The notes under the pieces: model-generated
Seen by the model: only the letters and a program-made list of their open reading frames with translations
Database searches by the model: none
What the model was told of the DNA's origin: nothing
Source: Methylobacterium organophilum
GTDB taxonomy: Bacteria; Pseudomonadota; Alphaproteobacteria; Rhizobiales; Beijerinckiaceae
Reading direction: 5' to 3'
DNA: 64,000 bases
Assembly: GCF_022179465.1 (NCBI RefSeq)
Contig: NZ_BPQV01000011.1
Span: 1-64,000 of the forward strand
Shown here: piece by piece, positions 1 to 64,000 of the stretch
Numbering within the stretch: position 1 is the first letter of the stretch
How the letters are laid out: each line of letters opens with the position of its first letter
Program-made: the position numbers and the translations under genes

Positions 1-2
1 CG

Positions 3-209
3 TCCGCCGTGACGCTGAAGGTGGAAGGTCTGTACGTGAACCTCGACCGCGGCTCGGCCGGCAACGGCGCCTTCGCGACCGACACGATCGGCCGCACCGT
101 CAGCGTCACCAGCCCGGGCGTCGTGCTCGTCAGCGGCGGCCGTCAGGTCCGCGATACCGAGTTCGCGGTCGTCCGCGCCGGCATCAACTACAAGTTCGGC
201 TCGTACTGA
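3..209 (+). CDS. outer-membrane protein, C-terminal fragment (5' end outside window)
   Basis: The open frame is already running at base 3, so only the last 68 or so residues are present and the start lies to the left. The visible part has alternating hydrophobic and polar residues (LKVEGLYVNL, FAVVRAGINYKFGSY) and ends in an aromatic residue after a strand-like segment. That is the usual C-terminal beta-signal of porin-like or Omp25-like beta-barrels. The GTG at base 9 is an internal valine, not a supported start. A strong terminator follows 70 bases after the stop. The exact barrel family cannot be decided from this fragment. Confidence 0.6.
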   Translation, partial: SAVTLKVEGLYVNLDRGSAGNGAFATDTIGRTVSVTSPGVVLVSGGRQVRDTEFAVVRAGINYKFGSY

Positions 210-278
210 GCCGAAACGACGAGAAACGATCCCCGCGCGACCGCGCCCGATCCGTTCGGTCGCGCGCACTTCCAGAGA

Positions 279-304
279 AAGCCCGGCGAGAGCCGGGCTT
301 TTTT
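279..304 (+). terminator. Rho-independent terminator after the outer-membrane protein gene
   Basis: A perfect 9-bp stem AAGCCCGGC / GCCGGGCTT closes a GAGA tetraloop and runs directly into a run of six T. It lies 70 bases downstream of the stop codon. Confidence 0.85.
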
Positions 305-511
305 CGTTCCGATCCTGCTCCGCCGGCGCAGGAGACGGCTTCCGGCGCTTCCGGGGCCAAGTCCCGCTCTCTCGCAGCAAAAAAATTTCGGTTGGCCGGG
401 CGCTCCGCCCCCGTCGAAAACGCTCAAGCCCCCTGACAATTCGCCCTGCTCCCCCCATCTCCTGATCCGACGCAGGGTGGCGCGGCCGCCTGCCTTCAGG
501 AGGAAGGGTCG

Positions 512-1267
512 ATGAACAGCGAAGAACGCGAGATCATCAACGGCATCTTTCAGCGGCTCGAGCAGGCCTCGAACCAGCCGCGCGACGCCGACGCCGAGCG
601 CTTCATCGCCGACAAGCTGCGAAGCCAGCCCTACGCGCCCTACGCGATGGCGCAGCTGATCTACGTGCAGGAAGAGGCGATCAAGAGCCTCAACCAGCAG
701 CTCGAGGAGGCGCGTCGCGCCCCGCAGCCGCAATCGTCCGGCGGTGGCGGTTTCCTGTCCAGCATCTTCGGCGGCGGCTCCCGTCCCGAGCCGCAGCAGC
801 AACGGCCGGCCGGCCAGCCCTGGGGCAATCAGGGCGGCTACGGCGCGGCTCCTCCCCCCGGCTACGGCCCGCAGGGTGGCTATGGCGGCCAGCCCGGCTA
901 TCCCCCGCAGGGCAGTTATGGGGGGCCTCAGGGAGGCCCATGGGGCGGCCAGCCGCAGCAGCCGGCCCGGGGCGGCGGCTTCCTCGCCACCGCGCTTCCG
1001 ATGGCGGCCGGTGCCGCGGGCGGCATGCTGCTCGGCAGCGCGCTCTCCAACGCCTTCGCCGGCGGCCATTCCCAGCTCGGCAGCGCGTCCGCCGCAGGCT
1101 TGGCGGGCGGGGGCGAGACCATCGTCGAGAACAACTATTTCGGCGGCGGCAGCGACCAGGATCTCGGTTCCGCCCTCGGCGGCGGCAATGACGGCTTCCA
1201 GGACGCCTCCTTCGACGATCCGGGCGCCGATTTCGGCGATGGCGGCGGGGACGACGACTGGGTCTGA
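512..1267 (+). CDS. DUF2076 family protein
   Basis: 251 residues. The first 75 or so (starting MNSEEREIINGIFQRLEQA) match the DUF2076 family as I know it: a charged helical domain ending in a coiled-coil-like stretch. A long Gly/Pro/Gln/Tyr-rich linker with GYG-type repeats follows at about 75-155. Next comes a small-residue hydrophobic segment at about 153-180 (ATALPMAAGAAGGMLLGSAL) that could insert in a membrane, then a Gly/Asp-rich acidic tail. The ATG follows AGGAGGAAGG. Function in this family is not established; location at the envelope is an inference from the hydrophobic segment. The low-complexity middle explains the long spurious open frames on the other strand here. Confidence 0.8.
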   Translation: MNSEEREIINGIFQRLEQASNQPRDADAERFIADKLRSQPYAPYAMAQLIYVQEEAIKSLNQQLEEARRAPQPQSSGGGGFLSSIFGGGSRPEPQQQRPAGQPWGNQGGYGAAPPPGYGPQGGYGGQPGYPPQGSYGGPQGGPWGGQPQQPARGGGFLATALPMAAGAAGGMLLGSALSNAFAGGHSQLGSASAAGLAGGGETIVENNYFGGGSDQDLGSALGGGNDGFQDASFDDPGADFGDGGGDDDWV

Positions 1268-1300
1268 TCTGGTCTCGCCGCTCGCAGGCGTCCGATGAAG

Positions 1301-1338
1301 AAAACCCCGCCGCCGGTTTCCCCGGCGGCGGGGGTTTT
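1301..1338. terminator. bidirectional terminator between DUF2076 and L,D-transpeptidase genes
   Basis: AAAACCCCGCCGCCGG (1301-1316) pairs with CCGGCGGCGGGGGTTTT (1322-1338). It has an A-run on one side and a T-run on the other, and sits between two convergent genes, so it can serve both strands. Confidence 0.8.
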
Positions 1339-1363
1339 CGTCGGTCCGTAGAGTCCGGACGGG

Positions 1364-2137
1364 TCAGAGCACCTCGACCCGCGTGCCGACCGGCGTACGC
1401 TCGTAGAGGTCGATGACGTCCTCGTTCATCATGCGGATGCAGCCCGAGGAGACGTTCTGGCCGATCGTGTGCGGCTCGTTGGTGCCGTGGATCCGGTAGA
1501 GCGACGAGCCGAGATAGAGCGCCCGGGCGCCCAGCGGGTTCTCGGGGCCGCCCGCCATGTGCCGCGGGAGATCGGGGCGGCGCAGGATCATCTCGGCCGG
1601 GGGCGTCCAGTCCGGCCATTCCCGCTTCTGGCTGATCGTCTTGGTGCCCGTCCAGACGAAGCCAGGCCGGCCGACCCCGATTCCGTAGCGGATCGCCTGC
1701 CCCCCGGACTGGACGAGGTAGAGGAACTTCGCCTCGGTATCGATCACGATGGTGCCGGGACGCTGCCGGCCCTCGAAGGCGACCACCTGCCGGGCGAAGC
1801 GTGCGTCGGGCGCGCGGGCGATTCGTTCCTCGCCCGCCATGTCCGGCGGCAGGGCGGCCATCCGCGTGCGACGGGGCTCGGGCATCGGCCGATACGGATC
1901 CGCCGGGTCGGCGGCCGCGTAGCGTGGTGCACCCGGGCCGCCGTAGCCGTAGGCGGCCGAATGGCCGGGCAGTACGCCGTCATCCGGCACCCGCGGGCCA
2001 CCGCGATAGGCCGGGGCCGGACCGCCGCCCGTCATCAGGAACTCGATGAAGCCGCCGCCATATTGACCCGCGGTCTGCGCCTGCGCGCTCCCGCCCACCA
2101 AGAGAAGGGCGAGGGCCGCCCCCACACCTGCACGCAT
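1364..2137 (-). CDS. L,D-transpeptidase, YkuD (ErfK/YbiS) family
   Basis: 258 residues from the ATG at 2137. I preferred this start to an upstream in-frame ATG at 2260 because it begins a clean signal peptide (MRAGVGAALALLLVGGSAQA). The middle is Pro/Gly/Tyr-rich and probably a flexible spacer. The C-terminal half is a YkuD domain with the catalytic signature: His218 in IHGTNEPH and Cys234 in SSGCIRM. Such enzymes form 3-3 peptidoglycan crosslinks or attach proteins to peptidoglycan in the periplasm; which one cannot be told from sequence. It is a single gene with a terminator beyond its 3' end. Confidence 0.88.
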   Translation of the reverse strand: MRAGVGAALALLLVGGSAQAQTAGQYGGGFIEFLMTGGGPAPAYRGGPRVPDDGVLPGHSAAYGYGGPGAPRYAAADPADPYRPMPEPRRTRMAALPPDMAGEERIARAPDARFARQVVAFEGRQRPGTIVIDTEAKFLYLVQSGGQAIRYGIGVGRPGFVWTGTKTISQKREWPDWTPPAEMILRRPDLPRHMAGGPENPLGARALYLGSSLYRIHGTNEPHTIGQNVSSGCIRMMNEDVIDLYERTPVGTRVEVL

Positions 2138-2359
2138 CGCCTTCGCTCCGCTCGTCTTCCGACGGGAGCATCGATTCGGCCTGGCCTCGAAGCGGTGAAG
2201 GAACGTGGTGAATCGGGCCGAGGGGCACCCGGCGGATCGGGGATTCGAGATTTTCGTCAACGATGCATGAATTCACACTTCCTCGCCGCGCCTTCAGCAA
2301 ATCGAAAGCACTCTGCGCGAAGTCTGCGTGTCGACCGCTCTTCGCTCGGGCCGCCTGCC

Positions 2360-3070
2360 ATGATGAACAAACGCTATCGGATCGAAGACAGCCTCGGCCT
2401 CGGCACGCCCTCGCCTTCCGGCAGCAACGGCAGTGACCCGCGGGTCGGCGAGATCCTGACCGCCATTCAGGATCTCCGGAAGATCACCCTCTCGAGTGCC
2501 GGCGAGACCATCGACGCCTGCCGGCGAGAGCTGAACGAGGCCTTCGCGATGCGGGGCGAGCTCGACCTGATGAAGGAGGCGATCACCCGCACGAAGAAGG
2601 AGATCGCGACGCTCCACCGCTCCGAGAGCAACGGCAAAGGCATGCGCCGCGTTGCCGGCGAGCTCGACGCCGTCGTCGAATCGACCGAGCGTGCGACCTC
2701 CACGATCCTTGGAGCCCTGGAGGAGATCGAGAACAACGCCAGCATGCTGCGCAGCGCCCGGCTGACGAGAGCGCACCAGGGCAACCTCGACGTCATCCTC
2801 GATCGTGTGATCATCGCCTACGAGGCCTGCAACTTCCAGGATCTGACCGGTCAGCGCATCAACAAGATCGTCAACGTGCTCAAGTTCATCGAGGAGCATC
2901 TCGACCGGATGATCGAGGCCTGGAGCGGTCTCGACAGCTTCCGCGAACTCCTCGACGTCACCGAGGTCGCCCCCGCCATCGACGACGAGAGCTCCCTCCT
3001 CAACGGGCCGAAACTCGCCGAGGACCCGGGCCACGTCGATCAGTGTGATATCGACGCCCTGTTCGACTGA
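2360..3070 (+). CDS. cheZ: CheZ-family CheY-phosphate phosphatase
   Basis: 236 residues from the ATG at 2360 (a second ATG follows immediately). The protein is largely alpha-helical. It carries the CheZ phosphatase signature [10 protein letters not shown] at about 160-169, whose second Gln is expected to orient the attacking water on CheY-P. It ends in an acidic helix [10 protein letters not shown] resembling the CheY-binding tail of CheZ and the FliM N-terminus. Role: switching off the flagellar motor signal. No other che gene adjoins it, but a chemoreceptor and a flagellin lie elsewhere in the window. The frame stays open far upstream on this strand, but that part is the shadow of the transpeptidase gene. 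Confidence 0.85.
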
Positions 3071-3123
3071 CCGCAGCGCGACAGGCTCTTCCAAGCGGAT
3101 TCGCCGAGCCTTACATCGGCGGC

Positions 3124-5175
3124 ATGAGCCGCGTTGCGCCCCGATCCGCCCACGGAGACGTCCCGCCGGAGAATTTCGACGAGCGGGACGACGAGGACCA
3201 GGAAGCCCCTGCCCTCGACGAGGCGCCCGAGATCGACTTCGATTTCGAGCCCGGCGCGGTCAAGGCCGGGACGGAGGTGATCCGGCGGTTCTGGTCGACG
3301 CTGCCGCCCTCCCCCGGCGTCTACCGGATGTTCGACGCCAAGGGCGACGTGCTCTACGTCGGCAAGGCCAAGAACCTGAAGGCGCGCGTCGCCTCCTATA
3401 CCCGCGGCACCGGGCATGTGAACCGGATCGCCCGGATGATCGCCCAGACGGCGGCGATGGAATTCGTCACCACGGCGACCGAGACGGAAGCGCTGCTGCT
3501 CGAGGCCAACCTCATCAAGCAGCTCAAGCCGCGCTTCAACGTGCTGATGCGGGACGACAAGTCGTTCCCCTACATCCTGCTCACCGCGGACGGGGACGCG
3601 CCCCAGATCGTGAAGCATCGCGGCGCCCGCCGCCGCAAGGGCAACTATTACGGCCCGTTCGCAAGCGTCTGGGCGGTCAATCGCACGGTGAACGCCCTGC
3701 AGCGCGCCTTCCTGCTGCGCACATGCTCCGACAGCTACTACGAGAATCGCACGCGGCCCTGCCTGCTCTACCAGATCAAGCGCTGTTCCGGCCCCTGCAC
3801 GGGGGAGATCTCCCTGGAGGATTATGCCGGGCTCGCCGAAAGCGCCCGGGGCTTCCTCTCGGGCAAGTCGAACGCGGTGAAGGACCGCATGCGCGAGGAG
3901 ATGGAGAACGCGGCCGAGGCGCTGGAATTCGAGCGCGCGGCCCGCTTCCGCGACCGCATCGCGGCGCTCTCCGCGATCCAGGGCACCCAGGGCGTGAACA
4001 CGCAAGGAGTCGAGGAGGCCGACGTCTTCGCCCTCGACGAGCAGGCCGGCCAGTTCTGCATCGAGGTGTTCTTCTTCCGGAACTACCAGAACTGGGGCAA
4101 CCGGGCCTATTTCCCGAAGGCCGACCGGACCATGAGCCCCGACGAGGTGCTCGCCTCCTTCATCGGCCAGTTCTACGACGACAAGCCGGCGCCCCGCACC
4201 GTGCTCGTCAGCCACGCCATTGAGGATGCGGAACTCGTTGCCGCCGCCCTGTCCATGCGGGTCGAGCATCGCGTCGAGGTCCACAGGCCGCAGCGGGGCG
4301 AGCGCAAGGCGCTCGTCGACTACGCCCAGCGCAACGCCAAGGAGGCGCTGGGCCGGCGCCTCGCCGACACCGCCTCACAGGGCAAGCTGCTCGTGGCCCT
4401 GGGCCAGTCCTTCGGCCTCGACAAGGCCCCGCGCCGCATCGAGGTCTACGACAACTCCCACATAATGGGCACGAACGCGGTCGGCGGGATGATCGTCGCC
4501 GGTCCCTCGGGCTTCATGAAGACGCATTACCGCACCTTCAACATCAAGTCGGAGGAGTTGGTGCCGGGGGACGATTTCGGGATGATGCGCGAGGTTCTCA
4601 CCCGTCGTTTCAAGCGCTTAGCCAAGGAGGCGCCGCGGGCGGGCCTCGAAGCGGCTGAGGGCGCCCTCGAAGCCGCCGCCCTGCCCGCTCCGGCGGAGCC
4701 GGAGGATCCCGACGCCTTCCCCGCCTGGCCCGACCTCGTCCTGATCGACGGCGGCAAGGGACAGGTCGAGGCGGCCCGCACGGCGCTCGCCGAGATCGGG
4801 GTGAGCGACGTGCCCCTCGTCGGAATCGCCAAGGGACGCGACCGCGATGCCGGGCGCGAGACCTTCTTCGTGCCGGGCAAGGCCCCCTTCAAGCTGCCGC
4901 CGCGGGACCCGACCCTCTATTTCGTGCAGCGGCTGCGGGACGAGGCCCACCGCTTCGCCATCGGCACGCACCGGGCCAAGCGCAAGCGCGAGATGGTGAG
5001 GAACCCCCTCGACGAGATCGCCGGCATCGGGCCTTCCCGCAAGCGCGCGCTGCTCCATCATTTCGGGACGGTGAAGGCGATCCAGCGGGCGGCGCTGGAG
5101 GACCTCGCCAAGACGCCCGGCGTCAATGCGGCCACCGCGCGCGCCGTGTACGACCACTTCCATGCCGGGAACTGA
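3124..5175 (+). CDS. uvrC: UvrABC system protein C (excinuclease ABC subunit C)
   Basis: 683 residues, the normal full length for alphaproteobacteria. After an acidic 50-residue N-terminal extension come a GIY-YIG nuclease domain (about 62-145, SPGVYRMF then [14 protein letters not shown]), a cysteine cluster ([21 protein letters not shown]) matching the Fe-S ligands reported for UvrC, and a UVR helix pair (about 250-285) for UvrB binding. An RNase H-like endonuclease half ([18 protein letters not shown]) and tandem helix-hairpin-helix motifs ([24 protein letters not shown]) follow. It makes both incisions in nucleotide excision repair. pgsA and moaD follow closely, a familiar order in Hyphomicrobiales. 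Confidence 0.97.
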
Positions 5176-5234
5176 GCGCAGCCCGGTCAACGCCGCTGTT
5201 GACGCTCCTTTCCGCCCATGATTTCACCCCAGCG

Positions 5235-5834
5235 ATGAACGCCGTCCTTCCCCGACCCCGCTCGCAGGCCTGGACGGTCGCGAATTGCCTCACCTACGGG
5301 CGCGTCGCCGCCGTGCCGGTGCTGGCGGCCCTGTTGTTCTGGCCCGACGACGTGCGCCTGCGCTTCGCCGCCTTCGCGGTCTTCGTGGCGGCCGGCGTCA
5401 CCGACTATCTCGACGGCTATATCGCCCGGGCCTACGCCCAGAGCTCGGCCCTCGGCCGCATGCTCGACCCGATCGCCGACAAGCTCCTGGTCTCCGCCTG
5501 CCTGCTGATGCTGGCGGCGGACCACACCATCTCCGGCTTCTCCCTCTGGGCGGCGATCGTGATCCTGTGCCGGGAGGTGCTGGTCTCCGGCCTCCGCGAA
5601 TATCTCGCCGAGCTGAAGGTCGGCGTGCCGGTGAGCAAGGTCGCCAAGTGGAAGACCACCGTGCAGCTCCTCGCCCTGGGCTTCCTGGTGGCCGGGCCGG
5701 CGGGCGAGACGATCCTGCCCGGCACCACGGTCGCCGGGCTGGTCCTGCTGTGGATCGCCGCGGCCCTCACGCTCTATACCGGCTGGGATTACATGAGGGC
5801 GGGCATCAAGCACGTCATCGACGACCCGCGCTGA
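5235..5834 (+). CDS. pgsA: CDP-diacylglycerol--glycerol-3-phosphate 3-phosphatidyltransferase
   Basis: 199 residues from the ATG at 5235; an in-frame TTG at 5199 is possible but would add residues unlike the family. It shows the CDP-alcohol phosphatidyltransferase motif as DYLDGYIARAYAQSSALGRM followed by LDPIADK, with the Mg-binding aspartates in the DG..AR..G..D..D pattern. About five or six hydrophobic helices follow. It makes phosphatidylglycerol phosphate, the committed step to PG and cardiolipin, in the inner membrane. It sits 59 bases after uvrC and 11 bases before moaD, so the three are probably cotranscribed. Confidence 0.95.
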   Translation: MNAVLPRPRSQAWTVANCLTYGRVAAVPVLAALLFWPDDVRLRFAAFAVFVAAGVTDYLDGYIARAYAQSSALGRMLDPIADKLLVSACLLMLAADHTISGFSLWAAIVILCREVLVSGLREYLAELKVGVPVSKVAKWKTTVQLLALGFLVAGPAGETILPGTTVAGLVLLWIAAALTLYTGWDYMRAGIKHVIDDPR

Positions 5835-5845
5835 GACCTTTTGCG

Positions 5846-6097
5846 ATGAAGCTCGTCTATTTCGCCTGGGTGCGCGAGCGCATCGGCCGTCCGGATGAGA
5901 CGGTCGAGCCGCCGCCGGAAACCCGCACCGTCGCCGACCTGGTGGCCTGGCTGAAAAGCCGGGGCGAGGAATATGCCTACGCCTTCGAGAACGAGGCCGT
6001 GATCCGCGCCGCCATCGACCGGGTGCACGCCAAGCCCGACAGCCCCATCGCCGGGGCGGGCGAGATCGCGTTCTTCCCGCCGATGACGGGCGGCTGA
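5846..6097 (+). CDS. moaD: molybdopterin synthase small subunit
   Basis: 83 residues, a ubiquitin-like fold protein that ends in the Gly-Gly tail (FFPPMTGG) needed for thiocarboxylation. Opening residues MKLVYFAWVRERIG are typical of MoaD. It donates sulfur to precursor Z in molybdenum cofactor synthesis together with MoaE. moaE usually follows moaD in related genomes, but here the next gene is convergent and unrelated, so the large subunit must be encoded elsewhere. The ATG is 11 bases after the pgsA stop. Confidence 0.93.
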   Translation: MKLVYFAWVRERIGRPDETVEPPPETRTVADLVAWLKSRGEEYAYAFENEAVIRAAIDRVHAKPDSPIAGAGEIAFFPPMTGG

Positions 6098-6105
6098 GTC
6101 CCCGT

Positions 6106-7053
6106 TCAACTCTGTCCGAGGGCCTCGCGGAAGGCCTTCAGGTTGGCGCGCATCATGTCGAGATAGGTCGGCGCCGGGCCGTCCTTCGTCGACAGGGCGT
6201 CGGAATAGATCCGGCCGCCGATCCGGGCGCCGCTCTCGCGGGCGATCTGCTCCATCAGGCGCGGATCGGCCACGTTCTCCAGGAACACCGCCGGGATCTT
6301 CTCCTGCCGCACCTGGCGCACGATGCGGGCGACGTCCCGCGGGCTCGCCTCGCTGTCCGTCGAGATGCCCTGGGGCGCGATGAAGCGCAGGCCGTAGGCC
6401 TCGCTGAAATAGCCGAAGGAATCGTGCGTCGTGATGATCCGGCGCTGCGTGGCCGGGATCGCCGCCACCGCCGCGCGGATCTCGGCATTGAGGGCGTCGA
6501 GCTTCGCGAGATAGGCCGTCGCGTTCGCCGCGTAGTCGGCGGCATGGGCGGGATCGGCCTTGGCGAGGCCATCGCGGATGCGCGCCACATAGACCTTCAC
6601 ATTGGCCACGTTCTGCCAGGCATGCGGATCCGCATGCGCCTCCCCGCCATGGTCGTGCCCGTGATCGTGACCCGGCTCATGGCCATGGTCGTGCTCGGGA
6701 TTGGCGGGCAGCGTCCGGATGCCGTCCGAGGCGGTGACCACGGGCGCCTTGGTGCCGGAGGCCTTGATCAGGCGCTCGATCCAGCCCTCGAAGCCGAGAC
6801 CGTTGGCGAAGACGATGGCCGCACCGGCGAGCGCCCGCGCATCCTCCGGCGTCGGGTTGTAGCCATGGGCGTCGGCATCCGGGCCGACGAGGCTGCGCAC
6901 GCTGACATGGTCTCCGCCGACCTGGGACACGAGGTCGCCGAGGATCGAGAAGGTCGCCACGGCTTTCGGCTTGTCCTGGGCCGCGGCCGGCGCGAGCAGG
7001 GCCGCGAACAGGGCCAGGGACGCGGCCAGTGCGGTGAGGGAACGAATCGGCAA
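6106..7053 (-). CDS. zinc/manganese ABC transporter substrate-binding protein (ZnuA-like)
   Basis: 315 residues with a signal peptide (1-25, cut after PAAAQ). Cluster A-1 solute-binding fold: VATFSILGDLVSQVGGDHV at the N-terminus, metal-ligand histidines in DAHGYNPTP (His63), DPHAWQN (His144) and TTHDSFGYF (about 208), and an Asp near the end (YSDALS). A loop at 121-144 is His/Asp-rich (HDHGHEPGHDHGHDHGG), typical of zinc rather than manganese binders and thought to sense or load zinc. It works in the periplasm and would need a membrane permease and ATPase; neither adjoins it, so it is an orphan component in this window. The stop is 9 bases from the end of moaD on the other strand. Confidence 0.88.
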   Translation of the reverse strand: MPIRSLTALAASLALFAALLAPAAAQDKPKAVATFSILGDLVSQVGGDHVSVRSLVGPDADAHGYNPTPEDARALAGAAIVFANGLGFEGWIERLIKASGTKAPVVTASDGIRTLPANPEHDHGHEPGHDHGHDHGGEAHADPHAWQNVANVKVYVARIRDGLAKADPAHAADYAANATAYLAKLDALNAEIRAAVAAIPATQRRIITTHDSFGYFSEAYGLRFIAPQGISTDSEASPRDVARIVRQVRQEKIPAVFLENVADPRLMEQIARESGARIGGRIYSDALSTKDGPAPTYLDMMRANLKAFREALGQS

Positions 7054-7116
7054 GGGAATCTCCGCGCCAGTGGGGAGGGCGAGCGTGTAGCGGCCTCCAG
7101 GGGACGCGGGAAGCGG

Positions 7117-8655
7117 TCAGGCCGCGGCGGCCGGCTTGTCCCCGCGCGATCGGTAGGACAGGGCCTCGGCCAGGTGCAGGCGGCGCACCTCGGCCTCGCC
7201 GTCCAGATCGGCCAGCGTGCGCGCGACGCGCAGCGTCCGGTGGAAGCCCCGGGCGGAGAGGCGCATCGTCTCCGCCGCCTGCCGGATCAGAGCCGTTCCC
7301 TCCGCATCGGGCCGGGCGACCTCCTCGATCAGGGTCGCGGGGCAGCTCGCATTGGTGACGGCGGCCGGCAGGCCGCGCCCGGCATAGCGCTCGCCCTGGC
7401 GCCGGCGTGCCGCGGCGACCCGGGCGGCGACCTCCGCCGAGCCCTCCGCCGGCGGCGGCAGGATGAGATCGGCGGCCGTCACCGCCCCGACCTCGAGGAC
7501 GAGGTCGATCCGGTCGAGGAGCGGCCCGGAGATGCGGGCGCCGTATTGCGCCATGCAGCGCTCGTTCGGCCCGCGCCGGCAGGCATAGCCGGGCTCCAGC
7601 GCCTGCCCGCAGCGGCAGGGATTCATCGCCGCCACCAGCTGGAAGCGGGCCGGATAGGTGACGCGATGATTGGCCCGGGCGATCATCACCTCGCCCGTTT
7701 CCATGGGCTGGCGCAGGGAATCGAGCACCTGCGGCGTGAACTCGGGCAATTCGTCGAGGAAGAGCACGCCGCCATGGGCGAGGGAGACCTCGCCCGGCCG
7801 CGCGTTCAGCCCGCCGCCGACCAGGGCCGCCATCGAGGCGGAATGGTGCGGCTGGCGGAAGGGACGGCGGTTCGAGAGGGCGCCCCCCTTCAGGATGCCC
7901 GCCACCGACTGGATCATCGAGACTTCGAGCAGCTCCCGCGGCCCGAGCGGCGGCAGGATCGAGGGCAGCCGCGCGGCGAGCATCGACTTTCCGGCCCCCG
8001 GCGGCCCGTTCATCAGCAGGTTGTGGCCGCCGGCCGCGGCGATCTCCAGGGCGCGCTTGGCGCCTTCCTGGCCCTTGATGTCGCGCAGATCCGGCATCGG
8101 GCCGTCGAGGGAGGCGACCGCGGGCTCGGGCCGCGCCATCATCTGGCTGCCCTTGAAATGGTTGGCGAGCTGGATGAGCGAGCGCGGCGCCAGCACGTCC
8201 ATGTCCCCGGCGGCCCAGGCCGCCTCGGGGCCGGTGGCGGCCGGGCAGATCAGGCCGAGTCCCCTCTCGTTGGCCGCCATGGCCGCCGGCAGCACCCCGG
8301 CCACTGCCGTGATCGTCCCGTCGAGGGCGAGCTCGCCGAGAACGCAGTAGCCCGCGAGCGCATCCGCCGGCAGCGCGCCGATGGCGCCCATGACGGCCAG
8401 CGCGATGGGCAGGTCGTAATGCGAGCCCTCCTTCGGCAGGTCGGCCGGAGCCAGGTTGACGGTGATGCGCTTGGCCGGCAGCGCCGGCCCCGAGGCGATC
8501 AGGGCGGAGCGCACGCGCTCCCGCGACTCGGCCACCGCCTTGTCGGGCAGGCCGACCACGGTGAAGGCGACGGCGCCGGGCGCGATCTGGACCTGGACGT
8601 CGACCGCCCGTGCCTCGATCCCCTCGAACGCGACCGTCGCGACCCGCGTGACCAT
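7117..8655 (-). CDS. YifB/ComM-family Mg-chelatase-like AAA+ ATPase
   Basis: 512 residues, full length. The N-terminal ChlI-like domain starts MVTRVATVAFEGIEARAVDV. The AAA+ core has Walker A GPPGAGKSMLAARL (about 217), a Walker B-like FLDELPEF, and the family sequence MNPCRCG with nearby cysteines. A C-terminal lid domain ends near SYRSRG. ComM in Vibrio is a helicase that promotes branch migration during natural transformation; the cellular role of other YifB members is less certain. It is divergent from the small PepSY-like gene and upstream of the metal-binding protein on the same strand, with a 63-base gap. Confidence 0.92.
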   Translation of the reverse strand: MVTRVATVAFEGIEARAVDVQVQIAPGAVAFTVVGLPDKAVAESRERVRSALIASGPALPAKRITVNLAPADLPKEGSHYDLPIALAVMGAIGALPADALAGYCVLGELALDGTITAVAGVLPAAMAANERGLGLICPAATGPEAAWAAGDMDVLAPRSLIQLANHFKGSQMMARPEPAVASLDGPMPDLRDIKGQEGAKRALEIAAAGGHNLLMNGPPGAGKSMLAARLPSILPPLGPRELLEVSMIQSVAGILKGGALSNRRPFRQPHHSASMAALVGGGLNARPGEVSLAHGGVLFLDELPEFTPQVLDSLRQPMETGEVMIARANHRVTYPARFQLVAAMNPCRCGQALEPGYACRRGPNERCMAQYGARISGPLLDRIDLVLEVGAVTAADLILPPPAEGSAEVAARVAAARRRQGERYAGRGLPAAVTNASCPATLIEEVARPDAEGTALIRQAAETMRLSARGFHRTLRVARTLADLDGEAEVRRLHLAEALSYRSRGDKPAAAA

Positions 8656-8827
8656 GTGCCGAACGATCCCCGCCTTCCCAACAAAGGTTAAGCGGGGCCG
8701 GGCCGCCTGTCACAGGGGATGGCGGCCAAGCGCGGGCTTTTCCCAAGCCGGCGCCTCGGCAGTGCAACTGGAACCGGAAACCGCGATGGCCGTTCGCCCG
8801 CCAGTTCTATCGTAGAGGAGATCGACC

Positions 8828-9091
8828 ATGACCTTGCGCCCCCTTGCCCTCGCGGTTCTCGGCCTCGCGCTGGCCGCGGGCGGTCCGGCCCTCGCCGACC
8901 AGAAGCTTCCGCCGGACCAGCAGGCCAAGGTCGAGGCGCTGCTGAAGCAGGAAGGCTTCACCAAGTGGGACGAGGTCGAACTCGACGACGGCATGATCGA
9001 GGTCGACGACGCGATCGACAGCTCGGGCAAGAAGGTCGACCTGAAGATCGACCCGAACACCATGGCCATCGTGAAGCGCAAGGCCGAGTAG
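8828..9091 (+). CDS. small exported PepSY-like protein
   Basis: 87 residues with a signal peptide (MTLRPLALAVLGLALAAGGPALA) and a single PepSY-like fold: a helix (DQQAKVEALLKQEGFTKWDEVELDD) followed by strands (IEVDDAIDSSGKKVDLKIDP). PepSY domains are mostly periplasmic and some inhibit peptidases, but for single-domain secreted versions no function is established. ATG follows GAGGAGATCGACC. It stands alone between yifB and the SRP RNA. Confidence 0.75.
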   Translation: MTLRPLALAVLGLALAAGGPALADQKLPPDQQAKVEALLKQEGFTKWDEVELDDGMIEVDDAIDSSGKKVDLKIDPNTMAIVKRKAE

Positions 9092-9189
9092 GTCGCCGGC
9101 GCTCAGCGCCGCGAGGCCGAGCCCCCGCCGCTTTTGGGCGCGGAGGACGAGCGGCGGGTGCGGACCCGGCAACCGGGCCAACGCCCCGC

Positions 9190-9218
9190 TTGCATCGCCG
9201 CGCGGCTGCGGCCATATA
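9190..9218 (+). promoter_or_regulatory. predicted sigma-70-type promoter of the SRP RNA
   Basis: TTGCAT (9190-9195), a 17-base spacer, then CATATA (9213-9218). The predicted start, 7 bases further on at 9225, coincides with the first base of the RNA's terminal stem, which makes the promoter call stronger than the boxes alone. Confidence 0.6.
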
Positions 9219-9224
9219 CGGCGC

Positions 9225-9318
9225 GGGAGGTTGGCGAGGGACGTTTCACTCGCCAACCGGGTCAGGTCCGGAAGGAAGCAGCCCTAACGAGACCGAGCGG
9301 GTCTTTGTCCAGCCTCCC
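9225..9318 (+). ncRNA. ffs: signal recognition particle RNA, small (4.5S) type
   Basis: The apical SRP domain is unmistakable: GGTCAGGTCCGGAAGGAAGC around 9260-9280 followed by AGCCCTAACGA contains the conserved asymmetric and symmetric loops that bind Ffh. The ends pair as GGGAGGTTGG (9225-9234) with CCAGCCTCCC (9309-9318), giving a hairpin of about 94 nt, normal for the bacterial 4.5S type without an Alu domain. It lies just upstream of dnaX, as in other alphaproteobacteria. Terminal coordinates are set by the stem and may be off by a few bases. Confidence 0.93.
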
Positions 9319-9380
9319 ACCTCTCGCCTTGCAGCGAGCGGCCGCTTGAAGCGGCGCCTCCACCCGACATCCGAGCCGGC

Positions 9381-11207
9381 ATGGACGAGACTCGCGGCAC
9401 GCTGATCGACGAGCCGGGTCTTCCCGGCATGCCGGCTCCCGCTGCGGCGCCGACACCCTATCGGGTGCTCGCCCGCAAGTACCGGCCGCAGACCTTCGAC
9501 GATCTGATCGGCCAGGGCGCCATGGTGCGCACCCTGGCGAACGCCTTCCGGGCCAACCGGATTCCCCAGGCTTGGATGCTCACCGGCGTGCGCGGGGTCG
9601 GCAAGACCACCACGGCCCGCATCCTGGCCCGCGGCCTGAACTATGTCCGCGCGGGCGCGCCCGACAGCGGACCGACCATCGCCATGCCCGAGCTCGGGCT
9701 GCACTGCCAGGCGATCATGGAATCCCGGCACATGGACGTGCTGGAGATGGATGCCGCCTCGCATACCGGCATCGACGACGTGCGCGCCATCATCGACGGC
9801 ATCCGCTACGCGCCGGTCTCGGCCCGCTACAAGGTCTACATCGTGGACGAGGTCCACATGCTCTCGGAGAAGGCGTTCAACGCCTTCCTGAAGACGCTGG
9901 AGGAGCCGCCGCCCCACGCCAAGTTCGTGTTCGCCACGACCGAGATCCGCAAGGTCCCCGTCACCATCCTCTCGCGCTGCCAGCGCTTCGACCTGCGCCG
10001 CGTCGAGGCGGACACGCTCTCCGCCCATCTGCGCAAGATCTGCGCGGCGGAAAGCGTCGCGATCGAGGACGAGGCGCTCGCGGCCCTGACCCGCGCGGCC
10101 GAGGGCTCGGTGCGCGATGCCCTCTCCCTGCTCGATCAGGCGATCGCCCACGGCGCAGGCGCCGTCACCGCGGCGGGGGTGCGCGACATGCTCGGCCTCG
10201 CCGACCGCGCCCGCATCGTCGACCTGTTCGAGGCGGTGATGAAGGGCGACGTGCCCGCCGCCTTCGCGGAGCTGCGCGCGCAATACGATGCCGGGGCCGA
10301 TCCGGCGGTGGTGCTCTCGGATCTCGCCGGCTTCACCCATCTCGTCACGCGCCTGAAGCTGGTGCCGGCGGAGGCCGCCGCGGACCCGACCCTGAGCGAG
10401 GCCGAGCGCACCCGCGGAGCCGCCTTCGCGGGCAAGCTCTCGGTGCGGGTGCTGTCGCGGGCCTGGCAGATCCTGCTCAAGGCGGTCCCCGAGGCGCAGA
10501 TGGCGAGCCGGCCCCTCGCCGCGGCGGAGATGGCGCTGGTGCGCCTCGCCTATGCCGCGGACCTGCCGACGCCCGACGAGACGCTGCGGCGCCTGAAGGG
10601 CGAGGCCCTGAGCGCGCCCGCGCCGGCCCCCGTCGCACCCGCCGCCCCCCGCGAGGAGCCCGTCGCGGTCATGCCGCCGCGGATGGACGTGCCGCCCCGG
10701 CCGGCCCTGGTCGCCACCAGCGCGGCGCCGCGGGCCATGGCCGAACCCGCCCAGCGGGCGCCGGAGCCCGCCGGCCCGCAGATCCGCCGGTTCGAGGACC
10801 TCGTCGCCCTGGCCGACCAGCACCGGGATATCGGGCTGCGGACGGCGCTGGAGCGGGATTGCCATCTCGTCCGCTTCGAGGATGGGCGCGTCGAGTTCCG
10901 CCTCGCCCCCGGCGGCCGCCAGACCCTCGCCAACGACCTCGCCCGGGCCCTCGACGCCTGGACCGGGCGGCGCTGGATCGTCGCCCTCTCCAAGGAAGAG
11001 GGGGCGCCGACGCTCGAATCCCGGGCGCGCAGCGCACAGGAGACGCGGCACCAGAACGCCGCTGCCCATCCCCTCGTCCGCGAAGTCCTCACCCGCTTTC
11101 CCGGCGCCCAGATCGTCGACGTGCGCGAGAAGGTGGCCGACGAGCCTGCGGAACCGGATCTCGGTGCCCTGTCCGATGGGTCCCCCCCCGAGGAGGAGGA
11201 CGCGTAG
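9381..11207 (+). CDS. dnaX: DNA polymerase III subunit gamma/tau
   Basis: 608 residues. AAA+ clamp-loader ATPase with Walker A GVRGVGKTTT (69-78), a DEVHMLSEKAFNAFLKTLEE Walker B/sensor region and an SRCQRFDLRR arginine-finger segment. A lid domain, a Pro/Ala-rich linker (about 415-465) and a tau-like C-terminal domain follow. It loads the beta clamp and tethers polymerase cores. Of the four zinc-binding cysteines of the E. coli protein only one is evident (GLHCQAI); I believe this is common in the order. ybaB follows 201 bases downstream. Confidence 0.96.
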   Translation: MDETRGTLIDEPGLPGMPAPAAAPTPYRVLARKYRPQTFDDLIGQGAMVRTLANAFRANRIPQAWMLTGVRGVGKTTTARILARGLNYVRAGAPDSGPTIAMPELGLHCQAIMESRHMDVLEMDAASHTGIDDVRAIIDGIRYAPVSARYKVYIVDEVHMLSEKAFNAFLKTLEEPPPHAKFVFATTEIRKVPVTILSRCQRFDLRRVEADTLSAHLRKICAAESVAIEDEALAALTRAAEGSVRDALSLLDQAIAHGAGAVTAAGVRDMLGLADRARIVDLFEAVMKGDVPAAFAELRAQYDAGADPAVVLSDLAGFTHLVTRLKLVPAEAAADPTLSEAERTRGAAFAGKLSVRVLSRAWQILLKAVPEAQMASRPLAAAEMALVRLAYAADLPTPDETLRRLKGEALSAPAPAPVAPAAPREEPVAVMPPRMDVPPRPALVATSAAPRAMAEPAQRAPEPAGPQIRRFEDLVALADQHRDIGLRTALERDCHLVRFEDGRVEFRLAPGGRQTLANDLARALDAWTGRRWIVALSKEEGAPTLESRARSAQETRHQNAAAHPLVREVLTRFPGAQIVDVREKVADEPAEPDLGALSDGSPPEEEDA

Positions 11208-11408
11208 GAGGCATTCCGACGCGGTGGCTCAGCTCCGCGCGTTTCGGCAACGATCCGGCCGCGCCTTGGATTCGGGCGGCCCTGCGGTCATGTGAGGGAT
11301 CGGGATCCCCGCGAGCCGCGGCAAGAACCTTTTCTGCGACGCGCTTCCCGACGCCGGCCGGCGTCTCGTCCCGGGAAGCGACCACGACAGCACCGGAGCG
11401 GTCACGAC

Positions 11409-11732
11409 ATGCGCGACATCATGGGCATCATGAAGCAGGCCCAGGCCATGCAGGAGAAGATGGCCTCGCTTCAGAGCGAGCTCGACCATGTGGAGGTGGC
11501 CGGCAGCTCCGGCGGCGGGGCCGTCGCGGTGCGGATGACCGCCAAGGGGCAGCTCAAGGGCATCACCCTCGACCCCTCCCTGATGAACCCGGACGAGCGC
11601 GAGATCCTCGAGGATCTGATCGTCGCCGCCGTGAACGACGCCCGCGCCAAGGCGGAGGCGACCGCCCAGGAGAAGATGGCCGAGCTCACCAAGGGCCTGC
11701 CCCTGCCGCCCGGCATGAAGCTGCCCTTCTGA
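11409..11732 (+). CDS. YbaB/EbfC family nucleoid-associated protein
   Basis: 107 residues from the ATG at 11409 (MRDIMGIMKQAQAMQEKMAS). The family layout is present: an N-terminal helix, a central beta sheet (VEVAGSSGGGAVAVRMTAKG) and a long C-terminal helix ending in GLPLPPGMKLPF. Members bind DNA as tweezer-like dimers. dnaX-ybaB-recR is a frequent order, but recR is missing here because a convergent gene, pckA, comes next. Confidence 0.92.
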   Translation: MRDIMGIMKQAQAMQEKMASLQSELDHVEVAGSSGGGAVAVRMTAKGQLKGITLDPSLMNPDEREILEDLIVAAVNDARAKAEATAQEKMAELTKGLPLPPGMKLPF

Positions 11733-11755
11733 TCCTCCGGGAGCACGGAACGGAA

Positions 11756-11781
11756 ACGGCGGCGAGAGGCCCCGCCGCCGT
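11756..11781. terminator. possible terminator hairpin between ybaB and pckA
   Basis: ACGGCGGCG (11756-11764) pairs perfectly with CGCCGCCGT (11773-11781) around an 8-base loop, between two convergent genes. No T-run follows, so factor-independent termination would be weak. Confidence 0.45.
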
Positions 11782-11807
11782 CCTCGGACAGGTCGACCGA
11801 AGGCGTC

Positions 11808-13424
<1,617 letters not shown>

Positions 13425-13555
13425 GTTCGCTCTCCCTGGGCCCCTGATCGCGCCGGCCGGCCGCCGCTCCCGGCGTCGGTCTCGTTCGATGAAGGCGTCC
13501 ACGCGGTCGTTCAGGACCGCCGCGCGCAGGTTCACCGCCTCATCGCCACAACCGG

Positions 13556-13581
13556 GATATCGGACCGACCTTAGCCGTCAA
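13556..13581 (-). promoter_or_regulatory. candidate pckA promoter
   Basis: Read on the minus strand, TTGACG (13581-13576) is followed 14-16 bases later by GATATC/TATCCC (from 13561). It lies in the AT-richer 13,560-13,700 segment and would give a leader of roughly 120 bases. The spacing is imperfect, so this is tentative. Confidence 0.3.
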
Positions 13582-13700
13582 CCGAACTTTGGACGGAGAT
13601 CCGATCGCGCCGAACCCAATCGAGGTAGAATTTTTGGACGAGCGGCCCTGTCTGTCACCTGAACAAAATTTCACGCCATCCATTAGCCCAGGCTCGAAAA

Positions 13701-14171
13701 TTAGTTTTGAGGAACGTCGAGGGTCCTCCGCCAGAAATCCAGGCTCTCAGGATTGACGGGAGCGCCCGCCTCTCGGTTCCGCTCGGTCACGAACACATGG
13801 AATCGCTGCGCCCGCTGAAGGCCGGCCAGCGCGCGGGTGGCGGCGAGGATCCGCGTGATGCGCAGGTGATTGTGGTCGTAGGCGCGCAGCCAGCCCTGCG
13901 TGTCGCGATAGAAGCGCGTCATCCGCTCGAGGGCGGCGTCGAGCCCGGCCAGGGCCTGCGGATCGGCGCGGATCGCCTCCGCCTCCTCCGCTCCCAGCAC
14001 GGGGGCGCCGGGCACCGCCCGGCTCGCCTCGGGCAGCGGGAAGCACCACTGGATGAAGTCGTGCACGCCCTCGATCCGCGCATCGTCGAAGGCGAGCACA
14101 TCGGCGAGGCGGCGCCCGCTGCCGTCCTTGCCGGATCCCGAGAGAAAGGCGTGGATCGGACCCGCGCTCAT
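13701..14171 (-). CDS. OGFr-like conserved-region protein
   Basis: 156 residues. The sequence matches the conserved region named after the eukaryotic opioid growth factor receptor: HAFLSGSGKDGSGRRLADVL, then HDFIQWCFPLPEASRAVPGAP, then FYRDTQGWLRAYDHNHLRI. Bacterial members are uncharacterised, and the name says nothing about function here. The start codon overlaps the gpsA stop as ATGA (14168-14171), so the two are translationally coupled. Whether the function is linked to glycerolipid synthesis is unknown. Confidence 0.8.
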   Translation of the reverse strand: MSAGPIHAFLSGSGKDGSGRRLADVLAFDDARIEGVHDFIQWCFPLPEASRAVPGAPVLGAEEAEAIRADPQALAGLDAALERMTRFYRDTQGWLRAYDHNHLRITRILAATRALAGLQRAQRFHVFVTERNREAGAPVNPESLDFWRRTLDVPQN

Positions 14172-15178
14172 TCGAACTCTCCCTTGAGGGGACGCGCCAG
14201 CAGGCGGGCGATCACGTCGTCGACGCCCGCCGCGCCCGTGACGATGGCGGCGACGGCCTCGGCCACCGGCATCTCGACGTCCCGGGCACGGGCGAGGCCG
14301 ACCAGGGCCGCGGCGGTGAAGGCGCCCTCCGCGAGCTTGCCGCCCGCGGCCTCCTCCGGCGAGGCGCCGCGGCCGAGCCGCTCGCCGAAGGCGAAGTTGC
14401 GCGATTGCGGCGAGGAGGCGGTGAGCACGAGATCGCCGAGGCCGGACAGGCCCATCAGCGTCTCCGGGCGGCCGCCATAGGCGCGGGCGAAGCGCATCAG
14501 TTCGGCGAAGGCCCGGGCGATCAGGGCGGCCCGGGCGCTCTCGCCGAGGGCCCGCCCGGCGACGATCCCGGAGGCGATGGCGAGCACGTTCTTGCCGGCG
14601 CCGCCGATCTCGACCCCGCGCACGTCGTCCGTGTGGTAGAGCCGGAAGCTCGGCCCGGAGAGCAGACCCGCGAGCCGCGCGGCCAGCGCCCCGTCCTCCG
14701 CCGCGAGCGTCACCGCGGTCGGCAGGCCCCGGGCGACGTCGGAGGCGAAACTCGGCCCCGACAGGACGGCGATCCGGCGGCCCGGCCCCAGGGCCTCCGC
14801 GGCGACGGCGCTCATGAAAGCGTCGGAGCCGCGCTCGATCCCCTTGGCGCAGAGCACGAGCGGCGCATCTTCCCGCAGGGCGCCTTCCAGGCGCCCGAGG
14901 ACGCTCCGCAGGGTCTGGGCCGGCACCACCGACAGGACCGTCCCCGCCGTCGCGAGATCGCCCTCCGCCGCGGTCGGCCGCACGCCGTTCCGCAGCGTCA
15001 CACCGGGCAGGTAGCGTTGGTTCACCCGCGTCCGCGCCATCGTCGCGGCGGCCTCCGGGTCGCGCAGCCACAGGATCACGTCGCGGCCCGCCGCCGCGGC
15101 AGCGTTGGCCAGCGCCGTCCCCCATGCGCCGCCGCCGATCACCGCCACCTGGTTCGCGGCTTCACCCGACATCGCCAT
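14168..15178 (-). CDS. gpsA: glycerol-3-phosphate dehydrogenase [NAD(P)+]
   Basis: 336 residues. Rossmann motif VAVIGGGAWGTALANAAAAAG at the N-terminus (about 10-30), the substrate region LCAKGIERGSDAFMSAV, and the catalytic-lysine motif GAGKNVLAIASGIVAGRALGESA with a C-terminal helical domain. It reduces dihydroxyacetone phosphate to sn-glycerol 3-phosphate, the phospholipid precursor. The stop overlaps the next gene's start by four bases. In many relatives tsaD adjoins gpsA; here a chemoreceptor gene and a GNAT gene lie between them. Confidence 0.96.
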   Translation of the reverse strand: MAMSGEAANQVAVIGGGAWGTALANAAAAAGRDVILWLRDPEAAATMARTRVNQRYLPGVTLRNGVRPTAAEGDLATAGTVLSVVPAQTLRSVLGRLEGALREDAPLVLCAKGIERGSDAFMSAVAAEALGPGRRIAVLSGPSFASDVARGLPTAVTLAAEDGALAARLAGLLSGPSFRLYHTDDVRGVEIGGAGKNVLAIASGIVAGRALGESARAALIARAFAELMRFARAYGGRPETLMGLSGLGDLVLTASSPQSRNFAFGERLGRGASPEEAAGGKLAEGAFTAAALVGLARARDVEMPVAEAVAAIVTGAAGVDDVIARLLARPLKGEFE

Positions 15179-15540
15179 TCCGAAACTCCCTGACGCGATC
15201 GACCCCCTTTTCGCGTAAGGGGCGCCGGCCGGCCAGAGCGTTCCGCGCGGCCTGCGGGCCGGAGCGCCCGAGAATCACCGCGCGTTTCCGCATGCATCGT
15301 TCGTGTGCGGTCGCTCGAAGCGCCCCAAATGTTAGCGAGATACGACATATATTGGTTTAGTTCATCGGGCCGACCGGTTGCATCAGCACTGGTTCATCGT
15401 TTCGGCTGAGTTCAGTGACAACAATCACACAGTCCGCCTCAGCTCGCCCGTTCTCAAATTTTTCGGTCGTTCACAAAAAAATAAGCAATCTAAATCAAGA
15501 CCGGTTGTGCACCATTGAGTGCGAGGAATGGGGGGCGCCG
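15179..15540. other. intergenic region between gpsA and the chemoreceptor gene
   Basis: About 360 bases, divergent promoters expected. The segment 15,320-15,520 is clearly AT-rich compared with its surroundings (GAGATACGACATATATTGG, TCACAAAAAAATAAGCAATC). A frame continuous with the chemoreceptor is open from a GTG at 15415, but the 42 residues it would add look like translated non-coding sequence. No recognisable RNA gene was seen. Confidence 0.4.
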
Positions 15541-17016
15541 GTGGTATTCTTCAATTCGGACCACGACGCGGTCCTGCGCGCGATCGATCGGTCGCAGGCC
15601 CGCATCAGCTTCTCGCGGGACGGCGAGGTGCTCTCGGCCAACGAGAATTTCCTGAAGCTCGTGGGCTACGGCCTCGACGAGATCCTGGGCCGCCACCACA
15701 GCATGTTCGTGCCGCCGGCCGAGCGCGAGAGCAAGGCGTATCGCGCCTTCTGGACGAGCCTGAAGGCGGGCGAGGTCCAGTCGCGGGAGTTTCGCCGCAT
15801 CGGCAAGGACGGCCGCACCATCTGGATGCAGGCCTCCTACAATCCCGTGCTCGATGCCAGGGGCCGGACGGCGAAGATCGTGAAGATCGCCGTCGACATC
15901 ACGGCGCAGAAGCTGGAGAACGCCGCCCACGAGGCGCAGATCGCGGCGATCAACCGGTCGCAGGCGGTGATCCACTTCGCCCTCGACGGCACCATCACCG
16001 ACGCGAACGAGAATTTCCTCAAGACGGTGGGCTACAGCCTCGAAGAGGTCCGGGGCCGGCACCACAGCATCTTCGTGACGCAGGCCGAGCGCGAGAGCGC
16101 CGCCTATGCCGCGTTCTGGCAGACCCTGGGAAGCGGCAGTTACCACAGCGGCGAGTTCAAGCGCTTCGGCAAGGACGGCCGCGAGGTCTGGATCTACGGC
16201 TCGTACAATCCGGTGTTCGACGAGGACGGCAAGCCCTGCGCCGTCGTGAAGTTCTGCAGCGACGTGACCCAGCGCGTCGCCGACCGCCTCCGCCGGGCCG
16301 AAGGCCAGCGCGCGATCGAGGCCGATCTCGGCGAGATCACCGTGGCCATGACGGATGTGAGCCGCCAGGCGATCGCGGCGGTGGAGGCGGTCTCCACCGC
16401 CTCGGACAACGTGCAGGCGGTGGCCGCCGGCACGGAGGAATTCGCAGCCTCGATCTCCGAACTGAGCCGCCACGCCAGCCAAGCCAAGAACGTCTCGGAC
16501 GAGGCCGTGATGAAGGCCGAGCAGGCCGGCGCCATCGTCTCCAGCCTGACCTCCGCGGCGGAGCGCATCGGCGAGGTGATCTCGGTGATCCGCTCGATCG
16601 CCGATCAGACCAACCTTCTCGCCCTCAATGCCACGATCGAGGCCGCCCGCGCCGGCCAAGCCGGCCGCGGCTTCGCCGTCGTCGCCTCGGAGGTGAAGGC
16701 GCTGGCGGGCCAGTCGTCCCGCGCGACCGAGGATATCGGCAAGCAGATCTCCGCCGTGCAGGAATCGACCGGCCAGGCGGTGAGCGCGATCGAGGCCATC
16801 GCGGCGACCATCGGCAGTCTGAGCGAGATCTCGATGAGCGTCTCCTCCGCGGTCACCGAGCAGGCGGCCGTGACCCAGGAGATCTCGAGCAACATGCAGA
16901 TCGCGGCACGCAACGTCGACACCGTGCGCACGAATATGGGGGGCATCGCCCGGGCGGCGGGCGCGGTCGACGAATCCGTGAAGAAGGTCGCGCAATCGGC
17001 CCGCGCCATCGCCTGA
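15541..17016 (+). CDS. cytoplasmic methyl-accepting chemotaxis protein with two PAS domains
   Basis: 491 residues from the GTG at 15541 (GAGGAATG precedes it); an alternative GTG at 15415 would give 533 residues. Two nearly duplicate PAS-PAC units at about 8-125 and 130-250 share AIDRSQ/AINRSQ, ANENFLK.VGY, GRHHS.FV and GKDGR.(I/V)W. They are followed by an MCP signalling domain with the highly conserved tip [20 protein letters not shown] (about 356-376). There is no transmembrane segment and no periplasmic domain, so it senses an internal cue, probably energy or redox state if PAS binds a cofactor. No C-terminal CheR-tethering pentapeptide is visible. Confidence 0.92.
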
Positions 17017-17041
17017 ACCGACGCGACGTCTCGGCACGAAC

Positions 17042-17070
17042 GGGCGTCCGGCGCGAGCCGGGCGCCCATT
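17042..17070. terminator. terminator between chemoreceptor and GNAT genes
   Basis: GGGCGTCCGGC (17042-17052) pairs with GCCGGGCGCCC (17057-17067) around a GCGA loop, with one G-U pair, followed by ATTTCG. It sits between convergent genes. Confidence 0.6.
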
Positions 17071-17073
17071 TCG

Positions 17074-18021
17074 TCAGGCGGGTGCGAGGGTGAGCCTGTA
17101 GAGCACGTGCCGGCTCAGGGGCGAATCCGGCGCCAGGGCCGGATGGTCGAAATCCTCCTCCGGGGCGCGCTGCATGCCGAGGCGCTCCATCACGGCCCGC
17201 GAGGGCTGGTTGCCCTCCGCCGTGTAGGCGACGACGGCGGCGATGCCGCAGCGTTCGCGCAGATCGGCCAGGGCGAGCCGGGCCCCGCGCGTGGCGAGGC
17301 CGCGGCCCCAGGCGTCCCGGGCGAGCCGCCAGCCGATCTCCACCGTGTCGCCCGGCCGGGCGCCGCCGGCGAAGGGCATGGCCCGCATCACCCGCATCCC
17401 GCCGACGAACCCGGCGAAGGGCAGCCCGCCCGCGATCTCGACCGCCCAGGGGCCGAACCCGTCCGCCTCGAAGCGGCGATCGAGGGCGCGCGCCTCCGCC
17501 ACGCTCTCGTCCCGGCCGCGCAGGGCCGGGAAGAAGCGCATCACCGCCGGATCGGCATTGAGCGCGGCGAAGGCCTCGTCGTCCGCGCGCCGCCAGCGCC
17601 GCAGGATCAGATCTCCCGCGCGCAGGACCTCCGGCGCGGCGGGCAGCGGCCGCTTGTGGCGCCAGGCCAGGGAGCGGTCGTTCAGGAGCCGGAGATCCGC
17701 CCGTCCTTCGAGCACCGCCTCGCCAAGCTCCAGCGCCAAAGTGAGCCGGTCCTCCGGCATGTTGGCCCAGGCCGGGGGCGCCACGCTCTCGCGCCAGGGG
17801 GCGCCGCAGGCATTGTCGAGGAGGATGCGCGCGAAGCAATGGTCGAGGCGCACCGGCCAGTCCGGGCGCGTGCGGGCCGCCTCCGGCAGGCGCCGGTCGA
17901 CGAGGTCGCGCCAGCGGGCCCGGCGCTCCGCCTCGGTTCCCGGCGCCGGGGGCTCCGGCTCGGACAGGCGCAGGTCGGGCAGGTTGCCGCGACCGTAACG
18001 GTAGCGCGGCCGCTGCTTCAA
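17074..18021 (-). CDS. GNAT family N-acetyltransferase with conserved N-terminal extension
   Basis: 315 residues if it starts at the TTG at 18021, which overlaps the tsaD stop as TTGA. The C-terminal 190 residues form a RimJ/RimL-like GNAT domain: [20 protein letters not shown], then [20 protein letters not shown] (acetyl-CoA loop), then ERLGMQ. The first 120 or so residues ([19 protein letters not shown]) form a separate conserved-looking domain I cannot name. The substrate is unknown. Translational coupling to tsaD suggests a link to tRNA or ribosomal-protein modification, but that is only inference. A TTG start is unusual in this genome; no better in-frame start is near. Confidence 0.78.
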
Positions 18022-19067
18022 GCCGCGGCCTGCGGCGCGGCCAGCGGCCAGCGGGCCCGGGCGGGCGCCGTGATGTCGTCGACCAGGCCGAGGCGCAGGC
18101 GCTCCAGGCCGGCCCAGGCGATCATGGCGCCGTTGTCGCCGCAGAGATTCAGGGGCGGCGCCACGAAGTCGAGCCCGACCTCGCCGGCCTGGGCCGCGAG
18201 CGCCCGGCGCACGGCGCCGTTGGCCGCCACGCCCCCCGCCGCGACCAGGGCGGTCGGATGCCCGGCGACGGCGCCGAAGCCGCGCAGGGCCACGCGGACG
18301 CGGTCGACCACGACGTCGACCACCGCGGCCTGGAAGCTCGCGCAGAGATCGGCCACGTCGGCGCCCGCGAGCGGCGTGAGCTTCTCCGCCTCGATCCGCA
18401 GGGCGGTCTTCAGCCCGGAGAGGGAAAAGTTCGCCTCGCGCCGCCCGATCATCGGCCGCGGCAGGGCGAAGCGCTCCGGGTTGCCGCTCTCGGCGAGGCG
18501 CTCGACCTCGGGGCCGCCGGGATAGCCGAGGCCCAGGAGCTTGGCGACCTTGTCGAAGGCCTCGCCGATGGCGTCGTCGATGGTGGTGCCGAGGCGGACA
18601 TAGTCGCCCACCCCCTTCACGGCGACGAGCTGGGTATGACCGCCCGAGGCCAGGAGCAGCAGGTAGGGGAAGGCGATGCCGTCGGTGAGGCGCGGGGTCA
18701 GCGCATGCGCCTCCAGATGATTGACGGCGAGCAGGGGCTTGCGCGTGACGAGGGCGAGCGTCTTGGCCGTCACCAGCCCGATCAGGACGCCGCCGATCAG
18801 CCCCGGCCCGGCCGCGACGGCGATGCCGTCGAGATCGGACAGGCGCGTGCCCGCCCTGTCGAGGGCGCGGGCGATCAGCCGGTCGAGCACCTCGACATGG
18901 GCGCGGGCGGCGATCTCCGGCACCACGCCGCCATAGGCCGCATGCTCGGCGATCTGGCTCAGCACCTCGTTGGCGAGGATGAGGCCGGGAGCCTTCTCCC
19001 CCTCCCCCGGCGAGACGATCGCTGCGGCGGTCTCGTCGCAGGTGGTCTCGATGCCGAGGATCTTCAT
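18018..19067 (-). CDS. tsaD: tRNA N6-adenosine threonylcarbamoyltransferase
   Basis: 349 residues. ASKHA-fold motifs: [16 protein letters not shown] at the N-terminus, the metal-binding pair in VNHLEAHAL (H-x3-H), [12 protein letters not shown], and [13 protein letters not shown] and [12 protein letters not shown] toward the C-terminus. It transfers threonylcarbamoyl from TC-AMP to A37 of ANN-decoding tRNAs, with TsaB and TsaE. It is transcribed divergently from hemD, with 121 bases between the start codons. Confidence 0.97.
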
Positions 19068-19188
19068 GACGCGCGAAACCCTGACTTGGAATCCGGACGC
19101 GCCGCCTCCGGGATTGCCGGCCGGCGCGGCCCCGGTTTACGGCTTTTCGCGCGGGGGCGACAGGGCCCGCGGCGGCGCGGAGGGCGGC

Positions 19189-19899
19189 ATGCGCATCTGG
19201 GTGGCCCGGCCGGAACCCGGCGCGTCGCGCACCGCCGCGCGCCTGACGGAGCTCGGCCATCGCCCGCTGATCGCACCGGTGATGCGGGTCGCCCCGACCG
19301 GGGAGAGGCCGCCGGAAGGCCCCTTCGACGCGGTGCTGCTGACGAGCGCGAGCGCGGCCGAGCCCCTCGCCGCCCTCGGCGCGACGGCGGCCCTCCCGGT
19401 CTTCGCCGTCGGCCGCCGCACCGCGGAGGCGGCGCGCAGGGCCGGCTTCGCGGAGGTCGTGAGCGCGGACGGGGACGCGCAGGCCCTCGCCGCCCTGGTG
19501 GGGCGGACCTGCCCCCCCGGCGCGCGGCTGCTGCACCCGGCCGGGGCCGACCGCAAGGCGGAGCCCGGCGCCACCCTCGCCGCGGCGGGTTTCCGCGTCG
19601 CCGTCTGGACGGCTTACGCGGCCCGCGCCGTCGATCGCTTGCCGGCAACGGTTCTCGCCGCGCTCGGGGGCGAAGAGGGTGGACTCGACGGCGTGCTTCA
19701 CTATTCCCGGCGCAGCGCCGAGACGGCGACGAAGCTTGCGGTAGCCGCGGGCGCCGAGGCGCGCTATCGGGCGCTCCGGCACTTCTGCCTGTCGGCCGAC
19801 GTGGCCGTGCCTCTGGTCGAGAGGGGGGTCGCGGCCCATTTCGTGGCAGCGCGGCCGGACGAGGACACGCTCCTCGCCGGCCTCGCGCAGGCGCGCTGA
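19189..19899 (+). CDS. hemD: uroporphyrinogen-III synthase
   Basis: 236 residues from the ATG at 19189 (GGAGGGCGGC precedes it). The two-lobed HemD pattern is present: MRIWVARPEPGASRTAARL, VLLTSASAAEPL, VFAVGRRTAEAARRAGF, LHYSRRSAET, and a C-terminal FVAARPDEDTLLAGL. It closes hydroxymethylbilane to uroporphyrinogen III. hemC, often just upstream, is not in this window. Mic60 and HemY genes follow on the same strand, the order seen across alphaproteobacteria. Confidence 0.9.
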   Translation: MRIWVARPEPGASRTAARLTELGHRPLIAPVMRVAPTGERPPEGPFDAVLLTSASAAEPLAALGATAALPVFAVGRRTAEAARRAGFAEVVSADGDAQALAALVGRTCPPGARLLHPAGADRKAEPGATLAAAGFRVAVWTAYAARAVDRLPATVLAALGGEEGGLDGVLHYSRRSAETATKLAVAAGAEARYRALRHFCLSADVAVPLVERGVAAHFVAARPDEDTLLAGLAQAR

Positions 19900-20040
19900 G
19901 GGCCGCGTTCCGGTCTCGCCGGGGCCGGCGGCGCGACGGGTGTTTCATCAGGCGGCCCCTGGGGCCGCGGGATCGGCGTGCGCGTCGGCGGGTCCTCGGA
20001 CCGGCCAGGGGCGGCAGCCTGGGAGAAGGACGACAGGTCG

Positions 20041-22128
20041 GTGACCACGCCCAGCAACGACGGTTCGAAGTCCGGCGGAAAGCCCGAGACCAAGTCCGAG
20101 ACGCAGAAGCCCGAGGCCAACAAGCCGGTTGCGCCCGGCAAGGCCGGCGCCACCGGCAGTAGCGCGATCGCGTCCTCCGAACCCGCCAAGCCCAGCGCCG
20201 AGGCGGCCAAGCCGTCGAGCCCGGCCAAGCCCGGCGCCGCCGGCAGCAGCGCCCTCGGCAGCGGCGGCCCGGCCGCGTCCTCTCCCGCGGTGTCCTCCCC
20301 GGCGGCCCCGGAGGCGGGCAAGCCCGCGCCGGCCGCGAAAGAGCCGGTCGAGCCGGTGAAGACGGCCTCCGCCCTCGGCGGCGCCAAGGTCGAGGAACCG
20401 GCCAAGGCAGGCTCTACCGGCAGCAGCGCGGTTCCGCCCTCGGCCAAGCCCGGCACGAGCGAGCCGGCGAAGCCCGAGGGCCCCGTGAAGGCGGGCGCGA
20501 CCGGCAGCAGCGCGGTGCCCCCCATCGGCGGCGCCTCGGCCAAGCCCGCCTCCGGCCCCGAGGCCGCGAAGGCGACGCCTGGCGGCCCCACGCCCGGCGC
20601 GGCGAAGGACCGGACCGGCGAGGCGATCACCGACGGACCGATCATCGACCTCAAGGCCAAGCGCATCCCCGATCCGGCCGAGGCCGCGAAGACGGGGCAG
20701 AAGACGGCCGACAAGCCGGCGGAGAAGCCCTCCGAGAAGCCGACCGCAGCCGCGGCAGCCCCGGCGGCCTCCAAGGGCGGCGCGGGCTTCGGCTCGATCG
20801 CCGCGGCGGGCCTGCTCGGCGGCGTGATCGGCGCGGGGCTCCTGTTCGGCGCGGCCCAGACCGGCCTCCTCGTCCCGCAGGGGCAGACCTCCCGCCTCGA
20901 CGGGATCGACCAGCGGCTCGCCACCCTGGCCCCCGCCGACCAGCTCGCGGCCTTGGGCAAGCGCGTCGGCGCCAACGAACAGGCCCTGAAGGCCGTGCCG
21001 GAGGCGGTCGCGGCCGCCAAGAGCGCGACGGAGAAGGCGGACGAGGCCCTGAAGAAGGCCGGTTCGGCCCCGGCGCCCGCCGCGGGCGAGGCAGCCCCCG
21101 CGGCCCCGGCCGACCTCGTGGCCCGGCTCGATGCCCTCGACCAGCGCGTCTCCGCGCTTCAGGAGGAGCCGGGCAGGGACCAGCCCGCCGATTCGAAGCT
21201 CGGTACCGCCCAGAGCGGCGAGGCGGCCGGGCAGATCGCGGCGCTCGACACCCGCCTCAAGACCCTCGAAGGGCGCCTGGAGAATGGCGGCCCGAACCCG
21301 AGCGATCTCGATGCCCGGATCAAGGCCAATGCCGAGGCCGACAAGTCCCTCGGCCAGCGCCTCGACAGCCTGGAGCAGAGCGTCGACGAGCAGATGAAGT
21401 CTGCGAGCAACGCGATCCAGTCCGTCACCCGAGCCATCCGGCAGACGGCCGAAGCCGGCAAGACCCAGGCCGAGGAGAACCTGAAGGGTCTCGACCGCCG
21501 GCTTCAGGAGCAATCCGAGAAGCTCGCCGCCCTCGGCCGCACCGTCGACGACAGTGCGAAGGCCGCGACCGTCCAGGCCGCCCTCCGGGTGGTCGCCGCC
21601 GACCGGATCGTGAGCGCGCTCTCCACCGGCGCCCCCTATGCGGACGCCCTCGGGACGCTGCGCGGGAACGATGCCGGCAACGGGGCTGCCCTCGAGCCGC
21701 TCGCGCCCTTCGCCGACAGCGGCGCTCCGACCGCGGCCGCGCTGGCCGATGCCTTCCGGCCGGTCGCCGACAAGATCACCGCGGCCCGCAAGGCCGCCAA
21801 GGCGCGCAGCGTCGCGGAGACCGGCAGCGTCGGCGACCGCCTGTTCAGCATGGCGGAATCCCTGGTGCAGGTCCGCCGGGTGGGCACGCCCTCCGATGCG
21901 AGCGGCAGCGGCGACGCTGCCGGCAGCGTCGAGGCCGTGCAAGCGGCCCTCGACCGCGGCCGCATCGCCGAGGCCGCGAAGGCATTCCAGGCCTTGCCGC
22001 AGGACGAGCAGGCTCAGGCCGGCGATGTCGGCAGCCGTCTCAAGGCGCGGGCCGCCGCGGATGCCGCCGCGCAGGCGGTCCTGGCCGATGCCTTCAAGGG
22101 CCTGTCCGCGCCGGGTACTGGCCGCTGA
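20041..22128 (+). CDS. alphaproteobacterial Mic60/mitofilin-like membrane protein
   Basis: 695 residues from the GTG at 20041. Residues 1-245 are very rich in Pro/Ala/Lys with degenerate repeats of the type AGATGSSAVPP. A single transmembrane helix follows at about 248-270 (SIAAAGLLGGVIGAGLLFG), then a long coiled-coil-rich region to about 520 (RLDGIDQRLATLAPADQLAA, AEENLKGLDRRLQEQ). The C-terminal mitofilin-like domain ends in VLADAFKGLSA. Homologs of mitochondrial Mic60 lie in this heme-cluster position and shape inner-membrane invaginations and contact sites with the outer membrane in some alphaproteobacteria. The assignment rests on architecture plus neighbours; the low-complexity N-terminus carries no family signal. 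Confidence 0.78.
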   Translation: MTTPSNDGSKSGGKPETKSETQKPEANKPVAPGKAGATGSSAIASSEPAKPSAEAAKPSSPAKPGAAGSSALGSGGPAASSPAVSSPAAPEAGKPAPAAKEPVEPVKTASALGGAKVEEPAKAGSTGSSAVPPSAKPGTSEPAKPEGPVKAGATGSSAVPPIGGASAKPASGPEAAKATPGGPTPGAAKDRTGEAITDGPIIDLKAKRIPDPAEAAKTGQKTADKPAEKPSEKPTAAAAAPAASKGGAGFGSIAAAGLLGGVIGAGLLFGAAQTGLLVPQGQTSRLDGIDQRLATLAPADQLAALGKRVGANEQALKAVPEAVAAAKSATEKADEALKKAGSAPAPAAGEAAPAAPADLVARLDALDQRVSALQEEPGRDQPADSKLGTAQSGEAAGQIAALDTRLKTLEGRLENGGPNPSDLDARIKANAEADKSLGQRLDSLEQSVDEQMKSASNAIQSVTRAIRQTAEAGKTQAEENLKGLDRRLQEQSEKLAALGRTVDDSAKAATVQAALRVVAADRIVSALSTGAPYADALGTLRGNDAGNGAALEPLAPFADSGAPTAAALADAFRPVADKITAARKAAKARSVAETGSVGDRLFSMAESLVQVRRVGTPSDASGSGDAAGSVEAVQAALDRGRIAEAAKAFQALPQDEQAQAGDVGSRLKARAAADAAAQAVLADAFKGLSAPGTGR

Positions 22129-22263
22129 CCATGGCGGAAGGCCGGACGCTCATCGCCGCCCTCCCCGGCGGCCATCGTTTTCGCGAAGGCGTTGCGACGC
22201 CGTCGTTTCCCGTTCGGAGCGGGGGCGCCCTGACCGGCGCATCCGCGAGGAGGTTCTGAGACC

Positions 22264-23802
22264 ATGTGGCGCGCCCTGATCTTCCTGGCACTCCTCGCGG
22301 CGGCGGCCTACGGCGCCGTCTGGATCGCCGATCACCCGGGCACGGTGACCATCGTGTGGGGTGGCAACGCCTACGAGATGGCCCTCGCGGTGGCGCTTGC
22401 CGGCGTGCTGGTGGCGGCCATCGTTGTCGGCCTCGTCTTCGCCATCGTGCGCGGCACGCTCGGCCTGCCGGGGGCGCTCAGCCGCTCCTCGCGGGAGCGG
22501 CGCCGGGCCAAGGGCATGACCGCCCTGTCCCGCGGCATGATCGCCGTGGGCTCGGGCGATCCGCTCTCCGCCCGCCGGCACGCCAGCGATGCCGAGCGCC
22601 TGCTCGGCGAGCAGCCCCTGACCCTGCTCCTGAAGGCGCAGGCCGCCCAGATCTCCGGCGACCGCGACGCGGCGGAGCGCGCCTTCGAGACCATGGCGAA
22701 CGAGCCCGAGACCCGCGTGCTCGGCCTGCGCGGCCTGTTCGTCGAGGCCCGCCGCCGGGAGGACGAGGCCTCCGCCCGCGCCTACGCGGCGGAAGCCGCC
22801 CGGCTCGCCCCGAGCGTGACCTGGGCGAACGAGGCCGTGCTCGAGGCGCAATGCGCCGACGGCGACTGGTCGGCTGCGGTGGAGACCGTGGAGCGCCGCG
22901 CCTCCCTCGGCCTGATGGACCGCAACGCGGCCCGGCGCCAGCGCGCCGTCCTCCTCACCGCCGCCGCGCAGAGCCGCGAGGCGGGCGAGCCGGAAGCGGC
23001 AGCGGAGCAGGCCCTCAAGGCCGTGAAGCTGGCCCCCGACCTCGTGCCGGCGGCGGCCATTGCCGGGCGGCTGCTCGCGCGCCGGGCGGAGGTGAAGAAG
23101 GCCGCCAAAATCGTCGAGGCCGCCTTCAAGGCGAACCCGCATCCCGATCTCGCCAAGGTCTATCTCGGCCTGCGCACCGGCGACACCGCCCGCGACCGGC
23201 TCGCCCGGGCCGAGGCCCTGGCCCGGCTCTCCTCCTGGCATCCGGAGGCCCGCATCGCCATCGGCCAGGCAGCCCTCGACGCCCGGGAATTCGGCAAGGC
23301 CCGCGAGGCCCTGGCGCCGCTCCTCGCCGACCGCCCGACGGTGCGCGTCTGCGCGCTGATGGCGCGGATCGAGGAAGCGGAGAACGGCTCCGGCGGCCGC
23401 TCCCGGGAGTGGCTCGCCCGCGCGACCCACGCCCCGCGCGACCCGCTCTGGATCGCGGACGGCATCGCCTCCGAGCGCTGGGCGCCGATCTCGCCGGTCT
23501 CGGGCCGCCTCGACGCCTTCGTCTGGAAGACGCCGCCGGAGATCCTCGGCGGCCCGGCCGAGGACGAGGCACCGGCCACCCCCGCGGCCGAGCCCGCCCC
23601 CCTGGCGGTGGTCAAGGAGGAGGCCAAGCCGGCGCCGGCCGCGCCCAAGACCCCGGTCTCAAATCCCGCCGCCGCCAACCCCGCCGCGTCCAAACCGGTC
23701 AGCCCGATCACCGGCGGCAGCCCGACCCCCGTCGTGATGCCCGCCCCGGGTGCCCCGACTCCGGCCGAGGCCGCGGAGGCCCAGGCCCGCAAGATCGCCT
23801 GA
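22264..23802 (+). CDS. hemY: HemY-family membrane tetratricopeptide protein
   Basis: 512 residues with two N-terminal transmembrane helices (about 3-20 and 38-62) of the HemY_N type, including TVTIVWGGNAYEM between them. TPR-like helical repeats follow (SARRHASDAERLLGEQPLTL, DAAERAFETMANEPETRVLG). The tail is Pro/Ala-rich. This family is found with heme-synthesis genes but is not the oxygen-dependent protoporphyrinogen oxidase also called HemY in Bacillus; its function is unclear. It follows the Mic60 gene by 135 bases. Confidence 0.88.
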   Translation: MWRALIFLALLAAAAYGAVWIADHPGTVTIVWGGNAYEMALAVALAGVLVAAIVVGLVFAIVRGTLGLPGALSRSSRERRRAKGMTALSRGMIAVGSGDPLSARRHASDAERLLGEQPLTLLLKAQAAQISGDRDAAERAFETMANEPETRVLGLRGLFVEARRREDEASARAYAAEAARLAPSVTWANEAVLEAQCADGDWSAAVETVERRASLGLMDRNAARRQRAVLLTAAAQSREAGEPEAAAEQALKAVKLAPDLVPAAAIAGRLLARRAEVKKAAKIVEAAFKANPHPDLAKVYLGLRTGDTARDRLARAEALARLSSWHPEARIAIGQAALDAREFGKAREALAPLLADRPTVRVCALMARIEEAENGSGGRSREWLARATHAPRDPLWIADGIASERWAPISPVSGRLDAFVWKTPPEILGGPAEDEAPATPAAEPAPLAVVKEEAKPAPAAPKTPVSNPAAANPAASKPVSPITGGSPTPVVMPAPGAPTPAEAAEAQARKIA

Positions 23803-23820
23803 GGCCGCTTCCGGCCGAGC

Positions 23821-23877
23821 GGGTCGAGCCGAACCTCCTTTCCCCGCATGCGGGGAGAGGAAAATCCGTCTCGACCC
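23821..23877. repeat. nested palindromic intergenic element (REP-like)
   Basis: Outer arms GGGTCGAG (23821-23828) and CTCGACCC (23870-23877) enclose an inner near-perfect palindrome CCTTTCCCCGCATGCGGGGAGAGG (23837-23860) in which only one position mismatches. The inner motif resembles dispersed CCCCGC..GCGGGG elements found between genes of proteobacteria. I saw no second copy in this window. It could also act as a terminator for hemY. Confidence 0.5.
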
Positions 23878-23999
23878 GATCGATCATTCTGAAACAGCAC
23901 CGGCGCGATCGGGACAGCCGGAGACGGGGCCGCTTAAAGGTCGATTCACGCCGATCCGTATAATCTGCGGATCCCGAGTACCGCGTAAATCGAGCGGCC

Positions 24000-25061
24000 A
24001 TGCCCCTCAGAGAAGATGCCGCGCCGGATCTGTCCGGCCTCATCGAGCTGTCCCGCGATCCGGCCCTCGATCTGAAGCCGGTGGTGCTTCGGGTGCAGAC
24101 GGACCTGTTCGTCGCCGCGCCGCATCGCGATCGGGTCACCCTGCAATCCTTCTCCGCCCTCGCGACCGGGCTCATCCCGATCGTCGACGAGGAGACGGCC
24201 CTCATCGTCGCCCACAAGCTGCGGGCCTGCCCGGACACGCCCGAAACCGTGCTCGAGGCGCTTGCGGCCCGCGGCGGCGCCATCCGTGACGCCGTCCGTG
24301 CGCCCGCGCCGGGGGCGCAGCCCGCTGCCCCGGCCGCGAAAGCCGGCGGCAACGCCGCGCCCGCCGCCGACGTCGCGGCCGACCTCGCCCTCCTGGAGGA
24401 TCCCGGCCGTCTCCTGCGCGGGACGTCGCTCAACCGGATGATCGCCCGGGCCCGCCGCGACGGCGCCCTGGCGCGGCGGCTCCTGGCCCGCGCCGAGCTG
24501 CCGCCGGCGGAGCTGGCGCCGCTCTTCCTGCATGCCGATCCCTCGATGCGGGCGGCGATGCGCGACGCGGTCGCCATGACCGCCGGCCTGCGCCCCGCCC
24601 CCGCGGCCCCGCGGGATCTCGGCCCGCGCCTCACCGCGGCCTCCGAAGAGAAGGACGTGGCGACCTTCGTCGCGACCCTGGCGGAGAGCCTCGGCATCCA
24701 GAAGACCTTCCTCGCGGCCGCGCCCGACGCGCAGGGCCGTTACGACCTGCTGACCCTGTGCCTGCGGGCCGCCGGCCTCACCGAGGAAGAGGCGGTCTTC
24801 GTCTTCCTCACCCTCAACGAGGCGGTGGCGCAATCGGTGGAGCGGGTCTTCGCCCTGACGGAGCTGTTCCGCTCGACCAGCCGCGCCGCCGCCCGGGACC
24901 TCGTCTCCGCGATCCTCGACCAGCCGCTTCCCGAGCGGACGGGCGGGGAGCACGTGCCCTATCACGGCCCGGAAAGCGCCAAGTCCCGCGGCGCGGCTCC
25001 GGCCGCCGAGCGGGCGCCCGTGCGCACGACTCTGCCCAGCCGGCCGCGCCGGACCGTCTGA
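24000..25061 (+). CDS. DUF2336 domain-containing protein
   Basis: 353 residues. An N-terminal helical-repeat domain (LSGLIELSRDPALDLKPVVL) matches DUF2336 proteins of alphaproteobacteria. A Pro/Ala-rich linker at about 98-120 and a second helical region (LLEDPGRLLRGTSLNRMIAR..., LSLGIQ-like segments, VERVFALTELFRSTSRAAAR) follow. No catalytic motif is visible. The family is uncharacterised; helical repeats suggest protein-protein contacts. A TATAAT flanked by GATCCG/CGGATC lies about 40 bases upstream. Confidence 0.75.
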   Translation: MPLREDAAPDLSGLIELSRDPALDLKPVVLRVQTDLFVAAPHRDRVTLQSFSALATGLIPIVDEETALIVAHKLRACPDTPETVLEALAARGGAIRDAVRAPAPGAQPAAPAAKAGGNAAPAADVAADLALLEDPGRLLRGTSLNRMIARARRDGALARRLLARAELPPAELAPLFLHADPSMRAAMRDAVAMTAGLRPAPAAPRDLGPRLTAASEEKDVATFVATLAESLGIQKTFLAAAPDAQGRYDLLTLCLRAAGLTEEEAVFVFLTLNEAVAQSVERVFALTELFRSTSRAAARDLVSAILDQPLPERTGGEHVPYHGPESAKSRGAAPAAERAPVRTTLPSRPRRTV

Positions 25062-25070
25062 CCGGTCGCC

Positions 25071-25412
25071 TCACTCGGCGAGATCGAGGCGGTGGCGGCC
25101 CTCGCGGTCGTCGATCTCCACGATCCAGAGATCCCCGTCGAAGCGGATCTCCTTGGCGATGCGCGCCTCGACATCCGGGCTGTCCGCCCGCTCCATCAGG
25201 GGCGCGAAGCGGCGCTCGCCGGAGGTTTCCTGATCGAACAGGGCCTGGGGCGCGGGGCCGTAGAGATCGGCCGTGCCGTCGAGGCGATCCACCTTCACGA
25301 AGATCGCCCCCGCCTCCGGCGAGCCGCGACGGCGCTGGACCGCGGGGATACCCTCGACGTCGAGACGGCGCAGATGCGCCGACACCCAGAAATCCGAACG
25401 AAGCCGTGCCAT
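25071..25412 (-). CDS. DUF1491 family protein
   Basis: 113 residues (MARLRSDFWVSAHLRRLDVE, then GAIFVKVDRLDGTADLYGPA, then FDGDLWIVEIDDREGRHRLD). This is the whole length of the DUF1491 family, a small alpha/beta protein found almost only in alphaproteobacteria and of unknown function. It is convergent with the DUF2336 gene, 10 bases apart, and ends the run that starts with the peptidoglycan-binding protein and the kinase. Confidence 0.85.
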   Translation of the reverse strand: MARLRSDFWVSAHLRRLDVEGIPAVQRRRGSPEAGAIFVKVDRLDGTADLYGPAPQALFDQETSGERRFAPLMERADSPDVEARIAKEIRFDGDLWIVEIDDREGRHRLDLAE

Positions 25413-25458
25413 GCGCGGCTTGTAGCGGCTTCGTGGCGTTTTGGGAGCTTGGAGAATC

Positions 25459-26148
25459 CTATCCCTGCGGGAGGCCCGCCTTGGCGGCGAGCTCGCGCAG
25501 GGTCTTCCCCGCCGGCTGGCCGGTGACGGCGAGCTTGCGGTCGCGCTCGAACTTCTCGATCGCGGCCCGGGTGCCCGGCCCCATCAGCCCGTCCTCCTTG
25601 AGGGGGCCGTAGCCGAGCTTGACCAGGGCGCGCTGCGCCCGGGCGACCGCGGGATCCGCCTTGGGCGTGACCGAGGCGGTCGTCTCGGGGCGGGTCTTGA
25701 TGATCTCGCCGATCGCGTCGTGCGGGACGGGCTTCGCGGCCTCCGCGGCTTCCTTCGGCCGGGGCGGCTCGGCGGCTTTCACCGCCGCAGGCTCCTCGGG
25801 GGCGGCCTTGGCGGGGGGAGGCGCGGCCTTCTTCGGCTCCGCCTTGGCCACGGCCTGGGGCAGGATCGGCGCCGGGTGGCGGCCGACCTGGAAGCCGAGG
25901 GCGTTCAGGGCGACGTAGGCCGCCGCCGCCAGCGCGGCGAGGGTGCCCAGGGTCTCGCCGGGATGCGCGATGCCGATGCGGCCGAGCTTGGCGGCGAAGG
26001 CGAGCATGCCGCCGGAGGCACCCGCCGCCTGCGTCCGGGGCAGGGGTCGGCGGCCGGGCGGCTTGCCGGCGGCGGGGCGGCTCGCCCGCATGTCACCGGG
26101 GACGACGATGTCCCGCTGGTCCCGACGCGGCGTCGGCTCGCGCATCAT
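25459..26148 (-). CDS. membrane-anchored peptidoglycan-binding domain protein
   Basis: 229 residues. A basic N-terminal cytoplasmic part (RRDQRDIV..RPAAGKPPGRRPLP), one transmembrane helix at about 65-87 (TLGTLAALAAAAYVALNALG), a Pro/Ala/Glu spacer, then a C-terminal PG_binding_1 domain (VARAQRALVKLGYGPLKEDG, MGPGTRAAIEKFERDRKLAV). It probably tethers the inner membrane to peptidoglycan. The gene is 58 bases downstream of the histidine kinase on the same strand, so the two may be cotranscribed. Confidence 0.82.
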   Translation of the reverse strand: MMREPTPRRDQRDIVVPGDMRASRPAAGKPPGRRPLPRTQAAGASGGMLAFAAKLGRIGIAHPGETLGTLAALAAAAYVALNALGFQVGRHPAPILPQAVAKAEPKKAAPPPAKAAPEEPAAVKAAEPPRPKEAAEAAKPVPHDAIGEIIKTRPETTASVTPKADPAVARAQRALVKLGYGPLKEDGLMGPGTRAAIEKFERDRKLAVTGQPAGKTLRELAAKAGLPQG

Positions 26149-26206
26149 CTCGCTCCGAGTTCGGGGAAGGCGCGGCCCCGGGAGGCGGCGGTCTGGGACA
26201 TCCGCT

Positions 26207-28132
26207 TCACCCCGCGCGCCGCAGGGGCACCGCGCCCTGCCAGTCGTTCAGGGGCGCGGCATCGAACAGGCCCGCCGGGATCCGGGGCACCGCGGGCTCG
26301 GCGAAGGGCGCCTGCCCGCGCAGGGTCGCCCGGATCGGAGCCGGCTGGGCCGGGTCGCGGACGCGCCCGCAAGCGAGGGGCAGCGTCACCGCCACCGTGG
26401 TGCCCTGGCCCGGCGCGCTCTCCACGGAGACCGAGCCGCCATGCAGGCCCGCAAGCCCGCGCACCACGGAGAGGCCGAGGCCGGTCCCCTCGTGGCTGCG
26501 GCCGTAGCCGCCATGGGCCTGGAAGAAGGGCTCCCCGAGGCGCGGCAGGTCGGCCTCGGCGATGCCGACGCCCTCATCGGACACGACGAGATCGAGATAG
26601 CCGCCGCCACGGCGCACGAGCACCTCGACGCTGCCGCCGCGGGGCGTGAACTTCACCGCGTTCGAGATCAGGTTGATCAGGATCTGGCGGCAGGCCCGGG
26701 CATCGGCCACGAATCCGGCCCCCGCGGGCACCGGGCCGCGCACGAGCCGCACCCCGGCATTCTCCGCCTTCAGCCGCATCAGGTCGCAGCAGCCGTCGAG
26801 CAGGGCGGCGATCTCGATCGGTTCGGGGGAGAACTCGAAAGTGCCGCTGCGGATGCGCGAGATGTCGAGCAGCGTGTTCACCACCTCGAGGAGGTGACGG
26901 CCGGAATGGCCGATGATCGCGGCGTATTCCTGGGCGCGCTCCGGCGAGAGCGTCACGGCGCCCTCCCCCGCCAGCACGTCGGAGAAACCGATGATCGCGT
27001 TGAGCGGCGTGCGCAACTCGTGGCTGACCGTGGCGAGGAACTGCGTCTTGGCCGCATCCGCCCGCTCCGCCTCGGCCCGGGCCTGGTCGAGCTCGTCGGC
27101 GTGGCGGCGGTGCTCGCTCACGTCCCGGGTCACCGCGACGACGGTCGAGCCTTCGGCGGCGAACGCTCCCTCGATCCGGTGGGCGCGCATCTCCGCGAAG
27201 AGGGTGCGGGTGCCGTCGGCCCGGGGCGCGTCGAGATGCAGGCGGAAGGGCACGCTCGCCGGCTGCCCGGAGGCGGCGACGTCGCTCAGGGCCTTCAGCA
27301 GGGCCGGCCGGTCGCCGATATGGACCCGGTCGAGCAGACCGTAGCCCTTCAGCCGGGCGGCGTCCGTGCCCACGAAGCGCGTGGCGGAGGCGCTCGCCTC
27401 CAGCACCCGGCCGTTGGCGTCGTGCCAGGTGACGAGATCGTCGATCGCCGAGAGCAGCAGCTGGTCGCGGGCCTCGTTGCCGCGCATGGTGCTGCGCCAC
27501 TCGCTGTCGCGGCGCATATGCTCGATCGCCTGGGCGGCGACATGGCCGATGGCGGTGATGGCGAAGACGGGCGTGGCGATGCTGCTCGGCCAGCCGATCG
27601 CGGCCACGTCCGGGCCGAGATGCCCGACCAGCGCGATGGCGAGCGCCCCGAGGGCGGCGATGAGGGAGGCGGCGAAGGTCGCCCGGCGGGAGCCGGAGGC
27701 GATGGCCTCCAGCGGCACCGCCACGAGCCAGATCGCCGCGGCGGATTCCGCGCCGCCGGTCAGGGCGGCGAGGCAGACCACGAGCCCGGTCAGGCCGGCG
27801 GAGGAGAGGGCATGGGCCAGCCAGAGGCTGCCGGTGCGCGACAGGACCACGGCGGCGACGACGGGCAGCAGGAGGCTCGCGATGGCGAGCGCCTCGAGGC
27901 CGCTCGGCACGCCGCGCCAGAGCAGGTAGGGCGGCAGCGCCGCCATCATCACGGCGCCCGTCGCGAGGCGCGAGACCAGAAACCGCTCGTGACGCGAGCG
28001 GACGGCCGGCTCGTCGAGAACCGACTCGTGCACGAGGCCCGCGAGGCGGGCATCGAACAGGCTGGCCAAGGTACCGTTGATACGCAACACCGACACGCAC
28101 AGCGCTCCCGGCCGCCCAAGGAAGGCGGCCAC
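26207..28132 (-). CDS. membrane PAS sensor histidine kinase
   Basis: 641 residues. Five or six transmembrane helices at about 55-195, then a PAS domain (about 225-345, NGRVLEASASATRFVG), a HisKA dimerisation helix with the phospho-acceptor in ATVSHELRTPLNAIIGFSDV (His near 371), and a HATPase domain with N box (QILINLISNAVKFTP), G1 (VSDEGVGIAEADL) and G2 (GTGLGLSVVRGLAG). The hydrophobic N-terminus plus PAS resembles the DivJ/PleC type that controls the alphaproteobacterial cell cycle, but that identity is only a possibility. No response regulator is adjacent. Confidence 0.85.
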   Translation of the reverse strand: MAAFLGRPGALCVSVLRINGTLASLFDARLAGLVHESVLDEPAVRSRHERFLVSRLATGAVMMAALPPYLLWRGVPSGLEALAIASLLLPVVAAVVLSRTGSLWLAHALSSAGLTGLVVCLAALTGGAESAAAIWLVAVPLEAIASGSRRATFAASLIAALGALAIALVGHLGPDVAAIGWPSSIATPVFAITAIGHVAAQAIEHMRRDSEWRSTMRGNEARDQLLLSAIDDLVTWHDANGRVLEASASATRFVGTDAARLKGYGLLDRVHIGDRPALLKALSDVAASGQPASVPFRLHLDAPRADGTRTLFAEMRAHRIEGAFAAEGSTVVAVTRDVSEHRRHADELDQARAEAERADAAKTQFLATVSHELRTPLNAIIGFSDVLAGEGAVTLSPERAQEYAAIIGHSGRHLLEVVNTLLDISRIRSGTFEFSPEPIEIAALLDGCCDLMRLKAENAGVRLVRGPVPAGAGFVADARACRQILINLISNAVKFTPRGGSVEVLVRRGGGYLDLVVSDEGVGIAEADLPRLGEPFFQAHGGYGRSHEGTGLGLSVVRGLAGLHGGSVSVESAPGQGTTVAVTLPLACGRVRDPAQPAPIRATLRGQAPFAEPAVPRIPAGLFDAAPLNDWQGAVPLRRAG

Positions 28133-28456
28133 GATCCGCGCTCCCTCAGCTCGTCGCTTCGACTTGGCCGAACCTTCCCAGAGGCGGTTTAAGCGAGGAT
28201 GAAAGCGATACGGCGCATCCCCGGAATCATGGGCCGGGAAACCGGAATTTCCCGGCTAACGCCAAGGTCGGGCTACCCGCCAAGCCGCTGATTTCACGCC
28301 CCTCGTGAATGCGGGGCCTTCAAAGGCAAGGCTTCGTTCACCACGCCTACGCTTTCGGGCGCGAACACGTCTTCAGGTTCATTTCCCGATGCGATCGTGA
28401 GCTTCGAAGAGGCTGCCCGGGAACGGTGTGGCCCAAAGTTGTTGCGGATCCTGACG
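28133..28456. other. intergenic region upstream of the histidine kinase
   Basis: About 320 bases between divergent genes. It holds a perfect hairpin GCCGGGAAA (28233-28241) / TTTCCCGGC (28248-28256) and, further right, CCCCTC..GCGGGG. No gene or RNA family was recognised. Confidence 0.4.
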
Positions 28457-28729
28457 ATGTCGTTCCTGCTGCGTGCCAGCCTCGTGATCGGGGTGCTCTC
28501 CTATCTCGCCGCCACGCGCGGGGGCGAGGCGCCGGCCCTGCCGAAGGTCAGCCTCACCGCCTCGGACGCGGCCGCCCTTCTGGACGCGGTTCCCGAGGCG
28601 ACGCGGCAGCGCCTGCTGAAGGAGGGTTCGGCCGAGCTCGCCCGACGCCTCGCCGCGCCCCCCGCCTCGACCGATACCTTGAACGACAACGACCGGCACC
28701 CGGCCTGGCGCGGGGTCGTGGGTCACTGA
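28457..28729 (+). CDS. small hypothetical membrane-anchored protein
   Basis: 90 residues from the ATG at 28457; the frame opens 20 residues earlier but those residues are polar and not signal-like. The first 18 residues (MSFLLRASLVIGVLSYLA) form a signal anchor or signal peptide. The rest is soluble and charged (LTASDAAALLDAVPEATRQR, AELARRLAAPP). I do not recognise the family. It lies 178 bases upstream of cydB on the same strand. Confidence 0.5.
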   Translation: MSFLLRASLVIGVLSYLAATRGGEAPALPKVSLTASDAAALLDAVPEATRQRLLKEGSAELARRLAAPPASTDTLNDNDRHPAWRGVVGH

Positions 28730-28845
28730 GACGCGGGTCCGCATCCTGGCCAGGGAGCCGCCACGCCCCTAGGTTCGACGGCATCGGCCAGACCCCCGCC
28801 TCGTCCGATCCGATCGGTGCGGAGGCTCCGGCTTCTCGTGACGAC

Positions 28846-28888
28846 GCGCTTTCCGTCGACGAACCGCCTTTGCTTCGTCGGAAAGCGC
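28846..28888 (+). promoter_or_regulatory. strong hairpin in the cydB leader
   Basis: GCGCTTTCCG (28846-28855) pairs with CGGAAAGCGC (28879-28888), and inside it ACGAA (28859-28863) pairs with TTCGT (28874-28878), leaving only a 3-base bulge. It ends 19 bases before the cydB ATG, where it could affect ribosome access or be a processing site. Confidence 0.5.
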
Positions 28889-28907
28889 GCCAGGGAGACG
28901 GGCGCGC

Positions 28908-29951
28908 ATGTTCGGGTTCGGGACCGAATACGAAGGTCTTGCCTTCTGGCTTCCCCTGGTCTGGTCCGCCCTGCTGGCGCTCGCCGTCGCCATGTACGTG
29001 GTGATCGACGGGTTCGATCTCGGCGTCGGCATCCTGTTCACCGCGGCGCGGCCGGGCAACTGGCGCGACCGGATGATGCTCTCGGTGGCTCCGATCTGGG
29101 ACGGCAACGAGACCTGGCTGGTGCTCGGCGGCGGCGGCCTCTTCGCGGTGTTCTCGGTCGCCTACGCCATCCTGCTGCCGGCGCTCTACCTGCCGCTGAT
29201 CCTGATGCTGATCGCCCTGATCTTCCGCGGCGTCGCCTTCGAGTTCCGCTTCAAGGCCGAAACCTCGCAGCCGATCTGGGACAACGCCTTCCATTACGGC
29301 TCGCTGGTCGCGACCTTCGCCCAGGGCATGGTGCTCGGCGCCTTCGTGCAGGGCTTCCAGATCGAGGGGCGCGGCTTCACCGGGGGCGCCCTCGACTGGC
29401 TCACCCCGTTCAGCGTGATGACCGGCATCGGCCTCGTCTGCGGCTACGGGCTCCTCGGCGCGACCTGGTGCGTGATGAAGACCTCCGGCGAGCTGGAGAT
29501 CTGGTCGCGGATCAAGGCCAAGCAGTTCCTGGCCGGCACCGTGATCTCCATGGCGATCGTGAGCGCCTGGGTGCCCTTCCTCGGCCGCGACATCCAGTGG
29601 CGCTGGTTCTCCTGGCCGAACGTCCTGTTCGTGGCCCCCGTCCCGCTGCTGACGGCCTTCGTCTGCTGGCGGATCTGGAAGAACCTGGAGGACGGCCGCA
29701 CGGCCTCGCCCTTCCTCCAGACGATCGCGCTGTTCCTGCTCGGCTTCCTCGGCCTCGCGATCAGCCTGTTCCCCTATATCGTGCCGCCGTCCATGACGAT
29801 CTGGCAGGCGGCGAACGCGACCTCGGCGCTGCAATTCGCCCTGATCGGCTATTCCGTCGTCATGCCGATGACGCTCGCCTACACCGCCTATGCCTATTGG
29901 GTGTTCCGCGGAAAGCTCGAAGAGAACGTCGATCCGGGGAGCTACCACTGA
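28908..29951 (+). CDS. cydB: cytochrome bd-type ubiquinol oxidase subunit II
   Basis: 347 residues, full length, with about eight or nine transmembrane helices. Signature features are the N-terminal VVIDGFDLGVGILFT with IWDGNETWLVLGGGG, then RGVAFEFRFKAE. The C-terminal part runs through FPYIVPPSMTIWQAANATSA. It is the second subunit of a quinol oxidase of the bd or cyanide-insensitive type in the inner membrane. The heme-bearing partner CydA is normally encoded directly upstream but is absent here; the preceding gene is a small unrelated protein. A DUF2474 gene overlaps the stop codon, as in many cydAB/cioAB operons. Confidence 0.93.
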   Translation: MFGFGTEYEGLAFWLPLVWSALLALAVAMYVVIDGFDLGVGILFTAARPGNWRDRMMLSVAPIWDGNETWLVLGGGGLFAVFSVAYAILLPALYLPLILMLIALIFRGVAFEFRFKAETSQPIWDNAFHYGSLVATFAQGMVLGAFVQGFQIEGRGFTGGALDWLTPFSVMTGIGLVCGYGLLGATWCVMKTSGELEIWSRIKAKQFLAGTVISMAIVSAWVPFLGRDIQWRWFSWPNVLFVAPVPLLTAFVCWRIWKNLEDGRTASPFLQTIALFLLGFLGLAISLFPYIVPPSMTIWQAANATSALQFALIGYSVVMPMTLAYTAYAYWVFRGKLEENVDPGSYH

Positions 29952-30061
29952 GCGCGCCGGGCGGAGCGCGGCGCCTGCTCTGGTTCGCCGCCTTCTACGC
30001 GGCGAGCCTGATCGTATTCACGGCGCTCGTCTACCTGCTGCGCCACGTCGTGCGCGGTTGA
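29948..30061 (+). CDS. DUF2474 small membrane protein of the bd oxidase
   Basis: 37 residues, one transmembrane helix (LLWFAAFYAASLIVFTALVY) followed by LLRHVVRG. Size, sequence and position right after cydB match DUF2474, a small subunit-like protein of bd-type oxidases comparable in role to CydX. No ATG, GTG or TTG exists in the frame before the helix. The only sensible start is a CTG at 29948 that overlaps the cydB stop as CTGA, implying translational coupling. Start codon choice is the main uncertainty. Confidence 0.72.
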   Translation: MSAPGGARRLLWFAAFYAASLIVFTALVYLLRHVVRG

Positions 30062-30070
30062 CGGGGCCCT

Positions 30071-31055
30071 TCAGCCCCAGAGGGCCGGCTCCGGCGGATG
30101 GATCGTGCTGCCCTCGAAATGCAGGGCCGGATCGCGGTCGCGGGCGAGCAGGAGCGGGCCGTCGAGATCGACATAGGCCGCCCGGTCGGCGAGCAGCATG
30201 GCCGGCGCCATGGCGAGCGAGGTGCCGACCATGCAGCCAACCATCAGCGAAAAGCCCCGCGCCCAAGCCTCCTCGGCGAGCAGGATCGCCTCGGTGAGGC
30301 CGCCGGCCTTGTCGAGCTTGATGTTGATCGCGTCGTAGCGCCGGGCCAGGGCGTCGAGCCCGGCCCGGTCGTGCAGGCTCTCGTCGGCGCAGATCGGGAT
30401 GGTGCGGTCGATCTCGGCGAGCAAGCCGTCCTCGCCCGCCGGCAAGGGCTGCTCGATCAGGCCGACCCCGGCCGCCTTGCAGGCGGCGAGATTGGCTTCC
30501 ATCGTCTCCGGCCGCCAGGCCTCGTTGGCATCGACGATCAGGCGGGATTCCGGGGCGCCCCGGCGCACGGCGGCGATCCGCTCCGGATCGCCCTCCCCCC
30601 CGAGCTTCACCTTGAGAAGCGGCCGCTGCGCGGCGGCGCGGGCGGCGGCCTCCATGGAGTCCGGCGTGCCGAGGCTGAGCGTGTAGGCGGTGGTGGCGGG
30701 ACGGGGCGCGGAGAGGCCGGCAAGGGCCCAGGCCGGCTTTCCGGACCGCTTCGCCTCGAGATCCCACAGGGCGCAGTCGAGGGCGTTGCGGGCCGCACCC
30801 GGCTTCATCCGCTCGAGCAGATCGGCCCGGGTCGCCCCGGCCGCGATGACCTGCGCCTGTTCGGCGAGCAGGGCGCTCACGCTCTCCACCGTCTCGCCGT
30901 AGCGGGGCATAGGGCACGCATTCGCCCCGGCCGCGCAGAGCCCCCTCCTCCACCGTGGCGACCACCACCACGGCCTCGGTCCGGCTGCCGCGGGCGATGG
31001 TGAAGGCCCCCGCGATCGGGAAGCGCTCGACGGCGACGGTGAGGCGGCGGGACAT
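30071..31055 (-). pseudogene. dgcA: N-acetyl-D-glutamate racemase / dipeptide epimerase, frameshifted
   Basis: Enolase-superfamily enzyme interrupted by one frameshift. Residues 1-52 (MSRRLTVAVERFPIAGAFTI ... RGECVPYA) are in one frame; the remaining 275 or so (RYGETVESVSALLAEQ...) are in the next. Deleting one base from the run of four C (plus-strand G at 30904-30907) restores a 327-residue protein. Active-site elements are intact in the second part: LKVKLGG (K-x-K), VDANEAW, IEQPLP, ADESL and NIKLDKAGG. The gene starts 8 bases after dgcN, which supports the N-acetyl-D-glutamate racemase role over a generic Ala-Glu epimerase. Genuine mutation and a homopolymer sequencing error cannot be told apart here. 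Confidence 0.85.
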
Positions 31056-31063
31056 GGAGGGTC

Positions 31064-32077
31064 TCAGGGCGCGGGGAACGCGGCGGCGATCCGGTCGACG
31101 ATGGGCTCGACGCCGAAGCGCACGGGATCGGTCGCGGGCAGGTCGTGCTCGGCGGCGAGATCGGCGAGCAGCCGGCGCGCCTCGTCCTCGGAGAGCGCCT
31201 GCGTGTTCACAGCGATGCCGACCGGGCGGATGTCGGGATTGGTCAGGCGGCCGCAAAGAACGGTCAGATCGATGACCTGACGGAGGCTCGGCAGGGGATG
31301 CTGCACCCCGCGCATCCTGGTGCGGGTCGGCTCGTGGCAGATCACGAAGGCGTCGGCCTGGGCGCCGTGGAGCAGGCCGAGGCTGACGCCGGCGAAGGAG
31401 GGATGGAACAGGGAGCCCTGCCCCTCGATCAGGTCCCAATGCTCGGGCGAAGCGGCCGGGGCGATCCACTCGACCGCGCCGGAGATGAAATCCGCCACCA
31501 CCGCGTCGATGGCGACGCCCCGGCCGGAGATGAACACGCCGGTCTGGCCGGTCGCGCGGAAATCCGCGTCGAAGCCGCGCGCGCGCATGCCGCGCTCCAG
31601 GGCGAGGGCGGTGTATTTCTTCCCGACCGAGCAATCGGTGCCGACGGTGAGCAGGCGCCGGCCGGGGCGCCGCGTGCCCTTGCCCGTATCGAAGGTCTCG
31701 GTGGTGTGGCGCACGTCGTGGAGCTGGCGCCCGTGCCGCTCGGCGGCGCGCGCGATCTCGGGAACGGCGCCGAGGCGCACGTGCAGGCCGCTCGCCACGT
31801 CGAGGCCCGCCTCGAGCGCGGCCACGATCCGGGAGACCCAGTGCTGCGGCAGCCGCCCCCCCGCATTGACCACCCCCACCACCAGGGTGCGGCAGCCCTT
31901 GGCCACCGCCTCGTCGAGGGTGAGGTCCGGGATGCCGAGATCGGCGGCGCAGCCCTCCATGCGCAGCTGGCCGACGCACCATTCCGGGCGCCAGTCGGCG
32001 ATCCCGTAGGCGGTCTTGGCGGCCAGCCGGTCGGGCACGTCGCCCAGGAACATCAGGTAGGGCGTGGCGATCTGCAT
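31064..32077 (-). CDS. dgcN: D-glutamate N-acetyltransferase (DUF1611 family)
   Basis: 337 residues of the DUF1611 family. A Rossmann-like N-terminal domain (LGIPDLTLDEAVAKGCRTLV) precedes a P-loop-like domain with GTDCSVGKKYTALALERGMR and LIEGQGSLFHPSFAGVSLGL. DgcN acetylates D-glutamate, and DgcA then racemises the product to N-acetyl-L-glutamate, feeding D-amino-acid catabolism; I take this from published work on the DgcN-DgcA pair. The adjacent dgcA supports the assignment. Confidence 0.85.
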   Translation of the reverse strand: MQIATPYLMFLGDVPDRLAAKTAYGIADWRPEWCVGQLRMEGCAADLGIPDLTLDEAVAKGCRTLVVGVVNAGGRLPQHWVSRIVAALEAGLDVASGLHVRLGAVPEIARAAERHGRQLHDVRHTTETFDTGKGTRRPGRRLLTVGTDCSVGKKYTALALERGMRARGFDADFRATGQTGVFISGRGVAIDAVVADFISGAVEWIAPAASPEHWDLIEGQGSLFHPSFAGVSLGLLHGAQADAFVICHEPTRTRMRGVQHPLPSLRQVIDLTVLCGRLTNPDIRPVGIAVNTQALSEDEARRLLADLAAEHDLPATDPVRFGVEPIVDRIAAAFPAP

Positions 32078-32247
32078 GCAGCGGCATCCCCGCGACTCGG
32101 TCCCGCCCTCGTCTATGCGCGATCCGTGCCCGTCGCGCCACGGGCTGCGACGCGATCACGCTTCGACGATCTCGCTCCCGCAGCACGGTTCGGGCCTTGC
32201 GGTCGTGCCAAGGTTGCGCTTGGCTCCCGGCGCATTCGAGGGAGACC

Positions 32248-32901
32248 ATGCGCGCGATGAAGATGTACGGCAATTGGCGCTCGGCGGCCGCGTTCCGGGT
32301 GCGGATGGCGCTGAACCTCAAGTGCATCGCCTGCGAGGAGATCTTCATCGACCTCGATGCCGGCGACCAGCACAAGCCGGAATTCCGCACGATCAACCCG
32401 CAGGGCGCGGTGCCGGCCCTGTTCGACGGCGACGGGCCGCCCCTGACCCAGTCGCTGGCCATCCTCGACTATCTCGAGGAGACGCATCCGGAGGTACCGC
32501 TGCTGCCGCAGAACCCGCGGGAGCGGGCGCGGGCGCGCTCCCTGGCCCAGCTCGTGGCCTGCGACACCCACCCGCTCTACGTGCCGCGGGTGCGCAACTT
32601 CCTGATGGAGAATTACGGCCTGTCGCGGGAGCGCATGCTGGAATTCCTGCGCAACGCCTTCACCACCGGCCTCGGCGTCCTGGAGACGCGGCTCGCGCAG
32701 GAGCCGGGCACCAGCCGGTTCTGCCAGGGCGACGCGATCAGCCACGCCGATCTCTGCCTCGTCAGCCTCTGGGTTGGAACGGGCATCTTCGGGATCCCGA
32801 CCGAGCCCTATCCCACCGTGAAGCGCATCGCCGAGGCCTGCCTCTCGGTCGAGGCGATCGCCCGGGCGCACCCCCTGCGCCAGCCCGGTGCGCCGTCATG
32901 A
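32248..32901 (+). CDS. maiA: zeta-class GST-like protein, maleylacetoacetate isomerase type
   Basis: 217 residues from the ATG at 32248, which has GAGGGAG 5 bases upstream. Zeta-class pattern: the N-terminal thioredoxin-like domain with the SAAFRVRMALNLK active-site serine stretch, NPQGAVPAL, QSLAILDYLEE, and an all-helical C-terminal domain. It would isomerise maleylacetoacetate to fumarylacetoacetate in tyrosine or homogentisate breakdown, but no pathway partner is nearby, so a general glutathione transferase role stays possible. Confidence 0.8.
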   Translation: MRAMKMYGNWRSAAAFRVRMALNLKCIACEEIFIDLDAGDQHKPEFRTINPQGAVPALFDGDGPPLTQSLAILDYLEETHPEVPLLPQNPRERARARSLAQLVACDTHPLYVPRVRNFLMENYGLSRERMLEFLRNAFTTGLGVLETRLAQEPGTSRFCQGDAISHADLCLVSLWVGTGIFGIPTEPYPTVKRIAEACLSVEAIARAHPLRQPGAPS

Positions 32902-33002
32902 CGGCTGCGCGGAGAGGATAGGATTAAATTTTTCCAGTCATGATATGAGCGGTGCCGGGCGAAGCAGCGTTGGCGTGAAGACCAAGGCACGAGCTTCAAG
33001 GG

Positions 33003-34349
33003 GTGAGCGGGGCGCGCATGGTTCCGGTTGAAACGGTCACGGACCTCCACAAGATCGTCGTCGTCGGCGGGGGCGCCGCGGGGCTCGAATTGGTGACGAA
33101 GCTCGGCAACCGCTATGGCCGGAAGGGCAAGGCCCACGTCACCCTGGTCGACCGCTCGCGCACCCATATCTGGAAGCCGCTCCTGCACGAGGTCGCGGCG
33201 GGCAGCCTCGATATCGGCCACCACGCGGTCGACTACCTGCACCACGCCCACGAGCACCATTTCCGCTACCGCATCGGCGAGATGACCGGGCTCAACCGCG
33301 CCGACAAGCTCGTCGAGCTCGCCGCGAGCTTCGACGCGGAGGGGCGCGAGGTCACGCCGAAGCGCACCATCGCCTACGACACGCTGATCATGGCGGTGGG
33401 CTCCACCACCAACGATTTCGGCACCCCGGGGGTGCAGGAGCACGCCATCGCCCTGGACACCAAGGACCAGGCGGTGCGCTTCCACCAGCGCCTGATCAAC
33501 GCGATGCTGCGCGTCCACACCCAGGCCGGCCCGGTGCGGCCCGGCCAGCTCCACGTCGTCGTGATCGGCGCCGGCGCCACCGGCACGGAGCTCGCCGCGG
33601 AGCTGCACCGCACCACCCGCGAGGTCGCCAAGACCGGCCTCGACCGGATCGACCCGGCCAAGGACCTGAAGATCACCCTGGTGGAGGCGGCCGACCGCAT
33701 CCTGCCGGCGGTGCCGGAGCGGCTCTCCGGCGAGGTGATGACGCTGCTCTCGAAGATCGGCGTGGATGTCCGCGTGAAGGCGCGGGTGACCGAGGTGCGC
33801 GCCGAGGGCGTGCAGCTCGCCGATGGCGGCTTCATCCCCTCCGAGCTGGTCGTCTGGGCGGCGGGCGTGAAGGGGCCGAACTTCCTGCACGGCCTCGGCG
33901 GCCTGGAGACGACCCGCAGCAACCAGCTCGTCGTCACCCCGACGCTGCAGACCACCCGGGACCCCGACATCTTCGCCATCGGCGACTGCGCCTATCTGGT
34001 CGAGCAGGGCTCGGACCGGCCGATCCCGCCCCGGGCCCAGGCCGCGCACCAGCAGGCCTCCCATCTGCTGAGCCAGATCCCGAACAAGCTCGCCGGCCGG
34101 CCGCTCAAGCCGTTCCGGTACCGCGACTTCGGCTCCCTGGTCTCGCTCGGCGAGTACACCACCGTCGGCAACCTGATGGGCTTCATCCAGGGGAAGAACA
34201 TGTTCATCGCCGGGCTGTTCGCCCGGGTGATGTACCGCTCGCTCTACAAGATGCACGAGATGGCGGTGAACGGCACCTGGAAGACCGCCCTCGACTCGCT
34301 CGCGCGGGCGCTCACCCGGCGCACCGTGCCGCGGGTGAAGCTGCATTGA
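33003..34349 (+). CDS. ndh: type II NADH:quinone oxidoreductase
   Basis: 448 residues from a GTG at 33003, or 443 from the ATG at 33018. It has two dinucleotide-binding folds: FAD site IVVVGGGAAGLELVTKLG (about 17-34) and NADH site VVVIGAGATGTELAAELH (about 183-200), followed by DPDIFAIGDCAYL for FAD and PRAQAAHQQASHLLSQI. The C-terminal helices (GLFARVMYRSLYKMHEMAVN) probably attach it to the membrane surface. It oxidises NADH without proton pumping. A DUF1192 gene follows after 10 bases. Confidence 0.9.
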   Translation: MSGARMVPVETVTDLHKIVVVGGGAAGLELVTKLGNRYGRKGKAHVTLVDRSRTHIWKPLLHEVAAGSLDIGHHAVDYLHHAHEHHFRYRIGEMTGLNRADKLVELAASFDAEGREVTPKRTIAYDTLIMAVGSTTNDFGTPGVQEHAIALDTKDQAVRFHQRLINAMLRVHTQAGPVRPGQLHVVVIGAGATGTELAAELHRTTREVAKTGLDRIDPAKDLKITLVEAADRILPAVPERLSGEVMTLLSKIGVDVRVKARVTEVRAEGVQLADGGFIPSELVVWAAGVKGPNFLHGLGGLETTRSNQLVVTPTLQTTRDPDIFAIGDCAYLVEQGSDRPIPPRAQAAHQQASHLLSQIPNKLAGRPLKPFRYRDFGSLVSLGEYTTVGNLMGFIQGKNMFIAGLFARVMYRSLYKMHEMAVNGTWKTALDSLARALTRRTVPRVKLH

Positions 34350-34359
34350 GGGCGGCCCG

Positions 34360-34554
34360 ATGAGCGCCGAGGAGGACGAGGGCCGCCCGAAGCGCGTCGC
34401 CCGGCATGAGGTCGGCCAGCGCCTCGACGACCTCTCCGTCGAGGAGATCGGCGAGCGGATCGCGCTGCTGCGCACCGAGATCGATCGCCTGGAGGCGGCC
34501 AAGAAGGCCAAGCAGGCCGCCCGCGCCGCGGCGGGGTCGATCTTCAAGCTGTAG
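34360..34554 (+). CDS. DUF1192 family protein
   Basis: 64 residues. The signature is [20 protein letters not shown] followed by an Ala/Lys-rich coiled coil, the whole of the DUF1192 family. The family is restricted mainly to alphaproteobacteria and has no known function. It directly follows ndh and probably shares its transcript. Confidence 0.82.
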
Positions 34555-34675
34555 AGGTGCGCCTGCGCACGCGGGCGGCGGCGGGAGGCTCGGAAAGCCG
34601 GGCGGGCGTGATAGAGGGGCGCCCGCCGGGATCTCGCCAGGGATCCCGAAAAGAAAACAGCACGTCCGAGCCGCG

Positions 34676-35602
34676 ATGCCGCCGATCATCTCGATCCGAG
34701 ACCTCTCGAAGGTCTACGCCTCGGGCCTCCAGGCGCTGAAGGCGATCAACCTCGACATCCGCGAGGGCGAGATCTTCGCCCTGCTCGGGCCGAACGGCGC
34801 GGGCAAGTCGACCCTCATCAACGTCATCTGCGGCATCGTCACCCCGAGCACGGGCAGCGTCACCGTCGACGGGCACGACATCCTGAAGGATTTCCGGGCC
34901 GCCCGCGCGCGCATCGGCCTCGTGCCCCAGGAGCTGACCACCGACGCCTTCGAGAAGGTGATCGCCACGGTGAGCTTCACCCGCGGCCTGTTCGGCCTGC
35001 GCAAGGATCCCGGCCATATCGAGCGGGTGCTGCGCGACCTCTCCCTCTGGGAGAAGCGCGAGAGCCGGATCATGACCCTGTCCGGGGGCATGAAGCGCCG
35101 GGTGCTCATCGCCAAGGCGCTGGCGCACGAGCCGAGCGTCCTCTTCCTCGACGAGCCGACGGCGGGCGTCGACGTGGAGCTGCGCAAGGACATGTGGCGG
35201 CTGGTGCGCCGCCTGCGCGACCAGGGCGTCACGGTGATCCTCACCACCCACTACATCGAGGAAGCCGAGGAGATGGCCGACCGCGTCGGCGTGATCCGCA
35301 AGGGCGAGATCATCCTCGTCGAGGAGAAGCGGGAGCTGATGCGCAAGCTCGGGCGCAAGCAGCTGACCCTGCACCTCCAGAGCCCCGTCGCGACCCTCCC
35401 CCCGGCGCTTGCGGGATACGACCTCGCCCTGTCGCAGGACGGCCAGACGCTGACCTACACCTACGACACCCAGTCCGAGCGCACCGGCATCACCCCGCTC
35501 CTGAACGCGCTCTCGGAGGCCGGCCTCGCCTTCAACGACCTGCAGACCAGCCAGAGCTCGCTCGAGGACATCTTCGTCGATCTCGTCAGGGAGCACGCAT
35601 GA
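34676..35602 (+). CDS. ABC transporter ATP-binding protein (drug/polysaccharide exporter type)
   Basis: 308 residues from the ATG at 34676. Walker [20 protein letters not shown]-loop [14 protein letters not shown], signature [15 protein letters not shown], Walker [14 protein letters not shown]-loop [15 protein letters not shown]. The C-terminal 80 residues form the DUF4162-like tail of DrrA/YadG-type exporters ([13 protein letters not shown]). The stop overlaps the permease start as ATGA, so the pair is coupled. The substrate is not deducible. Confidence 0.93.
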
Positions 35603-36360
35603 ACTGGCCCGCGGTCAAGGCCATCTTCGCCTTCGAGATGGCCCGCTTCTGGCGCACGGCGTTGCAGAGCATCGTCGCGCCGGTCATCGCCACCTCGCTC
35701 TATTTCGTGGTCTTCGGCGCGGCGATCGGCGCGCGGGTGACGGCGGTGGACGGGATCGCCTACGGCGCCTTCATCGTGCCGGGGCTGATGATGCTCTCGC
35801 TCCTGACGCAGAGCATCTCCAACGCCGCCTTCGGCATCTACTTCCCGCGCTTCGCCGGCACGATCTACGAGCTGCTCTCGGCCCCGGTCTCCGCCTACGA
35901 GATCGTGGCGGGCTATGTCGGCGCGGCGGCGACGAAATCGATGGTGATCGGCCTGATCATCCTCGCCACCGCCGCCCTGTTCGTGCCGCTGCACATCGCG
36001 CATCCGTTCTGGATGGTGTGCTTCCTGGTGCTGACGGCGGTGACCTTCAGCCTGTTCGGATTCCTGATCGGGCTCTGGGCGGACGGATTCGAGAAGCTGC
36101 AGCTGGTGCCGCTGCTGATCGTGACGCCGCTCACCTTCCTCGGGGGCAGCTTCTACTCGATCGAGATGCTGCCGCCCTTCTGGCGGACGGTGAGCCTCGT
36201 CAACCCGGTCGTCTACCTGATCAGCGGCTTCCGCTGGAGCTTCTTCGGCAAGGGCGACGTCAGCGTCGGCATCAGCCTGACGATGACCTTCCTGTTCCTG
36301 GCCCTCTGCCTCGCAGCGGTCGCCTGGATCTTCAAGACAGGCTACCGGCTGAAGAGCTGA
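35599..36360 (+). CDS. ABC-2 type transporter permease (YadH-like)
   Basis: 253 residues with six transmembrane helices of the ABC2_membrane family. [40 protein letters not shown] and [20 protein letters not shown] are the typical conserved stretches. It is the membrane partner of the preceding ATPase, with which it shares a 4-base overlap. It faces the alpha/beta hydrolase gene, whose stop is 7 bases away on the other strand. Confidence 0.92.
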
Positions 36361-36366
36361 GCCGGA

Positions 36367-37143
36367 TCAGGGCCGCGCGTCGAGGAAGTCCAGCACGCCC
36401 TTGCGGTGCAGCCGGTCGCCGACCGCGGTGGAATGGTCGCGGTTGGGCAGTTCCAGCATCTGCGCGTTGGGGATGAGCGCGGCGAGGCCCGGGCCGGAAC
36501 CCGCCACCGTGTCGAGGGTGCCGACGGAGACGAGGGTCGGCACCTCGATGCCGGACAGCTCCGCCCGCGACAGGGTCTGGCGCGAGCCGCGGATGCAGGC
36601 GGCGAGCGCCCGCAGGTCGCTCTTGGTCTGCTCCGCGAAGGTGCGGAAGGCCGCCGCGGTCGGGTCGGCCGCCGGCGTGCCGGCCGGCGCTTCCAGGGCG
36701 TCGGCGATGCCCTGCGGCAGGCCCCGGCCCTCGACGAGATGCATGCCGATGCCGCCGAGCAGGGCCGAGCGCACCCGCGCCGCATGGTCGAGGGCGAGGA
36801 ACGCGGTGATGCGCGCGCCCATGGAGTAGCCCATCACGTCGGCCCGCTCGATGCCGAGATGGTCGAGAAGGCGCACCGCGTCGGCGGCCATCAGGTCCGT
36901 GCCGTAGTCGCCCGGATCGTAGAGCTTGCCGCTCTGGCCGTGGCCGCGATTGTCGAGGGCGATCACCCGGCGGCCCGCCTCGGAGAGGGTGCGCACCCAG
37001 AGCGTGTTCACCCAGTTCACGGCATGGTTCGAGGCGAAGCCGTGGATGAGCAGGATCGGCTCGCCCGAGCTCCCCTTCGCCGGCTCCTTCGGGGCCACGT
37101 CGATATAGGCGATGGAGACGCCGTCGGAATCGAAGCTCTGCAT
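36367..37143 (-). CDS. alpha/beta-fold hydrolase
   Basis: 258 residues from the ATG at 37143. The fold is clear: the oxyanion segment LLIHGFASNHAVNW, RVIALDNRGHGQS, the nucleophile elbow VMGYSMGARI (Ser), an acid in the VGTLDTVAG region, and a C-terminal His in NRDHSTAVG. It is 3-oxoadipate enol-lactonase or epoxide-hydrolase-like in general shape, but the substrate is unknown. In-frame residues before the chosen ATG are basic and unlike family N-termini. Confidence 0.85.
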   Translation of the reverse strand: MQSFDSDGVSIAYIDVAPKEPAKGSSGEPILLIHGFASNHAVNWVNTLWVRTLSEAGRRVIALDNRGHGQSGKLYDPGDYGTDLMAADAVRLLDHLGIERADVMGYSMGARITAFLALDHAARVRSALLGGIGMHLVEGRGLPQGIADALEAPAGTPAADPTAAAFRTFAEQTKSDLRALAACIRGSRQTLSRAELSGIEVPTLVSVGTLDTVAGSGPGLAALIPNAQMLELPNRDHSTAVGDRLHRKGVLDFLDARP

Positions 37144-37233
37144 GGGAAGCCTCTTGCCGCGAGCGGCGTGCAAAAGTCAAAGCTGTGCGAAATGCTTGCG
37201 GGGCCGCCCGCGCGCTGGCATCACGCGGCCGCG

Positions 37234-38070
37234 ATGACAGACCTCCAGCCCTACGGCACCTACGCTCCCACCGGCCTCGTCGCGCGCATCGCCGCGCATA
37301 CGCAGACCCTCTCCCCCCAAAGCTGGCGCGGGCGCCGCACCGCCATGCTCCTGCGCCGCATCGCGATCTCGATGCTGCGGGGCAAGCCCCTCGACGTGGA
37401 GCGCTACGGCGCCCGGATGCGGCTGCACCCCTACAACAACAATTGCGAGAAGAAGGTGCTGTTCACGCCGCAATTCTTCGACCCGGAGGAGCGGGCGCTG
37501 CTCAAGGCCCGCCTGCCCGAGAATGCGGTGTTCCTCGATATCGGGGCCAATATCGGGGCCTACGCCCTGTTCGTGGCGGCCTTTGCCGGGCGGAAGGCCC
37601 GCATCCTCGCCGTCGAGCCGCAGCCCGACGTGTTCGACAAGCTGATCTACAATATCGGCCAGAACCCCTTCGGCACGATCAAGGCGGTCGCCTGCGCCAT
37701 CGCCGACAAGGCCGGCGAGCTGACCCTGTTCATCGATCCGCGCAACCGCGGCGAATCGAGCGTGAAGATCGTCGGCACCAACCAGGGCGCGGAGATCCGC
37801 GTGCCGGCCATGACCCTGCTCGGCCTGTGCCAGAGCGAGGACATCACCCACATCGACGCGATCAAGCTCGACGTGGAGGGGGCGGAGGACCTGATCCTGG
37901 AGCCGTTCCTGCGCGAGGCGCCGGGCAGCCTGCACCCGAACCTGATCGTGGTGGAGAACGGCACCGACCAGTGGCAGCTCGACCTGCCGAAGCTGCTGGA
38001 GAGCTACGGCTACCGGCGCATCGCCCAGACCCGGCTCAACCTCGTCTTCGAGCGCGTCAGTCAGGGCTGA
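37234..38070 (+). CDS. FkbM family methyltransferase
   Basis: 278 residues from the ATG at 37234; an ATG at 37192 is an alternative. SAM-binding motif I VFLDIGANIGAYALFVAAFA (about 97-117), ILAVEPQPDVFDKL, and the FkbM motif IKLDVEGAEDLILEPFL (about 210). FkbM enzymes methylate sugars, lipids or natural products. The neighbourhood gives no pathway. The 3' end overlaps the sfsA 3' end by 14 bases on the opposite strand. Confidence 0.87.
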   Translation: MTDLQPYGTYAPTGLVARIAAHTQTLSPQSWRGRRTAMLLRRIAISMLRGKPLDVERYGARMRLHPYNNNCEKKVLFTPQFFDPEERALLKARLPENAVFLDIGANIGAYALFVAAFAGRKARILAVEPQPDVFDKLIYNIGQNPFGTIKAVACAIADKAGELTLFIDPRNRGESSVKIVGTNQGAEIRVPAMTLLGLCQSEDITHIDAIKLDVEGAEDLILEPFLREAPGSLHPNLIVVENGTDQWQLDLPKLLESYGYRRIAQTRLNLVFERVSQG

Positions 38071-38773
38071 CGATCGGGATCTCCTCCGCGATCGCGACGC
38101 CCTCCGGCCCGACCGCGCAGACATAGGCATGGGCCTCGACACCCGCCGCGCGGGCGGCACGGAAGGCCTTGTCGAAGGCCGGGTCGATGTCGCGGGCGAC
38201 GTCGAAGGCCTCGGCCCGCATCTGCACGACGACGATCAACAGGGCCCGGCCGCCCTGGGCCACCACATCGGCGAGCTCGGCCATGTGCCGGGCGCTCCGC
38301 GCCGCCTTGCAATCCGGGAACTCCGCGAGGCCGGCCCGGCGCATCAGGTGGCAGTTCTTCACCTCGACATGGCAGGGCGGTCGCCCCTCCCCCGTGGCCA
38401 GGAAGTCGACCCGGCTGGCCTTGCCGTAGGCGACCTCGGGGCGGAAGCCCACATAGCCCGCGAGCGGCGCGAGCCGACCCTCGCGAAAGGCTTCCGCCAC
38501 CAGGGCATTCGGGCGGCTCGTGTTGATGCCGACCCATTGCGGGCCGCCCGGCAGGTCCGCCTCCACCAGCTCCCAGGAATGGGCGAGCTTGCGGGCCGGG
38601 TTGGTGGAGCGGGAGAGCAGGACCCGGCTGCCCGGCGCGTTGAGCCCGAGCATCGCGCCGGGATTGGCGCAATGGGCCGTGATCAGGCTGCCATCGGCGA
38701 GTTCGACATCGGCGAGGAAGCGCTTGTAGCGCTGGACGAGGCGGCCCTCGGTCAGGGCTTCGGGGAAACGCAT
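38057..38773 (-). CDS. sfsA: SfsA family DNA/RNA nuclease (sugar fermentation stimulation protein A)
   Basis: 238 residues, full length. N-terminal OB-like domain (RLVQRYKRFLADVELADGSL, TAHCANPGAMLGL) followed by a PD-(D/E)xK-like nuclease domain (KASRVDFLAT, CHVEVKNCHLMR, FPDCKAARSARHMAEL). The name comes from an E. coli overexpression phenotype; nuclease activity has been inferred from the fold. It is the last core gene before the genomic island. Confidence 0.92.
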   Translation of the reverse strand: MRFPEALTEGRLVQRYKRFLADVELADGSLITAHCANPGAMLGLNAPGSRVLLSRSTNPARKLAHSWELVEADLPGGPQWVGINTSRPNALVAEAFREGRLAPLAGYVGFRPEVAYGKASRVDFLATGEGRPPCHVEVKNCHLMRRAGLAEFPDCKAARSARHMAELADVVAQGGRALLIVVVQMRAEAFDVARDIDPAFDKAFRAARAAGVEAHAYVCAVGPEGVAIAEEIPIVSPD

Positions 38774-38797
38774 CGGGATACCTTGGCTTTGCCGCGC

Positions 38798-38942
38798 CTA
38801 GCTGTGGATGGTCAACAGGTTGTCCTCGCTTGGACCGAGGCGGCTGATGGGTGTTGTGCTGTTGATGCCACCGTGTGGGCGGTGCCAGTTGTAGCGCAAC
38901 AGGAAGGCGGGCCGGTCTGCGCGGCGCTGCTCCGAGGTGTCG
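38798..38942 (-). pseudogene. IS481/IS3-type transposase, C-terminal remnant
   Basis: Minus-strand reading gives about 47 residues ending RYNWHRPHGGINSTTPISRL and EDNLLTIHS before a TAG at 38800-38798. The YNWHRPH..IN..P..RL pattern is the end of the rve-type integrase core in IS481-family transposases. Everything upstream of the SEQRRADRPAF stretch is replaced by the IS5-like fragment, so this is a truncated copy. Confidence 0.7.
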
Positions 38943-39561
38943 AGCCGCTTCTACCGCTGGCGCAAGGCCGGTTTGATCGACCGGGGGCTGCAGGCGCAGG
39001 CGGATGCACGTGGGGATCTCGACGGGGACCTGCATTGTGGACGCCACGATGGTGCGCGCCCATCAGTACGCCATCGGGAAACGCCGGTCCGGCGCCATCA
39101 GGGGGTAAGGCAACGGTCGAGGGCGTGGGCGAGACGCTCGGGCACAGCCAAGGCGGGTTCTCGACCAAGCTGCATCTGCGCGCCGAAGCCGGGGGCAAGC
39201 CGATGACGGCGGTGCTGACGGCGGGCGAGCGCCACGCGCCGTTTGCGCTGGATGCTCTGATGGACCGGGGTGCGGTGCCCCGCACCTGCGGCCGCGACGG
39301 ACGGCAGGTGATCGGGGCTATTCCAGTCCGCCGGCCCGTCGCCGCCTCGGAAAACGTCGGATCGAGCCGGTGATACCGATATGCAACGACCAGCCGCGTC
39401 AACCCGACTTCGACAAAGCCGCCTACCGCGAGCGCAGCGAGCTCGAGCGGCTGATCGGCCGGCTCGAGCAGTATCGCCGCATCGCCACACGCTACGAGAA
39501 GCGGGCGGCCAACTACCTCGCCATGGTCACGCTTGGCATGACCATGCTCTGGCTCATATGA
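38938..39561 (+). pseudogene. IS5-family transposase remnant, several frameshifts
   Basis: Pieces of one IS5-like transposase occur in order but in different frames: SRFYRWRKAGLIDR, then VDATMVRAHQYAIGKRRSGA (39030-39100) ended by a TAA, then GGFSTKLHLRAEAGGKPMTA and ALDALMDRGAVPRT. After a deletion come NQPRQPDFDKAAYRERSELE-type and RYEKRAANYLAMVTLGMTML segments, ending at 39561. The N-terminal part and most of the central catalytic region are missing. It cannot make an active enzyme. Confidence 0.8.
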
Positions 39562-39660
39562 CTTTGCAGAAACGCCCTGGTCTTCATCTTCCAAAGCCCC
39601 GGCGAAACGGTCAATTAATCTGGTCCAAAACATCCCCCATTTGGCGGGCCCCTATACTGA

Positions 39661-40560
39661 TTAAAACAATTTCAGAATACGGATTGTTCCGCGAAAATCT
39701 TCCTTAAAGCCTCCGCTCGCCGCGATGTCATGCTGTACCATTCCCAAAATCTGCCAATCAGGCGCTACAAATTTCGAGACTTCGAAGCGAATTTGATCGG
39801 CACGAGTTGCCGAACCATTCAGAATTCCGTCGAGCCTTTGGGCTCCGCCCATCAATTTCGAGTAACCAATTGCAAATCGCCAAGTCTGATCGCTTGGTGG
39901 AGAATAAGAAATCCAAGTCTGAAATTGGTAGCTTTGACTTTGGGTAAGCCTGCCAATGCCGCGCGTGAGTGCGTCTGAATTGGTGCCATACCACATTACA
40001 TCGCCAGCAAGCTGCCAATTGAAATCTTTCAAAAATTGCTGTTGAAGGCCCGCCTGGAGATCAAACTTCCAGCGGTTTTCGCCCATATTAAGCACCCTGC
40101 CAAAATCGTAATTGCCCACCGGGGCGAATAGATAGGGGGTTATGGCAAAGGCTGTTCCAGCTTGCTGGTTGTTTACGAGCCAGACAGGGGCTGCAAAGAT
40201 CAGATCGGCAACCCCCCATGTTGACCGAATTGGCTGGCCGCCGATTTTGGCATCAAAAAGACTACCGACGGGGATAAGCACTTGCGGAGCAATTGTCACT
40301 CCCCCAATATCCATATAGTGAACAAATCGAAATATTTCAACAGATGAGTCTAGGCTTGTTCCGTTCTTGATCTCCTGCCCGCCGATGGCTTGGTACGTGC
40401 TTCGTTGTGTGAAAGTCGTATAAAACGCCGCTATGGAAGTTCCATCAGGGGCGGGGATATAATCCATAGAGTTGAGATCGACGGCTTTGGCCGGCGTCGT
40501 TAAATGAACTGCAGACAACAATAGCCCACAGGTCAGCAGTTTTTTGATAGCGTATCTCAT
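39661..40560 (-). CDS. SphA/Phenol_MetA_deg-like outer-membrane protein
   Basis: 299 residues with a signal peptide (MRYAIKKLLTCGLLLSAVHL..., cleavage near AKA at about 26). The mature part starts VDLNSMDYIPAPDGTSIAAF, a typical opening of the Phenol_MetA_deg/SphA family, and continues with amphipathic strands (WGVADLIFAAPVWLVN, YLFAPVGNYDFGRVLNMGEN) to a C-terminal FRGTIRILKLF ending in Phe. That fits an outer-membrane barrel involved in uptake of hydrophobic compounds; in Pseudomonas aeruginosa SphA is induced by sphingosine through the AraC regulator SphR. Base composition is low in GC relative to the flanks. It is 218 bases downstream of the oxidase gene on the same strand. Confidence 0.8.
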   Translation of the reverse strand: MRYAIKKLLTCGLLLSAVHLTTPAKAVDLNSMDYIPAPDGTSIAAFYTTFTQRSTYQAIGGQEIKNGTSLDSSVEIFRFVHYMDIGGVTIAPQVLIPVGSLFDAKIGGQPIRSTWGVADLIFAAPVWLVNNQQAGTAFAITPYLFAPVGNYDFGRVLNMGENRWKFDLQAGLQQQFLKDFNWQLAGDVMWYGTNSDALTRGIGRLTQSQSYQFQTWISYSPPSDQTWRFAIGYSKLMGGAQRLDGILNGSATRADQIRFEVSKFVAPDWQILGMVQHDIAASGGFKEDFRGTIRILKLF

Positions 40561-40637
40561 TTATACCCCCGAAGATTGTCGACAAATCGCAAGCGCTATC
40601 GCTTAAGATTCTCGAAGCATCTGCTTATCGAGCGAGT

Positions 40638-40656
40638 CCGCCTCCCAAGGAGGCGG
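40638..40656. terminator. hairpin between the nitroalkane-oxidase-like and porin genes
   Basis: CCGCCTCC (40638-40645), loop CAA, GGAGGCGG (40649-40656): a perfect 8-bp stem. A short T-rich stretch follows only on the plus strand. On the transcribed minus strand it lies in the spacer, where it could limit read-through or protect an mRNA end. Confidence 0.4.
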
Positions 40657-40778
40657 CATTTTGTAGTATTGTGATAGAATGGGAATTTATTCAGTCGCTA
40701 TCGAGCGGATAACCACTCGAATCTTATTGAAGCAACGCTAGCGACAGAGGGATGCTGACCCTGCGACGTGCTAGGATA

Positions 40779-42026
40779 TCAGCCTCGTGCTTCAGCCGAC
40801 TCCATCGGGTCGTAACCGCTGCTGCGGAAGAGTGTATGGAGCTGCCGGCGACGGACTCCCATGTTCCCGCCATCGTATAGCGGGAAGCAAATCGCGTCTT
40901 GCAGAAGACCCGCGAGAGGAAACATGTCAGTATAACTATCTATGCCGACAAGTCGCATCGCGTCATATACTGCCTGAACGCAAAGCTCTGAGGCATACAC
41001 CTTTGTTATAATTGCAAGTTCTTGACTTTTTGTGCCAGAATGATCGAATTGGTGGCAGGCTTTCCAAGTCAGGTAGCGCGCCGCTTCAATTTTCATTTTT
41101 ATGTCGGCCAACATGTAGCCAACATTTTGGTATTCGATCACCGGCACGCTGCCTGAGCGTTTGTCCGTCTTGGCGAATTGCAGCGCAACGTCGAAGGCGG
41201 TCCGCATGACGCCAACGCAGGCGGAGCCAATCAAAGCTGCTGTCCAAGAAAAGGCCGTCTCGACGATCTTGGCTCCCTCGCCGGGCTTTCCGATGATGTT
41301 GCTGGCCGGCACGCGCACACCATTGAAGTGCATTCGCGGCGAGTTGGTCGCGCGGTGTCCCATCGTATCAAGGATCCCCGCCACCTCGATCCCCGGAGCA
41401 TCACCCGGCACGAGAATGACGGCGAGCGACTCATTGGGAGGAAGCGTCGGGTCGGTGCGACAGACCACGCTATAGAGATGGGCACCAGAACCATCCCAGC
41501 CCGACCCGTTGGTGGTGTAATGCTTCTTGCCGGTAATGACCCATGAATCTCCATCGCGGTGCGCGAAAGTCTGCACGCCAGCTGATGGATCGGGGCAGTT
41601 GTAGTTGGAGCCCCCCGTAACCTCGGTGAAGGCAAGCGCGGCGAGACGGGAGCCGTCTTCCGCGAAGTCGGGGAGGAAGCGCTGCTTCTGTTCCGGTGTT
41701 CCGAACCGCAAGAGAGGCTGAAGCCCGAGGCCGGTGCCAAGGAGTGCCGTGGGTGTGTTGATGTCGACGGCCGCTAATTCCTCGGCGGCGATTGCGAAAT
41801 CGAGTGTGCTGACATTGGTGCCTCCAAACTCCTCCGGCAATAGTGCTTTGACAAATCCTGCCTCAACCATTGCCTCATAGAACGGGCGGATTGCGTAAAA
41901 ACGGCGATCAGGCTCGGCAATCTTTGCAATGGTGGGCCCGACGCGGCGCAGAACGTCCGCGCCGAATGTACGTGCTCCGCTTTGAAGCGCCTTCTGCGTA
42001 TCGCTGAGTGTGAAATCGATGGCCAC
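40779..42026 (-). CDS. acyl-CoA dehydrogenase-fold flavoenzyme, nitroalkane oxidase-like
   Basis: 415 residues from a GTG at 42026 with a strong GGAGGTGA upstream. The three ACAD domains are intact: helical N-terminal (1-125), middle beta (about 126-245, with WVITGKKHYTTNGSGWDGSG) and helical C-terminal (about 246-405). In ordinary acyl-CoA dehydrogenases of the MCAD type the catalytic base is Glu in a YEGT motif. Here the equivalent site reads PLYDGGNMGVRRRQ, with Asp385 and Arg392 at the places of Asp402 and Arg409 of Fusarium nitroalkane oxidase as I recall it. AFSWTAALIG also lines up with AFAMSAALVG there. It may oxidise a nitroalkane or another non-CoA substrate; a divergent acyl-CoA dehydrogenase is the alternative. 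Confidence 0.78.
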   Translation of the reverse strand: MAIDFTLSDTQKALQSGARTFGADVLRRVGPTIAKIAEPDRRFYAIRPFYEAMVEAGFVKALLPEEFGGTNVSTLDFAIAAEELAAVDINTPTALLGTGLGLQPLLRFGTPEQKQRFLPDFAEDGSRLAALAFTEVTGGSNYNCPDPSAGVQTFAHRDGDSWVITGKKHYTTNGSGWDGSGAHLYSVVCRTDPTLPPNESLAVILVPGDAPGIEVAGILDTMGHRATNSPRMHFNGVRVPASNIIGKPGEGAKIVETAFSWTAALIGSACVGVMRTAFDVALQFAKTDKRSGSVPVIEYQNVGYMLADIKMKIEAARYLTWKACHQFDHSGTKSQELAIITKVYASELCVQAVYDAMRLVGIDSYTDMFPLAGLLQDAICFPLYDGGNMGVRRRQLHTLFRSSGYDPMESAEARG

Positions 42027-42095
42027 CGTTCACCTCCCTGAGAGGCGGGATATCCGCCCGCTCGAGAAAGCTAGGCGCCTGACGAACGCGGCGTC

Positions 42096-42111
42096 TTGCA
42101 CATTCGTGCAA
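42096..42111. promoter_or_regulatory. palindromic operator candidate in the divergent promoter
   Basis: TTGCAC-ATTC-GTGCAA, a perfect 6+6 inverted repeat, lies 70 bases upstream of the oxidase start and 119 bases upstream of the AraC start. A further TGTGCA half-like sequence occurs at about 42125-42130. Position and symmetry suit binding by the neighbouring regulator, though AraC proteins usually prefer direct repeats. Confidence 0.45.
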
Positions 42112-42229
42112 ATGTCGTTGCCGATATGTGCAGATAAACCGCCTCAAAGCAGCCGAAACCACATTGGCACGATCGTTGCTGAAAAAGACACAATGATTAA
42201 ACGTCTTTATTACTACTTGAAAGTGTGCG

Positions 42230-43249
42230 ATGAAGACATGGACAACTCAGGGTGAGCCCCTACATCATCAATTTGGCTTCTGGCGAGAGGTTCTCTGTGA
42301 AGCCTTCGTTGCCCTCGACCCAGTGCGCAAGACCAATGAGGCTGGCTTTCGCGGAATGGTCAGCTCTCGGGTATTGAGGGACACGCTGCATAACGACATC
42401 ATGTCGGATGCTCAGTTCGTTAATCGAGGAATGAAAGAGATCCGCAGAGATCCGTGTGAGTATTATTTTGTAAATTTTCAGATAGATGGCTGTTGTATTG
42501 TCGAACAGGATGGAAAAGTATGCGAGGTTCGATCTGGTAATTTCGCCATCGTTGACACCACAAGACCATATTTTCTGGATATGCGGGATCAGTGGAGAAT
42601 CCGGTCGTTTCGCATCCCCCGCCATCAACTCTCTCCGAGGTTAGCCAACCTCCGTCACTCAACAGCCCGCTGCATATCAGGAGCATCAGGGGCAGGATTG
42701 ATTGCGGCGCAGTTCATGCGGTCGTTAGACATTATTGAAGAAAACTCTAGTCTAGACGTCCAAGACAATTTGAATCAATCATTGATTGCAGTCATAGCTG
42801 CCGCGTTAGGCTCTGCTCTAGAATTTGAGAATCGAGATTGTACACAGTCTCGCTTGGCAGTGAGACGCTCGATCGAGCGCTTTATCAGCGACAATCTGGC
42901 AGATCCATCGCTGTCACCGGATAAAATTTCGGCTAAATTCAAGATATCTCGACGACACCTTTACATGATTTTTGCTGATGATCCTAGCTCAATCAGCGAG
43001 ACCATTCGTAAAATGCGCCTGGATCGATGCGCGCGCGATTTGACATATTATAAAAATGCCAATGTATTCGATATAGCCTTGCGGTGGGGCTTCAATGAGC
43101 CATCTCATTTTTCACGCATATTTAAGAGACAATTTGGAATGTGCCCAAAAGACTATGCATCAAGCCTGAAAACGACTAGAGCGGCATCCGATCAGCGCGC
43201 CGAGGAGCATACGCGATGCGGACGGGATCAAGTTACAAGGGATGACTGA
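42230..43249 (+). CDS. AraC/XylS family transcriptional regulator
   Basis: 339 residues. The N-terminal effector domain resembles the AraC_binding_2 type (FGFWREVLCEAFVALDPVRK, GNFAIVDTTRPYFLDM). The C-terminal AraC HTH pair is clear: first helix-turn-helix around SPDKISAKFKISRRHLYMIF, second in NVFDIALRWGFNEPSHFSRI, closing with FKRQFGMCPKDYA. The gene is divergent from the oxidase gene with 203 bases between start codons, so it very probably controls that gene and the porin, and perhaps itself. The low-GC codon use matches the rest of the island cargo. Confidence 0.88.
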   Translation: MKTWTTQGEPLHHQFGFWREVLCEAFVALDPVRKTNEAGFRGMVSSRVLRDTLHNDIMSDAQFVNRGMKEIRRDPCEYYFVNFQIDGCCIVEQDGKVCEVRSGNFAIVDTTRPYFLDMRDQWRIRSFRIPRHQLSPRLANLRHSTARCISGASGAGLIAAQFMRSLDIIEENSSLDVQDNLNQSLIAVIAAALGSALEFENRDCTQSRLAVRRSIERFISDNLADPSLSPDKISAKFKISRRHLYMIFADDPSSISETIRKMRLDRCARDLTYYKNANVFDIALRWGFNEPSHFSRIFKRQFGMCPKDYASSLKTTRAASDQRAEEHTRCGRDQVTRDD

Positions 43250-43764
43250 CTAGTGGCGGCCATGGGTAGCCGCCACGGGTCGCGCATACGCTTCGCTTAT
43301 CATGTCGGCCGTTCTTGGCGCCAGAAAGCTACACCCAGAAGGCGAGCGCCGGGACCAAAAAGGACGATGTGCCAAGCAGGGTCACAACGGAGAAGACGAT
43401 CATTCGCTTTATCCTCGTAATCTAGGGTAATTGCTTGAGAGAAAGCCGCTGATATCCGGCAAAATCCGTATACGCCCTTAGGTGCTTTGTGGACGTGCCG
43501 AAAGACACAATTTCCCACCAAGATGCGTCAGCCTGCGTCATCGACTCAACAACGAGGCGACCATCGACCGAGGCTCAGGCCAGCGGTGCTGCGCGACGTG
43601 CTCACCCGACGAGAAAGAGCATCCAACAAAGTGTCTTTACACACGCCGAGAATCGGACAAGGCGAGATATTCAATCATCAGGCCCCTCGCCAGATGCGCT
43701 GGCACGGCCGCAAAGCAGGATTGGTTCAAATTTTACCAATTAATGACATGACGATGGAGCCGAC
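43250..43764. other. gene-poor stretch inside the island
   Basis: About 515 bases. All three plus-strand frames are open over 43,480-43,760, but none has a ribosome site, signal or recognisable motif. The segment CGACGTGCTCACCCGACGAG is more GC-rich than its surroundings and may be old IS or flank DNA. A 24-codon hydrophobic reading frame on the minus strand is listed separately. Confidence 0.35.
43329..43403 (-). CDS. possible 24-residue membrane peptide
   Basis: MIVFSVVTLLGTSSFLVPAL then AFWV and TAG. It is almost entirely hydrophobic and long enough for one transmembrane helix. AGGA stands about 8 bases before the ATG. Small membrane peptides look like this, but a chance frame is equally plausible in 515 bases of non-coding DNA, and no homolog comes to mind. 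Confidence 0.25.
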   Translation of the reverse strand: MIVFSVVTLLGTSSFLVPALAFWV

Positions 43765-44004
43765 ATGAAGCTCACCGTTCTTGCTGCCGCAGTCAGCATG
43801 GCAGCTTTCAGCCCAGCCCCCTCCTTCGCTCGGATTCTGCCAATATCGTTCGACGACGATGATTCGAAACAGACCATCAGAAGCGAACTGATCCAGAGGC
43901 AGAGTGAGGCGAAAATCTCGAAGGAAGTGGATCAAAAGAATCTCTTTGGACGTTTTATTTCCGCGAAACCAATCGCAACGGATATTTGCCCTAGCACAGA
44001 ATAA
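43765..44004 (+). CDS. small exported hypothetical protein at the island edge
   Basis: 79 residues with a clear signal peptide (MKLTVLAAAVSMAAFSPAPS, cleavage near SFA) and a GGAG 8 bases before the ATG. The mature part (RILPISFDDDDSKQTIRSEL) is acidic then basic and matches no family I know. The IS630-like remnant begins a few bases past the stop, so the original C-terminus may have been cut off by the insertion. Confidence 0.5.
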   Translation: MKLTVLAAAVSMAAFSPAPSFARILPISFDDDDSKQTIRSELIQRQSEAKISKEVDQKNLFGRFISAKPIATDICPSTE

Positions 44005-44009
44005 TATTC

Positions 44010-44350
44010 ATCTCGACGTGGTGAAGTCCGGGCTGTAGGCGGCAGGTAGAGTAGCTTGGCCGCAATGGCCCCGCGCGCACCGGCCACCCTATGAGCCTGC
44101 CGGTTGTCGAGGGTGACGGTGTCGCCGGGTCTGAGCACGGGCACGAGCATGTCGGTGACGTAGGCCCGGAAGCAGGCACCGTTGGTCGCTCCATCAAACA
44201 GGGTGGTGGCACACGGGCCATCGCTGCGCAGGGCGGCGGGGCCCGACCGTGGCGGCGCGCCATGTCGGTGGCCGCCGCCGTCGCGTGGAGGAAGACCGGC
44301 CTGTCGGGATCGAGGGCGTCGGCACCCCGTTGCGCACCGGCAAAGGCTGG
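44010..44350 (-). pseudogene. IS630-family transposase remnant
   Basis: Minus-strand pieces of a DDE transposase: DRPVFLHATAAATDMARRHG (where functional copies have FLDET, so the first catalytic Asp is lost), then after a deletion ATTLFDGATNGACFRAYVTD, LRPGDTVTLDNRQAHRVAGA (second Asp) and LLYLPP. A lost base in the CCGCCTAC stretch shifts the PYSPDF motif out of frame, and a TGA follows. Clearly inactive; it marks the right edge of the island. Confidence 0.75.
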
Positions 44351-44408
44351 TGGCGGCCGGCATTTCCGCTAGCTTCTGCGGCGATCGTCCTCCACCTCAA
44401 GAGCCCCG

Positions 44409-45143
44409 ATGCCCGACACCCTCGTTACCGCCGCCATCCTCGTCATCGGCGACGAGATCCTGTCCGGGCGCACCAAGGACAAGAACATCGGCGCCATCGC
44501 CGACCGCCTGACCGAAACGGGCATCGACCTGCGCGAGGTGCGCATCGTCCCCGACGAGCAGGCGGAGATCGTCGCCGCGGTGAACGCCCTGCGCGCGCGC
44601 TACACCTACCTGTTCACCACCGGCGGCATCGGCCCGACCCACGACGACATCACCGCCGACAGCGTCGCCGCCGCCTTCGGGGTCGGGATCGATGTCGACG
44701 AGCGCGCCCGGGCCATGCTGCTGGAGCGAATCAAGCCGGAGGACCTCAACGAGGCGCGCCTGCGCATGGCCCGCATCCCCTTCGGGGCCGACCTCATCGC
44801 CAACCCGATCTCGAAGGCGCCGGGCTTCCGCATCGGCAACGTCTTCGTCATGGCCGGCGTGCCGCAGATCATGAACGCCATGCTCGACGAGATCGTCCCG
44901 ACGCTGACCTCGAACGCGCCGGTGATCTCGCGGACCCTCGAGGCCGCCAACACCCCAGAGGGCACCTTCGCCGGGGCCCTGGCGCTGATCGCCAAGGCCC
45001 ATGCCAGCGTCTCGATCGGCTCCTATCCCTCGATGACGCCGCAGGGCTTCCTGAACCGCATCGTGGTGCGCGGGCGCGATGCCGCCGCGGTCGAGGCCGC
45101 CGCCACGGCGGTCGAGGCGATGCTGGCCGGGCTGACGCGATGA
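44409..45143 (+). CDS. CinA N-terminal/MoaB-like molybdopterin-binding-fold protein
   Basis: 244 residues. MoCF-biosynthesis fold: AAILVIGDEILSGRTKDKNI at the start, TTGGIGPTHDDITADSVAAA, and NVFVMAGVPQIMNAMLDEIV. It matches the N-terminal half of CinA (competence/damage-inducible protein A) but lacks the C-terminal nicotinamide-nucleotide deamidase domain. The role of such stand-alone proteins is not settled. In related genomes a gene of this kind neighbours sfsA, so the island appears to have split an old neighbourhood. Confidence 0.87.
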   Translation: MPDTLVTAAILVIGDEILSGRTKDKNIGAIADRLTETGIDLREVRIVPDEQAEIVAAVNALRARYTYLFTTGGIGPTHDDITADSVAAAFGVGIDVDERARAMLLERIKPEDLNEARLRMARIPFGADLIANPISKAPGFRIGNVFVMAGVPQIMNAMLDEIVPTLTSNAPVISRTLEAANTPEGTFAGALALIAKAHASVSIGSYPSMTPQGFLNRIVVRGRDAAAVEAAATAVEAMLAGLTR

Positions 45144-45228
45144 GTTAGGCGAAAATTCTTCCCTCTCGGAGCGGACGGGTCCTTTGTCGCGTTGAGGGGC
45201 ACGCCTCCCCCCCCCCCGAGAGAGAACC

Positions 45229-46107
45229 ATGGACGACGAGGAACGCGCCCGCGCCGCCGACAAGCGTCAGCACCAGGAGGAGGAGGTCGCCGGCGCCCAC
45301 CGTCCCGATGCCCTGATCCTGCACGAGATCATCCGGCGCGAGGGCGAGGAGGAACTTCGGCGCACGGCGCTGGCCCTGTCCCTCTCCGGCTTCGCCGCCG
45401 GGCTCACGATGGGCTTCTCGCTGATCGTGCCCGGCGTGCTCAAGGCGCATCTGCCGGAATCGCCCTGGGCCGAGCTGGTCTCCAGCTTCGGCTACTCGAT
45501 CGGCTTCCTGATCGTGGTGCTGGGGCGCCAGCAGCTCTTCACCGAGAACACCGTCACCCCGATCCTGCCGCTCCTGAACGAGCGCAGCCTCGGCAACCTC
45601 GCCCGGGTGGGGCGGCTCTGGGCCATCGTGCTGGCGACGAACATCGTCGCGACCTTCGTCATCGCCTCCGTGCTCGCCCATACCGACGCGTTCAAGCCGG
45701 AGGTGCGCGAGGCCTTCTCCGAATTGAGCCGCCACGTGGTCGAGTCGTCCTTCGTCACGACCCTGATCAAGGCCGTGTTCGCCGGCTGGCTGATCGCGCT
45801 GATGGTCTGGATCCTGCCCGCCACCGGCTCGGCGAGCCCCTTCGTGATCCTGCTGATGACCTGGCTCGTCTCGATGTGCGGCCTCGCCCACATCGTCGCC
45901 GGCTCCGTGGACGCCTTCTACCTCGTCCTGACCGGCGAGGCAGGCTTCGGAGACTATGCCTGGAGGTTCTTCCTGCCGACGCTGCTGGGCAACGTCTTCG
46001 GCGGCGTGACCCTCGTCTCCGTGCTGAATTACGGGCAGGTCGCGCCGGAGGTGGAGGAGAAGGAGAACCAGGACCGGATGCAGGCTTCCGCCGAGCGCGG
46101 CGCCTGA
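45229..46107 (+). CDS. formate/nitrite transporter family membrane protein (YfdC-like)
   Basis: 292 residues. A charged cytoplasmic N-terminus of about 55 residues precedes six transmembrane helices of the FNT fold (AALSLSGFAAGLTMG-like start, LGRQQLFTENTVTPILPLL in the re-entrant loop region, LLMTWLVSMCGLAHIVAGSV). The LFTENT and CGLAHIVAGS stretches fit the subgroup of YfdC rather than FocA or NirC. The transported ion is unknown. ATG follows GAGAGAACC. It is a single gene. Confidence 0.85.
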   Translation: MDDEERARAADKRQHQEEEVAGAHRPDALILHEIIRREGEEELRRTALALSLSGFAAGLTMGFSLIVPGVLKAHLPESPWAELVSSFGYSIGFLIVVLGRQQLFTENTVTPILPLLNERSLGNLARVGRLWAIVLATNIVATFVIASVLAHTDAFKPEVREAFSELSRHVVESSFVTTLIKAVFAGWLIALMVWILPATGSASPFVILLMTWLVSMCGLAHIVAGSVDAFYLVLTGEAGFGDYAWRFFLPTLLGNVFGGVTLVSVLNYGQVAPEVEEKENQDRMQASAERGA

Positions 46108-46123
46108 GGCGCTCCCCTCCCGG

Positions 46124-47641
46124 TCAGGCGCGCGCGCGCAGCAGCGGCAGGCGGGGAACGCGGGCCGAGCCGTCGATGAACTCGTAGCCGCCGGCCGCGC
46201 TCAGGGTGTGGAGGCGGGTGCCCGCCCAGAGCGGCCCCGCGGCGATCCGGGTCTCCACCGTCTGGCTGAACCCCTCCAGGTCGAGCCGGTCGATCCGCGC
46301 CAGCGCCAGGGCGTTGCCGTAGCCGAAGGTGCAGTCCTGGATCGGGCGGATCAGCTTGCCGCCGCGGGACACGATCGGCCCGGCCGGGCGGGCGGAGGCG
46401 ATGTCGATGAGCACCGGGTTCTTCGGATGCGGCGTCCACGGCCCGCGGAAATCCGGGGCGGTCCAGAGATGCAGCGTGTCCGAGTAGGAGCCGTGCCCCG
46501 CGGGCGCGGTGGCGGGGGCGTGCCGGACGGTGGCGAAGAGCCACCAGCGGCCCCCATGCTCCAGCAGGGTCGCGTCGCTCGCCGCCACGCCCTCCACCAG
46601 CGTGCCCTGCTTGACCCAGCCGCCGGGGAAGGCCGTCGCCCGGTAGAGGTCGATGGTGCCGTTGGCGCAGCTCTCCGGCACCATCCAGTGGGCGCCCTCC
46701 CGCGCGAAGACGAAGGGATAGGAGAGGTGGTGGGGCTCCTCCAGCACCGGCTCCGGCCGCCCGACCGGCCCCTCCGGGCCGAAGCGCAGGGCGGAGATCA
46801 CCGCCTTCCCGGTCGCGTGGATGTAATCCTCGACGAACAGGACGCAGCCGTCCCCCTGCGCCACGGCGAAGGGATCGGCGTAGAAGCGCAGCCCGTCATC
46901 CGGCAGGTCGGTCCAGCCGGTCCCGGGATGCCGGCGCAGGTCGATCAGGTCCGGGCCGTCCCGGAGGCGGCGCCAGCCCACGCGCCAATGCGGCGCCCGG
47001 TAGCAGAGATGATAGAGCCGCCGCGCGAGGCCCCGGGCGAGCATCCGCCCGCCCCGGCGGGCGAGGTCGAGCCGGGTGAGGTGGATCGGCGGCGGGGGCG
47101 GCGGCCGGGCGTCGAGGGTCGGTCCATGGCCCGCCACCGCCGCCTGGATCAGGGTGACGGTGCGGGCGAGCCCGTCCTCGAAGGCGGTGAGGATCAGGCC
47201 GCGCACCTCCGTCCCGAGCCGGCCGGCGCAGCGCGGGCGCTCCCCCTCGAACAGGGCCACCACCGGCACGCGATTGTCGAGGAGGCTCGCCAGCAGCCCG
47301 ATCTCGCCGGGCATCCCGTCGAAGGCGAGGCGCCACACGGCCGGCGCGGCCTCGTCCGGCACGTCCCCGCACAGGTCGAGGATCACGTCCGGCGCTTCGG
47401 CCCCGGCCCGGGGCCATGGCGTGGCGACGGCCGGATCGAGACGCGCGGCGGGGCCGTCGGCGGGGATCCCGTTGAGCAGCGCTTCCAGGCGGAACAGCAG
47501 GTCGGCATTGCCGGGCCAGTCCTCGGCGGAGGGGCGCGGATCGATCTCCACCCGCAGGCCGGGCATGGCGGCGAGACGTGCGACGAGCTGCGCATGCCAG
47601 CGGCGGGGGCGGCGGCCGTCGTACCGAAGTCTCACTCGCAC
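46124..47641 (-). CDS. glucosamine inositolphosphorylceramide transferase-like beta-propeller protein
   Basis: 505 residues. Residues 1-170 look like a formyltransferase-like or sugar-nucleotide domain (ILDLCGDVPDEAAPAVWRLA). From about 235 a five-bladed propeller-type domain begins (LRFYADPFAVAQGDGCVLFV, HHLSYPFVFAREGAHWMVPE, LEHGGRWWLFATVRHAP). This pairing matches proteins annotated after plant GINT1, whose N-terminal domain is shared with bacterial sugar enzymes. No lipid or capsule locus adjoins it, so its substrate is open. It lies convergent with the FNT gene. Confidence 0.72.
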   Translation of the reverse strand: MRVRLRYDGRRPRRWHAQLVARLAAMPGLRVEIDPRPSAEDWPGNADLLFRLEALLNGIPADGPAARLDPAVATPWPRAGAEAPDVILDLCGDVPDEAAPAVWRLAFDGMPGEIGLLASLLDNRVPVVALFEGERPRCAGRLGTEVRGLILTAFEDGLARTVTLIQAAVAGHGPTLDARPPPPPPIHLTRLDLARRGGRMLARGLARRLYHLCYRAPHWRVGWRRLRDGPDLIDLRRHPGTGWTDLPDDGLRFYADPFAVAQGDGCVLFVEDYIHATGKAVISALRFGPEGPVGRPEPVLEEPHHLSYPFVFAREGAHWMVPESCANGTIDLYRATAFPGGWVKQGTLVEGVAASDATLLEHGGRWWLFATVRHAPATAPAGHGSYSDTLHLWTAPDFRGPWTPHPKNPVLIDIASARPAGPIVSRGGKLIRPIQDCTFGYGNALALARIDRLDLEGFSQTVETRIAAGPLWAGTRLHTLSAAGGYEFIDGSARVPRLPLLRARA

Positions 47642-47904
47642 GGCGCGCCACTCACCCTTGCCACGACTCCCGTCCGCTGTCCGTCCTCCCCCGCCGCGCG
47701 GGGCGCACCGGGCAAGCGGCCGGAGACGCGCTCGGCAAGCCGCTCGCGGCAGGAATCCACCCTATGTCCGGCGAGTTACGATTTTGCTGAAGTGCGTCAT
47801 GCGGCAAGGCTCGTCCCCGTGCCGCATCGCGGGCGGGCAGGCGCGACCCCATATAGGCGGGAGCCCGCCCCCACGCCCTCCAACGACGCAGGAAGGACGC
47901 CGCC

Positions 47905-48567
47905 ATGCTGCTGTTCCGCAAACGCCCCGAGATGCCGAGCCCGGCCGAGACGCTTCCGGGCCGGCCGCAGCCGATCCCCACCAGCGAGCGGCATTTCGTC
48001 AACGGCAACCCGCTGAAGGGCCCCTACCCCGAGGGCATCGAGACGATCGTGCTCGGGCTCGGCTGCTTCTGGGGCGCCGAGCGCAAGTTCTGGCAATTGC
48101 CCGCGGGCGTCTACGTTACCGCGGTGGGCTATGCCGGGGGCACCACGCCCAACCCGACCTACGAGGAGGCCTGCTCGGGCCTGACGGGTCATACGGAGGC
48201 GGTCCTCGTCGCCTTCGATCCCGCTGTGCTGCCCCTCGAATCCGTGCTCAAGACCTTCTTCGAGAGCCACGACCCGACCCAGGGCTACCGCCAGGGCAAC
48301 GACGTGGGCACCCAGTACCGCTCCGGCATCTACACCGCCGACGAAGCCCAGGCTGCGACCGCGCGGCGGGTGCGCGACGCCTATGCGACGGCGCTCGCCG
48401 CGAAGGGCTACGGGCCGATCACCACGGAGATCGCGCCGCTCGACCGGTTCTACTTCGCGGAGGGGTATCACCAGCAATATCTCGCCAAGAATCCCGGCGG
48501 CTATTGCGGCCTCGGCGGCACCGGCGTGTCCTGCCCCGTCGGCTCGGGAGTCGCGGCCGCGGAATAG
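47905..48567 (+). CDS. msrA: peptide-methionine (S)-S-oxide reductase
   Basis: 220 residues. The catalytic Cys54 is in [13 protein letters not shown], followed by [19 protein letters not shown] with [31 protein letters not shown], and a C-terminal [15 protein letters not shown] with candidate recycling cysteines. It repairs S-sulfoxide methionine. AGGAAGGA precedes the ATG. The length matches the longer alphaproteobacterial type with a 45-residue N-terminal extension. Confidence 0.95.
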
Positions 48568-48614
48568 GCGGTTCCAAGCTTCGCCGTCTTGCGGGCGGGC
48601 GAACCGTCTGCCAC

Positions 48615-48639
48615 ATCCCCCGCGTCCGACGCGGGGGAT
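48615..48639. promoter_or_regulatory. perfect 12-bp inverted repeat upstream of the YqhA gene
   Basis: ATCCCCCGCGTC (48615-48626), one spacer base, GACGCGGGGGAT (48628-48639). It ends 9 bases before the ATG at 48649. The second arm holds the only G-rich stretch that could serve as a ribosome site, so pairing could hide it. It may instead be the msrA terminator, but no T-run follows. Confidence 0.5.
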
Positions 48640-48648
48640 CACAAAAAA

Positions 48649-49152
48649 ATGATCGAGCGCATCTTCGAGCGGTTCCTGTTCGCCTGCCGCTGGCTGCTGG
48701 CGCCCTTCTACGCGGCGCTGACGGTCGGCCTGTTCGTGCTCCTGGTGAAGCTGATCCAGGAGATCGGCCACTTCCTGCTGCACGCCTGGGAGTGGAACGA
48801 GTCGCAGACCATCCTGAGCGTGCTGACGCTGGTGGACCTTTCGTTCACCGCCTCGCTGCTCATCATCGTGATGTTCTCGGGCTACGAGAACTTCGTCTCC
48901 AAGTTCGACCATACGGACCATAAGGACTGGCCCGAATGGATGGGGACGATCGACTTCACCGGCCTCAAGCTGAAGCTGATCTCCTCGATCGTCGCGATCT
49001 CGGCGATCCAGCTGCTCAAGGCCTTCATGGACGTCACCAACAACTCCGACCGCGACCTCGCCTGGTATGTCGGCATCCACATGGTCTTCGTGGTCTCCGG
49101 TCTCCTCATGGCCCTGACCGACCGGATCTCGGCGGGGCATCACGAGAAGTGA
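48649..49152 (+). CDS. YqhA/UPF0114 family membrane protein
   Basis: 167 residues, three to four transmembrane helices. The opening MIERIFERFLFACRWLLAPF, then SVLTLVDLSFTASLLIIVMF, GYENFVSKFD and the ending ALTDRISAGHHEK match the UPF0114 family. Function is unknown. The ATG follows a run of seven A and has only a weak ribosome site within a hairpin. Confidence 0.88.
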   Translation: MIERIFERFLFACRWLLAPFYAALTVGLFVLLVKLIQEIGHFLLHAWEWNESQTILSVLTLVDLSFTASLLIIVMFSGYENFVSKFDHTDHKDWPEWMGTIDFTGLKLKLISSIVAISAIQLLKAFMDVTNNSDRDLAWYVGIHMVFVVSGLLMALTDRISAGHHEK

Positions 49153-49379
49153 GCGATGGCGCGGGGCCCGGTCCGGCCGGGTCGGGCCTTCCGCCATGAT
49201 TTCGCTTCAGCGCGCTTCTTCGTATCCGTTTGCCCACGGAAAGACGGCGAGCCTCCATCCCGTCTCGGGCGAGCCGCATGGCCCAGGTCCAGCCGGGAAG
49301 GCTTCGCCAACGCCGCGATCGGAACCGCCCAGGCTTCGCTGATGACCCGGCACCGGACTTCCCCGGGTGCCGACGATCC

Positions 49380-50309
49380 TCACCGCGCGTGCAGCACGGC
49401 CCGGCAGGCATCGGGAAGCGCGGCCATCGTCATCGGGGGGCGGGGCTTGGGCGGGGTTTTGGGCTTGGGCGGGTTCATCACCGCGGGGCTGAACCAGTAG
49501 GCGAGCTCGGCGCCGCAGCCGTCGCCGGGGGGCGGCGGGGCCTGGTCGTCGCAGGATTCCTCGCCCCGCGGGCAGCTCAGCCGGATATGGTAATGGTAGT
49601 TGTGCCCGTACATCGGGCGCACCTTGTTGAGCCAGGCCCGGTCGCCCCCCGCCTCCCGGCAGAGCGCCTTCTTGATCGCCGGGTTGACGAAGATGCGCGC
49701 CACCTCCGGCTGGCGGGCGGTCATGCGGATCAGCGCCGTGTGCTGCGGCGTCCAGACATCGGGATCGATGTCGAGGCGGTCGGCCCGGACCACGTTGGTC
49801 GCCGAGGTCTCCTCCCGCTCCGCCCGGCTCAAGCGGCGGTCGGGCATCGGCGTCAGCCACACGTCCACGTCGAGGCCGAGCTGGTGCGAGGCGTGCCCGG
49901 TGAGCATGGGGCCGCCGCGGGGCTGCGACATGTCGCCGACGAGCAGGCCGGGCCAGCCGGCCTCCGGCGCCCGGGCGGCGAGCCGCTCGATGAAGTTCAC
50001 GAGATGGGGCATCCCCCACATGCGGTTGCGCGAGGGGCGCATCACCTGCCAGGTCGCCCCGTCCATCGGCAGGGCCTCCCCGCCGGCGAAGCAGCCCTTG
50101 GCATAGGAACCGAAGGATTGGGGCGTGCCCCCCGTGGGCCCGGTCACCCGGCCGAACAGGGCCTTGGCCGGGGTCGAAGGATCGTCGGGATTGGCGAGCG
50201 GCGGCAGCGGTTTCGGATGGAGGCTGCCCTTGTCCTGGGCGGCCGCGCCCCCGGAGGCGGCCGCGAGCAGGGCGAGGGCGAGGAGAGCCGGTCGGGCGGG
50301 ATGCGGCAT
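49380..50309 (-). CDS. mepA: penicillin-insensitive murein endopeptidase
   Basis: 309 residues with a signal peptide (1-24, ASGGAAA|Q). LAS-type zinc peptidase motifs: GDMSQPRGGPMLTGHASHQL with the first ligand His and LGLDVDVW with the ligand Asp, then GHNYHYHIRLSCP with the HxH ligand. Cysteines (CPRGEESC, GDGCGAE) match MepA disulfides. A Pro-rich tail follows. It cleaves D-Ala-mDAP crosslinks in the periplasm. Confidence 0.93.
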   Translation of the reverse strand: MPHPARPALLALALLAAASGGAAAQDKGSLHPKPLPPLANPDDPSTPAKALFGRVTGPTGGTPQSFGSYAKGCFAGGEALPMDGATWQVMRPSRNRMWGMPHLVNFIERLAARAPEAGWPGLLVGDMSQPRGGPMLTGHASHQLGLDVDVWLTPMPDRRLSRAEREETSATNVVRADRLDIDPDVWTPQHTALIRMTARQPEVARIFVNPAIKKALCREAGGDRAWLNKVRPMYGHNYHYHIRLSCPRGEESCDDQAPPPPGDGCGAELAYWFSPAVMNPPKPKTPPKPRPPMTMAALPDACRAVLHAR

Positions 50310-50406
50310 CGTGGGAAGTTCGTCTCGCAGGCTGAGCGGGTCGCCGGAAACTGGCGCAGGGCTTGGAAGGTTTTAAGGCAGAGCCTCCCTGAATAGCGAG
50401 AGAGCC

Positions 50407-50787
50407 ATGGAACCGCAGGCCCCGGAACCCGCCCCGCAGAACCGCCTGATCGCCAGCGACCGCGTCGTCGGCGCGGAGGTGCGCCGGCCCGACGGCAGCA
50501 AGGTCGGCCGGATCGAGCGGCTGATGCTCGACAAGCTCTCCGGCCGCGTCGCCTATGCGGTGATGAGCTTCGGCGGCTTCCTCGGGCTCGGCGAGGATTA
50601 CTACACCCTGCCCTGGGGCATGCTGCGCTACGACCTGTCCTCCGAAGCCTATCTCGTCGACATCAGCGAGGAGCAGCTGCACAGCGCGCCGATCCGCTCG
50701 CCGGAGGGCGGCGACCCGGCCGACGAGCGGCAATGGGAGGAGCACGTCCACCGCTATTACAACGCCGCCCCGTATTGGGGGATCTGA
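50407..50787 (+). CDS. PRC-barrel domain protein
   Basis: 126 residues. A PRC-barrel fold is visible: LIASDRVVGAEVRRPDGSKV, IERLMLDKLSGRVAYAVMSF, GGFLGLGEDYYTLPWGMLRY. Stand-alone PRC-barrel proteins are common in alphaproteobacteria and their role is unclear; the barrel often mediates RNA or protein contacts. It stands alone, 97 bases from the divergent mepA gene. Confidence 0.85.
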   Translation: MEPQAPEPAPQNRLIASDRVVGAEVRRPDGSKVGRIERLMLDKLSGRVAYAVMSFGGFLGLGEDYYTLPWGMLRYDLSSEAYLVDISEEQLHSAPIRSPEGGDPADERQWEEHVHRYYNAAPYWGI

Positions 50788-50806
50788 GACGGCGTTCGCG
50801 GGCGGC

Positions 50807-51154
50807 TCAGGGCCGGGTCAGGAAGCCGATCGGCTCGCGGGCGGGCTGGCCGAGCCAGAGTAGGAAGGCGCCCAGGGCCAGGGCCACGGCGGCGGCCGGC
50901 GCGAGGGTGAGCGGCAGCACCAGGATCTTCCAGACGAGCGGGGCCGCCCCCTCCACCGCCTGCTGCAGCAGGGCGGATTTGTCCTTGGCGAGCGCGATCA
51001 GCAGGTCGCTCACCGAGGTGACACGGATCGTGTTGTTGGCGATGGAGCGGCTGCCGTCGTAGCAGGCCAGCACGAAGCCCCCGGCCAGCGACAGGTAACC
51101 CAGCGCCCGGGCGAGGAAGGGCAGCCCGAGGAAGTGGATCAACGACCGGAGCAT
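50807..51154 (-). CDS. hypothetical two-helix membrane protein
   Basis: 115 residues. Transmembrane helices at about 12-30 (ARALGYLSLAGGFVLACYDG) and 75-100 (LPLTLAPAAAVALALGAFLL) flank a soluble loop (NNTIRVTSVSDLLIALAKDK). Conserved-looking in composition, but I do not recognise a family with known function. It is convergent with the PRC-barrel gene, 20 bases apart. Confidence 0.65.
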   Translation of the reverse strand: MLRSLIHFLGLPFLARALGYLSLAGGFVLACYDGSRSIANNTIRVTSVSDLLIALAKDKSALLQQAVEGAAPLVWKILVLPLTLAPAAAVALALGAFLLWLGQPAREPIGFLTRP

Positions 51155-51333
51155 GGTATCGGGCCTGGTCCCTTCCTGGCGGGGCTTCTGGCAAGGCGTC
51201 GGTGGCGTCCCAGGGTCTAGTGCGCTCGCCCCGGAAGGGAAAGCCGCTTCGGCACAGGCGGGTGAGACACCCTGACCATTGCCTAGCCGCCCGGCCCCGT
51301 GCCACGAGGCGGCCCATCGCGGCGGGGCTCGGC

Positions 51334-52044
51334 ATGCACGGAAACGAGGGAGCGCGGCGGGGCGGGCCGGCCCTGGTGGTGTTCGATTGCGACGGCGTCC
51401 TCGTCGACAGCGAGCCGATCAGCCTGGCGACGCTCACGCGGGCTCTCAACGGGATCGGCCTCGCCACCGACATCGACCAGGTCCGCGAGCGCTTCGCCGG
51501 CACCTCGATGCGCTCGATCATGGAGCGCGTGCGGGCCGAGGACGGCCTGTCCGCCCCCGAGGGCTTCGTGGAGCGGGTGAAGGCGGAGACGCTGCGGGCC
51601 TTCGATGCGGAGCTCTCCGCGGTGGCCGGCGTCGCGGCGCTCCTGCGCGACCTCCCTCTGCCGTTCTGCGTCGCCTCCAGCAGCGACCCCGTGCGCCTGC
51701 GGCACAGCCTCGGGCTCACCGGCCTGCTGCCCTTCTTCGAGGGGCGCATCTTCTCCTCGACGGAGGTCGCCCGCGGAAAGCCCTTCCCGGACCTGTTCCT
51801 GCACGCCGCCGGCCGGATGGGGGCCGCCCCGGAGGCCTGCCTCGTGGTCGAGGACAGCGTGCCCGGCGTCCAGGCCGCCCGCGCCGCCGGGATGCGGGTG
51901 ATCGGCTTCACGGGGGGCGGCCATTGGGGCCACGACCGCGGCGGCGCCGCCCTCTCGCAGGCCGGGGCCGATCCGGTCGTGGCGGATCATCCGGCGCTGG
52001 CGGCCCTGCTCGCGCCCGCCCGAACCGTCACGGTCGGAAGATGA
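51334..52044 (+). CDS. HAD superfamily hydrolase, beta-phosphoglucomutase/phosphatase-like
   Basis: 236 residues. Motif I VVFDCDGVLVDSEP (nucleophile Asp then Asp), a small helical cap (CAP type 1, about 28-90), motif II CVASSSDPVR, motif III lysine in EVARGKPFPDLFLHAA and motif IV CLVVEDSVPGVQAARAAG. It is probably a phosphatase of a sugar phosphate or similar small molecule. It is a single gene followed by 383 bases without a standard gene. Confidence 0.88.
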   Translation: MHGNEGARRGGPALVVFDCDGVLVDSEPISLATLTRALNGIGLATDIDQVRERFAGTSMRSIMERVRAEDGLSAPEGFVERVKAETLRAFDAELSAVAGVAALLRDLPLPFCVASSSDPVRLRHSLGLTGLLPFFEGRIFSSTEVARGKPFPDLFLHAAGRMGAAPEACLVVEDSVPGVQAARAAGMRVIGFTGGGHWGHDRGGAALSQAGADPVVADHPALAALLAPARTVTVGR

Positions 52045-52427
52045 TCCTGAATCTCGACCGTCGACGTCCGAAGGATTTCCTTTTGCCGGAGAAGTTAGGA
52101 AGATCGTTCCGTTGATTTTCCGTTGCTGAAAGCGCACCTTATGACCGTGCAGCAGGCGCTGCGCCGCGGTGATTTGAAATGCATAGATTGCGCCGCGTCA
52201 TCAAACGCTAAAGCATCACGAGGCCTCTGTGCATCGTGGTCCTTCATCGGCAGGAGGACTAACTTTGACCCATTCCAGTGACAGTTTTTCTTCAAGGCAC
52301 CTTTCGATCGCCCTGCCGCTCCTGCGCATGCGCTGTTGTCGACCCTGATGCTGCCCGGTCGAACCCGGGCCCTGCTTCCCCCATCACATCGACAACCGGA
52401 CCGATGCGTCCGCAGGAGTTCTTCACC
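52045..52427 (+). other. long leader region upstream of the 83-residue protein gene
   Basis: About 380 bases, AT-richer than the flanks around 52,050-52,230 (CCGTTGATTTTCCGTTGCTG, GATTTGAAATGCATAGATTG). It holds a short frame with an ideal ribosome site (listed separately) and the hairpin GCCCGG (52353-52358) / CCGGGC (52365-52370) just after that frame's stop. The layout looks like a long regulated 5' leader. Confidence 0.45.
52265..52348 (+). CDS. candidate leader peptide with a Cys-Cys pair
   Basis: 27 codons from a TTG with a perfect AGGAGG 7 bases upstream. The peptide is MTHSSDSFSSRHLSIALPLL followed by RMRCCRP and TGA. A short Ser/Arg-rich peptide ending in Arg-Cys-Cys-Arg, followed at once by a hairpin, looks like an attenuation leader that senses cysteine or arginine supply. 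The gene 80 bases downstream has no known link to sulfur, so this remains a hypothesis. Confidence 0.4.
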   Translation: MTHSSDSFSSRHLSIALPLLRMRCCRP

Positions 52428-52679
52428 ATGCCCCGCAGCCAGGCCGCAGAGCCGACCCCGACCTTCGATCCCCTCTATGCCACCCGCCCGCCGCGGGTGA
52501 TCGAGATCGGCGAGATCACCGCCGGCATCGCCGTGCCCGAGAATGGCGGCGTGCGCTTCTATTCCTCGGAGCGCAGCTTCGACGGGCTCGACGGCGCCCT
52601 GTTCCGCAGCGTCGAGCAGGCCGCCCGCGCCGCCCGCGAGCGCAGCCGCGCGCCCCGCGCCCGCCTGCGCGCCGCCTGA
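52428..52679 (+). CDS. small conserved hypothetical protein
   Basis: 83 residues from the ATG at 52428, with AGGAG 9 bases upstream. The core (PPRVIEIGEITAGIAVPENG, VRFYSSERSFDGLDGALFRS) reads like a compact alpha/beta protein with a basic Arg/Ala tail. No signal peptide or membrane segment. I do not recognise the family. A strong terminator follows, so the transcript ends here. Confidence 0.6.
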   Translation: MPRSQAAEPTPTFDPLYATRPPRVIEIGEITAGIAVPENGGVRFYSSERSFDGLDGALFRSVEQAARAARERSRAPRARLRAA

Positions 52680-52704
52680 GCCTTCAGACCGGAGCGGGAG
52701 ACAG

Positions 52705-52733
52705 CCCGGCGCCTCGGCGGCGCCGGGTTTTTT
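52705..52733 (+). terminator. Rho-independent terminator
   Basis: CCCGGCGCC (52705-52713) pairs perfectly with GGCGCCGGG (52719-52727), followed by six T. It ends the transcript of the 83-residue protein and faces the IalB gene. Confidence 0.85.
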
Positions 52734-52748
52734 CATGCGCCGCGGGGG

Positions 52749-53432
52749 TCACTTGCACTCGTCGCGGGCGCGCTTCAGGGCCTCCGCGAAGCCGCCGAGG
52801 GCATATTCGTCGTTGGTCGGATTGCCGCGGGCGGAGGTGGTGCGGACATTGGCGACCTGCGCCCGGCCCAGATCGGTGACGATCTTGGCCTCCTCCGCCT
52901 GGTTCTGCACCCAGGCGTTCTCGTCCTTGACGACGAGGCCGTAACGGGTCGTACCGACCGTCAGGTAGGGGTCGCTCGGGGCGGCGGCCGCGCCGGCCTT
53001 GAGCTGGCTCGCCGCCGGCTTCGGCTTGAAGCCGAACATCACCGCGATCTCGCCCTGCGCGTTGACGCCCTTGTGCATCGTCACAAACAGGAAGCCGGTG
53101 TCGCGCTTCAGGGTCTTGGGCACCCGCGTCGAGGGCTGGGCGATGGCGTAGCAGAGCTTGTCCTTGCCCTGGAGGCTGGTGAACACGTTCCAGTCGCCGA
53201 AGGTCGCGAGCGGCATCGCCTGCTGCATGCCCGGCGGCGTCGCCGGCGCCGTCTCCTTCTTGGCCCGGCGGCCGCGCCGCTTCGAAGGCGAGGCCGGCTC
53301 CGCCTCGGGGGCCTGGGCCAGCTCCTGCGCCTTAAGGCCCTGGACCGAAACGGTCAGCCCCAGGCCGCCAAGCGGCAGGAAACCATACACAACAAGCGCG
53401 GCAGCCGCGCGACGGGAGGCACGAAGCGTCAA
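52749..53432 (-). CDS. invasion-associated locus B (IalB) family protein
   Basis: 227 residues with an N-terminal signal (about 1-36, ending near LKAQ), a basic Ala/Pro linker (SKRRGRRAKKETAPATPPG) and the IalB domain (FGDWNVFTSLQGKDKLCYAI, FLFVTMHKGVNAQGEIAVMF). The family is named from Bartonella but is widespread in harmless alphaproteobacteria, where it is a periplasmic protein of unknown function. Two cysteines (KLCYAI and the C-terminal DECK) may form a disulfide. Confidence 0.87.
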   Translation of the reverse strand: MTLRASRRAAAALVVYGFLPLGGLGLTVSVQGLKAQELAQAPEAEPASPSKRRGRRAKKETAPATPPGMQQAMPLATFGDWNVFTSLQGKDKLCYAIAQPSTRVPKTLKRDTGFLFVTMHKGVNAQGEIAVMFGFKPKPAASQLKAGAAAAPSDPYLTVGTTRYGLVVKDENAWVQNQAEEAKIVTDLGRAQVANVRTTSARGNPTNDEYALGGFAEALKRARDECK

Positions 53433-53572
53433 GGGGATCCTCTGGCTGTCTCGTGACGAGCGGATCCCCGCAGATATGGCAAAGATTGCGACCGATCGGG
53501 GGCGGCCGGGACCGCAACCGACCCGATCGGTTGCATTTTTGACGATTGCCCCCCTCAGAGAGAGGGAACGGC

Positions 53573-53872
53573 TCAGACCGCGTGCATCTCCGCCAGAACG
53601 GCGGCAGCGGGGATCGCGGCGAGCGGAACCTCCGGCAGGTCCTTCTCCGGAAGCGAGACGCTCGGCGGCGGCGCCTCGGCGGGCTTCACGGGCTTCGGGC
53701 GCTCCCGGGGAGCCGGATCGTTGTAGGGGGTGTTGTAGGCCTTGCGGATCGAGGCCCAGAAGGCCGCCCGCTCCGCATCGGTGAAACGGGCGAGACGCGT
53801 GTTGATCACCTCGGTGGCCTCCTGCGCCAGGGAGGGGGTTTCCTCGGGCGTGATCCAGCTCTCAACGGTCAT
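53573..53872 (-). CDS. hypothetical protein
   Basis: 99 residues. A helical N-terminal part (EATEVINTRLARFTDAERAA, FWASIRKAYNTPYNDP) is followed by a Pro-rich tail (RERPKPVKPAEAPPPSVSLP). No signal peptide. I do not recognise the family. It lies 97 bases downstream of argH on the same strand and could share its transcript. Confidence 0.55.
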   Translation of the reverse strand: MTVESWITPEETPSLAQEATEVINTRLARFTDAERAAFWASIRKAYNTPYNDPAPRERPKPVKPAEAPPPSVSLPEKDLPEVPLAAIPAAAVLAEMHAV

Positions 53873-53969
53873 CGACGGGTCTCCGTAGTTCGGGCCATCC
53901 GATAGCCAAGCTCACCTAGCTGGATCATGAACGCCGCATGGTGCAGTGCGTTCCCACCCCGGCGCGCGC

Positions 53970-55361
53970 CTACTTCTCCACAGGCGCGAGCTTGACGAGC
54001 CAGGCTTCGGCCTGGGCGCGCACGTTCTCCGGCGCCGTGCCGCCGTAGCTGACGCGGCTCGCCACCGAGTTCTCGACCCCAAGCACGGCGTAGATCGCGT
54101 CCGTGATGCGCGACTCGACCGCCTGCATCTCCTCGAGCGACAGCTCCTCCAGCCCGATCCCACGGGCCGAGGCCGCGCCGACGAGGCGGCCGGTGACGTG
54201 ATGCGCCTCGCGGAAGGGCATGCCGAGCTCGCGCACGAGCCAGTCGGCCAGGTCCGTGGCGGTGGCATAGCCGGAGCCTGCGGCCTTCTTCAGCACCTCG
54301 GACACCGGCTCGAGGTCGCGCACCATGCCGGTCATGGCGGCGAGGCAGAGCGAGAGGGCCTGGAGCGCGTCGAAGGTGCCTTCCTTGTCCTCCTGCATGT
54401 CCTTCGAATAGGCGAGCGGCAGCCCCTTCATCACGATGAGCAGGCCGGTGAGCGCGCCGATGATGCGGCCCGCCTTGGCGCGGACCAGCTCCGCCGCGTC
54501 CGGGTTCCGCTTCTGCGGCATGATCGAGGAGCCGGTGGTGAAGCGGTCGGACAGCTTCACGAAGCCGAACTGCGCCGAGGTCCACACCACCAGTTCCTCC
54601 GCGAAGCGCGAGAGATGCACGGCGCAGATCGAGGCGGCGGAGAGCGCCTCCAGGGCGAAGTCGCGGTCGGCCACCGAATCGAGGGAATTGGCGGTCGGCC
54701 GGTCGAAGCCCAGAGCCGTGGCGGTAGCGTTGCGATCGATCGGGAAGGAGGTGCCGGCGAGCGCAGCGGCGCCGAGCGGACATTCGTTGAGCCGGGTGCG
54801 GGCGTCGCGGAAGCGGCCGCGGTCCCGGGCCAGCATCTCGACATAGGCGAGGCAATGGTGGCCGAAGGTGACCGGCTGGGCCGATTGCAGATGGGTGAAG
54901 CCCGGCATCACCGTGGCGGCGTGCTTCACGGCGGTCTCGGCCAAGGCCTTCTGCAAATCGGCGACCTGCTCGTCGAGGCCGTCCAGGGTGTCGCGCACCC
55001 ACAGCTTCATGTCGGTGGCGACCTGGTCGTTGCGGGAGCGGGCGGTATGGAGCCGCCCGGCCGCCGGACCGACGATCTCGGTGAGCCGGCTCTCGACGGA
55101 CATGTGGATGTCCTCGAGCTCGCGCTTGAACACGAAGGTGCCGGACTCGATCTCCGCCTGGACGCTCTTGAGGCCTTCCTCGATCGCTGCCACATCGGCA
55201 GCCGGCAAGATGCCCTGGCGTCCCAGCATCGCGACATGCGCCAGCGAGCCGCGGATGTCCTGGGGCGCGAGGCGCTTGTCGAAGCCGATCGACGCGTTGA
55301 TCTCTTCCATGATCTCGGCGGGGCCGCTGGCGAAGCGGCCGCCCCACATCCGATTGCTCAT
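53970..55361 (-). CDS. argH: argininosuccinate lyase
   Basis: 463 residues from the ATG at 55361, chosen over a GTG four codons earlier because GGAAGGTGAG lies upstream at suitable spacing and [10 protein letters not shown] is the family start. Signature [20 protein letters not shown] (about 280-300) holds the mobile loop with catalytic Ser; [18 protein letters not shown] holds the catalytic His. It splits argininosuccinate to arginine and fumarate. It is divergent from the TlpA-like gene with only 69 bases between starts. Confidence 0.97.
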
Positions 55362-55430
55362 GTCTGCTCTCACCTTCCCGTCGCGGCCCGGATCGAGGCC
55401 CTCGCCGCCCCCGCGGGGGCACGCGCGCTG

Positions 55431-56072
55431 ATGGCCACCCGCACGATTCTCGCCGCAGGCGGCGCCCTCGCCGCCGTCGCGATCGTCGGGGTCGCCCTAT
55501 ACGGGAGCGGTTCCGGCCTCGGCAACCTCGCCGGCCTCGGGGCGGCCGCCCCCTGCGCGGAGGCCGCCCCCGTCGCGGCACGGCTCGACCCCCTCGCCCG
55601 TGGCGAACTCGCCGCCTTCCAGGCCTCCACGCGCCCGAAACCGGCCCCGGCGATCGCCTTCGACGGGCCGGACGGCCAAGAGACGGACCTCGCCGCCTCG
55701 AACGGGCGCACGCGGCTCGTGAATCTGTGGGCGACCTGGTGCGCCCCCTGCAAGGCGGAGATGCCGGCCCTCGACCGGCTCCAGGCCGAACTCGGCGGGT
55801 CGGATTTCGAGGTGCTGACGATCAATGTCGAGACGCGCAACCTCGACAAGCCGCCGGCTTGGCTCAAGGCGAACGGCATCGCGACTCTCGCCTATCACGG
55901 CGATCCCAAGGGCCGGGTGCTCCCGGTGGTCCAGTCGGCAGTCGGCTCCACCGGCCTGCCCACGACTTTGCTGATCGATCCGCGCGGCTGCACCCTCGGC
56001 GTGATCAAGGGACCGGCGGACTGGGCAAGCGCCGAGGGCAAGGCCCTGATCCGGGCCGCGCTCGGTCGGTAG
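55431..56072 (+). CDS. tlpA: TlpA-type membrane-anchored thioredoxin-like protein
   Basis: 213 residues. An N-terminal signal anchor (about 7-25, [20 protein letters not shown]), then a thioredoxin domain with [13 protein letters not shown] (redox pair about 104 and 107) and the cis-Pro segment [14 protein letters not shown]. TlpA proteins keep cysteines of cytochrome oxidase or c-type cytochromes reduced in the periplasm. The gene order argH / tlpA divergent is standard in Hyphomicrobiales. Confidence 0.9.
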
Positions 56073-56321
56073 CGGCCCACATGCCTTGAGCCCCGTGCGC
56101 CCTCCTCTCTCGCCCCTCCCTGCCAATGGGCGCAAAGTGGCGCGCGAGAAATCGAAAAACGCTTCGGGGCCATGCGGGGCGGCCCCAAGATTTCGTCACG
56201 AAGCCGTGAAGTGTGGCTTGGCGGCAGCACTAGGCGACCATCAGTTCCGCCCGGGATGAATCCCCGGGCCGGCGGTTGCAAGCCGTGGTAGTCCACTGCC
56301 GGATCAACCGGATCGGTCGAG

Positions 56322-56942
56322 ATGAACAAGAAGCGCGCAAAGATCCTGGCCGGCGTTCTCGCCCTGTCCTCCACCACGGCCCTCCAGGCCGCCGATCTCG
56401 GCAGCCGCGCCCCGGCTCCGGTGCCCTACGTGGCCCCCGTTCAGCCCTACAGCATCGTCTCCGAGATCCGCATCGGCGGCGCCGTCCAGGACCCGGGCAG
56501 CGCCGAGCGCGACACCCAGAACATCAACGGCGAAATCCTGTTCAACAAGCCAGTGGTGAGCCTCGACCCGTTCTGGCAAGCCTTCGTGCCGCGCGCGACC
56601 GTCGGCGGCAGCTACAATTTCGGCGGCCGCACCAGCTACGCCTATATCGGCGCGACCTGGACCGCCGACCTCTTCCCCGAGACCTTCGACCGCCGCGTCT
56701 TCATCGAAGGCTTCTTCGGCGGCGCCGCCCATAATGGGCATACCGGGCCCAAGACCCTCGAGAACCTGACGCTGAACGCGCTCGGCTGCTCGCCCCTGTT
56801 CCGCGAGGCGGCCGCCCTCGGCTTCCGCCTCACCGAGCACTGGAGCATCATGGCCACCGTCGAGCACATGTCGAATGCCGGCCTGTGCGTGAACAACCGT
56901 GGCCTGACCAATTTCGGCGGCAAGATCGGCTACACCTTCTGA
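56322..56942 (+). CDS. PagL-like lipid A 3-O-deacylase (acyloxyacyl hydrolase family)
   Basis: 206 residues with a signal peptide (1-23, TTALQA|A). Barrel-type strands follow (SIVSEIRIGGAVQD, SYNFGGRTSYAYIGATWTAD, VFIEGFFGGAAHNG). The catalytic signature is VEHMSNAGL near residue 185-193, matching the H-x-SNAG His and Ser of PagL, and the protein ends in Phe (GGKIGYTF). It would remove a 3-linked acyl chain from lipid A in the outer membrane. LFxEFG-like and NHNG-like segments fit the broader family. A terminator follows. Confidence 0.83.
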   Translation: MNKKRAKILAGVLALSSTTALQAADLGSRAPAPVPYVAPVQPYSIVSEIRIGGAVQDPGSAERDTQNINGEILFNKPVVSLDPFWQAFVPRATVGGSYNFGGRTSYAYIGATWTADLFPETFDRRVFIEGFFGGAAHNGHTGPKTLENLTLNALGCSPLFREAAALGFRLTEHWSIMATVEHMSNAGLCVNNRGLTNFGGKIGYTF

Positions 56943-56967
56943 TCGAAGGCAGTTTCACCGCTTGAAG

Positions 56968-57007
56968 GCCTGCGGAGCGCGTGAGATCAGCGCCCCGCGG
57001 GCTTTTT
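56968..57007 (+). terminator. Rho-independent terminator after the lipid A deacylase
   Basis: GCCTGCGGAGCGC (56968-56980) pairs with GCGCCCCGCGGGC (56990-57002), with one G-U pair and one mismatch, followed by five T. Confidence 0.7.
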
Positions 57008-57044
57008 CATGCCTGCTTCGCAAAAGCCGCAGGGAGGCACCGCC

Positions 57045-57617
57045 TTGGTCAAGCTGAACCGCATCTACACGCGCACCGGCGACAAGGGCACGACCGGCCT
57101 CGCCAACGGGGAGCGGCGCTCCAAGGACGACCTGCGGGTCGAGGCCTACGGCACGGTCGACGAGACCAATGCCTGCATCGGGCTGGCCCGCCTGCATGCG
57201 GAGCCGAAGCTCGACGCCCTGCTCGCCGCGATCCAGAACGATCTGTTCGATCTCGGCGCCGATCTCGCCACGCCGCCGAGCGAGGAGCCCCTCGGCTACG
57301 AGCCCCTGCGCATCGTCCCCTCGCAGGTGACCCGGCTCGAGACCGAGATCGACGCGCTGAACGCCGACCTCGCCCCCCTCAAGTCCTTCGTGCTGCCCGG
57401 CGGCTCCCCCGCTGCGGCGGCCCTGCACCTCGCCCGTACGGTCTGCCGGCGGGCCGAGCGCCTCGTCGTGTCGCTGAGCGCGATCGAGTCCGAAAAGATC
57501 TCGCCGGAAGCCCTGCAATACCTCAACCGGCTCTCGGATTTCCTGTTCGTGGCGGGGCGAGTCGCCAACGGCAACGGCGCCGACGACGTGCTCTGGGTGC
57601 CCGGCAAGAACCGCTGA
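57045..57617 (+). CDS. cob(I)yrinic acid a,c-diamide adenosyltransferase, PduO type
   Basis: 190 residues from a TTG at 57045, preferred to the ATG at 57009 because AGGGAGG lies 7 bases upstream and family members start (M)VKLNRIYTRTGDKGTTGL. ATP-binding TRTGDKGTTGLANGERRSKD, then VEAYGTVDETNACIG, and FVLPGGSPAAAALHLARTVC with RRAER. It makes adenosylcobalamin, needed for methylmalonyl-CoA mutase-type enzymes including those of the ethylmalonyl-CoA pathway in methylotrophs. It stands upstream of the ETF genes. Confidence 0.92.
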   Translation: MVKLNRIYTRTGDKGTTGLANGERRSKDDLRVEAYGTVDETNACIGLARLHAEPKLDALLAAIQNDLFDLGADLATPPSEEPLGYEPLRIVPSQVTRLETEIDALNADLAPLKSFVLPGGSPAAAALHLARTVCRRAERLVVSLSAIESEKISPEALQYLNRLSDFLFVAGRVANGNGADDVLWVPGKNR

Positions 57618-57729
57618 CGCGACCTCGCGCGGCCGGGCCTGGATCCGGAAAAGTTCCAAGTCTGCGAAGCGGATAACGAATGCAATTCCGCCCTCCGCAC
57701 AGGGGCTGCCCTCTCGGTCCAACGCTGCG

Positions 57730-57758
57730 TTGACAAGCGGGAAATCGCGTCGCTACGG
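57730..57758 (+). promoter_or_regulatory. predicted promoter of etfBA
   Basis: TTGACA (57730-57735), 17-base spacer, CTACGG (57753-57758). The -35 box is perfect. It lies about 100 bases upstream of the etfB start. Confidence 0.5.
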
Positions 57759-57856
57759 TCCCGCCGCCTTGAACACCGAAGTTTGATCGCCGCTGATCGA
57801 AGGGCCGCCCGATGCAGGGCGCGGTCCGCCCTCGCGGCGCGGAGGAAGCGACCGTC

Positions 57857-58606
57857 ATGAAGGTTCTGGTGCCCGTGAAGCGGGTTGTCGACTACAACGT
57901 CAAGATCCGCGTGAAGGCGGACGGATCGGGCGTCGAACTCGCCAACGTCAAGATGTCGATGAACCCCTTCGACGAGATCGCCGTCGAGGAGGCGATCCGC
58001 CTGAAGGAGAAGGGCACGGTCACCGAGATCGTCGCCGTCTCCATCGGCCCGCAGCAGGCCCAGGAGACGCTGCGCACGGCGCTGGCCATGGGCGCCGATC
58101 GGGCGATCCTGGTGAAGACCGACGTCACCTGCGAGCCGCTGGCGGTGGCCAAGCTCCTCAAGGCCGTGGTCGAGAAGGAAAGCCCGCAGCTCGTCATCCT
58201 CGGCAAGCAGGCGATCGACGACGATTCCAACCAGACCGGCCAGATGCTCGCCGCCCTGCTCGGCTGGCCACAGGGCACCTTCGCCTACAAGATCGAGACC
58301 GCCGATGGCAGCCTCGACGTGACCCGCGAGGTCGATGGCGGCCTGCAGACGGTCACCCTCAAGCTGCCGGCGATCGTCACCACGGACCTGCGCCTCAACG
58401 AGCCGCGCTACGCCTCCCTGCCCAACATCATGAAGGCGAAGAAGAAGCCCCTCGAGGAGCTGGCGCCCGAAGCGCTGGGCGTCGACGTGACCCCGAAGCT
58501 CAAGGTGCTCAAGACCGCCGAGCCCCCGGGCCGCTCCGCCGGCGTGAAGGTCGGCTCCGTCGCCGAGCTCGTCGCGAAGCTGAAGGACGAAGCGTCCGTC
58601 CTCTAA
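57857..58606 (+). CDS. etfB: electron transfer flavoprotein subunit beta
   Basis: 249 residues from the ATG at 57857 with GGAGGAAG upstream. [20 protein letters not shown] opening, [18 protein letters not shown], the AMP-binding region [20 protein letters not shown], and the recognition loop [20 protein letters not shown] with the Leu anchor that docks into dehydrogenases. It takes electrons from acyl-CoA and other flavin dehydrogenases. Paired with etfA 58 bases later. Confidence 0.97.
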
Positions 58607-58664
58607 CGCCCCCCGCGCGCTCCCGCGACCGGTCGCAGCGCGCCAACCCCTTCGAGGTCATCCC

Positions 58665-59615
58665 ATGACGACACTGCTCTACGTCGAGCACGCCGAGTCC
58701 CAGATCAAGGACGGCACGCTCAAGGCCCTCACCGCCGCCAAGGAACTGGGCGCCCCGATCCACGCCCTGGTGCTCGGCTCCAACAGCAAGGGCGCGGCGG
58801 AAGCCGCCGCCAAGCTCGACGGCGTCGAGAAGGTGCTGAATGCCGAGGACGCGGCCTACGATCACGACCTCGCCGAGACCAGCGCCGCCCTGATCGCGGC
58901 GATTGCCGGCCCTTACGACGCCATCGTCGCCTCCGCCTCCACCACCGGCAAGAACACCCTGCCGCGGGTGGCCGCGCTCCTCGACGTCGCCCAGGTCTCC
59001 GACATCATCAAGGTGGTCTCGGCCGATACCTTCGAGCGGCCGATCTATGCCGGCAACGCCATCCAGACGGTGCAGGCGCCCGCGGGCAAGAAGGTGATCA
59101 CCGTGCGCACGGCCGCCTTCAAGGCCACCGGCGAGGGCGGCAGCCCGGCCCCGATCGAGACGGTATCGGCCCCCGCGCCGGATTCCCTCGGCGCTGCCTA
59201 CAAGAGCGAAGAGATCGCGAAGTCCGACCGTCCGGAGCTGGCCTCGGCCAAGATCATCGTCTCCGGCGGACGGGCGCTCGGCTCCTCCGACAAGTTCAAG
59301 GAAGTGATCGAGCCGCTCGCCGACGCCTTCGGCGCGGCGGTGGGCGCCTCCCGCGCCGCGGTCGATGCCGGCTACGCCCCGAACGACTGGCAGGTCGGCC
59401 AGACCGGCAAGGTCGTTGCCCCCGACCTCTACGTGGCGGTGGGCATCTCCGGCGCGATCCAGCATCTGGCCGGCATGAAGGATTCCAAGGTCATCGTCGC
59501 GATCAACAAGGACGAGGACGCGCCGATCTTTCAGGTGGCCGATTACGGCCTGGTGGGCGACCTCTTCACCATCGTGCCCGAATTGAAGGAGGCCGTCGCC
59601 AAGGCGAAGGGCTGA
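58665..59615 (+). CDS. etfA: electron transfer flavoprotein subunit alpha
   Basis: 316 residues. N-terminal domain [20 protein letters not shown]. The C-terminal FAD domain carries [60 protein letters not shown] and [20 protein letters not shown]. It holds the FAD and passes electrons to ETF:quinone oxidoreductase. A terminator lies just after it. Confidence 0.97.
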
Positions 59616-59625
59616 CACGGGACCG

Positions 59626-59670
59626 ATCCGGCCCGGCGCATCCGCGACGCCAGGCCGGATTTTGTATTTT
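59626..59670 (+). terminator. Rho-independent terminator after etfA
   Basis: ATCCGGCC (59626-59633) pairs with GGCCGGAT (59653-59660), with extra pairing inside, followed by TTTGTATTTT. Confidence 0.7.
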
Positions 59671-59720
59671 CAGCCGGAATGGGGGCTTCTTCTCAGCAGG
59701 AAATGCTCTACGAAACCGGT

Positions 59721-59749
59721 TTGACGTGATTGTTGCGGCGCCGCATTCT
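59721..59749 (+). promoter_or_regulatory. predicted promoter of the 3-hydroxyacyl-CoA dehydrogenase gene
   Basis: TTGACG (59721-59726), 17-base spacer, CATTCT (59744-59749), about 60 bases before the start codon and downstream of the etfA terminator. Confidence 0.45.
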
Positions 59750-59808
59750 GGCCGGGCGAGACGGCCGGTCCAACACGGCATCGCCGTAACCGGGGCGCGG
59801 ATCGGGAC

Positions 59809-60690
59809 ATGGGTATCGAGATCAAAACCGTTGGCGTGATCGGCTCCGGGCAGATGGGCAACGGCATCGCCCATGTCTGCGCCGTCGCTGGACTCGATGT
59901 CTGCCTGAACGACCGGGAGCCGGAGCGGATCGAGGCCGGCCTCGCCCTGATCGACGCGAATCTCGCCCGGCAGGTCCAGAAGGGCACGCTCACGGACGGG
60001 CAGCGCCTCGAGGCCATGGGCCGGATCAAGCCGGCCAAGAGCTTCGGCGATCTCGGCGGCTGCGACCTCGTGATCGAGGCGGCCACCGAGGACGAGAGCA
60101 CCAAGCGCCAGATCTTCCAGACGCTCTGCAGTTCCCTGCATCCGGACGCGATCGTCGCCACCAACACCTCGTCGATCTCGATCACGCGTCTGGCCGCCGC
60201 CACGGACCGGCCGGAGCGCTTCATCGGCATCCACTTCATGAACCCGGTGCCGGTGATGCAGCTCGTGGAGCTGATCCGCGGCATCGCCACCGAGGACGCG
60301 ACCTACGAGTCGGCCAAGGTCTTCATCGGCAAGCTCGGCAAGACGCCGACCATGTCGGAGGATTTCCCGGCCTTCATCGTCAACCGCATCCTGCTGCCGA
60401 TGATCAACGAGGCGATCTACACGCTCTACGAGGGCGTGGGCTCGGTCGAGGCGATCGACACCGCCATGCGGCTCGGCGCCAACCACCCGATGGGGCCGCT
60501 CCAGCTCGCCGACTTCATCGGCCTGGATACCTGCCTCTCGGTGATGCAGGTGCTCTACGAGGGGCTGGCCGATTCGAAGTATCGTCCCTGCCCGCTCCTG
60601 GTGAAATACGTCGAGGCCGGCTGGCTCGGCCGCAAGACCAAGCGCGGCTTCTACGATTATCGCGGCGAGACCCCGATCCCGACCCGCTGA
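59809..60690 (+). CDS. hbd: 3-hydroxybutyryl-CoA dehydrogenase
   Basis: 293 residues. Rossmann motif TVGVIGSGQMGNGIAHVCAV (about 6-25), the catalytic pair in IGIHFMNPVPVMQLVELIRG (His, then Glu), EDFPAFIVNRILLPMINEAI and HPMGPLQLADFIGLDTCLSV in the C-terminal domain. A stand-alone enzyme of the Hbd/PaaH type that oxidises 3-hydroxyacyl-CoA (or reduces acetoacetyl-CoA). Its place after etfBA suggests shared use in short-chain acyl-CoA metabolism, including C2 assimilation or PHB turnover. It has its own promoter. Confidence 0.93.
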   Translation: MGIEIKTVGVIGSGQMGNGIAHVCAVAGLDVCLNDREPERIEAGLALIDANLARQVQKGTLTDGQRLEAMGRIKPAKSFGDLGGCDLVIEAATEDESTKRQIFQTLCSSLHPDAIVATNTSSISITRLAAATDRPERFIGIHFMNPVPVMQLVELIRGIATEDATYESAKVFIGKLGKTPTMSEDFPAFIVNRILLPMINEAIYTLYEGVGSVEAIDTAMRLGANHPMGPLQLADFIGLDTCLSVMQVLYEGLADSKYRPCPLLVKYVEAGWLGRKTKRGFYDYRGETPIPTR

Positions 60691-60714
60691 TGGTTCGACA
60701 CCCTCTCGAAAAGA

Positions 60715-60745
60715 AACGGCGCGCGGGTCGGACCCGCGCGCCGTT
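60715..60745. terminator. bidirectional terminator
   Basis: AACGGCGCGCGGGTC (60715-60729), one base, GACCCGCGCGCCGTT (60731-60745): a perfect 15-bp inverted repeat between convergent genes, flanked by A-rich and T-containing sequence. Confidence 0.8.
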
Positions 60746-60766
60746 CTCGTTCGAGCGGTCCCGCGC

Positions 60767-61048
60767 CTACTGCGCGTTCGGCTTGGCTGGGACCGGGTTG
60801 GCCGGGTTCTCCGCCGGGGTGGCCGTGGGAGCCGGCGAGGACTTGTTGCCGTTGACCGAGCCCGTGGTCAGTTCCCGGGCCGAATCCTGGCTCTGGGAGG
60901 CATGGTCCTTCGTGGCGTCGGTGCCGGACCATGTCAGCATGCCGACCATGTAGATCGCGAGCAGCGCCAGGCTGCCGATCAGCACGTAGAGGACCGGGCG
61001 GCCCCGCCGCCCCTGGCGCGCCTCGGTCGTGGTCTCGATTTCAGCCAT
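60767..61048 (-). CDS. small single-pass membrane protein, hypothetical
   Basis: 93 residues from the ATG at 61048 (GAGGTAGAG precedes it). A basic N-terminus (EARQGRRGRP) leads to one transmembrane helix at about 19-39 (VLYVLIGSLALLAIYMVGML), then a Ser/Pro/Ala-rich periplasmic tail. No family recognised. It is downstream of the quinone oxidoreductase on the same strand. Confidence 0.6.
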   Translation of the reverse strand: MAEIETTTEARQGRRGRPVLYVLIGSLALLAIYMVGMLTWSGTDATKDHASQSQDSARELTTGSVNGNKSSPAPTATPAENPANPVPAKPNAQ

Positions 61049-61205
61049 CTCTACCTCATCCTGCGAAGCCACCGTGCCGGCCGAGCCGACACGAAATCGT
61101 GATGTTCGGCCAACGTATGGCTTCGCAGGAGAGTTCCGGCTCGCGGCCTGTTCGCGAAAGGTGGCCGACGACTTTCGCCAAGATGCGGAAAGATCAGCCG
61201 CTGCC

Positions 61206-62219
61206 TCAGCGGCCGGTGACGAGGAGGATCTTGCCGAGATGCGCGCTCGTCTCCATGAGCGCATGGGCCTTCTCCGCCTCCTCCAGAGGGAAGGTGGCGT
61301 GGATGACCGGCTTGACCTTGCCCGCCTCGAGGAGCGGCCAGACATCCTTGCGCAGGCCCTCGGCGATCGCCGCCTTGGCCTCCTTGGCCTGGGCCCGGAG
61401 CGTCGCGCCGGTGAGAGTGAGGCGCTTGAGCATGATCGGGGTCAGCGTCAGGCTGTCGACCTTGTAGCCCTTCATGAAGGCGATCATGACGAGGCGGCCC
61501 TCCACCGCTAGCGAGGCGACGTTCTTCGGCAGGTAGGCGGCCCCGACCATGTCGAGGATCACGTCGACCCCCCTCCCCTCGGTGAGCCGCTTCACCTCCT
61601 CCGCGAAATCCGCCTCGCGGTAATTGATGGCGGCATCCGCGCCGAGCGCCTCGCAGAAGGCGCATTTCTCCGCCGAGCCCGCGGTGGTGATGACCTTGGC
61701 CCCATGCGCCTTGGCGAGCTGGATCGCGGTCGAGCCGATGCCGCTCGAACCGCCATGCACGAGGAAGGTCTCCCCGGGCTGCAGGCGGGCGCGCTGCATC
61801 ACCGTGCTGTAGACGGTGAAGAAGGTCTCCGGCACGCCGGCCGCCTCGATCAGCGACAAGGGCTTGGGCCTGGGAAGGCACTGGCCGGCTTCGGCGACGG
61901 CGAACTCGGCATAGCCGCCGCTGATCACCAGGGCGCAGACCTCCTCGCCCTGCGAGAAGCCGCCCACGCCCTCGCCCAGGGCGACGATGCGCCCGGCGAC
62001 TTCGAGGCCTGGGATCTCGGTGGCGCCCTTCGGCGGCGGATAATGGCCCTGACGCTGCATCACGTCCGGCCGGTTCACCCCGGCGGCGGCGACCTCGATC
62101 AGCACCTGCCCCGGGCCGGGCCGCGGCACCGGGGCCGCCTCGACGCGGATGACCTCCGGGCCGCCCGCCTCCGCGAAGCGGATCTGGCGCATGGTCTCGG
62201 GCAGCGGGTTCGACGGCAT
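61206..62219 (-). CDS. NAD(P)H:quinone oxidoreductase, zinc-free MDR (PIG3-like)
   Basis: 337 residues. Medium-chain reductase fold without the catalytic zinc cysteines: MRQIRFAEAGGPEVIRVEAA near the start, VNRPDVMQRQGHYPPPKGAT, and the NADP site FLVHGGSSGIGSTAIQLAKA (about 145-165), RVDVILDMVGA-type strand, and the C-terminal PLLEAGKVKPVIHATFPLEE. It matches the TIGR02824-type quinone oxidoreductases. The ATG at 62219 is used; the MRQIRF methionine nine codons later is an alternative. Confidence 0.9.
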   Translation of the reverse strand: MPSNPLPETMRQIRFAEAGGPEVIRVEAAPVPRPGPGQVLIEVAAAGVNRPDVMQRQGHYPPPKGATEIPGLEVAGRIVALGEGVGGFSQGEEVCALVISGGYAEFAVAEAGQCLPRPKPLSLIEAAGVPETFFTVYSTVMQRARLQPGETFLVHGGSSGIGSTAIQLAKAHGAKVITTAGSAEKCAFCEALGADAAINYREADFAEEVKRLTEGRGVDVILDMVGAAYLPKNVASLAVEGRLVMIAFMKGYKVDSLTLTPIMLKRLTLTGATLRAQAKEAKAAIAEGLRKDVWPLLEAGKVKPVIHATFPLEEAEKAHALMETSAHLGKILLVTGR

Positions 62220-62382
62220 CGGGTGTCCTCCTCCGAGGCCCGCAGCCGTGCCCGAGCCTTCGAGGCGGGACGCGTCTCCGGGCCTTCGTTCTGATGCTCT
62301 CGCGCGCGCCGGATCGGCGTCCGGTCCGGCGGAGAACGTTCTCGTCGCGGCCTATGATCCGCTTGGCAAGCCCGGCGGGGTC

Positions 62383-63024
62383 TCAGCGCGTGCCGTACAT
62401 CCGGTCGCCGGCATCGCCCAGTCCGGGCGTGATGTAGCCGTGGTCGTTGAGCCGATCGTCGATCGCGGCCGTCCAGAGCGGCACCTCGGGATGGGCCTCC
62501 TGCAGGCGCGCGATGCCCTCGGGCGCCGCGAGCAGGCAGACGAAGCGCAGATCTTTGGCCCCGCGGCTCTTCAGCCGGTCGATCGCCGCGACCGCGGAAT
62601 TGGCAGTGGCGAGCATGGGATCGAGCACCAGCACCGTGCGGTCGGCGAGATCGGAAGGCGACTTGAAATAGTACTCGACCGCCTGGAGCGTGTCGGGATC
62701 GCGATAGAGCCCGACATGGGCGACGCGGGCCGAGGGCATCAGCGAGAGCATGCCGTCGAGGAAGCCGACGCCGGCCCGCAGGATCGGGGCAAGGACGAGC
62801 TTCTTGCCGGCGATCTGCCGGCCCTCCATCGGCTGGAGCGGCGTCTCGATAGTCACGGGCTCCAGGGGCAGGTCGCGGGTCACCTCGTAGGCGAGCAGCA
62901 TCCCGATCTCGTTGAGGAGTTCGCGGAACCCCTTGGTGGAGCGCGAGACGTCGCGCATCAGGGTCAGCTTGTGCTGGACCAGGGGGTGATCGACCACCGT
63001 CACCTTCGCCGCAGCTGCCGTCAT
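62383..63024 (-). CDS. upp: uracil phosphoribosyltransferase
   Basis: 213 residues, full length. [20 protein letters not shown] at the N-terminus, [20 protein letters not shown], the PRPP loop [20 protein letters not shown], and the uracil-binding C-terminus [20 protein letters not shown]. It salvages uracil to UMP. A single gene between the quinone oxidoreductase and the flagellin. Confidence 0.97.
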
Positions 63025-63096
63025 CGCCCGCTCCTTCTCTGCCCCGCCTTCCTACGCCAGGGCCGGGCGGAACTCCAAAGCCGGCGCCGCTTCTCC

Positions 63097-63125
63097 AAAA
63101 GAAAAAGCCGAGGCAAAGCCCCGGC
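63097..63125 (-). terminator. Rho-independent terminator of the flagellin gene
   Basis: On the minus strand GCCGGGGC (63125-63118), loop TTT, GCCTCGGC (63114-63107) with one G-U pair, then TTTTTCTTTT. It is 27 bases past the flagellin stop. Confidence 0.85.
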
Positions 63126-63151
63126 CGTTTCCGCCTGCGGAGAAGGAAGGA

Positions 63152-64000
63152 TCAGCGCAGGAGCTGCAGGATGCCCTGCTGCGCCTGGTTGGCCAGCGAC
63201 AGCGCCGAGATGCCAAGCGACTGGCGGGTGGTCAGCGCCTGCGAATTCGCCGCTTCCTCGTTCAGGTCGGCGTTCGTCAGGTTCGACGCGCCGGTATCGA
63301 GGATGTTGACGAGCTTCTTGGTGAAGTCCTGACGGTTCTGCACGACCGAGAGGTTCGAACCGAAGGTCGAGCTCGCGGCACGCAAGGTATCGGAGGCCGT
63401 GCCGATGGCGGAGAGCGTCGACTTGATGTCCGCGTCGAGCAGGAAGCTGCCACGGCCGACATTAGTGCCGGAATCCGGGCCGATCGCCGTCAGCTTGAGG
63501 CCGTCGGAGGTCAGGTCCTGGCCCTGGATGTCGAGGTTCGCCGTGTCCTTCTCGTTGAAGGCGATGTGCAGCTTGTTCGAGGGGTCGCCGTTGCTGATCA
63601 GGTTGATGCCGTTGAAGCTCGCATCCTTGGCGAGCTGCGTGATCTGCACCAGAAGGCTGTTGTACTGCTCGGCGAGCTTGGCGCGGGTATCGACGCCGGC
63701 CACCGTCAGGTCGGAGCTCTTCCCCTGGACGGCGTTGCCAGTGCCGTACTTGGCCGCCGTCGAGCCGGTGCCCGCTGCGAAGCCAAGCGTGGTCTGGTCG
63801 GTGTTCGTCGCGAATTCCACGTCGGCGCTGGCGTTCAGCACGATCTTCTTGCCGGAGACGTCCTTCGAGAACATCGTGGAACCGGCGGCAGTGTTGAGCG
63901 TGGCGATGGCCGTGTCGATCGTGTCGCTCGTGGTGAGCGACGCGGACTTCACGGCGCCGTTCACGTAGAACTTCACGGTGGTGTTGGCAGACGGGGTCGC
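63152..64000 (-). CDS. flagellin, C-terminal part (5' end outside window)
   Basis: At least 282 residues; the frame is open to the right edge, and the Met near 63976 is internal. The visible part covers the variable D2/D3-like beta region (TLNTAAGSTMFSKDVSGKKI, Ser/Thr-rich) and the conserved C-terminal D1/D0 helices (LRAASSTFGSNLSVVQNRQD, LVNILDTGASNLTNADLNEE), ending SLANQAQQGILQLLR, the classical flagellin terminus. It forms the flagellar filament after export by the flagellar type III system. A strong terminator follows. Confidence 0.94.
   Translation of the reverse strand, partial: ATPSANTTVKFYVNGAVKSASLTTSDTIDTAIATLNTAAGSTMFSKDVSGKKIVLNASADVEFATNTDQTTLGFAAGTGSTAAKYGTGNAVQGKSSDLTVAGVDTRAKLAEQYNSLLVQITQLAKDASFNGINLISNGDPSNKLHIAFNEKDTANLDIQGQDLTSDGLKLTAIGPDSGTNVGRGSFLLDADIKSTLSAIGTASDTLRAASSTFGSNLSVVQNRQDFTKKLVNILDTGASNLTNADLNEEAANSQALTTRQSLGISALSLANQAQQGILQLLR

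Follow-up and report, generated by a model that had tools for sequence, protein, structure and literature searches.

A nitroalkane-oxidase-like flavoenzyme on a low-GC insertion in Methylobacterium organophilum belongs to a bacterial family in which two fungal nitroalkane oxidases nest

The stretch of Methylobacterium organophilum DNA analysed in this study (the window, 64,000 nucleotides from the start of contig NZ_BPQV01000011.1) contains a compositional break at about 39.0–44.5 kb, where the GC fraction falls to 0.49–0.61 against 0.66–0.76 on either side (1-kb windows). The break separates sfsA from a cinA-like gene by 5.6 kb, whereas in all 11 congeneric loci examined the two genes are direct neighbours; a search of the window's own genome and 30 congeners found sfsA in all 31. 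Between these flanks lie a flavoenzyme gene, a regulator gene, a gene for an outer-membrane-type protein and the remains of mobile elements:

38057–38773, minus strand: sfsA, the left chromosomal flank (PF03749)
38936–39581, no strand assigned: left-edge mobile-element remnant with broken frames, resembling an IS5-type transposase by eye only
39661–40560, minus strand: Phenol_MetA_deg outer-membrane-type protein (PF13557, E 3e-34)
40779–42026, minus strand: nitroalkane-oxidase-like flavoenzyme of 415 amino acids with a GTG start and no internal stops (codons of the putative base D385 at 40872–40874, of R392 at 40851–40853 and of T262 at 41241–41243)
42027–42229, no strand: divergent intergenic region, with the inverted repeat TTGCAC-ATTC-GTGCAA at 42096–42111
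42230–43249, plus strand: FeaR-type AraC regulator (Pfam AraC_binding_2 and HTH_18), divergent from the oxidase gene across a 203-bp gap
43932–44363, minus strand: right-edge transposase fragment, DDE_3 (PF13358, E 1.8e-5, 25.0 bits, short of the cut-off of 28.6)
44409–45143, plus strand: cinA/MoCF_biosynth-like gene, the right chromosomal flank (PF00994)

At E ≤ 1e-60 the oxidase gene was absent from all 59 other congeneric genomes. At the same threshold a family-wide sample, own genome aside, gave an oxidase match in 1 of 198 genomes (some being congeners), in two copies that both fall in a sister group whose residue at the Arg409 site, described below, is Gln. The left-edge remnant is 82% identical to DNA that occurs twice, unannotated, on a Methylobacterium phyllosphaerae plasmid, and the three open reading frames lying over it have no Pfam matches; the fragment at the right edge is presumably of the IS630 type. 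The oxidase gene sits on a 5.6-kb, low-GC insertion of foreign DNA, as a sequence-only reading of the region as an island had proposed. A host-dehydrogenase paralogue was considered and rejected, its relatives in the same genome being at most 35% identical (29–30% for the two best by E-value), and the low GC together with the empty site in congeners points to import instead.

All three reading frames of the island are open and of family length. The Phenol_MetA_deg gene lies 3′ of the oxidase gene on the same strand, and its product is, by sequence, likely a channel. The AraC link suggested earlier is real: the best NCBIfam match of the divergent gene is FeaR (PRK09685) and, because its 164 bits stay below the curated cut-off of 199, we term it FeaR-type rather than FeaR. 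The inverted repeat between the two genes is a weak candidate for the regulator's site. The core GCAC-N4-GTGC recurs in 3 of 42 regions upstream of oxidase genes and in none of 42 downstream controls, and a regulator site conserved upstream of these genes was rejected, the 8-mers of the 42 upstream regions being mostly GC-rich and control-like; the repeat of the window is not a general feature.

The oxidase gene starts just 3′ of a GGGAGG-like ribosome site (read by eye), and the three motifs that first drew attention to its product (RFYAIRPFYEAMVEAGFVKA, WVITGKKHYTTNGSGWDGSG and PLYDGGNMGVRRRQ) are present in the protein. Pfam recovers all three acyl-CoA dehydrogenase domains, in keeping with the fold originally assigned, while no NCBIfam model scored above its curated cut-off, the best of 20 being acryloyl-CoA reductase at 177 bits against a cut-off of 640. 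A phmmer search of the Protein Data Bank (PDB) placed seven nitroalkane oxidase sequences on top (263–272 bits, E 4e-77 to 9e-80), the best other match being a Thermus acyl-CoA dehydrogenase at 172 bits; the window oxidase is thus 90–100 bits nearer the fungal nitroalkane oxidases than any acyl-CoA dehydrogenase, in line with the earlier claim that it resembles them more than fatty-acid enzymes. Searching with a 52-sequence profile, built from the window protein and 51 relatives in bacteria, returned the same seven at 364–369 bits, with all other entries at 238 or below. An AlphaFold model built from these 52 sequences (mean pLDDT 93.8, pTM 0.91) retrieved nitroalkane oxidases as its ten best Foldseek matches in the PDB (E 1e-32 to 4e-30, query TM 0.93–0.94), and ranks 11–17 were acyl-CoA dehydrogenases only (query TM 0.84–0.86), beginning with medium-chain acyl-CoA dehydrogenase (E 6e-27, TM 0.84). 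The predicted fold is closest to the nitroalkane oxidase structures.

Asp402, Arg409, Ser276 and Tyr398 of the Fusarium enzyme, which we take to be EC 1.7.3.1, align with Asp385, Arg392, Thr262 and Phe381 of the window protein. Acyl-CoA dehydrogenases use a catalytic Glu, presumably at the MCAD-376 position or, in isovaleryl-CoA and long-chain dehydrogenases, at a helix-G position that we take to be the Ser276 site. The window oxidase has Glu at neither site, the residues there being Asp385 and Thr262; the proposed replacement of Glu by Asp385 is therefore upheld by the alignment, as is the reading of the nitroalkane oxidase serine as Thr, which keeps the hydroxyl and not the residue itself. 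A scan of named genomes found 248 stretches matching a search pattern, of which 220 coded for a relative, and the best 80 of these were kept. Asp occupies the Asp402 position in 80 of the 80, a constancy partly selected since P[LIV][YF]DGGNM, one of two patterns used in the scan, includes it; Arg, part of neither pattern, occupies the Arg409 position in all 80 as well, and in the window protein it lies seven residues after the Asp, as noted earlier. At the Ser276 site the same relatives have Thr in 77 and Ser in 3, and Glu, which had been named as a possible base in helix G, in none. One of the Ser-bearing proteins (L036) belongs to the window protein's own four-row clade, and Thr and Ser thus interchange. 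The Tyr398 position is not defining, because the Podospora enzyme has Leu there. Titles of PDB entries describe structures solved to probe the roles of Arg409 and Asp402 in the mechanism, and one of an S276A mutant of the active site.

Compared with the Fusarium oxysporum enzyme (PDB 2c0u, 3d9d–3d9g, 2zaf and 2reh), the window protein has a common fold (TM 0.93), a similar length and the same spaced Asp/Arg pair, but is 37.7% identical over 406 aligned columns, differs at the Ser and Tyr positions and comes from a bacterium, where its gene shares a mobile island with those of a FeaR-type regulator and a channel. The Podospora anserina enzyme (PDB 3mkh; 39.8% over 407 columns) likewise has the Asp/Arg pair and is without Tyr398, whereas it has Ser at the Thr262 position and is fungal. 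The acyl-CoA dehydrogenases (MCAD, SCAD and Thermus 1ukw) have the overall fold and domain architecture in common with the window protein, but lie 90–100 bits further away and, for those tested, in a separate clade.

This separation emerges from two phylogenies that agree on the main points, a quick one with 103 rows and a careful one with 44 rows drawn from these. The careful tree excludes four long-branch rows (the host dehydrogenases own_L005, own_L008 and own_L015, and L024_ACAD) and uses as comparators the two proven, fungal enzymes and four ordinary acyl-CoA dehydrogenases. One clade (support 100/100) unites the bacterial Asp/Arg proteins, the two fungal oxidases, the Gln sister group and L030, a protein with Glu and Arg in place of Asp/Arg that is placed among the Asp/Arg proteins; the four ordinary dehydrogenases fall outside. 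Approximately unbiased (AU) tests rejected a clade of the window protein's four-row group with the four ordinary dehydrogenases (p = 0.0013). The alignment and tree proposed as a check place the protein beside the fungal nitroalkane oxidases, apart from the CoA-dependent dehydrogenases; neither of the refuting sequence results named beforehand (a place among those dehydrogenases, a Glu base elsewhere) was observed. A clade of the 28 core bacterial rows without the fungi was also rejected (p = 0.0026), and monophyly of all 33 Asp/Arg-type rows was not (p = 0.35); in the best tree one Asp/Arg-type protein (L107) joins the Gln group weakly (81/58). The fungal oxidases lie within an eight-row group (100/99) whose remaining members are bacterial.

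The bacterial family of the window gene spans several phyla, and the two fungal enzymes nest inside it. The best-studied members are fungal, among them both nitroalkane oxidases of this fold whose structures are in the PDB. The suggestion that a bacterial version would be notable needs qualifying, since the window gene is no oddity, given 80 Asp/Arg genome loci in one scan and fungal enzymes nested among bacterial ones. The topology points to a likely transfer of nitroalkane oxidase from a bacterium to a fungus, which we call likely rather than proven because the groups to be tested were defined with the tree already in view and fungi contribute just two rows.

Gene neighbourhoods were compared at 88 loci, comprising the 80 genome loci (best 80 of 220 relatives), the window and seven plasmid loci (L021–L026 and L030), and leaving out L020 (the same record as L052), L027–L029 (Gln group) and L031 (an ordinary dehydrogenase). 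Neighbours were matched by tblastn at E ≤ 1e-8 and scored as near within 4.5 kb and far beyond 5.5 kb, over 758 kb of near and 651 kb of far flank. Longest-ORF gene calling gave many antisense artefacts, and we used homology counts and a codon-usage caller instead, the latter missing the genes of the window island because their composition is foreign. A FeaR-type regulator is near in 66 of the 88 loci and far in none, with one more between the limits, and in 64 loci it lies no more than 1.5 kb from the oxidase gene; the control set, 15 other acyl-CoA-dehydrogenase-like loci of the window's genome (1.5-kb flanks, some genes counted twice), gave no FeaR-type match. The 22 loci with no FeaR-type gene within 4.5 kb, where some contigs are short, include L036, one of the three nearest relatives of the window protein in the careful tree.

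Other neighbours are rarer. Aldehyde dehydrogenase genes are near in 14 of the 88 loci and far in 3 (one of these also near), amidase genes near in 10 and far in 3, Phenol_MetA proteins near in 7 (window counted) and far in 2, and NirB near in 2 and far in 1, with NirB and NirD together in 3; the window island contains neither an aldehyde dehydrogenase nor a NirB gene. Aldoxime dehydratase occurs in three loci (L021, L053 and L089), once near, once far and once between the limits (L053). Thinning at 80% identity to 42 representatives leaves near/far counts of 24/0 for the FeaR-type regulator, 8/2 for aldehyde dehydrogenase, 2/1 for Phenol_MetA, 1/0 for NirB, 1/2 for amidase and 0/0 for aldoxime dehydratase; since the first member of each group was retained, the aldoxime dehydratase link rests on the three unthinned loci. 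The alpha gene of nitrile hydratase lies within seven loci (L033, L035, L043, L044, L053, L067 and L089), and is near in L033, L035 and L043, whose oxidases are 75–76% identical to the window protein. As a yardstick, the matches listed for 190 genomes of the class include 85 near full-length nitrile hydratase copies, in at most 65 of the genomes, or about 0.0025 per 20 kb at an assumed, not computed, mean genome size of about 3.6 Mb. The 7 of 88 loci observed thus compare with about 0.2 expected, an excess of uncertain size because the yardstick is drawn from one class and close relatives account for three of the seven. The window's own genome has no PF02979 nitrile hydratase match, an aldoxime dehydratase family match of 21 bits only, below threshold, and NirB model matches below the cut-off (best 398 against 578 bits).

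Four loci are especially informative. Shinella plasmid p2 (L020/L052) has aldehyde dehydrogenase, oxidase, FeaR-type regulator and Phenol_MetA protein together, with cysG, nirD, nirB and GTP cyclohydrolase II about 4.5–9.6 kb upstream, and in Mangrovicoccus (L086) the oxidase is accompanied by a FeaR-type match, an NtaA/DmoA monooxygenase, a flavin-reductase-like gene, lumazine synthase, nirB and then a NirD match. The locus of Rhizobium sp. CG5 (L053) holds aldehyde dehydrogenase, oxidase, regulator, chemoreceptor, aldoxime dehydratase, amidase, Phenol_MetA protein and nitrile hydratase; that of Gordonia lacunae (L089) holds an AraC/FeaR-type regulator, oxidase, aldehyde dehydrogenase, amidase, nitrile hydratase and an aldoxime dehydratase match, its aldehyde dehydrogenase being closest among NCBIfam models to phenylacetaldehyde dehydrogenase StyD (590 bits, short of the cut-off of 850).

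Homology, predicted fold, active-site conservation, phylogeny, gene linkage and the insertion together argue strongly for naming the window protein a nitroalkane oxidase, and from them we also infer the reaction, substrate and regulatory input of the system. Its probable role, in our judgement from sequence and model, is that of a bacterial nitroalkane oxidase at the core of a horizontally acquired catabolic cassette under FeaR-type control. Against this count the modest identity to the proven enzymes (38–40%), the Thr at the Ser276 site, the small share of loci with aldehyde dehydrogenase or NirB nearby (14 and 2 of 88) and the 22 loci lacking a close FeaR-type gene.

Alternatively, the enzyme could be an oxidase or monooxygenase that has the acyl-CoA dehydrogenase fold but whose substrate is not a nitroalkane but some other nitrogen compound (an aldoxime, amine or hydroxylamine), with a place in aldoxime–nitrile–amide catabolism. 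The nitrile hydratase (7 of 88) and aldoxime dehydratase (3 of 88) loci favour this, as do the amidase genes beside some relatives, NtaA/DmoA-type monooxygenase genes near in 8 of 88 loci and flavin reductase in 7–8, and N-hydroxylases of this fold, such as KijD3, exist. We nevertheless consider it unlikely, given that the Asp/Arg pair of a carbanion-forming oxidase is conserved, that proven nitroalkane oxidases nest in the family and that 80 of the 88 loci have no flavin-reductase match with either of two queries.

Considerably less probable is an ordinary CoA-dependent acyl-CoA dehydrogenase with Asp in place of Glu, breaking down acids after nitrile or aldehyde oxidation. It would account for the fold and Pfam domains, for the label 'acyl-CoA dehydrogenase family protein' that plasmid records give to relatives and for a cluster of AMP-binding genes of the acyl-CoA ligase type, found near the oxidase gene in 7 of 88 loci (Pfam seen for one member), but is disfavoured by the search scores, the rejected grouping with ordinary dehydrogenases and the missing Glu. 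EtfA and EtfB matches were absent from all 88 loci (E ≤ 1e-8), as expected if O2 is the acceptor, which is weak evidence because electron-transfer flavoprotein (ETF) genes need not adjoin a dehydrogenase; annotated ETF-type genes do adjoin L027 of the Gln group. That the gene is a decayed or silent hitchhiker with no present function, as the broken mobile-element remnants at the island edges and its absence from the other congeneric genomes might suggest, is hardly credible when three reading frames are open at family length, the Asp, Arg and hydroxyl residues are kept and regulator and channel are retained alongside, as in some relatives.

For a nitroalkane oxidase, the chemistry can be modelled on the Fusarium enzyme, in which Asp takes a proton, the carbanion attacks flavin N5, nitrite is lost, hydrolysis yields the aldehyde and O2 reoxidizes the flavin. 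In the window protein, Asp385 would take the alpha proton from a neutral nitroalkane, supported by Arg392 and with Thr262 hydrogen-bonding near the flavin; the carbanion would attack FAD N5, nitrite would leave, the adduct would hydrolyse to an aldehyde and O2 would reoxidize the flavin to give H2O2. An N5–flavin adduct in this chemistry is stated in PMC3509576. Besides the oxidase, the cassette would then comprise a channel of the outer-membrane type and the divergently encoded FeaR-type regulator, whose signal is probably either the substrate or the aldehyde formed from it. Relatives may hand this aldehyde on to an aldehyde dehydrogenase encoded nearby, while NirBD would take up the nitrite; the aldehyde dehydrogenase, nitrite reductase and FeaR-type regulator genes near them fit the products of a nitroalkane oxidase.

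The closest regulatory parallel is the tynA–feaB route of aromatic amine catabolism in E. coli, where, as predicted for the window, a FeaR-type AraC regulator accompanies an aldehyde-producing oxidase, although the window oxidase is of the nitroalkane oxidase type rather than a copper amine oxidase like TynA and its regulator scores below the FeaR cut-off. Nitronate monooxygenases are unrelated TIM-barrel FMN enzymes that act on the anionic nitronate, and we take the Streptomyces enzyme called nitroalkane oxidase to belong with them rather than to share the present fold. In E. coli, according to PMC4640556, feaB, the gene for phenylacetaldehyde dehydrogenase, is activated by FeaR. PMC11510023 mentions the Streptomyces enzyme and describes nitronate monooxygenase (PF03060), a bacterial nitroalkane route, as degrading alkyl nitro compounds such as 2-nitropropane; in the window's genome PF03060 matches are weak (best 36 bits). 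Rhodococcus JS3073 is cited as a 4-nitroanisole degrader, which has no bearing on the window gene.

That some loci combine the oxidase with aldoxime dehydratase, nitrile hydratase and amidase suggests that the set deals with nitrogen-containing volatiles of plants. According to PMC4446944, tobacco made to express CYP79A61 of maize gives off phenylacetaldehyde, benzyl cyanide and 2-phenylnitroethane along with a small amount of phenylacetaldoxime, and volatile aldoximes, nitriles and nitro compounds are given as undetectable in maize after caterpillar secretion; PMC5050915 has Erythroxylum emitting aldoximes, benzyl cyanide and phenylnitroethane after jasmonate. With only oxidase, regulator and channel present, the window substrate could be any nitroalkane, and the enzyme perhaps serves the nitro volatiles of plants. 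More tentatively, and with some doubt, we raise the possibility that the large bacterial oxidase family is the missing nitro arm of plant-volatile catabolism, in which aldoximes and nitriles, which plants can emit alongside 2-phenylnitroethane, would pass through aldoxime dehydratase, nitrile hydratase and amidase and 2-phenylnitroethane through the oxidase and aldehyde dehydrogenase, with a FeaR-type protein in control and in some cases a chemoreceptor too, and from which the fungal enzymes would have been acquired.

For the fungal nitroalkane oxidases with this fold, no role in physiology and no genomic setting is known to us, and the titles and abstract openings retrieved on bacterial nitroalkane oxidases, a search outside which most subscription papers lay, held none on this bacterial family. 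The novelty lies in the family of bacterial proteins and the pathways around it: a regulator often accompanies the oxidase, and some members have neighbours that make chemical sense together. The annotation would be refined for at least the 80 genome loci, whose relatives on plasmids now go by the name acyl-CoA dehydrogenase family protein, and the family offers new enzymes for nitroalkane clean-up and biocatalysis. With fungal enzymes nested in a bacterial tree the origin of the fungal enzyme becomes answerable, and a bacterial family with regulators, channels and pathway neighbours opens testable biology, from the inducer and the substrate to the fate of the nitrite.

Arg409 (Fusarium oxysporum nitroalkane oxidase numbering) is replaced by Gln, with the Asp kept, in a sister family to that of the window oxidase, whose typical motif is DAGNxxMQ and whose members often occur as two neighbouring copies. 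Loci L027 (Sulfitobacter S190) and L029 each hold such copies, accompanied by an Rrf2 regulator, and further sequences of this type are L018 and L019:

8001-9317 and 5567-6871, Gln-type sister copies, L027
7995-9299 and 5985-7295, Gln-type sister copies, L029

The ETF-type genes that adjoin the Sulfitobacter S190 gene suggest that the Gln-type protein is a dehydrogenase relative. At the catalytic position itself, a family member from Rhodococcus sp. USK13 (L030, 7989-9224) carries Glu in place of the Asp while retaining Arg409 and the Ser, and an aldehyde dehydrogenase gene adjoins it.

Between the oxidase and regulator genes of the window lies one further feature, which has no general occurrence among the relatives:

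42096-42111, inverted repeat TTGCAC-ATTC-GTGCAA

In Novosphingobium US6-1 pLA3 (L026), AraC-type and TonB-receptor genes precede a 40%-identical family member, and the phenylacetate degradation genes paaK and paaZ follow approximately 5 kb further on, past transposase genes. A luciferase-type monooxygenase of the NtaA/DmoA family is encoded within 4.5 kb of the oxidase gene in eight of the 88 loci (L054, L055, L060, L063, L111, L086 from Mangrovicoccus, L090 and L045), together with a flavin reductase in seven of these eight. The L045 contig, labelled as a Klebsiella pneumoniae MAG, is possibly mis-binned; its family member pairs with that of the gammaproteobacterium Ga0077536 (L057) in a quick tree of 103 sequences.

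Four loci place a chemoreceptor gene close to the oxidase gene (L068, L069 and, with a PAS-type receptor, L022 and Rhizobium sp. CG5 L053), a proximity hinting at chemotaxis towards the substrate.
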